A DNA stretch of 64,000 bases, from assembly GCF_032854445.1 (NCBI RefSeq), contig NC_088307.1, positions 11,174,017 to 11,238,016 on the forward strand. Direction: 5' to 3'. The translations under genes and the position numbers were made by a program. The stretch's first letter is position 1. Every line of letters begins with the position of its first letter. The stretch is from Liolophura sinensis (lineage: Eukaryota; Mollusca; Polyplacophora; Chitonida; Chitonidae). Positions 1-64,000 of the stretch are shown here, piece by piece. The notes below the pieces were generated by a model. It was not told the DNA's origin. It did no database searches and saw only the letters and a list, made by a program, of their open reading frames with translations.

Positions 1-61
1 AGCTGTGAGCTGGTCTGATTTGTTCATTTGATTTGCTACAACCTTACTTACAGTCGACTCG

Positions 62-356
62 CATGCAATTATTGGACACCTCCGTGGCCGAGCTGGTTAC
101 CGCACTAGGGCAGCGCAATAACCCAGGATCCTCTAACCAATGCGGTCGCTGTGAGTTAAAGTCCAGGTCTTGATGGCTTCCTCTCCGGCCGTACGTGGGA
201 AGGTCTGCCATCAACCTGGACGGATGGCCCAGGGTTTTCCCCGGGCTCTGTCGATTTCTTCCCAGCATAATGCTGGTCGCCGTCGTAAAATAAAAATATT
301 TTTGAGTGCGGCGTAAAACACCAATCAAGTGCATAAATAAATAACATGCAATTATT
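62..356 (+). mobile_element. Full-length tRNA-derived SINE (family 1) with target-site duplication
   Basis: The tRNA-like head has a box A resembling TGGCNNAGTTGG and a box B like GAGTTCAAGTCC. A conserved body follows (CGTACGTGGGAAGG, CATAATGCTGG, GTAAAACACCAATCAA), then an (AAATAA) tail. The 12-bp duplication CATGCAATTATT flanks it at 62-73 and 345-356, so the insertion is 74-344. This copy is fairly diverged. Confidence 0.85.
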
Positions 357-705
357 TCTAAGCTAATGTTGTTCTTTCATTGTGGCACTGATGAGGGCTT
401 CAACAGACATATCCTCTTAAAACCAAGTCCTCTACAAAATGATGCATGCTAATAGCTGTAAAATGTGAATACAAGTAAAGGTGAATAAAACGTAAAAGTG
501 TTAATCTGACAGGCCTAGTTTCATTGTTATCTCCCAAACTCTATCAACATATTTGATAAAGTAGCCCTCATAAAATATCATTGTTATCTTTCCCAGTCAG
601 CCCCTTGAAAACTACTTAGTTTTTCGCATATAACCAACTTACCAGAGCATAATTACATAGGCCTAGTCTTTACGGTGCATGAGTCGCTCTCTAACATACG
701 CCTTA
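357..705. other. Intergenic AT-rich stretch
   Basis: I see no exon, repeat unit or RNA gene here. Confidence 0.5.
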
Positions 706-971
706 GGGGCCTCCGTGGCTTAGTCGGTTAGCGCGCTAGCGCAGAGTAATGACCCATGAGTCTCTCACCGATGCGGTGGCTGTGAGTTCAAGTCCAGCTC
801 ATGCTGGCTTCCTCTCCGGCCGTACGTGGGAAGATCTTCCAGCAACCTGTGGGTGGTCGTGGGTTTCGCCCGGGCTCTGTCCTGTTTCTTCCCACCATAA
901 TGCTGGCCGCCGTCGTATAAGTGAAACACCCTTGATTATAGCGTAAAACACTAATCAAATAAATAAATAAT
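706..971 (+). mobile_element. Full-length SINE family 1
   Basis: It starts with GGGGCCTCCGTGGC and carries the tRNA-like head, the body and an AAATAAATAA tail. I could not make out a clean target-site duplication. Confidence 0.85.
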
Positions 972-1680
972 TAAACACCCTTACATCACGGCCCCCACTA
1001 GGAAATTTTATACTGAAATCTTAAACAATGTCGTGGTCTCTGGGGTCAGAGTGATGAGACAGGAAGTGATGTTAGAAAATAGAAAAAAAGCTCTGTCTCA
1101 ACCTGCGTTTTTAATAACACTTCATACATATGCGTTCTGTTTATCTAAAGTATACACAACATGATTCCAACCATCACCTGTGCAATTTAATTGATAAACG
1201 CTGATTTCTGCACGAGGACATTAGTGGTGAGGCTCAGCCATAACAAGCCTACGTGCGTCGCACAGCACTGATGTAATGTGAACGCACAGAACGGCACATG
1301 CGACGTAAGGAATATGAGATGTGTAGAATAAATTGGCTATTACAATAAAAAATAAACAGCGCCCTCCCCCAACCGATACTCCACACAGACGAAAGTTACC
1401 CTCCGGCTCCCCCAGTTGACAGTCGGCTGATCTAAATCTCTGTTTCATTTCTATACTTATTATTGACCAAAATTATAGATTACTTGCAAACAGTCTTACA
1501 CGGTAGCGCTGTATGTTATTTTGTCAAGTGCGCGCGTCTCCCATTTAGGCTGGCAACATAAAGAGAATCTACCTTTGTTCATCGATTTAAAACTAAATAC
1601 AAGGATTAGCTGAATAGGCCTAACTAATCGACTTTCTGTCTCTATGGTGTCTGGAACTGGACTTCTTTCACAAAGCGTGT
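972..1680. other. Intergenic DNA 5' of the lectin-like gene
   Basis: No convincing coding or RNA feature is visible. The only open frame of note, 1221-1448 on the - strand, has no splice or family support. Confidence 0.45.
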
Positions 1681-1681
1681 G

Positions 1682-1714
1682 ATTGGTTACCCAGAAGTTG
1701 TTTGCGTGTATAAG
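1682..1714 (+). promoter_or_regulatory. Possible CCAAT and TATA boxes of the lectin-like gene
   Basis: ATTGG, an inverted CCAAT box, lies at 1682-1686 and TATAAG at 1709-1714, about 100 bp before the signal-peptide ATG at 1811. Spacing and position fit a core promoter, but both motifs are short and could be chance matches. Confidence 0.3.
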
Positions 1715-1810
1715 CAGAAGTAGGTGAGAGTTGACTCCTGTATGGATTTTTGCCAACGCCTTAAAAACAGAAAAACTCTGTGTAAACGACGTATTTTTTA
1801 TTCCGATATC

Positions 1811-4800
1811 ATGTTACTGTTGTTATTATTGTCTCTGGTGCTGAAATATGCTACAGTTTGTGAACCGAGAAACTCTGAAAACATGAGGAGTTTTCAATTT
1901 TCACGACATTTTGACAATAACAACGTTGCACAGGAGCCATACAAAGCTATATTAGGGGGAAATTCCGGAGAGTACCCAAAGTGTTTAATACGAGGAGCCA
2001 TGGCCTGTATCTCCGATCCGAACTGCCGGTCATTTGGCACAAGCGGTCAAGATCTGCTTTTGTACAAATGCACTGAGGGCGACTTTCAGTTAAAAGGTAG
2101 GTAAGGATTAATAACAATACCCGAAAACTGACATGATCTTGTCAGCTTCTGCTTGATATGCATGTGTGCTTTCAAGATATTTCCGTGAAACAGACTTTGG
2201 CCTTAACCGTAGGGTAAGTTTAATATGGTCTAAAACTCGACATGATTCAGTCAGTTTTACTTGATACACCCTTTCAAAACAAGATTTGTTGCCCTGGAAG
2301 GGACCTTGGTCTAAATTGCAGTGAACCGTAAGTTTAATATGGTCTGAAATTCGACATGATCCAGTCACCTTTACTTGATATATGCCTTCAAAACAAGATT
2401 TGTTGCCCTGGAAGGGACCTTGGCCTAAATTGCAGTGAACCGTAAGTTTAATATTGTCTAAAATTAGACATGATCCAGTCACCTTTACTTGATATATGCC
2501 TTCAAAATAAGATTTGTTGCCCTGGAAGGGACCATGGCCTAAATTGCAGTGAACCGTAAGTTTAATATGGTCTAAAATTCGACATGATTCAGTCAGTTTT
2601 ACTTGATACACACTTCCAAAACAAGATTTGTTGCTCTGGAAGGGACCATGGCCTAAATTGCAGGGTACAGGAACTTTAATATTGTCTGAAATTAGACATG
2701 TTCTAATCAGTTTTGCTTGATACATCCTTTGATAAAACAAGACCCTGACCCTTTTCGGCCATATACACCGAAACATACGATATGTTTGTATTCCAGTTAG
2801 ATTGTAAAAACTGCAGTCAAATCGTTAGTGATAGATATGAACGAAAAGGGAAATTTCGCAGCAACACCAAAGTTGTTCAGCGGGAAACTGTACCTGCTGG
2901 ACAACCTGTTGGACAAAAAGAATAAGAAAATCGCCGGAAATGAAGTTGTAATTCCAATTATAATTACAGACCTCTGCTCAGAGACAGAGAGATTCAGCAA
3001 AATTTCTCTCTCAACGTTTCAAGATGTTTGACAAGGATAATGATTATTGGAATCACTGTTACATCCGGAAGTGGACGCGAACGTGCAGCTTATTAAGTTG
3101 TCATGTCGTGAAGTTGCTGTTGTACTTCAGTCCAATCTCAAAGAAGACCTAGACACTCTGACTAGGTAAAGTATTATTCAACAAGTCACGGAGCCTACTG
3201 TCCAGAAGAAAAATATCAATTAAGCTAATTCCCGGGATGAAACATCTTACTTAGCTTTGTATGTTTATTAAAACGACCATGACTTTTTGTCGCACAGATT
3301 GTGTGGTAGTAGACATGAAATTTTCAAACTGTTAACAATCCAATAATAGATAGCTATATCTCAGAGAGCTGACATGTTTATTGGAATCAAAGGAACATAA
3401 TGATTACAAAGTTGAAACATTTTATATACATGTGTGTCTTTATAAAAAAAAAAACCATCAGAACTTCTTCTTGTGTCTATTCTATAAGAAACATGGTTTC
3501 TTTTCAAAATGGTTAACTATCCATTTATGGATAGCAATATCCCGGGAAGTTCTATATACTGTATATACATGTCTCGTCTAGTCGTGTATTCTTGACCGTG
3601 TGTTAAAATCGACGATTTCAAAATACGTGGTGAAACACTCCAGACGAAACTCTGAAGTCAAAATTTTAGGCGATCAAGGGCTTCACTTCAAAGTCTCTTG
3701 AACTTTGAAGTGAAATTTACAATTTACAAGCATAGTGTGGAAAATCTGTGGCGCTGTACTGAATATGTATGTAATACCATTTAACTCGCAGCTAGGGGCT
3801 TTATAAACATCCAGCAGTTTCAATATTACCATAGTGTTTATATGAACAAGTGCTATAGCGGCATACAATAATTCACCATAAACTGTCAACATTTCCTTGC
3901 CTTTAGCAGGATATTGCATACAATACAAATATCGACTTTCAATGTTTAAATATAAGTTTTTGTGGGCTAAGTGCTGGATTTTACGCATCAGGTCTTCGGG
4001 GGGAAATGATTTCACATGTTGTTTTACTGGTTGATGCCCTGAACAGTGATTGGTTAAATCGCAGATAGTTGAACAGATCTCGTCCATATAGCTCAATCAA
4101 AATTATGCCATCACCTACAGGTAATTAAAAGCATTAAACGTCTGGGAAACATGGTTAAATCCCTCTTGGAATCCATATCACGACTACCACCGGTTTTTGT
4201 TCCATTGTGAGAACGTCTAACGATTGACAATCTATTTTTCTTGGAAGAAGAAATCCACTGGAATTGTCTTCAGCTAGTGAAAGACACCCTTTCAAGCCTT
4301 CTTGTTTGGAATGATTTTAGCAACATATCTGATATACAATGAGTGAAATGCCTCCAAAGATGCGCTGTTATGCATAATGGCAAGGCTGTGACCCATGCAA
4401 AGCTTTTTTTGTCTTCTGTAGAGAAGGATTACGCTTACGATCTATTGTCTGGAATGGAAGGGAGCGAACAGTATTTCTATGGAAGGAAAGTCTGGAGTAA
4501 ATCCAGCCCAAAACACCTGCAATCAATCATTTGGAAAAGCCTACACATTGCTCAAAAGACATTACAGCGTCTGTTATTGTGCCAACAAAAGCTCTTTTAG
4601 GGAGTGATTTACAAGAATGGTACGGAAGTGTCGGGCATAATTTTTCTTGAAAACACCATCAATTTTCCCGATACAGTAAATCCATATGGTCGAACAATCT
4701 CCAACAAGCGGAAAGTGTTCCTTCAAAGAGCAACTTCCTCGGATTCCAAAATGTCAACAATAAGGTGATATAAATTGATTTCAAACTTCTTGTTCAGAGA

Positions 4801-7800
4801 GAAACACTGAGTAGTGTTTAGAGGTGAACGTTCAGATTGGAGATCTTGAACCGACTCAACAGCACACTGGTGAGCAGACATGTATTTGTAGTACCAGAAA
4901 GCGTTAGAAAACATTACGGACCAGACACGTGTGAAAGAAAAGTATCAAACTCGATCACATCCAGATAATGAAATTATGCGAAGTTATCGTTGTACATGTA
5001 CATCATCTTTTGCAAAATGGCATGCGCCCTGCAATAGCATGTTTAAACCAAGTCACTCTACGAGGTACAAGAACATTGATTCGTGCACAATAGTGAGCTC
5101 CTAAAACTCTTAACCGCCTGTATCAAGGCGGTCCAAAACCGTGAACACAATTGTTCTTTCCGTTGTGACGTCACAATTATCGATGTATATGTGCTCATAA
5201 AACATATAGGAAGCACACACGCACTGCAATGTACAGAAGAAGAAAACGATCCGTTCAACTGCCATTTGAACCCTCTGCTCGTCCCTGAGTCTCCCATTGA
5301 TTTTTTAAATTTCAAACAGAGATCATCTGTTTGCATCTAGTTCGCTGTGCATTTCGGACGTGGTCTCCAAGACTAACGATGTATAACGATCACATTCTCG
5401 ACAACAAAGAAACATAGCAACCGAATTCTCTTGAACTCTATCGTGCTACCTACAAAATCAATTCTCGTGTTAGGAATATAATACCTCATTGTTGGTTAAT
5501 ACTCAGTGGGTTCCAATGTAGCAATAAGAACACATGAGTTTGGGAACACATAATTGTCAGCTAGTAAACGACTCATTTTCGACTCCATTCAAATCTGTAG
5601 CATTCTTCATTAACGAGGTATGTTAATCTGCTGTGTACAAGCTCTGCCTTGAACAGAAAATTTGTAAATTGCTCCGCACACACTGTTTGCGGGATGCTTG
5701 GTGCCATTCACTGGTCAACGTCTCCCGACGCTTAGGCCATTGTAACGTTCTTTGAAGGCCCATTGTCATCCACCAATATCACGTACATACTCAGCGTCAC
5801 ACGCAGGAAATCTGGTCAGTAATTTGCCAAATGTCTGTGGTTTTATCTGTGTACTGTGGTTTTCGCAATCCAGAATAATAATTTAGTATTTTGGTTTGTG
5901 TTTACGTGCATACGCAATAATCTCTCACTTATACGAACGAGATCAGGTTCATTGATGCAGAGAGGAAACAAGTGTCCATAGAAAGTGACCGTTTCTTTCC
6001 AGGTACCCGATATATGCCCTGACTTAAAGTTGCAGTCGATGTAGCAAGAGCTAGACAAAAGTTTATGATCTCATTATAGTCAGTTTACCAATGGCTGCGG
6101 ACAAAGCAGCGCTCACGGCGAAGGAGCCAGTGAAATGACTTAATAAATGAAGTTCCTTTCAGTTACACTTGTTTTCTGACATTCGTCATATAAACGAAAA
6201 TTTATTTCTTAAGCAATGCGTTAAACACTCACTACTCAATCAATCTCTATTGCGTAAATCAGTCAATCTATTAACGTATGTATGCATGTTTGCTTGGGGG
6301 TTTTACGTCATACTTCACAATTTTTCAGTCACATGTCGACGAGGAATCATTGGATGTATGTACATATAGTATCTTCTTGTGACAGGGCGAGCTAGTTCAT
6401 GTCGCCAAAGCGCTGCAGGCACTGAAATGTCATGCCGAAGACAGCAGATGTAACACCCCACCCACATTATACTGACACCAGGCCAGCCGTTCCTTTTTCT
6501 TTGCTCCAATCTCCCAGTGCTGAGCCCCAAGCCGTGAAGCATCATTCATCATTTTTAAAGTCTGTGGTATGACCCAACCCGAGTTTGATGCCAGGTCTCC
6601 CGATTTCGAGGGGATGGCCTAAACCTATGAATGGATTCCTCAATAAATCAGTGTGACTTCTAATGCATAGCGTTATGTTTTTTTTCCCAGTTCGGTGTCC
6701 CTGTGGAAAAGGCATGCTTTATATAAGCCACTTAGATATATGTTATACAGCCAACTCAACAGGCCTCACGTTTAACCAGGCCAACGACGCATGCGTTGTT
6801 AGCGGCGGGCATCTGCTGGTTCTTCACACCGAAGAAAGATTCTATGGATTTCTTCAAGCGTTCAACGATATAGGTAAGCTTGCAGAGGTTCCGATACAGG
6901 TAAGTACACGACTTTTGCAAACCATGGCCTCCTGCGACAAGGAGACTATCCTTTGAGAAATTCCCTCGGATTTGGCCGAATACATGTAGGCCTACATGTA
7001 CCTGAGAAGCATCTTGGAAAACATCCTGACAAACATCCCATTTCTAAGATTAAAGCGTCGATATACACATTCGTATTCCAGCTGTCAACCAATAAGGATG
7101 TTCTAGATCAATAATTGCAAGGTTAATTCCCAAAACGACGCTTATCACAAACCACCAAGTAACTAAGAAAGTACATGAAGTGCGAAATTAGGACGGAATT
7201 ATACAAAGAGAAGCAGTCAACAGTTTTCACTGCGCTTTTCAATTCCCAAAAGGATGTATAAACACAAATCACCCCAGAACTAAGAAAGTAAGTAAAGTAC
7301 GAAATCAGGACGGAGTCATGAAAAGGGTAGCAGTCAGCAGTTGGCAATGGTATTGAAAATGTGAAAAGTATGTTCTAGGAGAATGAGTGAAATCAGTATT
7401 CAATTCTTGTTGTATCTGTTTACATGAATGTGCCAAATAGTTTTTATATCGAACATGACGATCAAATTCAACACGATAAACATACTACCCCGAACACACT
7501 TTGAATTTTGTTCAAGAACAGTTGCTTTGTTTGCTATCCTATAAAAATCCTATGAATAATGATATAAGCACAAATTCAGATCAAGATTTCACCTTGGGAG
7601 GGAGTCGTGGTCTAGTGGTTTATTGTGCTTGCAGTTCAGTTACTATGCACACGGGTTTTGCCGTCGGGGTTCATACCTGTGATGGTTACAAAATAATAAC
7701 GGGTGACCGGTAAAATCCGGCTTCTCGCCGATTTATCTTACTTTGTTAAGGAACAGGTCGAACTGCTCAATGTAACGAGTTAAACAGTAGGAACAGGTAA

Positions 7801-8991
7801 CGTGTTAAACGATAGAAGCATCGTAACGTGCTGAATGGTAGCAATAAGGTAACGTGTTAAACGGTGGCAACAAGATAACGCGTTAAACAGTAGCAACAGA
7901 GTAACGTGTTAAACGGTAGCAGCAATGGAACGTGTTAAATGGTAGAGACAAGGTAACGTGTTAAACAGTAGCAACAATATAACGTGTTAAATGAGAGCAA
8001 TAGGGTAACATGTTAAATGGTAGCAATGATGTAACGTGTTGAACTGGAGCAACAATGTAACGTTTTGAACAGAAGCAACAATGTAACGTGTTAAACATTA
8101 GCAGAAGTGTAACATGTTAAAAGGTAGCAATAAGGTAACATGTTAAATGATAGCAACAACGTAACGTGTTGAACAGGAGCAACAATATAATGTGTTAAAC
8201 ATGTGTTAAAACAGCAACTTTTGGGACCATGGCTTTAGCAGAATAAGGTACAAAAATCAGATATGTTAATTACAAATTATTACATGTCAATGAAATTACT
8301 GAAAATGATGTATTGTTATCGTATTTTATAATCGATCGCATTGATTGATTCCACGTTCATCCGGCCGAGAAAGTTTCTTGGCGAAAACTTATTTTTCAAG
8401 TGCCTTTAAGTGTTTAAGCTTTGTGCGTTACAAATTTCCGATTCCGTCAGGGACATCTTCTGGGGAAGAGTTAACGGTACTTCCAGCTAAGCATACATGT
8501 TTCTTGGGTAGTTTTCCAAATCATGTGAATCTCTTGCGAAAAGACTTTTATCCTTTGAAAAGTCAGGAGTTGTAACGGCCTGTATTTTAATATAATAATT
8601 ATTTAATATGTAAAAGATATACAGCATAGATAGTGAAAGCAGAACAGAGACAACAGTCACTCGTAACCGGTGAAATACGGCCTATTGTCAATTTACCTGG
8701 TCAATTTTAAAGCCTTATTTAATGACATTTTCTTCATTTGTAAAATGTTTCTTTCGCTTTGCGTTTCCCCCTTAAGATGGTAAAGGACGGTTTTGGCTGG
8801 GAGCTCACTGGGTGACAGACAGACTTCGGTGGATGAACGGTGAAGAACTACCCATGGACGCTCCTTACTGGCATGAGAACGAACCTTTCAACCCTGTGAA
8901 TAACTTTGTTGTCCTCAGCAACTGGGGCGGCATATGGGCATTGGATGATCAATACCAATCGACACGTTATGGGTTTATCTGTGAATACTAG
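1811..8991 (+). CDS. Secreted C-type-lectin-like domain protein with apple/PAN-like N-terminus, 3 exons
   Basis: Exons are 1811-2096, 6691-6873 and 8777-8991. All junctions are phase 1 with GT-AG introns, giving 684 nt or 227 residues. I chose the ATG at 1811 because it opens a hydrophobic signal peptide (MLLLLLLSLVL); an in-frame ATG at 1724 would put a charged stretch before it. Residues about 20-95 hold a Cys-containing segment with ISDPNCRSF, typical of apple/PAN modules. From about residue 100 a C-type lectin fold follows: TFNQANDACVVSGGHLLVLH, then WLGAHWVTD and the closing YGFICEY before TAG. The outer disulfide cysteines are present. The inner pair is absent (NNFVVL where family members usually have a Cys, and no Cys near WALDD). 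There is no canonical EPN/QPD calcium motif (NEPFNP instead). It is probably a secreted recognition protein, ligand unknown. Other exons in the 4.6-kb first intron cannot be excluded. Confidence 0.8.
2100..2745. repeat. 114-bp tandem repeat in intron 1 of the lectin-like gene
   Basis: About five units start near 2214, 2328, 2442, 2556 and 2670 (exact 114-bp spacing). Each includes GTAAGTTTAATATGGTCTAA and TTGTTGCCCTGGAAGGGACC. Because 114 is a multiple of three, the - strand stays open for 222 codons as a 38-residue repeat. That frame follows from the period and is not evidence of a gene. Confidence 0.9.
2780..3175 (+). other. Possible relic of coding sequence in intron 1
   Basis: Several short frames on the + strand look protein-like: one opens after TTCCAG at 2791-2796, and another runs about 3050-3168 and ends at a GTAAAG donor. 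They lie in different frames and do not join to the phase-1 lectin exons without a stop. I do not recognise the family. It could be a decayed transposon or a lost exon. Confidence 0.2.
3176..6309. other. Remainder of intron 1 with unrecognised open frames
   Basis: A 137-codon frame lies on the - strand at 3683-4096, and an 85-codon frame on the + strand at 5083-5340. Both have protein-like composition, but neither matches a family I recognise. Around 4340-5340 the + strand reads as several interrupted frames. This could be an old single-exon element in decay; nothing identifies it. Confidence 0.25.
6310..6612 (-). mobile_element. SINE family 2 copy, degenerate
   Basis: Read on the - strand it has the head and TCATACCACAGACTTT-like region, a central part with TATAATGTGGG and a 3' end resembling GACTGAAAAATTGTGAAG. 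It matches copies at 20.1, 39.1 and 56.5 kb. It lies just 5' of lectin exon 2. Confidence 0.6.
7595..7740 (+). repeat. tRNA-like SINE head in intron 2 of the lectin-like gene
   Basis: GTGGTCTAGTGG resembles box A, and GGGGTTCATACC lies about 70 bp later as a box B-like element. A short unrelated body follows. A partly similar stretch (ACCGGTGAAATACGGCC) occurs near 8668. It is not a functional tRNA, because no cloverleaf closes. Confidence 0.4.
7745..8210. repeat. 26-27-bp minisatellite in intron 2 of the lectin-like gene
   Basis: About 17 imperfect copies of a unit built on GTAACGTGTTAAACGGTAGC followed by AACAAG. Units differ by substitutions and by 1-bp length changes. Confidence 0.9.
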
Positions 8992-10470
8992 TCAGATCCG
9001 TACACATTAACACGTTATGGGTTTATCTGTGAATACTAGTCAGATCCGTACACATTAACACGTGATGGGTTTAACTGTGATACTAGCCAGATAAGTACAC
9101 ATTAAGACCTTGTGAGTTTAACTGTTAATACTAGACAGATCAATACACATTACCACGTTATGAGTTTATTTGTGAATACTAGTTAGATCAGTACACATGA
9201 ACACGTTAGGGGTTTATCTGTGAATACTAGTCAGATCAGTACACATTAACACGTTAGGGGTTTATCTATGAATACTAGACAGATCAGTACACATTAACAC
9301 GCTATGGGTTTATTTGTGAATACTAGTCACATCAGTACACATGAACACGTTATGGGGTTATCTATGAATACTAGACAGGTCAATACACATTGACACACTA
9401 TGGGTTTATCTGTGAATACTAGTCAGATCAGTACACATGAACACGCTATGGGTTTATCTGTGAATACTAGTCAGATCAATACACATTAACACGTTATGAG
9501 TTTATCTATGAATACTAGACAAATCAATACACATTAACACGTTATGGGTTTATCTGTGAAGACTAGCCAGATCAATACACATTACCCCGTGATGGGTTTA
9601 TCTGTGAATACTAGTCACATCAGAACACATTAACACGTTATAGGTTTATCTGTGAATACTTGTCAGATCAATACACATTACCCCGTGATGGGTTTATCTG
9701 TGAATACTAGTCACATCAGAACACATTAACACGTTATAGGTTTATCTGTGAATACTAGTCAGATCAATACACATTAACACGTTATGGGTTTATCTGTAAA
9801 TACTAGTCAGATCAGTACACATTAACACGTGATGGGTTTATCTGTGAATACTAGTCAGATCCGTACACATTAACACGTTAGGGGTTTATCTGTGAATGCT
9901 AGTCAGATCCGTACACATTACCACGTTAGGGGGTTTATCTGTGAATACTAGCCAGATCAATACATATTACCCTGTGATGGGTTTATCTGTGAAGACTAGC
10001 CAGATCAATACATATTACCCCTTGATGGGTTTATCTGTGAATACTAGTCACATCAGAACACATTAACACGTTATGGCTTTATCTGTGAATACTTGTCAGA
10101 TCAACACACATCAACACGTAATGGGTTATCTGCAAATGCTAGTACTATTTTTGAATACTAGTCAGATCAGTAGCAACTTACCATGTTAGTGGTTTATTTG
10201 AGAATATGCTAGTGAGATCAGTACACATTTACATCTTATAGTTTACCTGTGAATGCTAGTAAGATCAGTGCCTATTAACACATTATGGGTTTATCTGTGA
10301 ATATAATGCAGATCAGTAAACATGAACACGTTATGGGTTTATTTTTGCATGTTAGATACGCCAGTACACACGAACACTTTATGGGTTTACTTGTGCACAC
10401 TAGAGAGGCCAGTGCACATTAACTATGTATGTACGTGTGAATATTAGGCAGATCAGCACACATCACTACA
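8962..10470 (+). repeat. 48-bp minisatellite seeded by the last coding bases of the lectin-like gene
   Basis: The first unit, 8962-9009, begins inside the final exon (ACACGTTATGGGTTTATC ...) and includes the TAG at 8989-8991. The second starts at 9010, exactly 48 bp on, and about 31 units follow, increasingly diverged towards 10470. Nearly every unit keeps TGTGAATACTAG, so the coding end and stop codon are repeated. The period of 16 codons keeps the same frame throughout. If the gene's poly(A) site lies beyond the array, the array is 3' UTR. Confidence 0.93.
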
Positions 10471-11195
10471 AGAAAGTTAGATTTTAATGTATATAGTAAA
10501 CGTTTGTTGATGTATTATGAATACCGGCATATTTAAATATCTACTAACGTTTCCTACCCGTTAAATGTTAAACATTTTCAACGTTTACTTATATAGTTCA
10601 CCTGGGAATGGTCACAATTTGCTATAGACGACATTATTATCTTAAATGTTGCAAGTACAATGAAATATACATACATTTACACTCGTGCTTTTTCGGGTGA
10701 TTTAATGCAGATATTTGGTTCTATTTCAATCCATTATAAATACAGCTTTTCATTATATTTACATATTGTTACTTTGTGTCCTTTATTTTATATCTTAACA
10801 AATATTACAGAAGTACATTTCATTGGTCGACATTCCCCAGGCTATGGTCTTCATGTACAACGATCACCAGCACAAGCAAAGCAATGTCACGCTAGCAAAG
10901 TAATGATCCAAATTCATGAGGCAACATTCAAGGATCTCTGGCTAATATATAATTAATCTACCGCAGTTACCTTCCTTTGTGTATCTCTCAGGCATCTGCT
11001 TGTTTGTCTGCTACCGTGTGTCTACTACCGATGTACAAATTTAACGATGTACAGTACCAACTGAGCAAGTAGCCTGTTTTTCGGTATAATAAAATATATA
11101 ATGCATGCTGCATTCAATAAAAAAAAAATACTAACAATGTGTTAAATTTAAGAGAAAGCCTGTAGTGTTATCTGTGTGATGCTGGAATGTGTTCT
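10471..11195. other. 3' flank of the lectin-like gene with candidate poly(A) signals
   Basis: AATAAA occurs at 11088-11093 and 11116-11121, the second followed by an A run. These are the first good signals I see after the stop codon at 8991 and could end a transcript running through the minisatellite. The 98-codon frame at 10660-10956 has no family support. Confidence 0.35.
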
Positions 11196-11455
11196 GGGTC
11201 ATTCGTGGCCGAAGGGGTTAGCACGCCAGCGCAGCGCAATAACCCAGGAGCCTCTCACGAATGAGGTGGCTGTAAATTCAAGTCCAGCTCATGCCGGCTT
11301 CCTCTCCGGCCGTACGTGGGAAGGCCTGCCCACAACATGCGGATGGTCACGGTTTTCACCCGAGCTTTGCCTGGTTTCCTCCTACTATAATGCTGGCGTC
11401 GTAAAAGTGCTATTTTTGAATACGGAGTAAAACACCTATGCAATAAATAATAAAT
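11196..11455 (+). mobile_element. SINE family 1, near full length
   Basis: It has the tRNA-like head (TTCGTGGCCGAAGGGGTTAG), the CGTACGTGGGAAGG body and a tail ending in AATAAATAATAAATA. The GTATAAGTGAAATATT motif is shortened. Confidence 0.85.
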
Positions 11456-11599
11456 ATATCACATTTCTGGTCCTATTCTGCGTGATGTTACTCCAGCGTT
11501 CACATTATTTAAGTACTTGATGCATGTATCCGGTATTTTCACATTGGAGATCGTTACAATGTATAGATGTTATGCATGAAAATGCAGTTAACTTAATTT

Positions 11600-11852
11600 A
11601 TTTACCTGATTAGCGTTTTACGCCGTATCCTCAAGAATATTTCACTTAGGCCTATTTGACGGCGGCCAGCATTATAGTGGGAGGAAATCGGGCAAAGCCG
11701 GTGGAAACCCACGACCATCCGCAGGTTGATGAAAGATCTTCCCACTTACGGCCGGTGAGAAAGCCAGCTGGACTTGAACTTACCGCGACCGCAGTCGTGA
11801 GAGGCTTCTGGGTCATTGCGCCGTGCTCCTCGGCCACGGAGACTCCAGCTGT
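11600..11852 (-). mobile_element. SINE family 1, near full length, reverse
   Basis: The reverse complement of the family runs from the GCGTTTTACGCCGTA tail side to the CGGCCACGGAG head side. The head is slightly truncated. Confidence 0.85.
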
Positions 11853-11967
11853 AGCTAATTTAATTACATTTGTTTCACACGTGTTCTACATCCATGCAAA
11901 ACAGATTATGTTTTAGTAACATGTAGTAACTTAAGACCCTGTCTTAAATCTGAGCCTTGCGTCATGT

Positions 11968-12275
11968 GCAACGAAAAATGTTTCCACCGCGGAGAAAATG
12001 TTTCCACCGCGGAGAAAATGTTTCCACCACGGAAAAAATGTTTCCAACGCGGACAAAAGGTTTAAAGGACGGAGAAAACCTTTCCACTGCGGACTAAAGG
12101 TTTCCACCGCAGAGAAAACCTTTCCACCGCATAGAAAATGTTTTCTCCGCGGTACGTGAAAAGGTTTTCTCCGCGGTGCGTGGAAAGGTTTTCTCCGCCG
12201 TGCATGGAAAGGTTTTTTTCCGCGGCATAAACATTTTCTCGATCCGTGGTGTGGGCCCTTTCTCCGCAATGGAAA
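11968..12275. repeat. Direct array followed by its own inverted copy (GTTTCCACCGCGG units)
   Basis: From 11968 to about 12135, units of about 20 bp (GTTTCCACCGCGGAGAAAAT) repeat directly. From about 12136 the same unit appears inverted (TTTTCTCCGCGGTGCGTGG) three or four times. The two arms could fold into a large hairpin centred near 12140. A single related unit (TTTCCACCGCGGTAG) lies near 13932. Confidence 0.85.
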
Positions 12276-12373
12276 CCCATGTTGCACTTAGCTCCGCTCT
12301 GAAATAGTCACCATCTTTGATCTGACGAACATACGCCTCCTGGGATACTGAGTCTAATATCTTATTGTTCTAT

Positions 12374-12441
12374 TCATTTATTTCATTGGCCATACTCAAG
12401 AATATTTTCACTTATACGACTGTGGCCAGCATTATGCCACT
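12374..12441 (-). mobile_element. SINE family 1, 3' fragment
   Basis: Only the tail-proximal part remains: ACTCAAGAATATTTTCAC and GGCCAGCATTATG. Confidence 0.7.
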
Positions 12442-14300
12442 GGTTTTTGAATAATTACGACGTCCACCTAGGCAATGGGTTCTTGCGGTCGAAACCGAAC
12501 TTATAGGCTTTAACGTTATGGATTAGAAAAAGTGTTCTGGCTTCATTTTCCTTGCAATAATATAGACTTCCAACATATCCATGTGTAGAGCTTGTGTTGT
12601 TACGTGTTACTGACTAAAGCCAACACTGGTAGGGAGTATGACTGATTTTACAGACATATGAATATAGGCGACTTGCTAAAAGAAACAGACTATAGTGGCT
12701 ACACATATGTAACCTACTCTCCTTAGGCAGAGGCCGTAGCCTCACAGTCTACCAACCTTTGCTGAAACACCCTCCAAATCCTTGCACGGGGGATCGGCGG
12801 GCCGCTAATCCACATTGACCAATACAAACGAACCTACTAACACCTAGCCGAAAACGGTTGTTGTTGTTTCATATCAGAAGTCGGTTTGAATTGAAATGTT
12901 CGAGTCACTGGATTACATGTGTGTTAGAAGAGGGTATAATTTTTTCGCATGAGTAGAGGATTCTGAGGATGGGCTCCGCGTGGAGGTATCAGAATGCTGG
13001 GCTAACACTACCGCACTCTGCAGCGCCATGAAGCAGAAGGGCTTCCCAGTTTCTGTCTTCAACGGTAACTGATACATAAAATATCTTTTCCGTGAAGAAC
13101 ATGTCTGTAAGACTTTATCTCCTATGTATGCACAGAGCTGTTTGACTGTAAATTTCTCATAGATAATAACGTGAGCTTCAATACGAATTTATTTAATTTA
13201 GTGTTCAGTGGTCAACGTCTTACTTCTTGGTTAAGCATGAATGTTAATAAAGACACGCCTCCATCTCTACCAGTGAAAATTTGTAGTCCTTTGAGAAGGT
13301 TTTCTGCTTGTACAGAGTGCTCATTGGTCATTGGTCTTTCGACAGAGCCTGAAACCATAAGGCTATAGGGGTCTGTCGAGGAGAGAGTGATATGTAACCT
13401 AGCTTTCACTGTCATGAACAATTTTGTATTTTTACAGTAAAAGTTACTAGCAATGTGAGCTAAAGCGCATTTCCTGTTGATATAAACAGCTATCTCTGAT
13501 GACAGAGAATTTCATAGTTCGGCCTACATGGGCAAGGTGTTGTACAATTACAACATCGTTTTCATGTTTTGTAATGTGCTGCAAAGTGCTGTTTTGCAAA
13601 GTGCTTTAAAGTGCCGTAAAGGAGCAGTCATTCAAATCCATAACTGCACCATGATGGAAAGCTGCGGCTAAAACGAGTATACCCAAATCGATGAACTATG
13701 CACGCTGAGAGAAAAGTTTGGGTTAATCTGAGTTATACTAAACTGAGATAATTCAACCCAGAAAACTGAATCCTATGACCAGATCATCGGAGTCATGAAA
13801 CATATCTGGTTCCATTGTTGACTCACTTGGTTAATTGGAAAACTCACTGCATAAGAGAAGTATGATGTATCTAAGCCCTATGTTATAACGTATGGCTGTT
13901 GGACAAAAACAAAGTGCTTAACATCACGTGAATTTCCACCGCGGTAGACATTATTTACAACGCTGTGGAAATATTTTTTGCTATATCATGTGTCAAAAAG
14001 AAAAATTACCACATTTGTTAAAAAGAATTTGCTTCGCCAAAAAGTTATTTTTTGCGTAAACCCATTAACTAACTTTACTGATAAACAATTTGAAAAGCCG
14101 CTCTACTAGCAGGTATATATATATACAGAAAACCGCCACAAAATTTAAATGAAATTGCACTGCACTAATCACCCATGCACCGTACATATCTGCATCTTCA
14201 TAACTTAAAAAGGTTTAAAGGTGAACATAAATTCCGACATTCAGACACACAGAGGTAAGGTATGCTTAACATATAATGATATGTACATAACCTTTCTATA
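12442..14300. other. Spacer between the lectin-like gene and ACADM
   Basis: Apart from the exon-like island at 12957-13064 I see only AT-rich unique sequence and short simple repeats such as GCAAAGTGCT around 13570-13610. Confidence 0.4.
12957..13064 (+). other. Orphan exon-like island, phase 1-1, 108 bp
   Basis: A GTAG acceptor precedes and a GTAACT donor follows an open frame of 35 codons (starts EDSEDGLRVEV; includes SECWANTT and KQKGFPVSVFN). The phases (1 in, 1 out) match symmetric exons of extracellular proteins. Codon content looks coding. I do not recognise the family and find no partner exon nearby, so it may be a lone surviving exon, part of an unrecognised gene, or chance. Confidence 0.3.
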
Positions 14301-14307
14301 CATGGTT

Positions 14308-14362
14308 ATTTATTTATTTTATTTGATTGGCGTTTTACGCCGTACAGAAGAATAGTTCACTT
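14308..14362 (-). mobile_element. SINE family 1, short 3' fragment
   Basis: TTTGATTGGCGTTTTACGCC and the adjoining TTCACTT are all that remains. A second weak tail (CAGCAATCAAATAAATA) lies at 14560-14578 on the + strand. Confidence 0.65.
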
Positions 14363-14842
14363 CTATCCATGGTTAAGATCTGATATGATATATAATATGC
14401 TCTGATCTACAGATCAGAGTTACCTATAGTAAATATAACCTAGGCCATATGTCGACCATACCTTCACCCGAACTCTGTACGGTCTCTTCCCCGTTATATA
14501 CATATCTCAATGCTCCCACCTGTTGACCTGGCCCCCATATTTTTGGCCTGCAGTCAAAACAGCAATCAAATAAATATATAAATAAATCGACCATGCCCTC
14601 TGTTACGCAAGTTTTATTTCGTAAAGAGTAACGGCCTGTCGGGGTTGTTACTTGTACTTCATAAAGCTGGTGACTGATAGCTTCGTTCCAATTTGAATTG
14701 TGTAATAAATTGTTTATATAACGTCTGGTATTAAAATATCAATATATTATATATATGACTTGTATAAGGGTGTTGGCCAGTTGACTCGTACCTTGCTTTT
14801 AAATAGGCCAAAAGTACGAGTCCTAGTCAGCGGCACGAGCGT

Positions 14843-14855
14843 TGGACTTTGGACC
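14843..14855 (-). promoter_or_regulatory. HNF4-type DR1 element upstream of ACADM
   Basis: TGGACTTTGGACC on the + strand reads GGTCCAAAGTCCA on the other. It contains CAAAGTCCA, the core preferred by HNF4 over other nuclear receptors. It ends 32 bp before the ATG at 14888, so it is in or beside the 5' UTR. Vertebrate ACADM promoters are known to be controlled through nuclear receptor sites bound by HNF4, PPAR and ERR. Function here is inferred. Confidence 0.5.
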
Positions 14856-14887
14856 ACAGTCGTTCTGCAAGTCTGTCGGTAAACATC

Positions 14888-17800
14888 ATGGTTTCTCTCC
14901 ACGGCGCTCTTGCTAAGGTAACAACTTAAAGTGTATTGTCTGTCTTACCCCAATTGTGTTTCAGACTTCAGTGATGCACAGATGGATTTGTGTATTACTG
15001 TTGGGGAAGCGCATACTTTCGTTACACATTGTTATTTCTCTGTGCGCAGTTGGTGTTCCTGTACAGATGATCTGATCATCGCAGCAGTCATTTCCATGAT
15101 TGGTTTTCTAATGCCTGGGTCAACGTGAGCTTTTGTTTTACCGGTACAGGAATACAATATAAAGTCTTTTAAACATCTCACAGAGTGATTTGATATAAGC
15201 AAATGGACAAAGGAGAAATGCATGGAAATACTAATCATTAATACAGATAACATCATTCCGTTGTATGTTTCTTGCCTTGTTACAAGCCTGCATTTGGCTA
15301 AAGAGCCAGTCTCCTCAACTCCAACCACGTCAAAGCAACAATCACCCCCCCCCCCCCAACCATCTCACTTTTTGTTCATAGAGCAGCCATTTTTCGTAGT
15401 AACATGAATCTGCAAATAAGCAGGTTGGTACAATTTCATACTTAGAGCAAGAAAACAGGACTCCTTGGCCTGGTATCAGAGTAAGGCTGAAGTAAGTTGA
15501 ACATAAGTTGCTGGGATTATGGCGGCATGACCTCACCCTTTCACAAGGAGACACAGTATACAGGTAAGCTCACACACACACACATAATGACTCTTCGTCG
15601 TCAAAAAGTAAGACATGAAAACCCAAGCTACGCACATACATACGTATATACAGACATACATACAAATCCGGTATGATGGTGTTGATGTCCAGTAACGTCC
15701 GGAGCACATTCATCATGTGAATTCTTTAAAAAATTGTTGTGTTTCATTTACAGGCTAGTTTCCTTGGAAGCCTCGCACGATCCAGCCTAAGATGTTTGTC
15801 AACAGCAGCGAGTCCATCGACAGCTAGCAAGCCAGGTTCAGGAAAAGGATTCTCATTTGGTAATATTAGAAATAAATATTATTAAATTTTGAAGAATAGG
15901 TTAGGCTTTATTGAGTGTGCGTGTCACAAAATTAACAGCAGTCAAATGTAAAGAAAAAGACTGGCCCTCAATGATTTAGGGCATAAGAGTGCTGGCTTGC
16001 TGTGACATTGAAGCTCTTGACCAGTAAGGTTTTCTTGTAGTCAAAGCAGCAAAAGCTGGATTTGAACCTGCGGCCTCTTCAGGCAACTTTTCAATGATGG
16101 GTACATTTCTGCGTCATGTAGTTATTCTACATCCCAAACAATCAGTCACTCAATCATTCTCGTTTTAACAGAGCTGACTGAAGAACAAAAGGAGTACCAG
16201 GAGCTGGCAAGGAAGTTTGCTCGGGAGGAAATCATACCAGTGGCGCCCCACCATGATAAAACAGGGGAGGTAACTCGCCAGCTCAAACTACTTTACCTAA
16301 AACGTCCACAATATGATGATCTTCTTCGCACCGAAATTTTTAAATGTTTTTTTTTGTTAAATGAACAAAATTTCTGTAAAGTTTAGGGTGTAAGGAGACT
16401 GACTGACATTATACTTAGGGTGTGTCAACGTGGACAGAATTATATACAAAATAATGGAGAAATAATGGACAATAATAATGGAGAAACTGATTGATATACT
16501 CAAGTTTATGATTTACTCAAGTGTTGATACTGGCACTGTATATAAAGGTGAAGATTGTATTTTTGAGAGAAGGCTGAAAAGTTCTCGGCCTGAGGTGCAT
16601 GAGTCCTCCAATTTGCTGGTTATGTTACTCATTGAGCATCACATCTGTGCCTCAGTTGGTTATTGCAACCTGCGGATGATCGTGGGTTTCCTCCGGGCTC
16701 TGCCCAGTTTCCTCCGGGCTCTGCCCAGTTTCCTCCCACCATAATGCTGGCTGCCGTCGTATATGTGAAATATTCTTAAGTACGGCGTAAAAACACCAAT
16801 CAAATAAATCAAATCAATCATTGAGGATCTCCTTATCAGTATGTTATTTGAATCATTACACTCTGATTAATTGAACAAGAAACATCACCATGTCTGATGA
16901 ATCTTCTTTCCGTTCCTCCAGCCGAAGACTTTTCAACCTCTCCTCATAAAAGTGATAAACATTCAAGAAAAGATGCAAGAAAGATTTCAGTTATTGCAGA
17001 GTTTCAAGTGCATATCTATTTGAAGAGTAGTTATAATTTAATCATTTATACATCAGACATTTTAAATTTTGCCTTTATTGTATAATTACCTACTTCATCT
17101 ACTTTTGTCTTCTCCGTGCCCCCAGTACCCCATGGAAGTGATCAAGAAGGCATGGAACTTGGGCCTCATCAACACTCACATTCCACAGGACTGCGGTAAG
17201 GCTACCTAACTTTCTGTTTACAACCACAGTCAAACCGGACAGCTACAATGGCTAATTCAGCTATGTAAACAACTTTAAGTGACGCTGTGTCATTTGACCG
17301 AAAGTCACTCTCTGGCGTTCTGGTTAGCGTGGTGCTATACCACAGTGACCCAGGAGCTGTGAAGTCCTGCTCATGCTGGCTTCCCCTCCGGTTGTACGTG
17401 GAAGCTCTTGCAGCAACCTGCAGATGGTCCAGGATTTACATGGATGGCAGCCATGTTATAAGTGAAATATTATAGAGTTGGATGTGAACCGCCAGTCCAA
17501 TAGATTTTGTATCAATCAGCCCCTCTCAGTGCCCCTGACTGCTGCTGATTAGCACATGGGGCAGCTAGTTGACCAATGTGGTAATGTGCTTGAATCCAGC
17601 TTTCTTTGGTTTGACTATGCCTTCAGTCAACTGGTGTGTTACTTCGTGAGATTTCCTAATTTCCTCCAGGTCCTGACAGGTTTCCTTCACCATGAACCTG
17701 ACTGCTTCAGTGATTGTAAAGGGTGTAACCAAAATACAAAGCATCCAAAGTAGCCGTCTGAAGTCTTAGCCTTCTCCACTGCAGTGAATCTAAAAAACAA

Positions 17801-20800
17801 AAAGTGGCCAGTCCGTGGCTGAAGGGGCTAGCACCCCAGCACCGCGCAGTGACCCAGGAGCTTCTCACCAATGCGATCGCTGTGTCCAGCTCATGCAGGC
17901 TTCTTTCCGGCCATGCGTGGGAAGGTTGGCAGCAACCTGCGGATGGTTGTGGGTTTCCCTCGTGCTCTACCCGGTTTCCTCCCACCATAAAGAACATCAC
18001 TGTCATATAAATAAAATATTCTTGAGTACAGTGTAAAACACCAATCAAATAAATAAAAACAAAAATATTCAGTTCACTGCCCAAACTTAGTGAGTTACTG
18101 ACAAGATCAACTCAGACAATTCAAAGAATAACCTCTAAATGTGTAAAAATGTGCCTTTAGATTTAGGATGTTAAATTGTGGCCACATACATGGAGTGTTT
18201 CAATTATCATAATCTAAACCATTCAACTGAAATATTGTGGGGTAGCATGTAAGGAAGTGGCATAAATATATATTTTGATCACGAACCTGTTTCCAATCAT
18301 TTTCACTAGAAACTTCAGGCCTTAGCTATGGAAAGCATGCAAGGTTTAATTTTGGTTAAAATTGTCCTTTTTCGAGTTCATTGAATCATTTTTTACGTGT
18401 CAGTGAAAGGCTGCATAAAACTTCATCAGTATAGGTTGCATAGCCACATGTATCTTCAGACATCCTGAAAACGTTCAAATTTTTGGAAACGAACGTGTCT
18501 ACTTTTTTTGTATATTGACAGGTGGTTTAGGTCTGGGGATTTTCGACGCTTGCCTGGTGACAGAAGAACTAGCATATGGGTGTACGGGGGTCCAGACTGC
18601 CATTGAGGCCAACTCTTTAGGGGTAAGCTCTGTTCTGTGTATGAGGGTCTTCTGTAACCAAAGTGGTTAGATGCCAGCGCGGTGCAATGATCTTGGAGGT
18701 CAAGTCCATCTGTCAGCAACTTGCGGATGGTCGTGGGTTTCCCCACGAGATATTCTAGAGTACGGCGAAAAACATGAATCAAATAAATAAATGTTCTGTT
18801 TATAGCAGTAACATATTGTGTATTATGAAATAATATAGATTATGGATGGATTCATTTATATACACTGAACAGTAGGAACGGTAGTAGGAGCGAATGAAAA
18901 AACAAAAAACGTGAAGCAGCTCCATGGAAAAATTTGGTGGTCTATAAATCAACATTTTACTGAAAAGCCAGGAAATCTTAAAACCTTACATTTAAAGTGT
19001 GAAATGCTTTCAACTATTGAATGATAGTGATTAACTTCAATGACTTTCCTCATATGAAACTTGACATATTGTAATTCTACTTCAAAATTCAAAAGAATTT
19101 TTGCATCATTTTTTTTTTTTTTTTTTTTTTACTCCCGTAACAGCAAATGCCAGTTATCATTGCTGGAAATAAGGAACAGCAGAAGAAATATCTGGGGAGG
19201 ATGATGGAAGAGCCGCTGTTGTGTGTAAGTAGATTGTGGGGATCAGGATGGAAATATGAAAGAAAAAAAAATGACCAATCACCATCAAATCCATCAAAAA
19301 TCCATCATCTTTGGTTTAAAGCAAAGATAATAGTATAGCCATAGTTATGAAACAACATTAAGGGCCACATCCAATTTGGTTTATATCTGACCAAACATAT
19401 GTTTAAATTGCATAGGGTTATACGCGCTTACAAAATAATAAAAACACGCAATACAATTGTGGCCATGTGTTTACAGTTTCGGGTCAAAAACCTTTTCTGT
19501 TTATCTTTGATGTTTCCAGGCTTATGGTGTGACAGAACCAGGTGCTGGATCAGATGTGGCTGGAATTAAAACAAAAGCCGTCAAAAAGGGGAATGAATAC
19601 ATCATAAACGGTCAGAAAATGTGGATAACAAATGGAGGTGTGGCTAACTGGTATTTTGTCTTAGCAAGAACAAGCACTGACCCTAAAACACCCGCGGGTA
19701 AAGCCTTCACTGGGTTCATCGTGGATGCTAACACCCCTGGTGTTAACCCAGGACGTAAGGTAAGGAGACAGCAAATGGTGTTTGTTCTCCTGTTCATTCC
19801 TGCATGAATTTCACAGTTCTCGATTCTGGCCCATGCTCCTGATATGAGTGAGACTGATATCCAGATATCATTAATTAAAAACAGGTGATGACAACTACCA
19901 TATCTAGGGCCAGTTTAATTTGGGCCCGTGCTCCTGATACGAGTGATACTGATATCCAGATATCATTAATTAGAAACAGGTGATGACAACTACCATATCT
20001 AGGGCCAGTTTAATTTGGGAAAACACCTGTGGGCTTCCAGACTAATAAAGCTGAATTGTAACTGTCAATTGAAAAAAATATGATTTTTACCGTTAACGTT
20101 TATAAGTTTTCATATAAAGTTTCTCAAAGTCTGGAGACCCAGGATCAAACCCAGGTCGGGTCATATCAAAGACTTTAAAAATGGCACTTGTCGCTTGGCG
20201 CTTAGGACTGAGAGGTTAGAACAAGGAAACAGGACTGGTTGACCCAGTGTCAGCAAAATGTGGGTTTGCGAGGTGTCATGTCTGGTGTCATTGGCATGAT
20301 ACTTCAGTGGGGGGCAGCACTTTGGCAGCGTGTCTGGTGTCTTTGGCATGATACTTCAGTGACGGCAGCACTTTGGTGGCATAGACTCGCCCTGCCACAA
20401 GAAAACACAACATATGTGAAGACACAACGTATGTACACACACCAAATGACTCTTTGTCGTCATAAATTGTTAAGTACGATATTAAACCCCAAGAATTCAT
20501 TCATTCAAATGAAGTTCATTCACACCTTTGCATTTTATAAAATTTCATAATGCATGATCACAATGTCACCTTTATAGCTTATTATCAGAACCTTCAAGTC
20601 GGGTCACACCTAAGACATTTAAAGAGAAAGTTGGGATATTGCAATGACTAGTTGACCGGTATCAGTATAATGGCTCGGGCGGGGCGGAGCGTAAGTTGTC
20701 TCATTGAAGCAGCACTAGATAAAAGAGCGGTGGAAATCCATCTTGGGTACGTACACTCTAAGGACCCTTCGTCGTCATATGACTGAAAAATTGTTAAGTA

Positions 20801-23800
20801 CAACGTTAAACCCCAAAAACTGACTCACTCAGAACCTTCCATTTCTTTCAAGACGCAGGTATTTCCCTGCGTGAGGTGACTTAGGTGGAAAATGTGTATG
20901 TTATGTCATCCCACAGACTTAAAAATGATAGTTTTGTCTTCTTTGTTGATGTTACACCTATAAACAGGCAATATTACTTTGGTGGCAGAAAATAAAGGCA
21001 GGCACTGAATGTAGCAAGCCAGCTTGATTCCTCATTAGTTTTGCCAGGCTTTGCTTTTGACCAAACTGCTGTACAGAACAAAGGTTTGCTGGATAATGGT
21101 GTTGCAGTTTAACAAAATGTACATGTATATGATTGACGTGTGTAGTCAATGTTTGTTTCTCTGTTCTGTTTTATGTGTTTTCAGGAAATGAACATGGGCC
21201 AGAGAGCATCAGACACAAGGGGGATAACTTTTGAAGATGTTGTTGTTCCAGCAGAGGTGGGCAGTTTTGGGGTGTTTTACCGTGTTCGAGAGGCTTAAAT
21301 GGCGCCTCTTCCTTTAAGAATTTTCTCAAGTGTTCAGCTCCTCAAGGTCAACTCTAAATTACTTTTTGTGGAACTTTCTTCAGATGCCTATGTTACAGTA
21401 AATGTGATCCAAAATAGTTACCTAATATTTTTAACAGGTCACGTGATACAGACTAAGTAGAACTTTTAACTTTAGTGACGAGTTCAAATGTGAAACGTAC
21501 TTATTCAACAGAAGTGCAGAATATATCACTCCTGTGTTGGTAGGGAAGCTAGGAAATATAAAAAAAAATTCAAGGTTAAATGCTTCAATTTGACTGCTTG
21601 TTTTTCTGATGTTAGTGTATATGCATCAGGTGATGTGCTCAACTCTCTTTCTTGAATTAATATCCATTTCAATTCATTTAATTACTATTTTAATTTTGAT
21701 GTCAAATTCAGTTTTCATAAGCTCAAATAACTATCGAATAGTGAAGTCAAATCTTCCTCTTGACAAGCTGGAGAAAAGCTGTAGCAGAAGAAATTAAACA
21801 AGGAACCAGAAACGTGATAACAATTAGCAGGTGCATAATGTGGCTGATCTATTTCATAGAATGTCCTGGGTGAAGAAGGAATTGGTTTCAAAATTGCCAT
21901 GGGTGCCTTTGACAAAACCCGACCTCCGGTGAGTGCTTCGTATGGAAACAGTTGTTTACCTAGGTCGCTCTGTCTTTCATATAGTACTAAAATGGAGTAC
22001 TTTTTTGTTCGCCAAAATGATAAGAACTTCTCTACAGTAGGAGATTACTAAATAACAACTGTATGCTATAATTTGTTCTTTAAGTCAGCATAGTTTCTAG
22101 CATGCATAATGTGTTTTTCGAGTTCAAAGTTGAATCATGAGTTGCACAAGGTTTGACATCTCATTTTAAATTGACTTTCGCCTGCTGCTCATCTTAAGAG
22201 AGTAAATCCATTTCAGTCCAGTTTCGATACAAATGTATAATATGACTGGTAAGTGGATTGTGAAATTTTCTGTACCATCAGGGCCATTTCAACAATCTTA
22301 GTAAATAATTGTTTCGTAACTCTTCACATAAGTAATGATGCCATAACCTACAGCCAACACCATTTACTAAAATGTCACGGGCAAGATAACTTGCCTGTGA
22401 GTGCTACAGGGAGACAACTGTGTCATGTAACTTGATTTATTTGACTTATTTATTTGATTGGTGTTTTACGCTGTGCTCAAGAATAATTCACTTATACAAA
22501 GGCGGCCAGCATTATGGTTGGTGGAAACCGGGCATAGCCCGGGGAAACCCACGACCATCTGCAGGTTGCTAGCAGACCTTCTCACATGCGGCCGCGTGTA
22601 ACTTGAATGATGCAGTAAGTTATTGTGATGACATGGTCCTCTATAAGGTGGCCGCAGGAGCCGTGGGTCTGGCACAGCGGGCATTGGATGAGGCGACCAA
22701 GTATTCGATGGAGAGGAAGACCATGGGCAAGTTCATCTGTGAAGTGAGTAAAGACAGCGGGCCATGGGCAAGTGGCTATAGGTTTTGTGTTTTAACCGCT
22801 TGGACACCCGATGTATGAGTTGGACCCAAGCCTGCAACAGGGAGTTTATAGATTCCCTGACTGGTATGGTTTTGTTCGATCTGGGTGATAGTAAAACGGT
22901 CGACAACACTGGTGTGGCACCTTTAGCAGACTAACACATCAGGAAGCATACAGATTGTACAGATTTAACCACTTGGACACCTGATCCATGGGTTCAGCCC
23001 AAACCTTCAACCGGGATTTTTGTAGATTCCTTTCCACCGTTACCCGATCTGGGTGATAATAAGACCGTCAACAACGCTTGTGTGACAGCTTTAGCAGTTT
23101 ACTGACTGATGCAGTAGACAAATAGAACAACATGGCAATTTTTGAATGGTATACAACATTACACCCTTGCTGTGGCTGCTTGTGTGGCCATGGTGACAAT
23201 AAATGGTCAGCGATGCTCACGTGGCTGTTTGTGCCTTAATAGTCCGAGTGCACGGACTGTTGGTTGAGAAATATATTGATACGCCATATTCACGGGCAGC
23301 CATGGTAGATGCATCAGAGAATCAGTTTATATTTGCTTGACGAAATGTATTTGATAATGGTATCAGCTTGACATCAGAGAAAGTTAGTTTTCTCAAATTG
23401 TTTTGAAAATGTTTGGGTACAGCGTTTATGAGAAGAAAGCTGCTGAACCCGAGTGCCTGACAGTGATACATTTCGATGGCAAGTTTCTATTTGGCAAATA
23501 AAGTCACACTATAGGTAATTCCAGTCAACAAATATTTAACATCATGGTTTTTAGGTGGTTGGATATGTTTTGTTGGCTATTTCACGATCGCATGGTTTTT
23601 GTCCGCCAGGGTTTTTGTCCGCCGGGTTTATGTCTGCGGAGCTTTTGTCCGCCGGGTTTTTGTCCTGGATTCCTACTCAGACTACCATCTTAATATTCGT
23701 TGAAGACCAATATGGTGTCAGTACGTCCATATGTGGAAAAGTTTGTCCGTAATTTGCCTCAGGTGTGTGGTTTATTCCAAGCACTCTGATTTTCTCTACC

Positions 23801-26800
23801 CATAAATCTGACTGCTGTTATATGTATTATTGAAAAATTCTTTCGTTACAACATTAGACAACAATCAAATAATTAGATGAGTAAATCTGTGATATAAGTG
23901 TTGTAGATCAAAAATCGATTTGGGTATGGCATTCAGGGTTTTTTGTTTTAAGCAGAAACATGATAAAAAAAAAATTTGACTTACACATTTTTCACTGTGC
24001 TTGTTATGTTGTAATATTAGAATAATATAGATGTGCAGTACAATGAGCACTAAAACTTTGGAATAAAAACTTGGAAAAAATTTTTGAAGCAAAACTTTGA
24101 AACAAGAATTCAGAAAAAAAGGTTTGGAACAAAACTTATGTATTGAATCAGGTGTGTTGGTGAACTGAGTGCAGTTCAGTATTAAAATAACCTGTTTCAT
24201 CTAATGATTTGATAGTGCACTCCACCATGGCAGCCACATGTACATGTATCCACTCCACTTTTCTTGTTTCCATCCTCACAGCATCAAGCAGTGTCGTTCA
24301 TCTTAGCAGACATGGCCATGGGGGTAGAGATCGCCCGTCTGGCCACCCAGAGGTCAGCCTGGGAGATCGACCAGGGCAGAAGAAACACATACTACGCTTC
24401 CATCGCTAAAGCTTTCGCTGGAGATGTGGCTAACAAATGTGCAACGGATGCTGTACAGGTAATATTATGGTTTGTCATGACCGTATACTTGTTGTTTTTT
24501 TTTCTTTATCCTTTTCTGGTTAAATAAACCAGATAGCTGTTTTGATTTTTTTTTTTTTTTTTGATTGGTGTTTTACGCCGTACTCAAGAATATTTCACTT
24601 ATACGACGGCGGCCAGCATTATGGTGGGTGGAAACCGGGCTGAGCCCGGGGGAAACCCACGACCATCCGCAGGTAGCTGACAGACCTTCCCACATATGGC
24701 CGGAGAGAAAGCCAGCATGAGCTGGACTTGAACTCACAGCGACCGCATTGGTGAGAGACTCCTGGGTCATTACGCTGCGCTAGCGCGCTAACCAACTGAG
24801 CCACGGAGGCCCCTAGCTGTTTTGAGTGTGTATCATTTTGCATCAACAAATCGTGTGGAAAAAAGAAATACAAGAGAACATGGCATTTTACGTGTTTCCT
24901 ACGACATGGCCCTCTACTTCCTCGGGAAGGTCTGCCAGCAACCTGCGGATGGTCGTGGGTTTCCCCCGGCCCCTGCGCGGTTTCCTCCCCCCATAATGCT
25001 GGCCACCGTCGTATAAGTGAAATATTCTTGAGTACGGTGTAAAACACCAGTCAAATAAAACAAAATAAATCCACTTCCTCTGCTGGTGGGCCTTGGTCAT
25101 AATAAGTGGCTGGTTGTTCCACCAATGAGGTGTGAATATCTCTATGTTGGGAAAGTTCGTCAGTAAATTGCCAAAGCTCGGTGGATTATCCCAGGTACTC
25201 AGGTTTCTTCCACGCATAAAACTAACAACCATTCTATACTTTAATTCTTCAACTGTTACAACAGCCTCTGTAACCAATGCTTTAAAATATTCTGAGAAAC
25301 CTTTGGGGTGTGAAAGAAATAATGTTTCAGTTTTATCTTAAATGTTACAAACAAATCATTTCAAGCAACATTGTTGTAACTCCACTGAAAAAATTGCCTT
25401 TATTGGTTGAAAATGTTGAAGATTTACTGTAAGTGAAAATTCGTGAGTGGCATTAAACAGTTATTGGATAAAATGAAAAGATATATTTAGATGTCCTGTA
25501 TTTGACTTTTTGCCGGATGCTAACAGTTCTCTGAGCTTCACCACCAAATGTAATATTTCCTTTATTTGCCTCTAAATTTTGGGTGAATTTTATGCCATAT
25601 GTGGCATGTACACTGTACATGTATATTTGCCCATGCTTGTTATACATTTGCCCATGCTTGTGATACATTTGCCCTTGCTTGGAATACATTTGCCCATGCT
25701 TGAAATACATTTGCCCACGTTTTGTATACATTTGCCCATGCTTGTAATACATTTGCCCTTGCTTGTTATACATTTGCCCATGCTTGTTATACATTTGCCC
25801 ATGCTTGTAATACATTTGCCCATGCTTGTTATACATTTGCCCATGCTTGTTATACATTTGCCCATGCTTGGAATACATTTGCCCATGCTTGGAATACATT
25901 TGCCCATGCTTGGAATACATTTGCACATGCTTTAAATACCTTTGCCCATGCTTTGTATACATTTGCCCATGCTCGTAATACATTTGCTCATGCTTGTTAT
26001 ACATTTGCCCACACTTAGAACACATTCAACTTCTTTTGCTTTGTTTTATCTATGAACTAAGCACTATTTTTAAGTAAATTGTGCTTATTTTACTCACATT
26101 TATATACAAAACTTGATGGGAGAGGGGCCTCTCTACCTGAAACATCTATGGGACTGCATTTTAAAAAAGGCTCATTTAGTATTTATTATGCAACTTAAGG
26201 CTTAAGCCATAAATTGCAAGTGCTTAAAAAGCCACATTCAGAACAGGAAAGAACTCAAATTGTGTTTGGTACATTGTTCTGCAGTAAAGAATCAATGTGT
26301 TGCTGTGCAAGAATTTTTGATATACGTCTTGAAGACATTTGCTGTTGGAGGGAACCCAGCACTTTTTTTTCAGTTTAACATGAGCTTAGAAGTGAGTCAT
26401 TTCCTACTATTGTTTTACAACCTGAAACCTTGTCGTAATCAAAACTGTCAAGTATGTGTGTTAGATTGCATGATTAATAAGAAAAATGTCTTTTGTTCCA
26501 CAGGTTTTTGGAGGAAATGGTTTTAACAGCGAATACCCTGTGGAAAAACTGATGAGGGATGCAAAAATTTATCAGGTAAGTTTGCTTTTGCCTTTTTCAG
26601 TTATTGTAATGCTTATAGAGTGTTGCCAGAGTCCTACTTCAGCCCTGTTTTCTCGCTTTGCATTCAGTATGAAGGTGATAGTGCAAAGACTAGTTGACCC
26701 GTACCAGTATAATGGCTCGGGAGGAGCGGCTTGTTGCCGGCTAAGTTAGAGATCAGTAGTTTTCCCTGAGCAGTCTGATTTACTCCACCCATAAAACTGT

Positions 26801-27724
26801 CTGCCAGTGTTGCCAGAGTCCTACTTCAGCCCTATTTCCTCGCTTTGCGTTCAGTATGAAGGGGATAGTGCAACAACTGGTTAACCCGTATCAATATAAT
26901 GGCTCGGGCGTCTCAGTGATGCAGCTCTAGATAAAAGAGCAGTGGAAATCCCGTCCTGCAACAATGAGGTACATTACCTACACCCCAAGGATTCCTTTGT
27001 CATCATATGACTGAAAACTTGTTGAGCACGACGTTAGACCCCAAGCACGCACTTCAGCCCTAAGAGAAACCAGGCGGAAATAGGAAAATGATATAATGGA
27101 TACCCTGTGGAACAGAGTTAATAGCACAGTTCAAAATTATGTACCATGAATAACACTATTTAGCCCCAGTTAGTGAAGAGTCCTCAAAACCAGATCTTCG
27201 GCAGTTCCATAAAATTTTCGTGAGGTGACGTGATAATATTCCTAGTGTGATGATGAATGAGGAAGATGAGACGTCGAGTAAGGCAGTTATGTTGGAATGA
27301 CGTGCACTTTTGAAAGTACCGCATTATTTGTCGCCATCTGTCAGCGATGAGCGACGCCAAGTGCTGTCACACCAGGCGGAATTGGAACGACAGAAAACTT
27401 TTGTTTCTGTACTGTACCCGGAAACTAACAACAGCGGTTTTAATACAATGGAGATTGTTTTTTTTTTTTTTTTTTTTTTTTATGAAATTTATGAAAGCAA
27501 TTCAGATTATCTAGACCTCTATCATTTTATTCTGCTTTTAAGACATACAAGGCTTGACACTGAAGTAGCTCCCTTTAGTGAAAAGTTCATGAACATATTG
27601 TTAAACAATAATCAGATCAATAAATAAATATGCTCTACACTTTCAGATTTATGAAGGGACAGCTCAAATCCAGCGTCTCATCATCGCAAGAGAATTACTG
27701 GCAAAGGCGAAACAGTCCATGTAA
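14888..27724 (+). CDS. ACADM: Medium-chain acyl-CoA dehydrogenase, mitochondrial; complete, 13 exons
   Basis: Catalyses the first, FAD-dependent step of mitochondrial beta-oxidation of medium-chain acyl-CoAs and passes electrons to ETF. Exons: 14888-14917, 15754-15859, 16172-16269, 17126-17195, 18522-18622, 19144-19224, 19520-19759, 21185-21256, 21860-21928, 22648-22743, 24282-24458, 26504-26575, 27647-27724. All introns are GT-AG, phases agree and the sum is 1290 nt, 429 residues (human 421). Residues 1 to about 40 are basic, Ser/Ala-rich and acid-free, a matrix-targeting presequence. [15 protein letters not shown] opens the N-terminal helical domain. [12 protein letters not shown] (163-174) and KMWITNGG mark the FAD and substrate site. 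[16 protein letters not shown] and [20 protein letters not shown] are in the C-terminal domain. The catalytic base is Glu407 in IYEGTAQ. No frameshift or missing key residue is seen. Long and short-branched paralogues fit less well. Confidence 0.97.
15435..15605 (+). mobile_element. SINE family 2 remnant in ACADM intron 1
   Basis: Degenerate match to the central and 3' region (CACAAGGAGACACAGTATA, then ATGACTCTTCGTCGTC), with a CA run in between. Confidence 0.45.
15960..16090 (-). repeat. tRNA-like SINE remnant in ACADM intron 2
   Basis: The - strand has CAGGTTCAAATCCAGC, a good box B, in a stretch resembling a tRNA-derived head. No clear body or tail is visible. Confidence 0.35.
16655..16820 (+). 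mobile_element. 5'-truncated SINE family 1 in ACADM intron 3
   Basis: Body and tail only. The block TTTCCTCCGGGCTCTGCCCAG is duplicated in tandem at about 16688-16730. Confidence 0.8.
17300..17480 (+). mobile_element. Degenerate SINE family 1 in ACADM intron 4
   Basis: Recognisable GTTCTGGTTAGCG, CTCATGCTGGCTTCC and TATAAGTGAAATATT, with many changes and no tail. Confidence 0.65.
17805..18058 (+). mobile_element. Near full-length SINE family 1 in ACADM intron 4
   Basis: It has the tRNA-like head (GTCCGTGGCTGAAGGGGCTA), the body and an AATCAAATAAATAAAA tail. A short deletion lies in the box B region. Confidence 0.85.
18655..18793 (+). mobile_element. SINE family 1 with internal deletion in ACADM intron 5
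   Basis: Parts of the head (GTGGTTAGATGCCAGCGC) and tail (AATCAAATAAATAAATG) are joined with much of the middle missing. Confidence 0.7.
19826..20019 (+). repeat. 97-bp tandem duplication in ACADM intron 7
   Basis: Two near-identical copies, each with the palindromic GATATCCAGATATC and ending GGGCCAGTTTAATTTGGG. Confidence 0.85.
20128..20500 (+). mobile_element. SINE family 2 in ACADM intron 7
   Basis: It has a box B-like segment (GGATCAAACCCAGG), then GTCATATCAAAGACTTTAAA, and the conserved 3' end AATTGTTAAGTACGATATTA with ACCCCAAG. An internal block around GTCTGGTGTCNTTGGCATGA is duplicated. Confidence 0.75.
20585..20835 (+). mobile_element. SINE family 2 in ACADM intron 7
   Basis: GTCGGGTCACACCTAAGAC, then AGTATAATGGCTCGGGCGGG, ending GAAAAATTGTTAAGTACAAC and TTAAACCCCAA. 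Confidence 0.8.
21380..21450 (+). repeat. Dispersed repeat, partner at 37768-37835
   Basis: CCTATGTTACAGTAAATGTG through GTCACGTGATACAG is closely matched at 37768-37835. The family is unknown. Confidence 0.6.
22426..22606 (-). mobile_element. 5'-truncated SINE family 1 next to ACADM exon 10
   Basis: TGTAACTTGA flanks it at 22426-22435 and 22597-22606; the insertion is 22436-22596. It is truncated at the GGCCGCATGTGAGAAGG junction. The right duplication ends 41 nt before exon 10, so it sits at or beside the branch-point zone. Confidence 0.85.
22795..23110 (+). repeat. Diverged tandem duplication of about 170 bp in ACADM intron 10
   Basis: Two copies share CTTGGACACCYGAT, GATCTGGGTGATARTAA and TTTAGCAG. 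Confidence 0.7.
23594..23668 (+). repeat. Short tandem repeat (TTTTTGTCCGCCGGG units)
   Basis: Four to five units of about 17-18 bp in ACADM intron 10. Confidence 0.75.
24534..24825 (-). mobile_element. Full-length SINE family 1 in ACADM intron 11
   Basis: Target-site duplication TAGCTGTTTTGA at 24534-24545 and 24814-24825. The insertion 24546-24813 is one of the least diverged copies, with an intact tRNA-like head (CTCAGTTGGTTAGCGCGC read on the - strand). Confidence 0.92.
24916..25080 (+). mobile_element. 5'-truncated SINE family 1 in ACADM intron 11
   Basis: ACTTCCTC flanks it at 24916-24923 and 25073-25080. The copy starts at GGGAAGGTCTGCC, lacking the tRNA head, and ends in a variant AATAAAACAAAATAAAT tail. 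Confidence 0.85.
25615..26022. repeat. 21-bp minisatellite in ACADM intron 11
   Basis: About 19 copies of ATACATTTGCCCATGCTTGT plus one base. With a period of seven codons and few stops, two frames on each strand stay open for 98 to 190 codons. None has a start, splice or family context. Confidence 0.93.
26660..27050 (+). mobile_element. Two partial SINE family 2 copies in ACADM intron 12
   Basis: A 5' partial copy at about 26660-26760 and a fuller one at about 26815-27050. Both contain TATAATGGCTCGGG and TTTCCTCGCTTTGCRTTCAG. The second ends AACTTGTTGAGCACGACG. They share a duplicated CAGAGTCCTACTTCAGCCCT lead-in. Confidence 0.7.
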
Positions 27725-28607
27725 CTGGGTGTGCAAGAGCATTCAAGGGAGATAATGAATTGCTCAAAGGGCGGAAGATTACCAAGGGGAGATAACTCAC
27801 TCGGATTTGTGTTCCCCTTGAAGCGATGGGTATGAATGTAGGCAGTGTGGCAATTTACCAGGTTACAAAGTATATTTATACCTAGATATCAGTGTGAGCG
27901 GATCAGTGTGAATCTGAACAATTTAAACGTCCATGATCATGTGTTATACAGTTCTGCATAGTTCCTGGTATGATATTTGAGGGTTTTTTGGCGTATTTTC
28001 TTCTTGGTCAATCTGTCTGTTGTCATCAATAAATGCTATGTACAAAACTCAGTGGCAGTATTTAGTTTATATTAACATAAGGTTGTACATCATCTAGAAA
28101 ACAGGCTTTCCATGTAGCACTATATGAAATGACATTGTTTAAGCAGATTTCATTTTGAACTATCTTATACGGGTATGCGTATTTTATGTCTCATTAAATC
28201 TTGCAGGAGATGTTGCCAGTCTCTGTATGCAATCTCAGCAATGTTGTTGGCCCAAGAGCTACACAGAGGCTCAGCTTGCAAAGCCTTCTAAATATACTTC
28301 ATTTAGCTTAAATAAACAGCAGTCATGTATGGAAATTAAGCAATATAATTATCCACTCCAATGACATTGAAGATTTTGTAAGTAATTATGAACAGTCGCA
28401 TGTATTTAAAAGCATGTACATTAAAACTGTTCCGTACTGTTAAGATGCTGTGTGTTGTTCTTTGTCTAAAACGGATCGTCAAGTTGCAGGATCAAATCCA
28501 GCTTTCACAGGTTTGGCTGTTGGCTTTAAGATGGGCAGAGTGTCAGGTGCCTCTGGGTGGCAGTAAATAGAACTACAGTCAATACTGAAGTTGGGTTAAA
28601 TGTATCA
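27725..28607 (+). other. ACADM 3' UTR and flank
   Basis: AATAAA at 28029-28034 is a good poly(A) signal 305 bp after the stop codon. Beyond it I see no further gene. Confidence 0.55.
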
Positions 28608-28763
28608 CTGGCCGTACGTGGGGAGATCTGGCAGCAACCTGCAGATGGTCGTGGGTTTCCGCTGGATTCTGCCTGGTCTCCTCCCTCCATAATGCTGGAC
28701 GTCATTGTATAAGTGAAATATTCTTGGGAATGGCGTGAAACATCAATTAGATAAATAAGTCCA
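28608..28763 (+). mobile_element. 5'-truncated SINE family 1
   Basis: It begins at GGCCGTACGTGGGGAG and ends ATTAGATAAATAAG. The tRNA head is absent. Confidence 0.8.
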
Positions 28764-29439
28764 GTGGACATAGAAGAAAAAAAAAATTTGGTCATGAATT
28801 TTATTCTAGATGTGTGGCCAAAAATGTCCATTTAGGAAACAAATGTCCCGCACCTAAGAATGTGGAACAGGCACTAAAAGAAACTTGCAGAAACGTAAAG
28901 ACGTACTGCAAACCAGAGGAAGGACAACAGTGTGATAGCTGGCAAATGGTCACGTGCAACAGATGAAATGCAGTTTCTTGTCAGTTGACCTCATTTGGGT
29001 TTTATTCTAACTGTAAGTAGTTAGCAGCAAATTACACACCCTCTAGCATATTGGCTTCAGCAGAAGTTGTAAAACATAATGCAGTGATGTTAATTGCAAT
29101 TTGTTGGACTTCACTGGTTTAAGAATAGTAAGCAGTTCTGATTTCATGGTACTTCCGGGCAGGATAAACAATAATGTTAAAATACTGTAACTCTTGGCAA
29201 GAATGCGCAGTTCAGCAAATTGAAAGATGATGTAAAGTTTTGTGACTCCTTAAACTTAAGGACTCAGCATAGTTTCACATCGAAAAATTCACACAAGATG
29301 TGTGTTTGATTTTCCATCTTCCCCTCTCAACCCACCATAAACAAAGTGAATAATATACGAAGGCTTAATACATCGATAATTTATAACCATGCTACTTAGG
29401 CATAAATACAGAGCCAGCTGTAATCACATAGTGAATCCG
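28764..29439. other. Intergenic AT-rich DNA
   Basis: No supported gene or repeat seen. Confidence 0.45.
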
Positions 29440-29590
29440 GCCATACGTCTGGCAGCAACTTGCGGATGATTGTGGGTTTCCATCTGGCTCTGCCTGGTTT
29501 TCATCCACCATAATGCTGGCCGCCGTCGTATAAGTGAAATATTCTTGAGTATGACGTCAAACACCAATCAAACAAATACCGGTAAATAAA
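29440..29590 (+). mobile_element. 5'-truncated SINE family 1
   Basis: It begins at CCGGCCATACGTCTGG. The flanks AATCACATAGTGAATCCG and AATCACAGTGAGTCCG look like an imperfect duplication. Confidence 0.8.
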
Positions 29591-30619
29591 TCACAGTGAG
29601 TCCGATTGTTTGGAATAAATTACAAGACATGATATAATCTCACTTTTAATGAACTTGAATAAAGCATTGAGTAATGGTTGATCAACTCTGTAATTTATTT
29701 TCATGTATATATAAAGAATACATTCAGACTAAAAGCAAGATCAGAGTGCCTAGATCCACACATGTAGTTGTGGTGACTATTACAGTCAAATACATTAATA
29801 AATGAAATTTGTGAATTAACCCAGTGAGTTTGAGATGAAATCCTAGTTTTCCTGCACAGCCAGTAGAAACAAAACATGGTCAACATATGTTTTTGAACAA
29901 GAGCTTTGTAAAAGTTGCTGTCATGGGACATATCTGTACCAGAAGGCGATTCATTTCCTCCTTTATGAATCTGGTTTGGTGACGATATTGTCACAGACAA
30001 AAAAGCCTTTTAATAAAATCATCCTGATACTTAGTTGATATTTTGACATCACAGAATGTCCTATGTTCTCATCAAATGAAATTGTGCTGTGATTTTCCTG
30101 CAACAAAATTCATGAAAATCAAAGCTCTGCAATGTTCCATTCAGGGTTCGTACGCGGCCTGAAAAACCTTGAAAGTCCTTGAAAATCAAAATTATATTTC
30201 CAGTCCCTGGAAAACCTTGAAAATGTAGCCAGGTTCTTGAAAAGTAATTGAAAACTGATGAAAAAAAATAATCAGACAATTTTATTCAGTAAGGACGAAA
30301 TCCTGGCTGCGAATGTCTAATTTTTCTTTCGGTCGCGTTTCTGGGCATTTCAATAAACTTCAGATTATAAACCTAACCTCTGCCATATATCCGCCAATTT
30401 CCTGCCTTTCTTTTCAATATGTTATTGATGCATGTCAGTGGCAGAGATAGTAAGCTCAGACTTATACGCATGGGCAGTGGTGGCTAAAAACGGAAGCTGT
30501 GCAAAAACATGCGCAAACGTTGTCGAAAAAAAGTGATGATGAAGCGCAAAATCAAAAATTGCCAGGCAGGTGCAAGTATAGCCACCAGTGGCTGGAAAAT
30601 GCTCAATATTCAGCGTGAT

Positions 30620-33600
30620 TGGAAGCAGATATTACTGACCAACACAATGCGAAATGTGCCATTTGTGTGAGGAAGTTTGATCATGGGGGAAATGGGTGAA
30701 GCTGCAATGACAAGCCACATGCGAGGCGCAAAGCATGGTAAAAACATGCGTAAGTTTAGCCGATTGAAAACGCCACGTGTGGCTGATCTTTTACGCCCAG
30801 AAGGCCGTACCACTGCAACAGCAACGAGCAGTGAAAGGATACCCCAAGAGATAAAAAGGACATCCACTGTGGAGTGATGCCCAAGCCGGTCAGGGTAAGC
30901 TTTTACTTTTAAAGCTTTTTTCTTCACGTGAAATTTTCCCTTGGCTAGATCTGATAAGTAAGTAGGCTTTGTGCCCTGTTTATTTGTTTGCGTTTTTTTT
31001 CGTATACATCCTTAGTCAGACGACTAATTGATTTCAGTTAACACTACATCTGCTGCATTTCAGAGGTCAGAGGGGGGGGGGGGGACTTTGTAAAGACAAA
31101 ATTTGACTAGGGTGGACAACTTTAGTTACATCTTTCGAATTCAGCTGCACATGTAATCTGGAAATATTTGTTTATTCTTCTTTTTCCTCATTTTTTATTT
31201 ATAGATGATGTCACAGATTTTAGTTGAGTTTTGGAGAATAGTATCTTGTGATAAGGATTTCCTAAACGGTTTCTTATTAACAGCCCTTTCGTCCACAAGC
31301 ATGTTTTTCAAAAACATTTTTAAAAAAGTTTACAGAGACCACTTATAGTGTTTGAAGGCATTATGGTTTTGGTATCTAGATTTATATAAATACCATTGAA
31401 TATTCAGTTCTTTTAATTTATTTCAAAGAGGGGCTAAATGTGATGTAATTCTTTAATTAATCATGTGTGTAAGTTAGTGATTTGTAGACTAGTTAGTAAG
31501 TAGTACGCAGGTTTTGCCACTTAATTCAAACTAAGGTGATGCATTTCTTTCTTACTAGTTCAGCTTCAGCTTCAACTACAAGTTCATTTGTTGTACCTGA
31601 AGAAACAATTCAAGCAGAGATAATCTGAGCTCTACATACAGTCAGGAATCACCATTCTTTTAGATCAAATGAAGGATAGCTGATAGCAGAATAGCAGAAC
31701 GATTCGCTTGTGGGGGAAATGAAAACAGCATATCTATGCTGCTTTGGCGTAGCAACTTATTTCCAGGGTTTGCTGGATAAACAGCTGATGACCAGTCTTG
31801 ATGCTTTTCTTCTCTGTTTTGACGAAAGCCTGAACACACTGACTAAGAAAAAGCAGCTGGATATCCATATCAGATACTGGGCAGGAGTAGTTACACAACA
31901 CTATGGTTCCTAGTTTATGTTCATTTATTTATTTATTTTATTTGATTGGTGTTTTACACCGTACTCAAAAATATTTCACTTATACGAAAGCGGCCAGCAT
32001 TATTGTGGGTGGAAACCGGGCACAGCCCAGGGAAAACCCACAATCATCCGCAGGTTGCTGGAAGACATCCCACGTACGGCCGGAGAGGAAACCAGCATGA
32101 GCTGGCCTTGAACTCACAGCGACCGCATTGGTGAGAGACTGCTGGGTCATTACGCTGCGCTAGCGCGCTAACCAACTGAGCCATGGAGGCCCCTCCTAGT
32201 TTATGAGCCATGTGGATGCTAATACCCTACTCGCTAATTTCAACACAAGTGTTAGTAATATCATCATGCATCACTTTATACAAGTGTCAATTGATGGACC
32301 AAGTGTTAATTGGTTATTCCATTTCTTATTAGAAGATCAAATGGAGAATGAATATGGAAGTACCTTGTTGACTATCGCCAGTTGTGGACTTCAGGTTCTA
32401 CATGGTGCGTTTAAAGACCGCTTTATAGGCTCAGGTGCTCTGGCTGTAGACAAATTTCTGTCCTCCCTTTATTTGCATTTCAAAGACACACCAGCACGTA
32501 GAGAGGATTTGACAACAATCACTGGGACAAATGCGTTTTCTCTCAAATTTTGCAACCACAGGTAAAAAATTGCCTTTTGCAAGGTCAGAGAATTCACAAT
32601 CAGCCTTTCAGCTCTTTGCAGTTATCTGAGTTTTGTTTTCCAAATGCATTCACTTTTCCAGCTTTTGGCTTCATCATTGCAGCATTACTAGTATTATTAG
32701 TATTGTCAAAATCTTTGAACAGAATATATAAATATTGGATTATTTCATGAAATGAGCCAAAATTATAATTTTCTTATGTGCCACTGACATTTTTTGGAAT
32801 CAAATTTTAGATGAAATGTGGTAAATAAATACAATTTAAATGAAATTGGGCATAAAAATGCATGAAATTAACTTAATGACATTATATGTATGTATTATTC
32901 TAAAATAATTTCTTCAGTCTTTTTTAAACAGGTGGCTAGAGAATGTTCCTGTTACGGAAAAAGCCATCCAGATTTTGATAGATATACTGAAGTTTGTTGG
33001 AGAGGTTCGGACAAGAAAAGTGAAGGACCCAGGGACCAAGTCCTTCAACACAGTGAAGGCAACATGCCGAGACCCCCTCCTACTCATCCTACTAAGACCC
33101 CCTCCCACTAAGCTTCATGTCTACCTGTCAGTAGCTAAGATTTTCACTCCTTTCCTCACACTGTATCAGACTGACAGACCACTGACCCCACTTATGAGTG
33201 ATGATCTTCTCAGTGTCATCAAAGACTTACTAAACAGGTTTATTAAGCACAATGTTGTCAAAGATAGTCGGAGAGCTTTTAAAGCTGTTCACTTGTGTTC
33301 GGCAGAGAAGTCTCACCATTGTGATATGAAGAAAATAGACCTTAGATTTAGTGCAGAGAATAAGCTGCGCAAAGTCATTTCTAACAACTCTCTGAGTGAC
33401 AGGCAAGAGTCAGAGCTAAGAAATGACTTTAAGGAAAGGATGGTCAAGGTTGTGAAAAAGCTTCAAGAAAAATCTCCTCAAAAGCACAGTGTTGTGAAGA
33501 ATTTGAAGTGCTCAGACCCAAGAGAAATGCATGAAACAGTGCTGGAAGCCAATTGAAATTTAAGACTTTTGGCTGAATCAAAAAAAAAAAATAGTGGGCC

Positions 33601-34291
33601 CAGTGTAATGCAATTCTTGCTCAGTATTCTGAATTTTTAGATGAAAAAGACCCTAAGTTGCCTTGAAAATGCAAGGATTTTAATCCCAAGGATGTTACCC
33701 AGCGTTTGGATGTGCTCCTGCATGACGAAATGAAAAGTTGTTTCCCCCTACTTTAGAAGGTTGTTGGCCAATTGCTCCGGTTATCCCATGGCCAGGCCTT
33801 CTTGGTTGAGCATGGATTCTCAATAAACAAGGAGGTTTTTGTAGAGAATCTACAAGAAAAAAGTTTGGTGTCACTAAGAAATATATATGGACACATTGCT
33901 GTTGTGGATGATGTTACCAATGTGCAGTTGACCAAAGCACTCGTTTCGGCTGCTCGCAGTGCAATGCTACAATACATAACCCATCTCTCAGAAAAAAGAT
34001 GTGAACAAGAAGTCTCAGCGAAGCAAGAAGTGGAAGGAGTTGACGGATGAGGTTGAAGCCTTCAAGAAGAAAAGGAAACGTTTGGACAGACGCAGCAGTG
34101 AAAAGTCCGCAGATAAGGCAGAGTCATTGGGACAGCTGACCTTGATTGCCAAGTCAAATAGTCTGAGACGCAGTGCGCGAGAAATCCTCGGAAAAAGACA
34201 AAATCGACAAACACATCAACGAACTTGTGAAAAGCTTAGCAAACTGATTCTAAAACAGTGTTCATTCGAAGCAGATAGTTCCGACTTGTGA
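30620..34291 (+). pseudogene. hAT-like transposase, broken, with BED-like zinc finger and one intron
   Basis: Coding blocks in order: a BED-like finger at about 30625-30760 (CAICVRKF, then SHMRGAKHGK after a frame change); a block at 31710-31914 with TAYLCCFGVATYF and LLCFDESLN; a block at 32203-32561 with SNIIMHHFIQVSIDGPSVNW, ASCGLQVLHGAF and DTPARREDLTTITG; and a block from 32932 with WLENVPVTEKAIQ, reading to a stop at 33554-33556. A 33772-34050 block (LSHGQAFLVEHGFSINKEV) ends the protein. A GT-AG intron, 32562-32931, joins NHR to WLENV in frame. Breaks: a frameshift in the finger, stops and lost sequence between finger and core, a SINE in the core, and frame changes after 33554. It is not expected to be functional. 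The family resemblance is to hAT-derived proteins common in invertebrate genomes. Confidence 0.8.
31908..32205 (-). mobile_element. Full-length SINE family 1 inside the hAT transposase
   Basis: TCCTAGTTTATG is duplicated at 31908-31919 and 32194-32205, bounding a 274-bp insertion (31920-32193). It falls between the HYGS and FMSHVDAN parts of the transposase, so it postdates the transposon. Confidence 0.95.
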
Positions 34292-34941
34292 ACTGTATCC
34301 ATGTGCAATTTTAATTTGCCAACATGAAACAAATGATTCTTGTCATTGACTTTGCTAGTCATTGATTAAGTCAATGACAGCATATGAAACAGAATTATGT
34401 TTCTGCCGACAGACAATTATAAAGACAAAAAAACCTGTATTCGCTATTTTCTTCAGCTTTCGATGCATCCAGTATCAAGTTATGTTTGAATAAAGTTACT
34501 GCCTTGTCATATTGGCAAATACTGCAAAATCTGAAGTTTGTTTTTTGTTTTCCTAAATTATAATTCATCTTGGGGACTGTGGACAAATGGTGAACAAATA
34601 GGCTTAAGTTATGCGTCAGTTTTACAGTCAGAAAAAAAAAAAGACTGAAACATGAAGTAGTAAATTATTTTTCTTTTCCTTTTGTGAAATAGGTTTGTTT
34701 GATACACATACATGTAGATTTGCTGCGTGCTCGTCACTGGGGAGTAATGGCGTCTGTTTGCTGAAGTTCCTGTATGTGCGCATACCTTACAAGTGCATTG
34801 GCACTGGCATCACTATTCTTTGATTTGGACGATGGCCTTGAAAAGTACTCGAAAATTAACTTTCGAAAGTCCTTGAATTTTGTGAGAGGAAAAGTGTACG
34901 AACCCTGTTTTTTTATTTATTTATTTGATTGGTTTTTTTAA

Positions 34942-35095
34942 GTTGATCATGGAGAAAAAACTGCACTGGTTGGATTGGCCAATTTCATGGCTTCACAGTG
35001 TAATTTTATCAGTCTACACAGAACTAAATGCCTTCAGAATATGCTTGAATAAACACCTTGCGAACATGCGAAAAGGCTGAAGACTTACAGTAGCT
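34942..35095 (+). mobile_element. Small inverted-repeat element (MITE-like), truncated copy
   Basis: It shares TTGGTTGGATTGGCCAATTT-type core and AATAAACACCTTGC with the copies at 51.0, 52.0 and 63.7 kb. Confidence 0.65.
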
Positions 35096-35892
35096 CTGAG
35101 ACTGGCTGAACATGTTCCCAGCTTTGCTTCCACACTTACGTGAACTGTTCCATTAAATGTGAACTTTAAGCTAAGATGGAGGAACGAGAAAGATCTCGGA
35201 TCCTGGTAGCATACATATAGACTTACATGTACATAACCAACAGCTGAAGGTTGCATCTTACTCTTGTTTACATCTAAAATACATCTGAATAAATTAATAA
35301 ATAAAAAAAAACATGCAGACTGTACATGTAAGTGCATAAATTCTTTCTAATGTACAATTATGAAAATTCATCATATTTATATCTTTAAATAAGGAGATTT
35401 GACAACAATAAATACATGCAAAAGAGAGTACATGTAAGTAACACTTTAGATTATGGATGCAAATCTTTCTGTCTACAGCCATTTAACTGGAAAACTAGGA
35501 TATAAATCTCTTCAGAATATCCTTAAGTTTTATGCATATAGGTGCTGTAATTAAATTTAACTGGTACATGAACAGTACTAACTTATTCTGATTAAAGTGT
35601 TAAATTAGGCAACAATTAACATAAATTCATCTACAAGCAATACAAAGCATTCTGTCCTCACAATTTAAGCAACTAAAAAATATGCTTATTTAAAACTGTG
35701 CCACACAAAATGAGAAAATATACTTTAGAGTATTTAATGGTATACAAAATCATAGTTGGTTGGCTGATGTGAGGGATTGGCAAGTCACAGCTACCCCAAG
35801 AGGATAAGCTAAATTTTAGGCATATGACTTGTGTCAATTCAAGCCTGATTAAGGATATGGACTTTAACCCACACAATCATATCTCAGCCAAT
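35096..35892. other. Intergenic DNA, TRPT1 3' side
   Basis: AT-rich, with no exon supported. It may hold distal 3' UTR of the - strand TRPT1 gene, but I cannot place its poly(A) site. Confidence 0.35.
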
Positions 35893-36172
35893 CAGCACTG
35901 ACTTCATTCCTTTTAAGGTACAAACAAAACAGCTATGAATCACTAAAGACCTGTACCAAACATCATTTTAGTAGTTGTAAAAGCATCAGCATTGACTTCA
36001 TTCCTTTTAAGGTACAAACAAAACAGCTATGAATCACTAAAGACATGTACCAAACATCATTTTAGTAGTTGTAAAAGCATCAGCATTGACTTCATTCCTT
36101 TTAAGGTACAAACAAAACGGGTATGAATCACTAAAGACCTGTACCAAACATCATTTTAGTAGTTGTAAAAGT
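35893..36172 (+). repeat. 94-bp tandem repeat, about 3 copies
   Basis: Units start at 35893, 35987 and 36081 (CAGCAYTGACTTCATTCC) and are nearly identical. Confidence 0.93.
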
Positions 36173-37259
36173 ATAAATAGTGCTCCACACCTTTATATAA
36201 AAATCTCTATTTATATTCTAACTATAAAAAGACAAATATATACTATATGTTTATCTACCATATATATATATATATGTATAAATACTGTCTCATTTATCAC
36301 TATTTGCTTAAAATAACTGCTCTTTTTCTGCCTTCCAAAGTCTTTTTTTTTCAGGTAAAAACTCATCTCTTGCTTTATGATTTAAATCGTAATAGTCCTT
36401 TTTTTTCTCAACATGCCAAAGTTTTGACAATGAAAGCTCTCAACTAAACATGTTGATACAGGTTACACAGCAGAGAACCTGTCAAACTCAACAAATTACA
36501 ACACACCAAATACACAATCTACGTGTAAATACAGATTGGATACACAGTATTATGCGATAGCACAATGATAATAAGATGGACAAAATCTGGCATTTCATAA
36601 ATGCAGTTTTCAATATGGTTACCAATTTGAAGTACATGGAATAATACAAATATTGTAATTCTGCATGTTCATATAATCATAAACAGTCCCTAGGCCCTTA
36701 GACCACTTGGGTCACCAATGCTATTGTAGGGAGACCCGATCACTGATACACTGCAACTGGGTCAATGAAAAAAGCCACATCATTCGTATCACATACAATA
36801 CTGAAACTTGTTTTCTGTCTGAGGCTAATTCATAATGGTTTTTACAATCATCACCATGCAGTTGATTTCAAATCATATTTGATAAAAATTCTGTTCAATG
36901 TTTTCAGTGATATCTGCACTCACACTGCAACAATGTCAAAATGAGGATTGAGCCAACAAGAGCTGATAAATTTTTCACCTTCTTATCATGTTTGAAGCTT
37001 AATTCACACTCAATTTGTTCACATTTTGACCATCAGATATCTCTCTGATAAAGTTATACAGTTAGAATTTATAAAGCTGCAATATGATATAAACACAGAC
37101 GAACGAACACACAAGCAGACAGACATGGTCAAACCTCAAAACGTTTTCAAACTGTACAAAATCCACATCATAATGCTTCAACAAAAATTTTATGAAGATT
37201 GGACATCAATTCTTAAATTTTCTCGTGGTCAATGATTACAATGGTGTCTAACTGAGACC
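36173..37259. other. AT-rich non-coding stretch
   Basis: Short TA runs near 36262; otherwise nothing recognisable. Confidence 0.45.
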
Positions 37260-37325
37260 TCTCCGGTCGTACATGGGAAGGTGAGTATGACGTAAAACAC
37301 CAATCAAATAAATCAAATAAATACT
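37260..37325 (+). mobile_element. SINE family 1 fragment with internal deletion
   Basis: CTCTCCGGTCGTACATGGGA is joined directly to GTAAAACACCAATCAAATAA. Confidence 0.75.
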
Positions 37326-37527
37326 GTCATTTGACTTGTGACAAATGTTAGGCAACCTTTGTTGACATTGATTTATCAATTACCTGTCTGTGTTTTTCGA
37401 AGGCATAAATGACACCTTTTACCTTTGGGAAGTTGTCTAGTTCAAACACCATTCAGCTTCCCAATTTTCTCCATTATTTATCTAGTCTAAATTACTTTTC
37501 ATGAAACTTTTTTCCTACGCCCATGTT

Positions 37528-37770
37528 ATTTTATTTATTTATTTATTTATTTATTTGATTGGTGTTTTACGTCGTACTCAAGAATATTTCACTAATACGA
37601 CGGCAGCCAGCAATATGGTGGGAGGAAACTGGGCAGAGCCCGGGGGTACCCATGACCATCCGCAGGTTGTCGCCAGACCATCTGCAGGTTGCTGCCAGAC
37701 CTTCCCACTTACGGCAGGAGAGGAAGCCAGCATGAGCTGGACTTGAACTCACAGCGACCACATTGGTCCT
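37528..37770 (-). mobile_element. SINE family 1, head truncated
   Basis: It has the tail and body plus the part of the head with box B. A 25-bp block around CCATCTGCAGGTTG is duplicated inside. Confidence 0.85.
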
Positions 37771-37835
37771 ATGTTACAGAAAATGTGATCAAAAATAGTT
37801 GCCTAACATATTTGGCGGGTGACATGATACAGTTG
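37768..37835 (+). repeat. Dispersed repeat, partner at 21380-21450
   Basis: CCTATGTTACAGAAAATGTG through TGACATGATACAG matches the earlier copy. It begins exactly at the SINE border. Confidence 0.55.
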
Positions 37836-38300
37836 GATTTTTTCCTAATTTTTTCTGTAAAAAGTAACTCAAAATGCCCTAATTCATTTACAATATACAG
37901 GCTAAATGCTGTACAGTAGTAAATCACCCAAAAAGTGAAATATTGCTTTCAGAGCTGAAACATTTTACCCAGTCGGATATCATTCTACTTTCCTAACAAA
38001 CCTCATACATCTTTCAAAGATCAAAAGAACAGAATCAGGAAATATGAGTGACTTAGTTAAGTCTGTGATGGACAAAATGTTAGATTACTTACAGTATGTG
38101 TAGTTGCCACTACACGAGTCTATCGTCCAGGTAAGGCATGTGACTTTTGAACATGTAACTGTTCGTGAGGAGAAAGATTTGTTGAAGATGGATATGTCGT
38201 ACATTTTTCTACAGGTCGTTTCGTGTATCGAGTCAGTGCACCAGATAACACTGGTTGTGGATCTTAACAGATCTCAATAGACTGCCTGAAAAACCCTGAA
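37836..38300 (-). other. Proximal TRPT1 3' UTR
   Basis: It follows the TGA at 38303-38301. No splice site or clear poly(A) signal is assigned. Confidence 0.4.
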
Positions 38301-41300
38301 TCATGGGAAAAGTTGCTCTCCTGAAAGAAAAAAAAAAAGCAAGCAATTAGAGATAGCAAAGATGTTTGTCACTGCTCCCATCCAGAAAAATATAAACATA
38401 GCACACTCAGCCAATGCACAGTATTAATATAGTTCTAAGGGATTGAGTATACTTGTGTGCTGATATCCTTGACCTCCTTGGTGGAAGGGTACAGCAATCA
38501 TCAGGCAAGTATGCACAAGGGCAGACAACTCCAAAAACCAATGACACTGTGAAAATTAACCTGATCGATGGTGCACAACTGCAGGTCATTTTGCACATTT
38601 TGTGTGACTTTCAGAATCATGTCTGAAATAATAGCTACGGCTTCGCTGAAATACGAATGGCCAGGAAAATATGCCCAAGGGCAGACAACTCCTAAACAGA
38701 TTGAAATGTGATATAATAACCTGATGGCGTACAACTTCAGGTGATTGTACACACTTTGTACGAGTGAGCAATTTTGGGACCTCACAGCCATATTAAAAAT
38801 TTGTGGGTTGACGACAAACCAGAGAGGAGGTTTAACATTGTAACCGCTTATGGATTCAGAGAGCCAGTAATGTCCTACTGTCTATTAGTACATTGGAAAT
38901 AAAGTAGGAAGTTTAATGCTTTTCTATATAATATCGTAATTTATATTTCTTAACATACTAATGTAGATTTCACCTAACCACAGGGGTCGAAGTATGTTTA
39001 TGCCAAAATCAGAAAAACTGTCTTCTGCCATTATTATTATTATACGTGTGCATTATTTATTTATATGTTTATAACTTTATATTTTCAATGTGAATACAAT
39101 TGGTCGAGCGTCTGCTTCAGGAGCGGTAGACCCAGGGTCAATCCTTGGCCGAGTCACACCTAAGACTTTAAAAGAGGAAGTTGAAACTTCCTCGCTTGGC
39201 GTTCAGCATGAAGGGGATAGTACGACGACTGGTTGACCCATATCAGTATAATGGCTTGGGTGGGGTGGCTTATTTGCCTTTGGTAAGGCGTCTCAGTGAA
39301 AGCAGCACTAAATAAAAGAGCGGTGAAAATCCGTACTGCAACAAGGAGGAACATTAAGTATTCCCTCGTCATCGTATGACTGAAAACATTGTTAAGCACG
39401 ACATTAAAGCCCACGCACACACTCAATGTTTATAATTATTGAACCCCACTTCTCACGTAAGTCTACACATACATTTTCGTGAATCTTTACATTCAATCAC
39501 TTCATGTACAGTACTCAAAAATCACTATATTAAATGCTACAGAATTAGAACAGTAAAACTAAATTGGTAGTGCCACTGTGTCACTCCTTTTGTTAGGCGA
39601 ACTGTCTGATGTCTCACTGACCGAGCAAGCGGGAAACTTGACAGCCTGAAGCGTATGGCTTGTATCAGGAGTGATCACATGACTATTTCAGTCAATCAGA
39701 GTCCATTGGTTTGTGGATTCATAATTTTTTTGACAGACTTCAGTGAGGTCAAAAATAGCATGTTGCTCAACCTAAACATTTTTTGACCTGTATGACTCAC
39801 TGAGACTTTCACCAGTTTTCAAAACATGTTTAGAACACTGTCAGTTTACTTTATCAAATCATTTAACTGTCATATTGTTTATGTATCTGTCGCTCTTTCT
39901 GGGGACGTTAATATGGGCCATGCTGTAATCTAAAGGCCTGGTTTGAGAATCTCGCGCCTTAATGATCCGCATAACTCTGAACGGGATGGATAGATGCAAA
40001 AAACGACTGCTATCGCTCTTAACGAGGGGGGATATAATGACGGGGGGGATATAATAAGAAAGTTGATACACTCCAACATGAAATTCTCATGAACTTACCA
40101 ATCAAGCTAAAATGCAATGAAATTTTTTTTTGTAATTTGAAAAACGCCACACAAAATTCTAAATTTTACAGCAGGGTTTTTACACACACAATTTCATGGC
40201 AACTTGCTTTGTAACCAACTGATTTTGTTACCAAATGTACATTTCTACTTTCCACTATTAATGCTGTGCTAATGAGGGCTGAATCGGTCTGCCTTCCTAC
40301 ACTAATTACACAGCTGCATTATCTGACCATCATCTACATTAATAATGGCATTATCAGCAGAAAATCCTACACTAATACTGATTAAATCAATTCACCATGC
40401 TACGTGGACACAAATCATTTTGACTGTCCAAAAAACATTTCCAAATGTTTTTTGTATAAACATTCCAAAAATAGATAAAAAACAGAAAAAAACACATCAA
40501 TAATATTTTCAAACTGATAAATGCCTTTTTTTTTTTTTCGAGATGTGCTGCCAGTCATCTCAGCATCTCGGGTTAACTCTGGTAGACAGAAACCTGATGG
40601 ACACACATGTCCAAGTGTGTAGACAAGGTTATTCAGAAAGTGAAACTGAAACTTACGAGTACGCCTGTCAATCACCCTCTTGAAACAGCTCACTGGAATG
40701 ATCCCCTGCATATTTCCTGGACTCAGAATGACGTTATTTGCTGATCTAAAGAATGGTATTCCAACTGAAATGAGCAACAAAACACAAGGAACTAGAAGCT
40801 CACCACTATCACACTTGTAGCAGGCTTCTAGAATTCCACTACCATTTATTTCTATTCTAAACAAGATAGAGATCTGAAGGAAATTAAGATTTAGAGATAA
40901 ACATTCTACCATAATCCCAATAAAAACTTTAGAGTGAGGCCTTTTTTGGAAGGCAGGGTGAGTTGTACCATAAACACATTTTAATGACGGCATTGTAAGT
41001 GGAGAATGAGTTAGTGCAGTAGGGTGTGGGTCTGGCAGTCAGTCATAAGCAGACCACAAGCATTCTACTGGCAAACCACTAGCAAACCACTAGCAAACCA
41101 CTGGTAACTCTGCTGCTACATTTACAGCTGCATTCAACTGATTTACTTATTTATTTATTTATTTGATTGGTGTATTACGCTGTACTCAAAAATATTTCAC
41201 TTACATGATGGCAGCCAGAATTATGGTTGGAGGAAACTGGGCAGAGCCCGGGGGAAACCAGGTTGCTGGAAGACCTTCCTATTTAGATTTGCATTGTGGA

Positions 41301-44300
41301 TAGATAAATGCCTCTAACTCTGTGAGTATATATTCGACAAAACTGCTATAACTCCCAGACATGTTTGAAAGCCATATGACTTGAAAATGAAGACAATGAG
41401 AATGAAATATTAGTGCTCTTCTACTGAATGTGAATGAAACTACCTGTACTGTCTGAGTGTGATGGACTTATAGATAACGAATTGTGTGTCATGCCATACT
41501 CAGAAATATTCTGGGGAAAAACAGATTATCAGCTTCATGTGTAGTGGAAATGGGAATGCTCAAAGTAAAACAATCTGTTGAAGATCCACTATGCCTAATG
41601 TTGACAGGGATTTACATGACAGTAGGCCTACCTCTAAGTGCCCTCCCTATGTCAATGCTGATGATGACAGTACATCGTTTAGGGATTCCTGCAATGAGAA
41701 AAGACTAAAGATTAAAGTTGTTTATTAAAACTTCACCATTTAAAAATTTTTCTGTTTCCTTTTTCATGATCCTTGCATGTTCAACATCAAAATGTGCAGT
41801 CTATTTTATATTTTTAGTAGTCCGTCTTTTCAACACAAAATTTAAAGAGTGGAAACGGACAACAAATAAACCCTTCAAAATATTCTCAAAGATTTAGTCT
41901 CCCTCCCCCCCCCAAATTTACATTTAAAATTTTAAAGAATGATGGGTATATAAATTTCCTTTTTGCAGGTTTCTTTCAATCTTCCTTTTACAGAATATTC
42001 TCAATTTTTTAATTCTCCACTGAAACAATCGCTATCATGTTTTATATACCCATCTTCCAAAATCTTCTCACTAGGTGCTTAGGTGTGAAAAGTTCTCACC
42101 TGAAATATGTCTTACCATGGAATAAGGAGAGATGTTTAACTTTAATAATGACCACAAATAACACTACAGAAAGTGAATATGTTCTATACTCCTGCAAGAC
42201 AATCTTTGATACGAGTCATATGTAACTTACCACTGATGAATTCTGAAGAAAGTTTGCCAGGGACAAAGTGAATATGTCATCTTCTCCTGAGAGACAATCC
42301 CTGAGGTGAGACATTTAACTTACTTCTCATCAATTCTGGAGAATGTTCATCAAGGACAAAGCGAATATGTTTTCTTTTCATGAAAGGCAGTCTTTGATAT
42401 TAAGACATTTAACTTACCACTGATAAGTTCTCATGCGAGACAAACCCTGAGGCAAGACACTTAAGTTACCACTAATAACCTCTGGAAAGTGGTCATCAGG
42501 GGCAAAGTGAATATGTTTTCTTTTCCTGACAGACAGTCTCTGATATGAGACATTTAACTTACCTACGATGACCTCTGGAGCATGTTCATCAGGGACAAAG
42601 TGAATATGTTCTCTTCTCCTGTTAGACAAAACCTGTGGTGAGACATTTAACTTACCACCAATAACCTCTGGAAAGTGGCCATCAGGGACAAAGTGAATAT
42701 GTTTTCTTTTTTTGACAGACAGTCTCTGATATGAGACATTTAACTTACCACTAATAACCTCTGGAGAATGTTCATCAGGGACTTCACCTCAGAGACAATC
42801 TTTGATGTGAAACATTTAACTTACCACTGATAACTTCTGGAGAATATTCACCAGGGACAAAGTGAATATGATCTCTTCTCCTGTTAGACAAAACCTGTGG
42901 TGAGACATTTAACTTACCACTGATAAAAAAAAGAAGAATATTCACCAAAGAAAAAGTGAATATGTTCTCTTCTTCTGAGAGACAATCTTTGATGTGAGAC
43001 ATTTAACTTACAACTAATAACCTCTGGAGAATGTTCATCTGGGACAAAGTGAATATGTCTTTTCTCCTGTTAGACAAAACCCGAGCTGAGACATTTAACT
43101 TACCTCTAATAACCTCTGGAGAATGTTCATCAGCGACAAAGTGAATATGTCTTTTCTCCTGTTAGACAAAACCCGAACTGAGACATTTAACTTACCTCTA
43201 ATAACCTCTGTAGAATGTTCACCAGGGACAAAGTGAATATGTTCTCTTCTCCTGTTAGACAAAACCCGAGCTGAGACATTTAAGTTAGCTCTAATAACCT
43301 CTGGAGAATGTTCATCAGGGACAAAGTGAATATGTTCTCTTCTCCTGTTAGACAAAACCAGAGCTGAGACATTTAACTTACTTCTAATAACCTCTGTAGA
43401 ATGTTCATCAGGGACAAAGTGAATATGTTCTCTTCTCCTGTTAGACAAAACCCGAGCTGAGACATTTAACTTACCACTGATAACCTCTGGAGAATGTTCA
43501 TCAGGGGCAAAGTGAATATGTTCTCTTCTCCTGTTAGACAAAACCCGAGCTGAGACATTTAACTTACCTCTAATAACATCTGTAGAATGTTCATCAGGGA
43601 CAAAGTGAATATGTTCTCTTCTCCTGTTAGACAAAACCCAAGCTGAGACATTTAACTTACCACTGATAACCTCTGGAGAATGTTCACTCGGGGCAAAGTG
43701 AATATGATCTCTTTTCTGGCGGGATAAACCCTGAAAAAGCAGTGAATGATCACCTGGCTGAGTGAGTAAACAGTCACAGAGAATTCATCACATGTTAAAA
43801 CAGGTTAGGGGCTGAATTAAGTATTAAGAAAGCAATTTACAATTTACTGAATGCCATGATTCAATAAAAGGGATAGGGTTTTGAAGAATTTCAGCCCTGG
43901 TGTTGCCTCACTACAAAATCAGCTTGATAAAGACACCGGACATGACACCTGGCTCAGTCACACTGTACTGGTGCCTGGCACATCCCTACTTTACTTACAC
44001 ATACATATGTCTTTAATTGATTTATTTATTTATCTGACTGGAGTTTTACGCTATACTCAAGAATATTTCACTCATATGACGATGACCAGAATCAGGGTGG
44101 GAAAAAACCTGGCAGAGCTCAGGGGTAACCCAAGATCATCTGCAGGTTGTTAGAAGACCTCCCCACTTAAGACTGGTGAGAAAGCCAGCAAGAGCTGGAG
44201 CTGAACTCACTGTGCATGACTGCATAGGTGAGTGACTCCGGGAATAGAAGGCCACCGAACCCAAATATTATTGCTGGAAGACAAATGATATTCAACAAAC

Positions 44301-47300
44301 AACACACTGTGCAAACTGCCACATTAGCAGAATTCAGCACTTTGCTGTTCAAGGCCGGGTTTAAAGTTCCAATTTTAAGTAAGTCCATCCCAGCTCTACA
44401 TACATGTACTATTGTGTTTCAATTTTGATACATTAAAATTTGAGGTTATATAGCGCAACATGTTTGATAGCAATACGAATGAAGCACATAAAATGAATAT
44501 ACCTCTTTTTTAATAGAATTCCAGTTTATATGAGATGTACCATGTAACACTTCTGGGGCTTCTGACGCTGTTCTAATTTCCTGCATGTCCACCTTGACCT
44601 ATAAAACAAAAATAGTTTCCACAATGACCAATGGAAATGATCATAATATATTGTAAGCCAAAACATGTAGTTGTTGTTGTTGTGAAGTTACCACAAATGA
44701 ATGAACCTGGGAAGTGAATGCAGGTCAAATTTCACCAAATTCATTGAGAGAGATGAGGTTTTAAATATGGAAATTATTTCTGGTTTACTTGATGGTGATT
44801 GGTGACACTAGCTGCAGGCATTGCTGAAGTAATTTTTATTTCATTAGAAATGCAAGATGATTTTGACCCCTTTTAAATATTTACAAAATTATAATAGGAT
44901 TGCTGTACAACTAGATTCATGCTCAATTCTGACACAAGTGGAAATAAATGCATTTTAAGCTTCAGCTCTGTGGTGGTGGATTCTAAGATGAGAGCTGACC
45001 TAGTTATCACAGCATCGGAAAAAGCATGAACACGGTGTTTCAATAATTTTACCGTATTTTATAAAAGAAAACAGAAAAAAATCCTCCTGTGAATGCAAGA
45101 AAGACAAAGGAGCAAAACTTTAAATTCTTCAATTCTCACAAACTTAGAGAATAAAAATTATATCTCTGTATAAGTTTGAGGAAGGTATAAAATAGTGAAA
45201 AATCACCTAAGCGGTATTTTCTTAGCCAAAACTTTTAATATTTTGTTGTAACACTGAAGTCTTCTCAGGAGTTACCTATACGCTGTTGCAAAGTTAATAG
45301 GTGGTTAGTAGACTGAACCTGACAGCACAAATGACAGGAGACAGCGCAGATAGATTGACCCGATTAATAAATAGATCACGGACCTCGGCAGAATTTGGTC
45401 AGAGTGGAAAGGTGGTGACTAGCTGCATTTAGTGCACAATGGCCTTGAGGTCAAGTTCAACAGAACACCTTTCAGCATCAAGGAACCAAATGACAGCTTT
45501 CGTTCTTTTTTCTCAGCTGTTTTTTGCCAGTGGACAAGGATTAAAAGAAACTGGAAAGAGGTAGCTCTAACAACTGACACTATTCCAATTTTTGGCAGCT
45601 GTTGTAATAACATGCGCTGAGGATGACCGGCAACCTTGTGCGGGTAACTCTAATATACCCTTTGAGTGCTACACAGTTAAAGCGCTGCATTTAGGGAAAC
45701 AAGGGACAGATCATCTCAATTTGGGGTCATCCTTAAAAAAATTTTTTACTGAGCGTAACCCAGGCTCATGCAAGAAAAGTATGGTTGGTTAGTAGGGATT
45801 TTTTTTTTATTCTACATGGGTATTGGTCATGAAAAAGACAGGGATTTTGAAAAAATTAAAAATGAGAAAGAAATACACTATGCCATTGCCAGTGTGGCCA
45901 TTTTTGCAGGGTTTTATTAGTTTGGTTTCCACCCTATGAACAAATTCTTAATGTTGGCCTTGTACAGAATACCTGTCCAATCAGAATGACTGTACCTGAA
46001 TGGAATGGCCCTGATTAGCTCTGATTTGACGTTTTCCTGTGATTGGACAATCTCTCAGGTTGAACCTCTTCTTCGAGTCACGTCTCACAATTGCTTCCAC
46101 ATCTGCCAAGGTGTATTCCGACTTTATCCTTAAAATGTCATCTACGACTGCATACCCATCTGCAAGAAGAAAGAGGACAAAAATGTCTTCTTGGATGTAC
46201 TGTACATGTATGAATGATTAATCATTAATCATTACATACTTATATGCCATGTAGGGGCCTCCTTGATCTTGGGGTTACTGTATGTGTTAGCTTAGCACAT
46301 TATGACTCAGGAGCTACTCAACAATGCAATCAATGTGAGTCCATCTCATGCTGCCGGGCTTCCTCTCCAGTCGTACATGTGAAGACCTGCCCACAACCTG
46401 CGGATGGTCGTAGGGTTTCCCTGGGGCTCTTTCAGTGAGCATGAAATATTCTTGAGTACGACGTAAAACACTAATTAAATAAATAAATGGAATGACATGT
46501 CGAGAACAGGGAGCTATGGGACCACGGTTTACTCCAAGCTTGTGGCATCTTATGCAAGGATGCTGTGGGTATGGGAAGTTAATGCTACAGACTTTTTTTG
46601 AAAGGAGAAGTGATATGAAGCTGTGATAGAACCTTGACAAGTATGGAACACCTGGTAATGAATGTTAAATTGTCATGGATTGTCAATAAATTGCATTAAG
46701 TCTAGTACTAACAGGACATACATTAATGTTGTGTAAGCTCGGCTAAATATATGACATGTACATGTATAAAGTGTTTGCTGATCTGTCAACAAGTGGCAAT
46801 ACAAAGATCAATAAGCCGAGGAGCTTTCTTTGGTTGAAAACGTTCATTAAGCTATTATCGCTATCTTACATATAAACTGCACACAATACATATGCATTCT
46901 CTAAGACAGATCGGAAACTAGAGATCACAATCTTCTTAGTAACATAGGCGTGGGTGAAGACAACGGTCCTCCCAACATTGCTGCATCGGAAAATGCCTAT
47001 TTCTGAATGGCTGTGAGTGATCTTGTATTGTTGGATTTGTATAATTTTCAGCCTTCCAGATAGTTTGTGTTTTTCTGCAGAGCTTTCATGATGTTAGTTT
47101 GTACAGCTAGGCCTTACTGGTCACTACTGAAGAGGTAAAAATTGACCTTTCCCCCAATGCCTTACCATTAGGTGGTCATTTTGTTATACACACCGTAACC
47201 CCCAACTACCAACATGTCTTACAAAATAAAGCTGAACCCTGTTGTACATGAGCAGAAAATTCCTGTATATGATGTCGAAAAATAAGATAAACAAATAAGT

Positions 47301-47397
47301 AAAAATATATACCTGATGTTAGATGTATGCCTTCTTGACCTGCAGTGTGGCGTAAAACCTTGGCCATGTAACGTGACAGGGCCTCGTGGCTTCCCAT
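38301..47397 (-). CDS. TRPT1: tRNA 2'-phosphotransferase (KptA/Tpt1 family), 7 exons
   Basis: Removes the splice-junction 2'-phosphate from ligated tRNA, using NAD+ and producing ADP-ribose 1'',2''-cyclic phosphate. Exons in transcript order: 47397-47313, 46159-45996, 44598-44503, 43730-43661, 41688-41632, 40764-40657, 38320-38301. All are GT-AG, phases agree, and 600 nt encode 199 residues. Family features: Arg16-His17 in AKVLRHTAG, DGYAVVDDIL, Arg75 in RQIRANQGHS, then EVLHGTSHINW, GLSRQKRDHIHF, SPEVISG and Arg164 in GIPFFRSANNVILSPG. These give the conserved Arg-His-Arg-Arg set. The Met at 47397 lies two codons after an in-frame TGA. It is either the start or follows an acceptor at 47400-47401, with a possible 5' exon at 48086 and above. 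The tail after the domain is short (ends RTREQLFP) compared with human. Exon 4 is the first unit of a 17-unit tandem array. Confidence 0.93.
39095..39425 (+). mobile_element. SINE family 2, near complete, in TRPT1 intron 6
   Basis: It has a tRNA-like head (TTGGTCGAGCGTCTGC, then CAGGGTCAATCC), GTCACACCTAAGACTTTAAA, AGTATAATGGCTTGGG, and 3' end AACATTGTTAAGCACGACAT. Confidence 0.85.
39426..40656. other. TRPT1 intron 6, remainder
   Basis: AT-rich unique sequence with nothing recognisable. The long - strand frame over 40415-40993 is TRPT1 exon 6 extended into both introns. Confidence 0.5.
41142..41285 (-). mobile_element. 5'-truncated SINE family 1 in TRPT1 intron 5
   Basis: Tail (TTTATTTGATTGGTGTATTA), body, and truncation near GGAAGACCTTCC; about 20 bp around GACCATCC are deleted. 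Confidence 0.8.
42225..43730 (-). repeat. Tandem array of 17 copies of TRPT1 exon 4 with flanking splice signals
   Basis: The authentic exon, 43661-43730, is the transcription-first unit. Sixteen more follow towards lower coordinates. Donor hexamers (ACTTAC on the + strand) start at 43655, 43562, 43469, 43376, 43190, 43098, 43006, 42912, 42819, 42743, 42650, 42557, 42412, 42318 and 42225. Variant donors start at 43283 (GT lost) and 42464 (GTAACT). Spacing is 92-94 bp except two units with deletions (52 and 76 bp). Units encode variants of VLSNRRREHIHFVPDEHSPE against GLSRQKRDHIHFAPSEHSPE in the authentic exon. Exon-to-exon gaps are about 23 bp, too short to splice out, so at most one unit could be used per transcript. 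Four extra units (ending at 42539, 42632, 42725 and 42894) keep AG acceptor, GT donor and 70-nt open frame. Confidence 0.95.
44015..44245 (-). mobile_element. Diverged SINE family 1 in TRPT1 intron 3
   Basis: It has the tail GACTGGAGTTTTACGCTATA, the body and part of the head (GAGCTGAACTCACTGTG). Confidence 0.75.
44610..45990. other. TRPT1 intron 2
   Basis: No repeat or exon recognised. Overlapping open frames near 45419-45792 on both strands have no support. Confidence 0.45.
46250..46488 (+). mobile_element. SINE family 1 in TRPT1 intron 1
   Basis: GTAGGGGCCTCCTTGATC head, shortened body, tail ACTAATTAAATAAATAAATG. Confidence 0.8.
46489..47312. other. TRPT1 intron 1, remainder
   Basis: Nothing recognisable. 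Confidence 0.45.
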
Positions 47398-47689
47398 CCC
47401 TCAACAATTAAAGCCAGGTGTGATATTTTCACGGTTTTGCCTTGATAAATGATACAAATCAACATGTTAACAAATTGTGGACAAGCATATGCCTCTATAA
47501 GGCTGTGTTTACAGTTGTAATTGAACACGTAAACATATATAGCCCCATATTGATCTATGACAAATCAGTATAACATGCAAGCCACATTTATATGCATAAT
47601 AAAATCCTGGAACTAACACTGAATAATTATTGTGGTTCTACCTGGACATGCACCCGTTTTGTCACGTATGCAATGTCACAACAGAAAAA

Positions 47690-48400
47690 AAATGACCGAC
47701 AAATAGCACTGAGTAGATCGTTTGATTTGTTGAACGAGGGCCAACCGATCGATCTCGACCCGTGAGTCAAAATATACATACCGATAGGGATCAATCTTGT
47801 CAAACCTACAAGGAAGTGAAAAATGAGTAGTTTACATGACCAGCTATGCTTGCAGCCTCCTCAAGAAGAAGCAGTAAGTTTTTCGTACCGCTGACCTAAG
47901 ATTTGGCTCTTCGCTAACGCCAGGGGATGTCCCCAATCGAAACCGAAAGTACAATGCACGATCACGAGCAGAGTTTTCAGTCACGTGTTTGTCGTCTGCT
48001 AATAAGATATCCGCCCCGATACTTGACATCCCCATAGTCAAAAGGCGGGAAAGGCAAAAATGAAGCAAATTTTTGGTGTTTTAACCTGCATCCCACACGC
48101 CATTAAGAACATCGAAGTGACCAACATGACGCCTTTCCGAAAGCGTGGAAATTCTTCCTAGTGCCACCAAAGCTTCTGCTGCGGAGAACATGTGGACTTT
48201 TTCCTCTGACGTCATCATTCTTTGTCCTTCTTGTAAACATCGCATCAGAAATTCGGATTTGAGTGGGAGACACAATTATCATGATGTATTCCTCGACAAT
48301 GCCGGCCTGAGCGAGAAACCCGGCTGCAAAGTAACCTCTTGCAACCTTGGGAAGCTGGCATAGATCGTGTTTTATGTTACATTTTGAAGGTGAGTATTTG
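47690..48400. promoter_or_regulatory. CpG-rich, probably bidirectional promoter region
   Basis: CpG dinucleotides are clearly denser than in the surrounding AT-rich DNA (ATCGATCTCGACCCG near 47750, CGAAAGCGTGG near 48137). It lies 5' of TRPT1 on the - strand and carries a + strand donor (AAG then GTGAGT at 48390). Divergent transcription is an inference. Confidence 0.35.
48086..48275 (-). other. Possible 5' coding exon joined to TRPT1
   Basis: An open frame with several Met choices (48275, 48245, 48218) reads MMTSEEKVHMFSAAEALVAL and onward, and ends at a GATGCAG|GTTAAA donor at 48086. Its phase (1) fits the acceptor TTGTTGAG at 47400-47401, giving Gly then the Met at 47397. A tRNA 2'-phosphotransferase with an N-terminal extension would result. 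The acceptor is weak and I do not recognise the extension. Confidence 0.3.
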
Positions 48401-49849
48401 CACATGAAGAAATTATCGATGCGATTTGGATTTAAAATCGTCTGAGCTGTTATTGGCGGGTTTCCAAGTCAGCATGTCCTTTTCCGTCGTCTTGTCACAA
48501 CGTCTGCTGTAGCTTTGCCATGTCTCTTTTAAATTATTGTTTTTTTCTTGTATCATTCGTGAAAACTTGTGAACCTCTGGAGATATTTTCACGGGTTATG
48601 ATCCTACAGGAATATTTATTATATGCAGCGGTAGATGCGATGTTTATGATATTTTTGCGCTAGGCCTAATTTATGAAAATGCACTGGAGAGCTGTCTGCA
48701 AATCTTGATCATTTGACGCATCCACCACTGCAAGACTGGGATTTAAATATCGATTTTTCATTGTTGCCTTTTGTGTCAATTTGGCTTTAGTGTTTGATAA
48801 TGGAAACGGTATCACAGGAACTAAGAGTAAGACGTTTTACATGTAAAGATATCACCCAAGCTTCAAATATTTCTTCATAGCAGAAACAATCAAATGTGAC
48901 ATTTTTTTATTTTAAATTAAATTATCATCTTATTCATCTTCATTTCTGTCAATAAAGCTCTTTTTAGCTGTGTTAACTACACACCATAAATAATATGACA
49001 TTTCTGCTAGAGGACACATTTTCTGTATGATTATCATTGCTATTATTTATTTATTTATTTATGTTGTAATGTTGCTTACAGTATATACTAGTGTTTACAT
49101 TTTCCATGCATCTTCTATGCCTAAGCCCTTGTTCTCATGGTGTTATTTTGCACCACTTCTCTGCCATGCAGTAGTGACCAAATGACATGCACGCATGACT
49201 GATGTCATCATAACTTGATCAACAGACTTTCGTTTCCATGTGTATCTGTCTCTTTTGTCAGAGTTAGTGCATGTCTAATGTTTTTTTCTGCAGCATATTT
49301 TTTAAACCACTTGAAAAACCTTTACAAATACTTTACGTTGCATAGGTATGAATGGAATTGAAATAATTTCTATTTTCAATTACTATACTTCACTCAGTAT
49401 TTCTGAAATTATTATTATTGTGAACATGTTTCTTGATGGGGGAATGTACATGTAATTGTTGTAGAAATTTTTGTGCAAGATAATTTCCTGATCACAATAA
49501 ACACATTTAGAGAATAAAAGCCTGAGGATTTAGTTGGCACAGTCCATGTATTTTTTTTTTTTTTTACCCATGGCTTTTGAGAAGCTTTTAGTGAAAGGAA
49601 TCTTCAGTTCACTCTGATTTAAGATGGAAAAAAAAGAACCAGAAAACAAGGGAGTTCACTCTAGAGAGACATTTTTGTTCAGTGACACTTGTGTAGAAGT
49701 GCATATATGTTATAAAGAGTTCCTTCCCTTGTATCTTATGAATACTTTGTATAGCTCAGCTCTAATGTGAGTGCACAAACATATAAAATATTTGTTGATA
49801 GTCCTAAACTTTGTTCAGGATGAAAAATAAACAAATACAACTGTTAATA
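48401..49849. other. Non-coding, AT-rich
   Basis: No supported gene. Poly-T and (TTTA) runs only. Confidence 0.45.
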
Positions 49850-49851
49850 AA

Positions 49852-50115
49852 TTATATTTATTTATTTATTTTATTTGATGGGTGTTTTACACTCTACTAT
49901 AGAATATTTCACTTATGCAAAGCTGGCCAGCATTATGGTGGCAGGACGCCATGCAGAACCCGGGGCTAACCCACGAACATCCGTGGTTTGCTTGTTAACC
50001 TTCCCACAGGCGTCTGGAGAGGATGCCAGAATAAACTGGACTTGAACTCACAGAGACTGTATTGATGAGAGGCTCCTGGGTCATTGTGCTACATTAGCAT
50101 GCTAATCGGAAGGCC
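49852..50115 (-). mobile_element. Diverged full-length SINE family 1
   Basis: It has the tail, body (GGCCAGCATTATGGTGG) and head (TGGACTTGAACTCACAGAG), with many substitutions. Confidence 0.8.
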
Positions 50116-50705
50116 AACACACATTGTACAGGGTTACCTACATGTAAACATAAGGAGAACTGTATTAAGTACATGTTATGTAGATTTTTGAAAGAATTTT
50201 TTGTACAGTTCTACATGTATATGTTAATGTTTGTTGACAAAGGAGCACAGTCACTACACGTATTTTAAGCACAAAGTTATCTGTGACTCAGTGAATTTTT
50301 GGAGAACTTTATGAACTTCAATTTTAACAATTTGGTCCTAGATATATGCGCATCATGAAAACTGTGTTGTGAAATATAAACCTAGTAAAAACACTTGGCA
50401 AGACAACCAGACCTAGCCCAACATAACACTAGTCCTTTGACAGTTCTCCAACATGGCATTTAAGGTGCAGTCCACTAAATAAATGTATTTTTGTCTGCGT
50501 GACAAAGTACTGTAGGCCTTCTGCGGATTATGATGCATTATATATGTGGGTCATTATTTTCTGTCTCGGGTTTGATAGAGCTAGTATGTTAATGGTCTGA
50601 CAACTGGCAAGCTCATACACGTACAATGTACAAGTTAAATAATGCAGCATTTTAATACCATAAATTTAAAACGAGCACTTATAATTTTCCTTTCATTCGT
50701 TGCAG

Positions 50706-50931
50706 GTCTGAACATCAAACAAATCCATAGCCTTCTTGTAAGTCACCTGATAACATGGATAAATAATTGATAATGTGCTACATGCCAAATACTTGGGACA
50801 ATGCCAGTTTTACGTACCAGTAGCGAAGACTGTCTGGTCAAGAGTGATTTCTTCATTGTCTGCCTTAGAGGGGAAAGGATCTAGATCAACCAGCTGGGAA
50901 ATCTTCTAAGAGCAGCAAGCTTGGCAGAAAG
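50706..50931 (+). other. Candidate 5' UTR exons of a rightward transcript
   Basis: CGTTGCAG precedes 50706-50737, which is followed by GTAAGT. GTACCAG precedes 50821-50931, which ends AGAAAG|GTAAGT. All three frames of the second contain stops, so it would be untranslated or hold a start only in its tail. The signals are good, but no coding partner is seen in the window. Confidence 0.25.
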
Positions 50932-51004
50932 GTAAGTCCTTCATACTTGTTTGGGTGCATGTACATCATACCTACTTATATAGAGAATTTTTATGCCAGA
51001 TCTT

Positions 51005-51245
51005 CTACTTAGCTTAGATTGTAAGTCTTCAACCTTTTTGCATGTTTGCAAGGTGTTTATAGAAGCGAATTCTGGCTGCAATATTTTGTTTAAACTGATA
51101 AATTTGATCTTTTTTTGAAGCCCTGAAATTGGCCAATCCAACCAATGTAATTTTGTCTCCAAAATCTAATTGAGAACATGCATAAAAATTGCACCAAAAG
51201 TTACTCTTTCACATGCAAAAAGGTTGAGGAATTAGAGTACATGCA
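51005..51245 (-). mobile_element. MITE-like element, copy 2
   Basis: Inverted ends CTTCAACCTTTTTGCATG and CATGCAAAAAGGTTGAGG, with the core TTGGCCAATCCAACCAATGT. Confidence 0.8.
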
Positions 51246-51369
51246 TGTAGTTTTATGAAAGTGAAAGTTTTCGAGATACAAAGAAGTAATAATGAAAAAC
51301 TAAATGAGAACATGTCTTCCATCTCTACGTATGTACATGTATATATTCATCACAACATTACAAATTTAT

Positions 51370-51455
51370 GTGATCTGGTTTAATGCGTCGCGATAAAACT
51401 GAAATATTGTTGAAAGCGACGTTAAAACTTTCACTCACTCACTCACTCACTCCTT
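51370..51455 (+). repeat. SINE-like 3' tail ending in (ACTC) repeats
   Basis: AAACTGAAATATTGTTGAAA, then GCGACGTTAAAAC and TCACTCACTCACTCACTC. It resembles a third molluscan short element; only its end is present. Confidence 0.5.
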
Positions 51456-51689
51456 GGTTTAATGCGGTATTCAGATACATGCCTTCTTTTTTACTTATAA
51501 CATGTACATGGCACATGAGAAGTTTATGGGCTTGCCAGTAAACATGTGTGACCTGTGTAAACCATTGGTCAGTCTTTGCCATTTACATGTACATGACAAA
51601 AATCCCAGTGCTGAGTACACATTTAAACTGTTCAGTACTTTAAGTGCCTGTATATATGCCTTTGCTTGTTCAATGTTAGCAACTTAATG

Positions 51690-51856
51690 ACCAGTTTTCC
51701 CCGACCGTACGTGGGAAGGTCTCCCAGCTACCTACGGATGGTTGTGGCTCTCCCCGGTTTCCTCCCACCATAATGCTGGTCACCATCATATAAGTGAAAT
51801 ATTCTTGAGTACGGCGTAAAACACCAATCAAATAAATAAATAAATAACCAGTTTTC
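51690..51856 (+). mobile_element. 5'-truncated SINE family 1
   Basis: ACCAGTTTTC flanks it at 51690-51699 and 51847-51856. The copy starts at CCGACCGTACGTGGGAAGG. Confidence 0.9.
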
Positions 51857-52023
51857 TCAATGAAATATACATTTGCGATGCTGGATGGTGAGTTATGACC
51901 ATCACCATATAGTAAGTAAACCATTCTGAGTACAGCATTAACTAAATAAATAGAACAGTGTTGTACAGCATTGTGCAGACTTGATGTTCCAAGAGACTTG
52001 TAGTATTTACATACACATGTAGT

Positions 52024-52252
52024 GTAATTCTTCAACCTGTTCGCATGTTTGCAAGGTGCTTTTTCAAGCATATTCTGAAGGCATTATTCTGTATACGCTG
52101 ATAAAATTATACTTTTTGTGAAGCCCTGAAATTGGCCAATCCAACCAATGTAGTTTTGTCCCCAAAATAAAATAAATAAGTGCGCATAAATTGCACTGAA
52201 AGTGGCTCTTTCATATGCAAAAAATTTGAGGAATTGTGGTACATGTTGTTGT
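52024..52252 (-). mobile_element. MITE-like element, copy 3
   Basis: ATTCTTCAACCTGTTCGCAT at one end, ATGCAAAAAATTTGAGGAAT at the other, and the shared GGCCAATCCAACCAATG core. Confidence 0.8.
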
Positions 52253-53760
52253 CTACATGTATGTACACGTCAGACATCTCTGATTATATCCTGTGATCGT
52301 GTCTCAGTCATGTTATATTTCAAGAGCCATTTCCTGAATTAGCTACATTTTTATCCGCACTCCACGACTGTCGCCACAGAAATATTGGGGCAGTGACTTC
52401 ACAGATTTAACAGACATATGTACTCAAAGTTGTGTTCGGTGCTTCCAGGATATGAGGCTTGACACAATTTTGATTGTCCAGCGTTGCAGATGTACAGTGC
52501 ATCCGCAGAGAGACACAGATGGCCTGTTGGAGATCTGATGATCTGGTATTTCAGTTAGATTTATGCTGTAATTCTTTATGTAATTACCAAAATATAGTTA
52601 TGGCTGTCTGATCAGGATTCGTTTTATGTATTTGCCTGTCCAAGGGTCTCGGCCCATTCTCTGGGGACTGATTTCTGTAATGGAAATCTCTTTATTGTTG
52701 GACGTTCCATTTGCTGACTGACTGCACATCAAATATTAGATTGATTACAGTAATGGTCACGGAAATTGCGATGTGCGAAAGCGAGGATGGTGTAGATTAG
52801 ATTATGTATGCAGCCGCCCTGCTTTAACGTCTGCCGCAAGTTGAGTACAACACACGTATGGTACAGTGTGCATGCACAGAGATGTGAAGGATGTCACAAA
52901 CTATGTTTCACCTAGAGTATGGTGTATTTATGTAAAAATGCACTTCTAAGAAACCAATAAAGGTCTTAAAATGATACTTTTGATTCTGATACTTATGTTT
53001 TTGTGATAAGAAATTAAGTATACTTACCCTAAATCAACCTCCTCTTCACCAATGTTATACAACATTCTGAGAGAACTACAAATATGTGGTGTAGAGAAAT
53101 AATTTTAAGAAATTTGCACCTTTACTGACAAAAACAAATCATTTTAGCATCATTTTCATAATAGTTGTGTATAGAAATACCACTGAAAACAATTGCTTTA
53201 AAGGTTGAAAAGGTTGAAGATTTACAGTGTCAAAATCTTTTGAAGTGGGCCTATATTTAATTAAAGGTGAATGAATAAATTAGAATGAAGCAAAATGTGT
53301 CGCTTAAAAAATGCTGGAAATACAGTATTTTGGGTTATGACGGAGTCTTTTAAATTCCTTTGGTTGAAATTCAATTTTTTTGTGTGTTTGACCAGGGAAA
53401 ATCAGGGACTAATCCTGACAAAATGGTATTCTGTGATCCTTGAGTACCCATATGTGAATGAATAAAGTAATATTGAATACTGAGGGGCCAAAAAAATCCC
53501 AGTAGATCATGGACAATATGAGTGACTGTCTCCTACAAAGTGAATGATGTCTCTGGCACATGTGACAGTTTGTTTACATTATCTGCCTATGGATCAACAA
53601 AAGCAGGCTTGTGTTTAGCCTAATCATTTTCTCCCCTCTCTCTTTGTTTTGTATGTGAGAGTTTCTTTGTTTACCACATACAGTGTACGTGCACATATGT
53701 TCCATGAATTGTCATGCATTATGCGCAGGCAAATTCAAGAATATTATGGAATATGGTTTA
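52253..53760. other. Intergenic DNA
   Basis: No supported feature. A stretch near 53200 (AGGTTGAAAAGGTTGAAG) resembles the MITE ends and recurs near 25415. Confidence 0.4.
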
Positions 53761-54045
53761 AGCAATGCTGGAGGCCTCTGTGGTTCAGGTGGTTATTGCG
53801 CTAGTGCAGCGTAATGACCCAGAAGCCTTTCACCAATGCGGTTGCATAGAGTTCAAGTACAGCTCATGCTGGCATCCTCTCCAGCCAACGTGGGAAGGTA
53901 TTCCAGCAATGTGCGGATGGTCGTGGGTTTGCCTCAGGTGCTGCCCGGTTTGCTCCCACCATAATTTTGGCTGCCATTGTATAAGTGAAATATTCTTGAG
54001 TACAGCATAAAACACCCATCAAATGAATAAATTCAGCAGTGCTGG
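53761..54045 (+). mobile_element. Full-length SINE family 1
   Basis: AGCAATGCTGG at 53761-53771 and AGCAGTGCTGG at 54035-54045 form a duplication with one mismatch. Confidence 0.88.
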
Positions 54046-54670
54046 AACTTGACTTTTTGACATACTTATTTTCAAAAAATGGTTGCCCTCCTCTTAGAGT
54101 TTACTTCACAAAAATCGGTTAGCTTCCAAAATTTCTTGCCCACCCAAATGGTACTACTACTCTCTACCTAATGAGTGAGTTGCTTGCGTGTAAGCCAGGG
54201 TAAGGGTAACCATCAAGAACTTCATTTTCATAACAATATCTTATTAACTTTCACTGGAAAAAGTGAATGACTAATGTTTATGTCCACTGAAAGACTACCA
54301 TTCAAAGTAGATTTGTTTCAGCCCAGTAAAAGTTTAATGAAACTTCGTCTTTACACAGCTTCAGCACGTCTTCATTATCGAGGGCAAGGTGACGTAATGT
54401 TTACTCAAACTTTCTAATGTTGAAGGTATTTTCCGTATACTAGCCTAAGCAGTAGCCTGTAATAGATAAAGGTTGTGGACTTCGGCGATAAAGGTCTAAG
54501 ATATAGTTTTCTCGGAAAATGGACATACTGGAAGAATATTTCTTTCACTGCTTGAACTGTTGATACAGTAGGCCTGCAGTATCATTTACATGGAACTGCA
54601 GTGACCCTGCTTCAATAGCCTGGCTGCAGTGGTTGAAAAGATTGAAAAGTTTATAGTAATTTATTAAGTG
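54046..54670. other. Intergenic DNA
   Basis: Nothing recognisable. Confidence 0.4.
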
Positions 54671-54671
54671 T

Positions 54672-54832
54672 AGTTATTTATTTCTTTGATTGGTGTTTCA
54701 CGGCATACTCAAGAATATTTTTCACTTATTTGACGGCGGTCTGCATTATGGTGGGAGGAAACCAGGCAGAGCCTTGGGGAAGCCCATGACCATCTGCAGG
54801 TTGCTGGCAGACCTTCCCACGTACGTCCGGAG
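54672..54832 (-). mobile_element. 5'-truncated SINE family 1
   Basis: Truncated at CTTCCCACGTACGTCCGG, the same junction as other headless copies. Confidence 0.82.
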
Positions 54833-55011
54833 TAGTAAGTTTACATGAGGTACACGTTACATAATACTTTCATTACATACATCTTACATACTCTGGGAAA
54901 GTAACCAGCTACCTGACAGAAAATTAAACAAAGTGCATTAGGAACGTTCGTCCAGGTAGTTGACTACCTGCTCCATTTACTTCTTTAAGTACACGTAACA
55001 GGCTTCAGGTA

Positions 55012-55183
55012 GCCAGATGTTATTTATTTATTTATTTATTTGATTGGGGTTTTACGCCGTACTCAAGAATATTTCACTTATACGACGGCGGCCAGCATTA
55101 TGGTGGGTGGAAACCGGGCAGAGCCCGGGGGAAACCCACAACCATCCGCAGGTTGCTGGCAGACCTTCCCACGCCAGATGTTA
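55012..55183 (-). mobile_element. 5'-truncated SINE family 1
   Basis: GCCAGATGTTA flanks it at 55012-55022 and 55173-55183. The copy ends at ACCTTCCCACG, so the head is missing. Confidence 0.92.
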
Positions 55184-56454
55184 ATAACCTTCTAATAAAG
55201 GCCCTGGTGTGTATTGTAAATATAATATACATGTACATGTTCCGGTATAGTGTTACATGAAATACCAGATGTGTGTACATAAATGTAAATGTAAGGAACA
55301 GTTTGATATGCAAAGTGACCCATGGTCTCTTCGTCACGCTGAACGTCATGTCTTTAAATTTTATAATGACTTCCTTTGTCACGTCAGCTTCTTGAAATAA
55401 TTTTTCATTAGTTATGATCATTCTTCTTAAGCTATTTTTGTTCACCTGATTACCTCTTTAGAATTTTAAGAAGATGTTTAACACATTAGGGATGGGAGCC
55501 ATGTAATAAAATGTCTGCCTTGTTACGCCAAAGGCAACCTGGTTATTTACGCTCTTTGTGCACATGTATAAATGATGAAGTGCAGAAAGAATTTATACCT
55601 ACAAGGTAATATAAATTATAGCAAATTACTGGCAGATGCGTAATCATGTACTTAGATAAAATGTATACATGCCTGTGTACAGTCATGAAATAAATAAATA
55701 AAATAATATTCTTAAAATAATAATTTTCTCTCAAGGTAAAAGAGAAAGGCATTATACATTTATTTATTTTTATAAATTAGTATATTACTAATAAAAGATA
55801 CATGTACAATGTACATGTAGGTGACTAACTTACATGTATCAGTCCAGGTACTTGTGAATTTTATCAGCTCGACCTTTTTATTGGTGACCTTTGCCAAGTT
55901 TTTCAAAAAGTTTTTCATAATTTCATCAGGGTCCTTTAAGTTATAAAACGTTTGGCACAGGCTTGTAACATGATCTCTTTGAGCCTTAAAGAAATTTTCA
56001 ATAAACATGACCCACAGTGTACATGTACATGTGTGCTCGGCTGAAGAACCGTATTGTTCTTTCATTTGCATATACGTGTACCTTGTCCTAAATATATGCT
56101 GAAATATTTGTGGGTCCAAAGTTACATGTGTAGCATTTACACATATACATACATGTAGAATATTAACATTTTTCTCAGCAGTATGTCTTTTTTTTTGTAT
56201 TATTTGTGTGTAAGGAGGATGTCTTTTAATCTACAGAACACATGTGTACAGCTGGAGAAACTTTTGGACAGGTAGAAAAACGAGTTACGTTGTACCTGTT
56301 ACATGTGACTGGTAGAAAACAAAACTTGTACTTCAATCCCTGCTAGGATAAATTTCAAGGTTTTGATGTAACCATTATATGTTACATGTACAGTCTAAAT
56401 GTCACCATGCCCTTGGACTCCACATGTAGATAGTCAAAGTGTACATGAAATCTT
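55184..56454. other. Intergenic DNA rich in TACATGTA palindromes
   Basis: No gene supported. The 119-codon - strand frame at 55760-56119 lacks splice or family support. Confidence 0.4.
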
Positions 56455-56795
56455 TGGTGGGCTAATGGTTAGAGAGTCCATCTAGAAGTCGGGAGATCAA
56501 ACCCAGGTGGGGTTATACCAAAGACTTTAAAAATGATACTTGTTGCTGTCTGGCTTGGCGCTCATCACTGAGAGGTTAGAACAAAGCAAGGAAGTTAACC
56601 AGGACTGGTTGGCCAGGTGTCAGCATAATGAGACTGGGTGTCATGTCTGGTGGCGACAGCCGCGGCATGGGCATGGACTCACCCTGCCACAAGAAGACAC
56701 AGTATATATACATTTACACACACCTTATGACCTTAAATGTAACTGAAAAATTGTGAAGTACAGCGTTAAACTCCAGGCGCTCATTCATTACGTGA
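56455..56795 (+). mobile_element. SINE family 2, near complete
   Basis: It has a tRNA-like head (GGGCTAATGGTTAGAGAGTC, then GAGATCAAACCCAGG), then ATACCAAAGACTTTAAAAAT, and 3' end CTGAAAAATTGTGAAGTACA. Confidence 0.85.
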
Positions 56796-58675
56796 AATGT
56801 TTGGTCTTTACATGTCTTTCCTAATATGCAGCTTGTGACATGCCCTATTGTATAAAAGTATCAAGAAGTTTCTTTGTTTTCTTCTTGGTCACAATAATGG
56901 CTTTAAACTACACTTTTCCCAACTCCCTGTTAACGGCTAGTCTGGAAACAATTACACATACATATAGAATGTGATGACGTCTGTGGCGAATTTGGGTGTG
57001 GGCCAGGGGTGCTAGCGTTCAGAGTAGACCCTGAAAATTCTTGAAGATATTATGCATAAAATACAGGGTTGCTAAAAGATATAAAATATATGCTTCAAAT
57101 GCGATTTTTTTTCTTTCATTTTTTGTGTCAGATGTTTTTTTCCATTAACTTGCATTAAGGAGAATGTAACCCTTATTTTAATGTTCTTTTCCGTGTACCC
57201 TATAAGCCAGACTAATTAAGAGTTTTCAAGATGCAAACCAACAATAGTGCATATAGCAAACACTGGTTGAACAGAGAAATCCGTCACTGCCTTACTTATA
57301 ATAATAATTAAAACCAAAGGGGGATTGCTTCACTCTTAAAATGTTTTAAGGTTTCAAATTTAGATACTTTGCATCTACTTGCATTTAACTGTGTACTCTT
57401 TACGTCCTCAGAGATACCATTTGCATACATGTCCTGTATCAGATTGTATCAGTTAAAAGCAGCACAATAGATTTTATGTTCCACATATGCATATATATAT
57501 ATATATATGTACATGTATCAACTGTACATGTGCGAATGCATAAACAATTATATAATATAGACAACAAAATCTGTGCCTTTGACTGAAGTGAAAATTAGGT
57601 TTAAACAGCTTTGTTTGTTGAAAATATGGTCAACTGTCTTTTTAATATTAGCCATGCTCATGTACGTTGCATGCGTTGATCTGCGAGTATACATGCACAC
57701 ATCCGAAGCTAGGTACAGGTACTTCTGTGTCAGCCCAGGAGCGTTTCCCTGAGGCTACTAAATATATTCTGGGGATTCTGAGGGAACTCAAGCGACAGTT
57801 ATCACCTGAGAAAGATTGCATTTCTGTTACAGGAGATTAATTAGACACATCAGCACACCTGGAGAAACGAAACATCAGCTCTGATTGGCTGCATGACTGC
57901 AGGCCTTCAGTTTTATTGATGTACTGACAGTCTGAAGAGGATTTCATTAAGTGTGCACACGTGTAAACAGGGTACAAGGGGACGAACTTAGTGCAGTCTA
58001 CATTTGCAACAAGGTGCAAAACTTCAGTTTGTTGTGGAAGGTTGCTGCGTACAGATTGGCTTCGGTTTTGCAGTTTGACATTTTTGTCCTTGTCGTTCAT
58101 ATACAGGAAAGTCTACATGATTTTGGATTTATGTGGTGTAATACTGTCATTTTTCTTGAGCATTGACGTGTATAAATTCAGGTGTCCCCTTGCCTACAGT
58201 GTACATGTACATATACATGTATGTATGATGGGAGTCATTTTATGGGACCTGAAGCTGGGTTTAAAATGTTTTTGTTTTTTAGACTTATTACATTTACATG
58301 TAAATTAATGAGTTCTTGACATAGGTACATGTACATTTATTACAATTCCTGGGACCAGCATGGTGGATTTAGATGTATACATCCATAAGTTGCAGAAGTT
58401 TGTGATTTGATGGCTTTATACCTTGTGGATTCGGAGCATGTGTTGTGCATTGAGGTACTTGTGTGAGATAACTGTTAATGCACCACAAGATGACCCGCAC
58501 ACCTGTAGCCTGTAGGTGCCGCTGCCACCGATCGGGCAGTCTCATGGGGTTGGTTTGTCTCCCCTTAACCTCCGCACCCTGCCCCTTCTGTGAATTCTGT
58601 GATGTGCAAGTTGGGTAAGTCAGTGACAAGATTTTCAAAAATTGATTTTTTTACACATTGCACATGTAATTACGT
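56796..58675. other. Intergenic DNA
   Basis: No supported gene. A TA run lies at 57488-57508. Frames near 57837-58308 overlap on both strands without support. Confidence 0.4.
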
Positions 58676-58915
58676 ATGTCAGGTGTAATTTTAGAAGTCA
58701 AATTATAAAGTTGAATAGTACATATATTTATAATAAAACAAACTATTTTTGTTTACATGTGGTATGTGTGTCAGATGTAATTTTAGAAGTCAAATTATAA
58801 AGTTGAATAGTACATATATTTATAATAAAACAAAATATTTTTGTTTACATGTGGTATGTGTGTCAGATGTAATTTTAGAAGTGAAAATATGAATTGGAAT
58901 AGTACATATATTAAT
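58676..58915 (+). repeat. 92-bp tandem repeat, about 2.6 copies
   Basis: GTAATTTTAGAAGT recurs at 58685, 58777 and 58869. Units include TAGTACATATATTTATAATA and end with TTGTTTACATGTGGTATG. Confidence 0.93.
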
Positions 58916-59140
58916 AATAATAATAATGCAAGCCGCTGTAATACATACATATGCCACGGGTGCGCAGTATATGTATTTACTTTATTCACAGCCTCTTTGG
59001 CATTGACTGAGGAACATTGATATGTACAGTAAATAGTGTGCGTGGCCAGAAACACTGTACCTGTATTAATATACCTGAGTATCATCATACATTCACAATG
59101 TGTATTATAACCTTGTTGATATTCACTCGTGTAGATTTTT

Positions 59141-59141
59141 T

Positions 59142-59189
<48 letters not shown>

Positions 59190-59192
59190 TTT
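59141..59192. repeat. (TA)n(CA)n microsatellite
   Basis: About 15 TA then about 8 CA dinucleotides. Confidence 0.95.
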
Positions 59193-59619
59193 CTTTATGT
59201 ACGCTTTTATAAATTGGGAATTGAAACCTGTCATTTCTGGGTCATTTTGAATTGTTAACCCAATATAGCTGTTTACTGTAATTCTTCTAATTTTTCGGAC
59301 AACTTGTCTGCTCCTTTTAGCCAGCATACATGTAATTCTAACAGGAATGCGCAGTTTTGTTTTTAACTCACATTGTTAGTCTTTTTAATGAACAACATTA
59401 ACACATCTTTACTTTTCCACAAAAAAAACAAAAAAAAACAGAGAGAGTGTACTTTTTGAGAGTAGAAGAGTATTTTTTGGCTTTTTTGCACTTCTAATGT
59501 CTGTCCCAAAAATAGGAAGAATCATGGTATTTATTTATTTTAATTGTTTTTGCTGGTGGCCAGTTTTATTGGTTGAGAAAACACAGAGTAGCCAAATAGT
59601 AACCCATCCAAGAGAACTG

Positions 59620-59875
59620 CATCGGGTAGGTTTTCCACGGGCTGTGCCTGGTTTCCTCCCACCTCAATGAGGGCCGCCGTCGTATAAGTGAAATATTCTT
59701 GAGTACGGCGTAAAACACCATTAAAATAAATAAATAAATAAATAAATAAATAAAGAGAACTGGATGGAGTGTTTCTTCCCTACATTCTCAGTTTCCTCCT
59801 GTCATAATGCTGGCCATTGTAGTATAACTGAAATATTCTTGAGTACAGCTTAAAACACCAATCAAATAAATAATG
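59620..59875 (+). mobile_element. Two 5'-truncated SINE family 1 copies in tandem
   Basis: The first (59620-59755) ends in seven AAAT units. The second (59785-59875) starts at TCAGTTTCCTCCTGTC and ends AATCAAATAAATAATG. Confidence 0.8.
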
Positions 59876-60237
59876 AAATCTTTCCAACATTAAAACCCCA
59901 AGAACAAAGTTTTTAGAAATTACTGTCAGTGGGATTGAACTCACGTCACATGTGACCAAGGGGTTGAAAGCTTACAAGCACCTTAAGTCAAGTCTTGGAT
60001 GAATACACTGGAAATGACCTAAAATTTCGCCTATGACTAAGTTGATTAATTATCTTCATTCTGAGGGCTCTATTATCTTATACAAGTGAGTTGTATTTGT
60101 TTGGAAATGGAAATCGGAAGGTGGTTGTACTAAAAAAAATGTAAGCTTTTATACCAAAAGTAGTTATAATATTTGTTTGCCTCAAAAAATGCTTTTTGGA
60201 CAGTGAATGTTTAGGCCCTTAATAGTCCATACATGTA

Positions 60238-60308
60238 TGTGTATATATGTATATATATATATATATACTCTTTGTACAATGCTCAGTATACATATATATG
60301 TATATATA

Positions 60309-60347
<39 letters not shown>

Positions 60348-60348
60348 T
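60238..60348. repeat. TA-rich microsatellite abutting a SINE
   Basis: Long TATATA tracts with interruptions, ending five bases before the SINE at 60352. Confidence 0.9.
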
Positions 60349-60351
60349 TGA

Positions 60352-60632
60352 GGGGCCTCCGTGGCTCAGTTGGTTAGCGCATTAGCACAGCGTAATGACC
60401 CAGGAGTCTCTCACCAATGCGATCGCTGTGAGTTCAAGCCCAGCTCATGCTGGCTTCCTCTCCGGCCGTACGTAGGAAGGTCTGTTAGCAACCTGCGGAT
60501 GGTCAAGGGTTTCCCCCGGGCTCTGCCCGGTTTCCACCCACCATAATGCTGACCACCGTCGTATAAGTGAAATATTCTTGAATACAGCGTAAAACACAAG
60601 TCAGTTAAATAAATAAATAAATAAATAAATAA
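60352..60632 (+). mobile_element. Full-length SINE family 1
   Basis: Well-preserved head (GGGGCCTCCGTGGCTCAGTT), complete body and a tail of seven AAAT units. It was inserted at the edge of a TA tract. Confidence 0.92.
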
Positions 60633-60924
60633 GTACATACTGGATTTATGGTGATCCAACATAACTACAAGCCATAGGGTTAGCCATCTACCCATCCAAG
60701 TGGATGGATGAAATAGAAGAACTGGTGCTGTTCGGACACCCTGTTTTCATCGGTTTAAACATGGGAGAGTTAGGAGAAAATGAAATCTGGACACCCCGCT
60801 ATAACAAAATGGCATATGAAAACGGGATGTTTGGACACCCTGTTTCACATTTCTAGCCACCCGCTGTTGCAAGCCCAAGCCCTCTGTTCTAAGTTTTCTG
60901 ACATGTGCATGTATGTATGTGTGT

Positions 60925-60990
60925 ATGATTGAGATTTAACGTCGTACTTAACAATTTTTCAGTCATTTTATGACGAGGAGGAGTCCTACT
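60925..60990 (-). mobile_element. SINE family 2, 3' end fragment
   Basis: ATTTAACGTCGTACTTAACA followed by ATTTTTCAGTCATTTTATGA, the reverse of the family 3' end. Confidence 0.65.
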
Positions 60991-61002
60991 TCATGGACAT
61001 AA

Positions 61003-61182
61003 ACATCTCTCCTCTGGCCGTAAGTGGAAAGGTCTGTCAGCAACCTGCGGATGGTCGTGGGTTCCCCCTGGGCTCTGCCCAGTTTCCTCCCACCATAATG
61101 CTGGCCGCCATAGTATAAGTGAAATATTCTTGATTACGGCGTAAAACACCAATCAAATAAATCAAATAAATATACATCTCTC
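61003..61182 (+). mobile_element. 5'-truncated SINE family 1 inserted in a family 2 fragment
   Basis: ACATCTCTC flanks it at 61003-61011 and 61174-61182. The copy starts at CTCTGGCCGTAAGTGG. Confidence 0.9.
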
Positions 61183-62090
61183 AGACTATATATGTACCTG
61201 TAGTGAATTAGTGAAACTTCAAAGTTTGAAGATGGCTAATTATAGTATTTGAAATCCTTGTATTTTTATGCTAAGGAAATCTGTACAAATGCTGCTGACA
61301 CCCACCCACAGCTGTTGGAACTTGAGTCCTATGGTCCAATTTTACCCCGCCATTATGTGCATGCCTGCATGCAGTATCACAGTACAAAGGTTGTGACACA
61401 TTACAAGTTGTAGACACAAAGCTGCCCGACAGGATAGTTAACTTAATTGTGTTCAACAATTTGTCATTTGTTTGTTCACATCTAACCTTCTCACATAATA
61501 AAGCTTTTGTTCTTGTGGCGCTTTTTCTTTGGCATTTGAAGTCAGTGTCGCTCAGGAGTCGAGTCAGAATTGCATGATGGCGTTGTGCAATTTGTTTACA
61601 GCCCCCTCGAGGCATGACACTTGCCCTTTTATCTTTCAGGAGAGCAATACTCTTAGCATTCACGGGAGCGCATATGTAAGTGTGAGTTGCTCCGATGTCG
61701 TTTTCACTAAAGAAAGAAGCATGTTGTGTTTTTTTGTTTTTGTTTTTCTTAAAATATCTGGCATTCTGGTGGTTTTTATAGTCTGACCTTTGTTAGGTGA
61801 ACCTGTGGGAAAGTGTGAATTAATGTATGCGTGAGTCAGATGTAATTAAAACAACTAAATCTTTCAATGAGTGAAAATTTTGTTGAGTTTCAGCTTGTTT
61901 CAATGGACAGGTGTAAATGTAAACCTTCATAATTTGTCACATCATATACAAACAGTGTACCTGCCCTTTGTTATTGCACTGTTTGATTAATGCTGCCCTT
62001 ACTTACTACTGATAAAAGAATTTAAGTTGACTCGTACATTTTAAGGTGTGCCGACCATTTTAAGGTTTGCCGACAAATGACATCAAGTTA
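61183..62090. other. Intergenic DNA
   Basis: Contains only the microexon-like segment at 61640-61675; no other supported feature. Confidence 0.4.
61640..61675 (+). other. Microexon-like segment
   Basis: TTTATCTTTCAG precedes 36 nt open in frame (ESNTLSIHGSAY), followed by GTAAGTG. Signals on both sides are strong, but no neighbouring exon is identified. Confidence 0.25.
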
Positions 62091-62234
62091 CAGGGTGAGC
62101 ACAGTCATTGAAACTCCTTGAAAGACAAATACTCCTGGAATTTCCTTGAAGATCTGTGTTTGTCCCGAACTTAAATATTGTCTGCTGAATGCCAAGTCTG
62201 TATATCAGGAGCTCGCTGATAATTCTCCCATAAT

Positions 62235-62993
62235 CAGGGCTTCCGCTGGCTCTCGCCATTGTCACATATTTAGAACAATTTTTGAAATGGCGATAAAATT
62301 TGAAAAACATGCTTTTGTTTTTGGCGACAAATTTATGTACTTAAGAAAAAATACAAACGTTATACCGAATCTACCATGAGAGTTTTCTGGGGTCTTTAGC
62401 AGATTTTCGCAATTTTTCCAATGAAAATAATCCACTTTCTTGCATTTCAAATGGCGTCATCTCAGCGAAACAACAACACAACACAGTTGTATAGGTTAAA
62501 AAGTAAATTAAATGTTTCAGAATATGTGCCATTACATAAATTTGTACGCCCTCTGGTTTTCTCCTGTCAGACTGTGTTACTCCAATACTGTACTGATCAT
62601 AACGTTGCACTTAAATAAGCTGAATTTACAAATTAATTTCATAACAGATTTTTCTGATAGAGGAAATTACATTTTACCAGGATCCTACAGATAGGTTGAA
62701 AAAAGGATTGATTTTTTTTTTTCAAAAAAGAAAAACATGCTGCCAAGCATTGGTCCATTATTTTGAGGGCTGTTGTTCTAAATGTAATGTTTGATAAACT
62801 CCAGATATATCTGGAAGAGACCAAACTGATTCTATCAGCTACACCAAGTCAGATAAAAACGAATTAAAGAAGGAGACTTACAAGAGTCATGGCTGCTAAG
62901 GAAGTATGGCTAAAGAAAAATAGTATTTACTACAAAATCTGTTGAGTGGCTAAAGTGACTGGCTAAAAAAAATACTACCCAGTGGAAGCCCTG
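62235..62993. mobile_element. Second hAT-like element nested inside the first, 759 bp
   Basis: It begins CAGGGCTTCCGCTGG and ends CCAGTGGAAGCCCTG, a 15-bp inverted repeat with one mismatch. CATAAT is duplicated at 62229-62234 and 62994-62999. No coding capacity is evident. Confidence 0.75.
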
Positions 62994-63078
62994 CATAATG
63001 AATGAATGAATGAATGATTATGGCTTTACGCCACATCGGCAATATTTCAGCCATATCGTGGCGAGCCCTGCATAATGA
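62987..63078 (+). mobile_element. Short SINE-like insertion at the nested element's edge
   Basis: AGCCCTGCATAATGA is duplicated at 62987-63001 and 63064-63078, bounding 62 bp with (GAAT) repeats and TTACGCCACATCGGCAATAT. The duplication copies the nested element's own end and its target site, so this insertion came last. Confidence 0.8.
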
Positions 63079-63341
63079 TATATGGCGTTCATTTTTTTTT
63101 ACTGAGCCAAAGCCAGGTCAAAGAATGTGTCGCATTACAGAGGTGAAGGGCAGATATTTCTTGCAAAAGCAAGCGTACTATTCAATATACATGCATGCGA
63201 ATTCAAGCATCTATAATTCAGACTTAAACTATAGTCTATAAATTGCACCATGGTATGTTTGAAAACGACAAAAAACTCCTGGAAAACCCCTTGAAAACTC
63301 CTTGAATTTCATTTTCATACACCTGTACAAACCCTGAGTTA

Positions 63342-63667
63342 CCCTAATTCTTCTATTAGTGGTATTAGTGGTGTTGAAAGTAGAATATTACATTTCTTTA
63401 CGAGCCTTTTGGAAAAGTAAAGATATGAGTATGTTGTTCATTAGATGGCCTAACCATGTGAGAAAGAACCTCAATAACCTCAATGTGTAGTCATCACATC
63501 ACATCAGCAAAAGACATACATATACGACTGCAAAACTGTAAAATGGAATAGAAAACTATACATGTATCATCATAAAACTGTGAAATTGTAATTTCATTCC
63601 TGAAGAACGTGTATAGCAGTAATAGATCACTTTAGAATCTGTGTAGCTGTAGTCAGATTATAAAGCT
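63342..63667. other. Intergenic DNA
   Basis: Nothing recognised. Confidence 0.4.
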
Positions 63668-63898
63668 GTGTACTCTAATTCCTCAACCTTTTTGCATGTG
63701 AAGGAGCAAAGTTAAGAGCAGTTTATGCACATTTATAATTTGATTTTGGAGACAAAAATACATTGGTTGGATTGGCCATTTTCAGGGCTTCACAAAAAGT
63801 AGTTTTATCAATGTACACAGAATAATGCCTTTAGAATATGTTTAAATAAACACCTTGCAAATAGATAAAAAAAGGTTGAAAAATTACAGTACATGTAG
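63668..63898 (+). mobile_element. MITE-like element, copy 4
   Basis: CTAATTCCTCAACCTTTTTG at the left end and AAAAAAGGTTGAAAAATTAC at the right, with the core ACATTGGTTGGATTGGCCAT. Confidence 0.82.
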
Positions 63899-64000
63899 TT
63901 GTAAACTCAGTGCAACAGTTAAGAAGTTGTAGTTGTAAAACCACTGAAGAATCTGTGTAAATCACATTCAATGTACATGTAACTTTACAATCTGTGCAGT

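Follow-up and report, generated by a model that had tools for sequence, protein, structure and literature searches.

A whole TRPT1 exon and its intron edge repeated in tandem: an array read as a mirage-type minisatellite in the chiton Liolophura sinensis

Mirage minisatellites and the chiton TRPT1 gene

Tandem repeats that span exon–intron boundaries, at either edge, are described in amphioxus as 'mirage' minisatellites and are known there from Adh3, from the globins BflGb6 and BflGb9 and, as cited in the same reports, from TnC and PGBD5 (PMC3087553, PMC3902484). According to these accounts, the AG or GT is kept by many, but not all, of the units; the units within a cluster evolve in concert, while the boundary units are divergent; copy number differs between haplotypes or cells; and splicing is apparently undisturbed, with new introns being proposed to arise from such arrays (PMC3087553, PMC3902484). 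The unit length given for published mirages is 10–160 bp (PMC3087553). A related idea is the Rogers model, as cited in the same source, in which introns are gained via tandem duplication of AG/GT proto-splice sites (PMC3087553). In human segmental duplications, moreover, internal tandem repeats at exon boundaries are reported to be capable of altering the splicing pattern (PMC2812944).

The array analyzed here lies in a window of 64,000 nucleotides from a chiton genome of 609,464,459 bases in 632 contigs. This Liolophura genome (PMC11068029) comes from the Polyplacophora; the species was first given as L. japonica, and a later correction assigns it to L. sinensis (PMC12441733). The locus differs from the amphioxus mirages in belonging to another phylum (Mollusca) and in having a unit that contains a whole exon of 70 nt. 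Moreover, it comprises 17 copies, as against the 6 and 3 that are given for BflGb6 in two haplotypes. With respect to the Rogers model, the chiton array provides raw material of a similar kind, namely repeated AG … GT, with no new intron position shown. Compared with the human repeats, for which RNA is described as backing new introns or retained repeats, the chiton array is known from DNA alone.

The host gene encodes TRPT1, and six of its exons are recognizable in the window:

47313..47397, minus strand: exon 1, beginning at the first ATG seen; further upstream exons are possible
45996..46159, minus strand: exon 2
44503..44598, minus strand: exon 3, with the HGT motif
43661..43730, minus strand: exon 4, from which the array derives; 70 nt, GLSRQKRDHIHFAPSEHSPEVIS, aligned to tRNA 2'-phosphotransferase 1 of 7yw2
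41632..41688, minus strand: exon 5
40657..40764, minus strand: exon 6, with the RSANN motif; 3' end inferred from GTAAGT

The joined protein matches the Pfam family PF01885 at E 3.5e-51 over profile positions 4–177 of 177, and the solved tRNA 2'-phosphotransferase 1 (7yw2) at E 1.8e-33; its LRH, IRANQGHS, HGT and KRDHIHF segments align with the 7yw2 chain, and RSANN is also in place. The last arginine of the catalytic tetrad presumably lies in exon 4, judging from the expected spacing. In Tpt1/KptA enzymes this tetrad is given as Arg-His-Arg-Arg (PMC6333775). The same source describes the removal of mouse Tpt1 as having no phenotype, which weakens the initial characterization of the gene as essential-looking (PMC6333775).

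Anatomy and origin of the array

The sequence-only reading of this locus had described a row of 16 exon copies reaching down to position 42225. An array is indeed present at that position, and we delimit it as follows:

42113..43637, minus strand: mirage-type minisatellite, 17 copies (U1–U17) of a unit comprising exon 4 and the next 23 nt; lower end approximate

Beyond exon 4 we thus count 17 copies rather than 16, including the truncated U10 and U14 as well as the strongly decayed U17 (from 42205), and the lower end lies further out, at about 42.1 kb. TRF detects a period of 93 (score 1374) and a dimer period of 186 (score 1622). The unit is made up of the complete exon 4 and 23 nt of the intron that follows it. 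In keeping with this anatomy, the truncated U14 opens with the first four codons of exon 4, GLSR, directly after CAG; on this evidence we abandoned a unit start inside exon 4 at AACAG. Alignment of exon 4 with the distal copy U12 scores 97, the best of 200 shuffles reaching 22. The units are hence related to exon 4, and unit anatomy, the start of U14 and the U12 score bear out the proposed birth of the array from an exon together with its intron edge. When the 93-nt unit was compared with the whole genome, 16 matches were obtained among the best-scoring candidates: exon 4 and 15 copies, all within this stretch. An origin from a dispersed repeat is consequently unsupported among the candidates scored.

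With a query unit that was modelled on exon-proximal copies, identity amounts to 97–98% in the six copies closest to the exon, to 82–98% in the middle copies and to 81–85% in U13, U15 and U16, which are the farthest copies matched, with exon 4 itself at 90%. Three copies lie off a smooth gradient, namely U10 (98% over 51 nt), U12 and U7 (93%). A common frameshift is found in U6 and U7, and a frameshift, a truncation or a stop affects each of U8, U10, U14, U16 and U17. Private substitutions and indels distinguish the copies from one another and argue against an assembly artefact or a collapsed or expanded repeat, to which tandem arrays are prone. Since comparable arrays occur at other loci as well, and the assembly was, by its published description, built from 14x PacBio HiFi data with a mean read of 8,347 bp, which is longer than the array (PMC11068029), we regard an artefact as exceedingly improbable.

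A separate observation concerns the relation of exon 4 to its closest copy, U2: within 43638–43730 of the window, the two differ at 9 of 24 columns in the 5' part and at 4 of 69 elsewhere (Fisher P 0.0005, both the copy and the split point having been picked after looking), a pattern that would fit an exchange of sequence between the array and the 3' part of the exon.

The array shares four of the features by which the amphioxus mirages are described. Its unit crosses an exon–intron boundary (70 nt of exon and 23 nt of intron) and, at 93 bp, is of published mirage length; splice signals recur in many units, with GT in 15 and AG in 6 of the 17; and the homogenized copies near the exon are bordered by divergent sequence on both sides, by exon 4 on one and by the three far copies and the decayed U17 on the other. 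In the literature searched, mostly by title and abstract beginnings, we found no report of a mirage in a mollusc. For these reasons we read the chiton array as a member of the known mirage class in another phylum.

Splice signals, reading frame and constraint in the copies

That most copies carry a splice donor, as had been noticed at the outset, is confirmed by our count: GTAAGT is intact in 14 of the 17. The donor is gone in U4 and U17, and U13 has GTAACT. An AG before the exon start is found in U9, U11, U12, U13, U14 and U16, and none of the copies U1–U8 has one. Computed pairing with the U1 snRNA gives −10.7 kcal/mol for the donors of copies U1, U5, U6 and U12, −9.1 kcal/mol for that of exon 4 and −5.6 kcal/mol for that of copy U3. 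As the donors of U1, U5, U6 and U12 pair better than that of exon 4, position together with exon definition, rather than donor strength, would have to account for correct splicing. The competing splice sites proposed in the sequence-only reading are possible, judged from the letters of the DNA. Two further properties were absent from that reading, namely a period that preserves the reading frame and four distal cassettes flanked by AG and GT:

43196..43730, minus strand: exon 4 plus U1–U5, a single open frame in which every donor position is in frame with exon 5
42825..42894, minus strand: U9, complete open 70-nt cassette between AG and GT
42656..42725, minus strand: U11, complete open 70-nt cassette between AG and GT
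42563..42632, minus strand: U12, complete open 70-nt cassette between AG and GT
42470..42539, minus strand: U13, complete open 70-nt cassette, AG before, with the weaker donor GTAACT

Because the 93-nt unit equals 31 codons, a shift of the donor to any of copies 1–5 would leave the reading frame intact, each copy contributing 31 residues. One might therefore envisage a ladder of alternative donors in which U1, U2, U3 or U5 would yield extended exon 4 isoforms: all extensions through copy 5 are open and in frame, and the donors of copies U1 and U5 outpair the true donor. We nevertheless consider such a ladder very unlikely. An in-frame period arises by chance in one case out of three, and other arrays of this genome have periods of 46, 89, 67, 65, 77 and 80; the U4 donor is lost and the U3 donor pairs weakly; and the insert would interrupt the catalytic domain.

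Exon copies can also stand in a row as alternatives to one another: Dscam is a tandem cluster of mutually exclusive exons. The chiton array resembles such clusters in being a row of exon copies with splice sites of which the frame allows one to be used at once. U9, U11, U12 and U13 could each replace exon 4, as they join exons 3 and 5 in frame, and their use would produce TRPT1 variants with different active-site segments. All four retain the R two residues before HIHF. Exclusive use would even be enforced, since the combination of exon 4 with U9 or U12 shifts the frame and leads to immediate stops. These same stops would be the basis of a poison cassette, in which inclusion of a copy beside exon 4 causes a frameshift and mRNA decay and thereby sets the TRPT1 level. 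This we hold to be highly improbable, given that the conservation of the copies is within neutral expectation and that most random inclusions would act likewise.

For mutually exclusive exons, the acceptor side is less favorable than the frame. In the 20 nt before the AG, exon 4 has 14 pyrimidines, whereas U9, U11, U12 and U13 have 10 each; among the real exons, exon 5 has 16, exon 2 has 18 and exon 3 has 12, a value low enough to make such counts a weak criterion. In addition, spacers of 23 nt would probably be too short for introns. Moreover, the copies lack what such a cluster should have: an acceptor, an open frame and a donor coincide in 4 of the 17 rather than in each copy, 11 of the 17 being without an AG before the exon start, and coding constraint on the copies is not apparent. 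In the exon-derived part of U1–U16, differences are spread evenly over codon positions 1, 2 and 3 (40/349, 39/346 and 41/349 cells), and for the ten open copies pN/pS is 0.89 among themselves and 0.84 against their consensus. The corresponding value for exon 4 versus the ten open copies is 0.59. Additionally, GLSRQ is common to exon 4 and 7yw2 and occurs in no complete copy. From the even codon positions, the pN/pS values and the loss of GLSRQ we conclude that the copies behave as free sequence, and exon 4 like a sequence under constraint; a mutually exclusive cluster, from which the chiton copies differ in looking neutral, is hence very improbable. Variation amounts to 3.5% in the 16-column stretch that starts at the donor and to 3.1% in the donor columns, compared to 11.6% in the exon-derived part, but selection on the copy donors is not significant, an equally quiet run of 16 columns appearing in 9.7% of column shuffles (P 0.097).

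Taken together, the array is with high probability a neutral, exon-born minisatellite of mirage type. As the unit anatomy shows, a tandem duplication captured the whole of exon 4 together with 23 nt at the start of intron 4. Slippage or unequal exchange would later have extended and homogenized the row, chiefly near the exon, as the identity gradient suggests, and may also have formed the 186-bp dimers to which the TRF period points. The copies are located in the intron, and normal splicing would connect exons 3, 4 and 5 in that order, presumably because exon 4 is preceded by the better pyrimidine tract and has the donor that is met first; afterwards, the probably silent copies would decay as free sequence. 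Against neutrality speak the four distal open AG/GT cassettes, the mostly intact donors and a pN/pS slightly below 1. It is conceivable, though very unlikely, that a mutually exclusive cluster is emerging from the neutral minisatellite, with U9, U11, U12 and U13 already replacing exon 4 at a low level and providing altered active-site segments. If this were true, the many exon-edge arrays of the genome would form a permanent reservoir from which exons and introns could arise.

Exon-edge arrays elsewhere in the genome

A search of the genome for the TRPT1 family led to four places; three of them are on contig C6, and the fourth is the gene in the window. In one of the C6 copies (L005 5686–7286), the end of exon 2 and its donor are repeated at 89 bp; counting that of the exon itself, there are 18 donors, of which 17 have the sequence CTGGTGAG. 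A second C6 copy (L007 7478–8448) has a 46-bp repeat of the exon 2 end, the array lying about 480 bp downstream. For the third, a 31-bp array (L005 9428–9842) could not be tied to an exon and was counted as negative. The arrangement had at first been called unusual. This is not supported: exon-derived arrays are found at three of four TRPT1 loci and at five of 48 sampled kinase exons (see below), and their class already has a name in amphioxus.

Several further arrays were seen alongside. L005 and L007 (C6:460–470 and 505–515 kb) hold several TRPT1 copies and very many minisatellites, among them a 51-bp array (L007 9163–10000) in the intron just upstream of a C6 TRPT1 exon 2, that is, on the opposite side from the mirage. 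In the window, a 48-bp array (8962–10143, plus strand) has a first unit formed by the terminal part of a C-type-lectin-like exon (TRYGFICEY, then a stop), to which the array aligns with a score of 51 (best of 200 shuffles 24); the lectin match is weak (E 0.00036, 21.7 bits at a cut-off of 22.6). A 114-bp array (2101–2730, plus strand), whose unit starts with GTAAGT, lies just past a possible exon end at about 2096–2100, for which Pfam gave no match; a diverged first copy at about 2124–2158 scores 33 (best of 200 shuffles 23). The exons of an acyl-CoA dehydrogenase gene (19511–26746, plus strand; PF02770 and PF00441, the piece at 22573–22815 being just below the cut-off) have a 21-bp array between them (25625–26011).

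For an estimate from exons that were not selected for repeats, we turned to protein kinases. Scoring of 131 out of 842 candidates gave at least 135 kinase places, from which 44 short-frame matches were chosen without sight of the sequence, and 28 of these 44 loci were sampled: 12, and then 16 more after the first 12 had been inspected. Addition of 20 neighbour exons by tblastn, the edges of which are approximate, gave 48 exons with 94 edges. Judged by eye, five of the 48 exons have a mirage on the donor or acceptor side:

L060: donor-side mirage, 67 bp
L069: donor-side mirage, 65 bp
L063: donor-side mirage, 77 bp; at one of the 20 neighbour exons, at the locus edge
L053: acceptor-side mirage, 80 bp
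L052: acceptor-side mirage, 37/73 bp

Four of the five belong to the 28 sampled exons themselves, three to the first 12 and one to the next 16. The mirages of L052, L063 and L069 coincide with the RDLK/LDLK region of the kinase domain, in which two of them end and the third starts; this clustering may reflect the part of the domain on which family matches centre. Near the match edges of the 30 best, mostly long kinase matches (L019–L048), which are not necessarily exon edges, no array was found; L038 contains a 29-bp repeat inside the kinase match.

These frequencies do not make exon edges a hotspot: arrays touch 5 of the 94 edges (within 40 bp), and 8.1 ± 2.2 contacts are expected for random points in the flanks (P(≥5) 0.96, P(≤5) 0.12). 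Arrays cover 9.2% of the flanks (7,466 of 80,896 bases), a figure that may include mirages of unrecognized exons. As contacts do not exceed expectation, the mirages look like a by-product of a high minisatellite load, with edges being no hotspots in this small sample.

In the literature consulted, exon-edge minisatellites are described for lancelets and for some duplicated human genes. Of interest here are the other phylum, a unit that comprises a whole exon with in-frame cassettes, and the apparent frequency, for which the chiton adds a rate from a small, unselected sample of exons. With a mirage at roughly one in ten sampled exons, the genome would offer a natural experiment in how the spliceosome chooses the right site among near-identical decoys. 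It would also show whether exon-edge arrays seed new exons and introns. As public transcriptome data are reported for five samples of the Liolophura assembly (PMC11068029), both the choice among decoys and the seeding of exons are directly testable.
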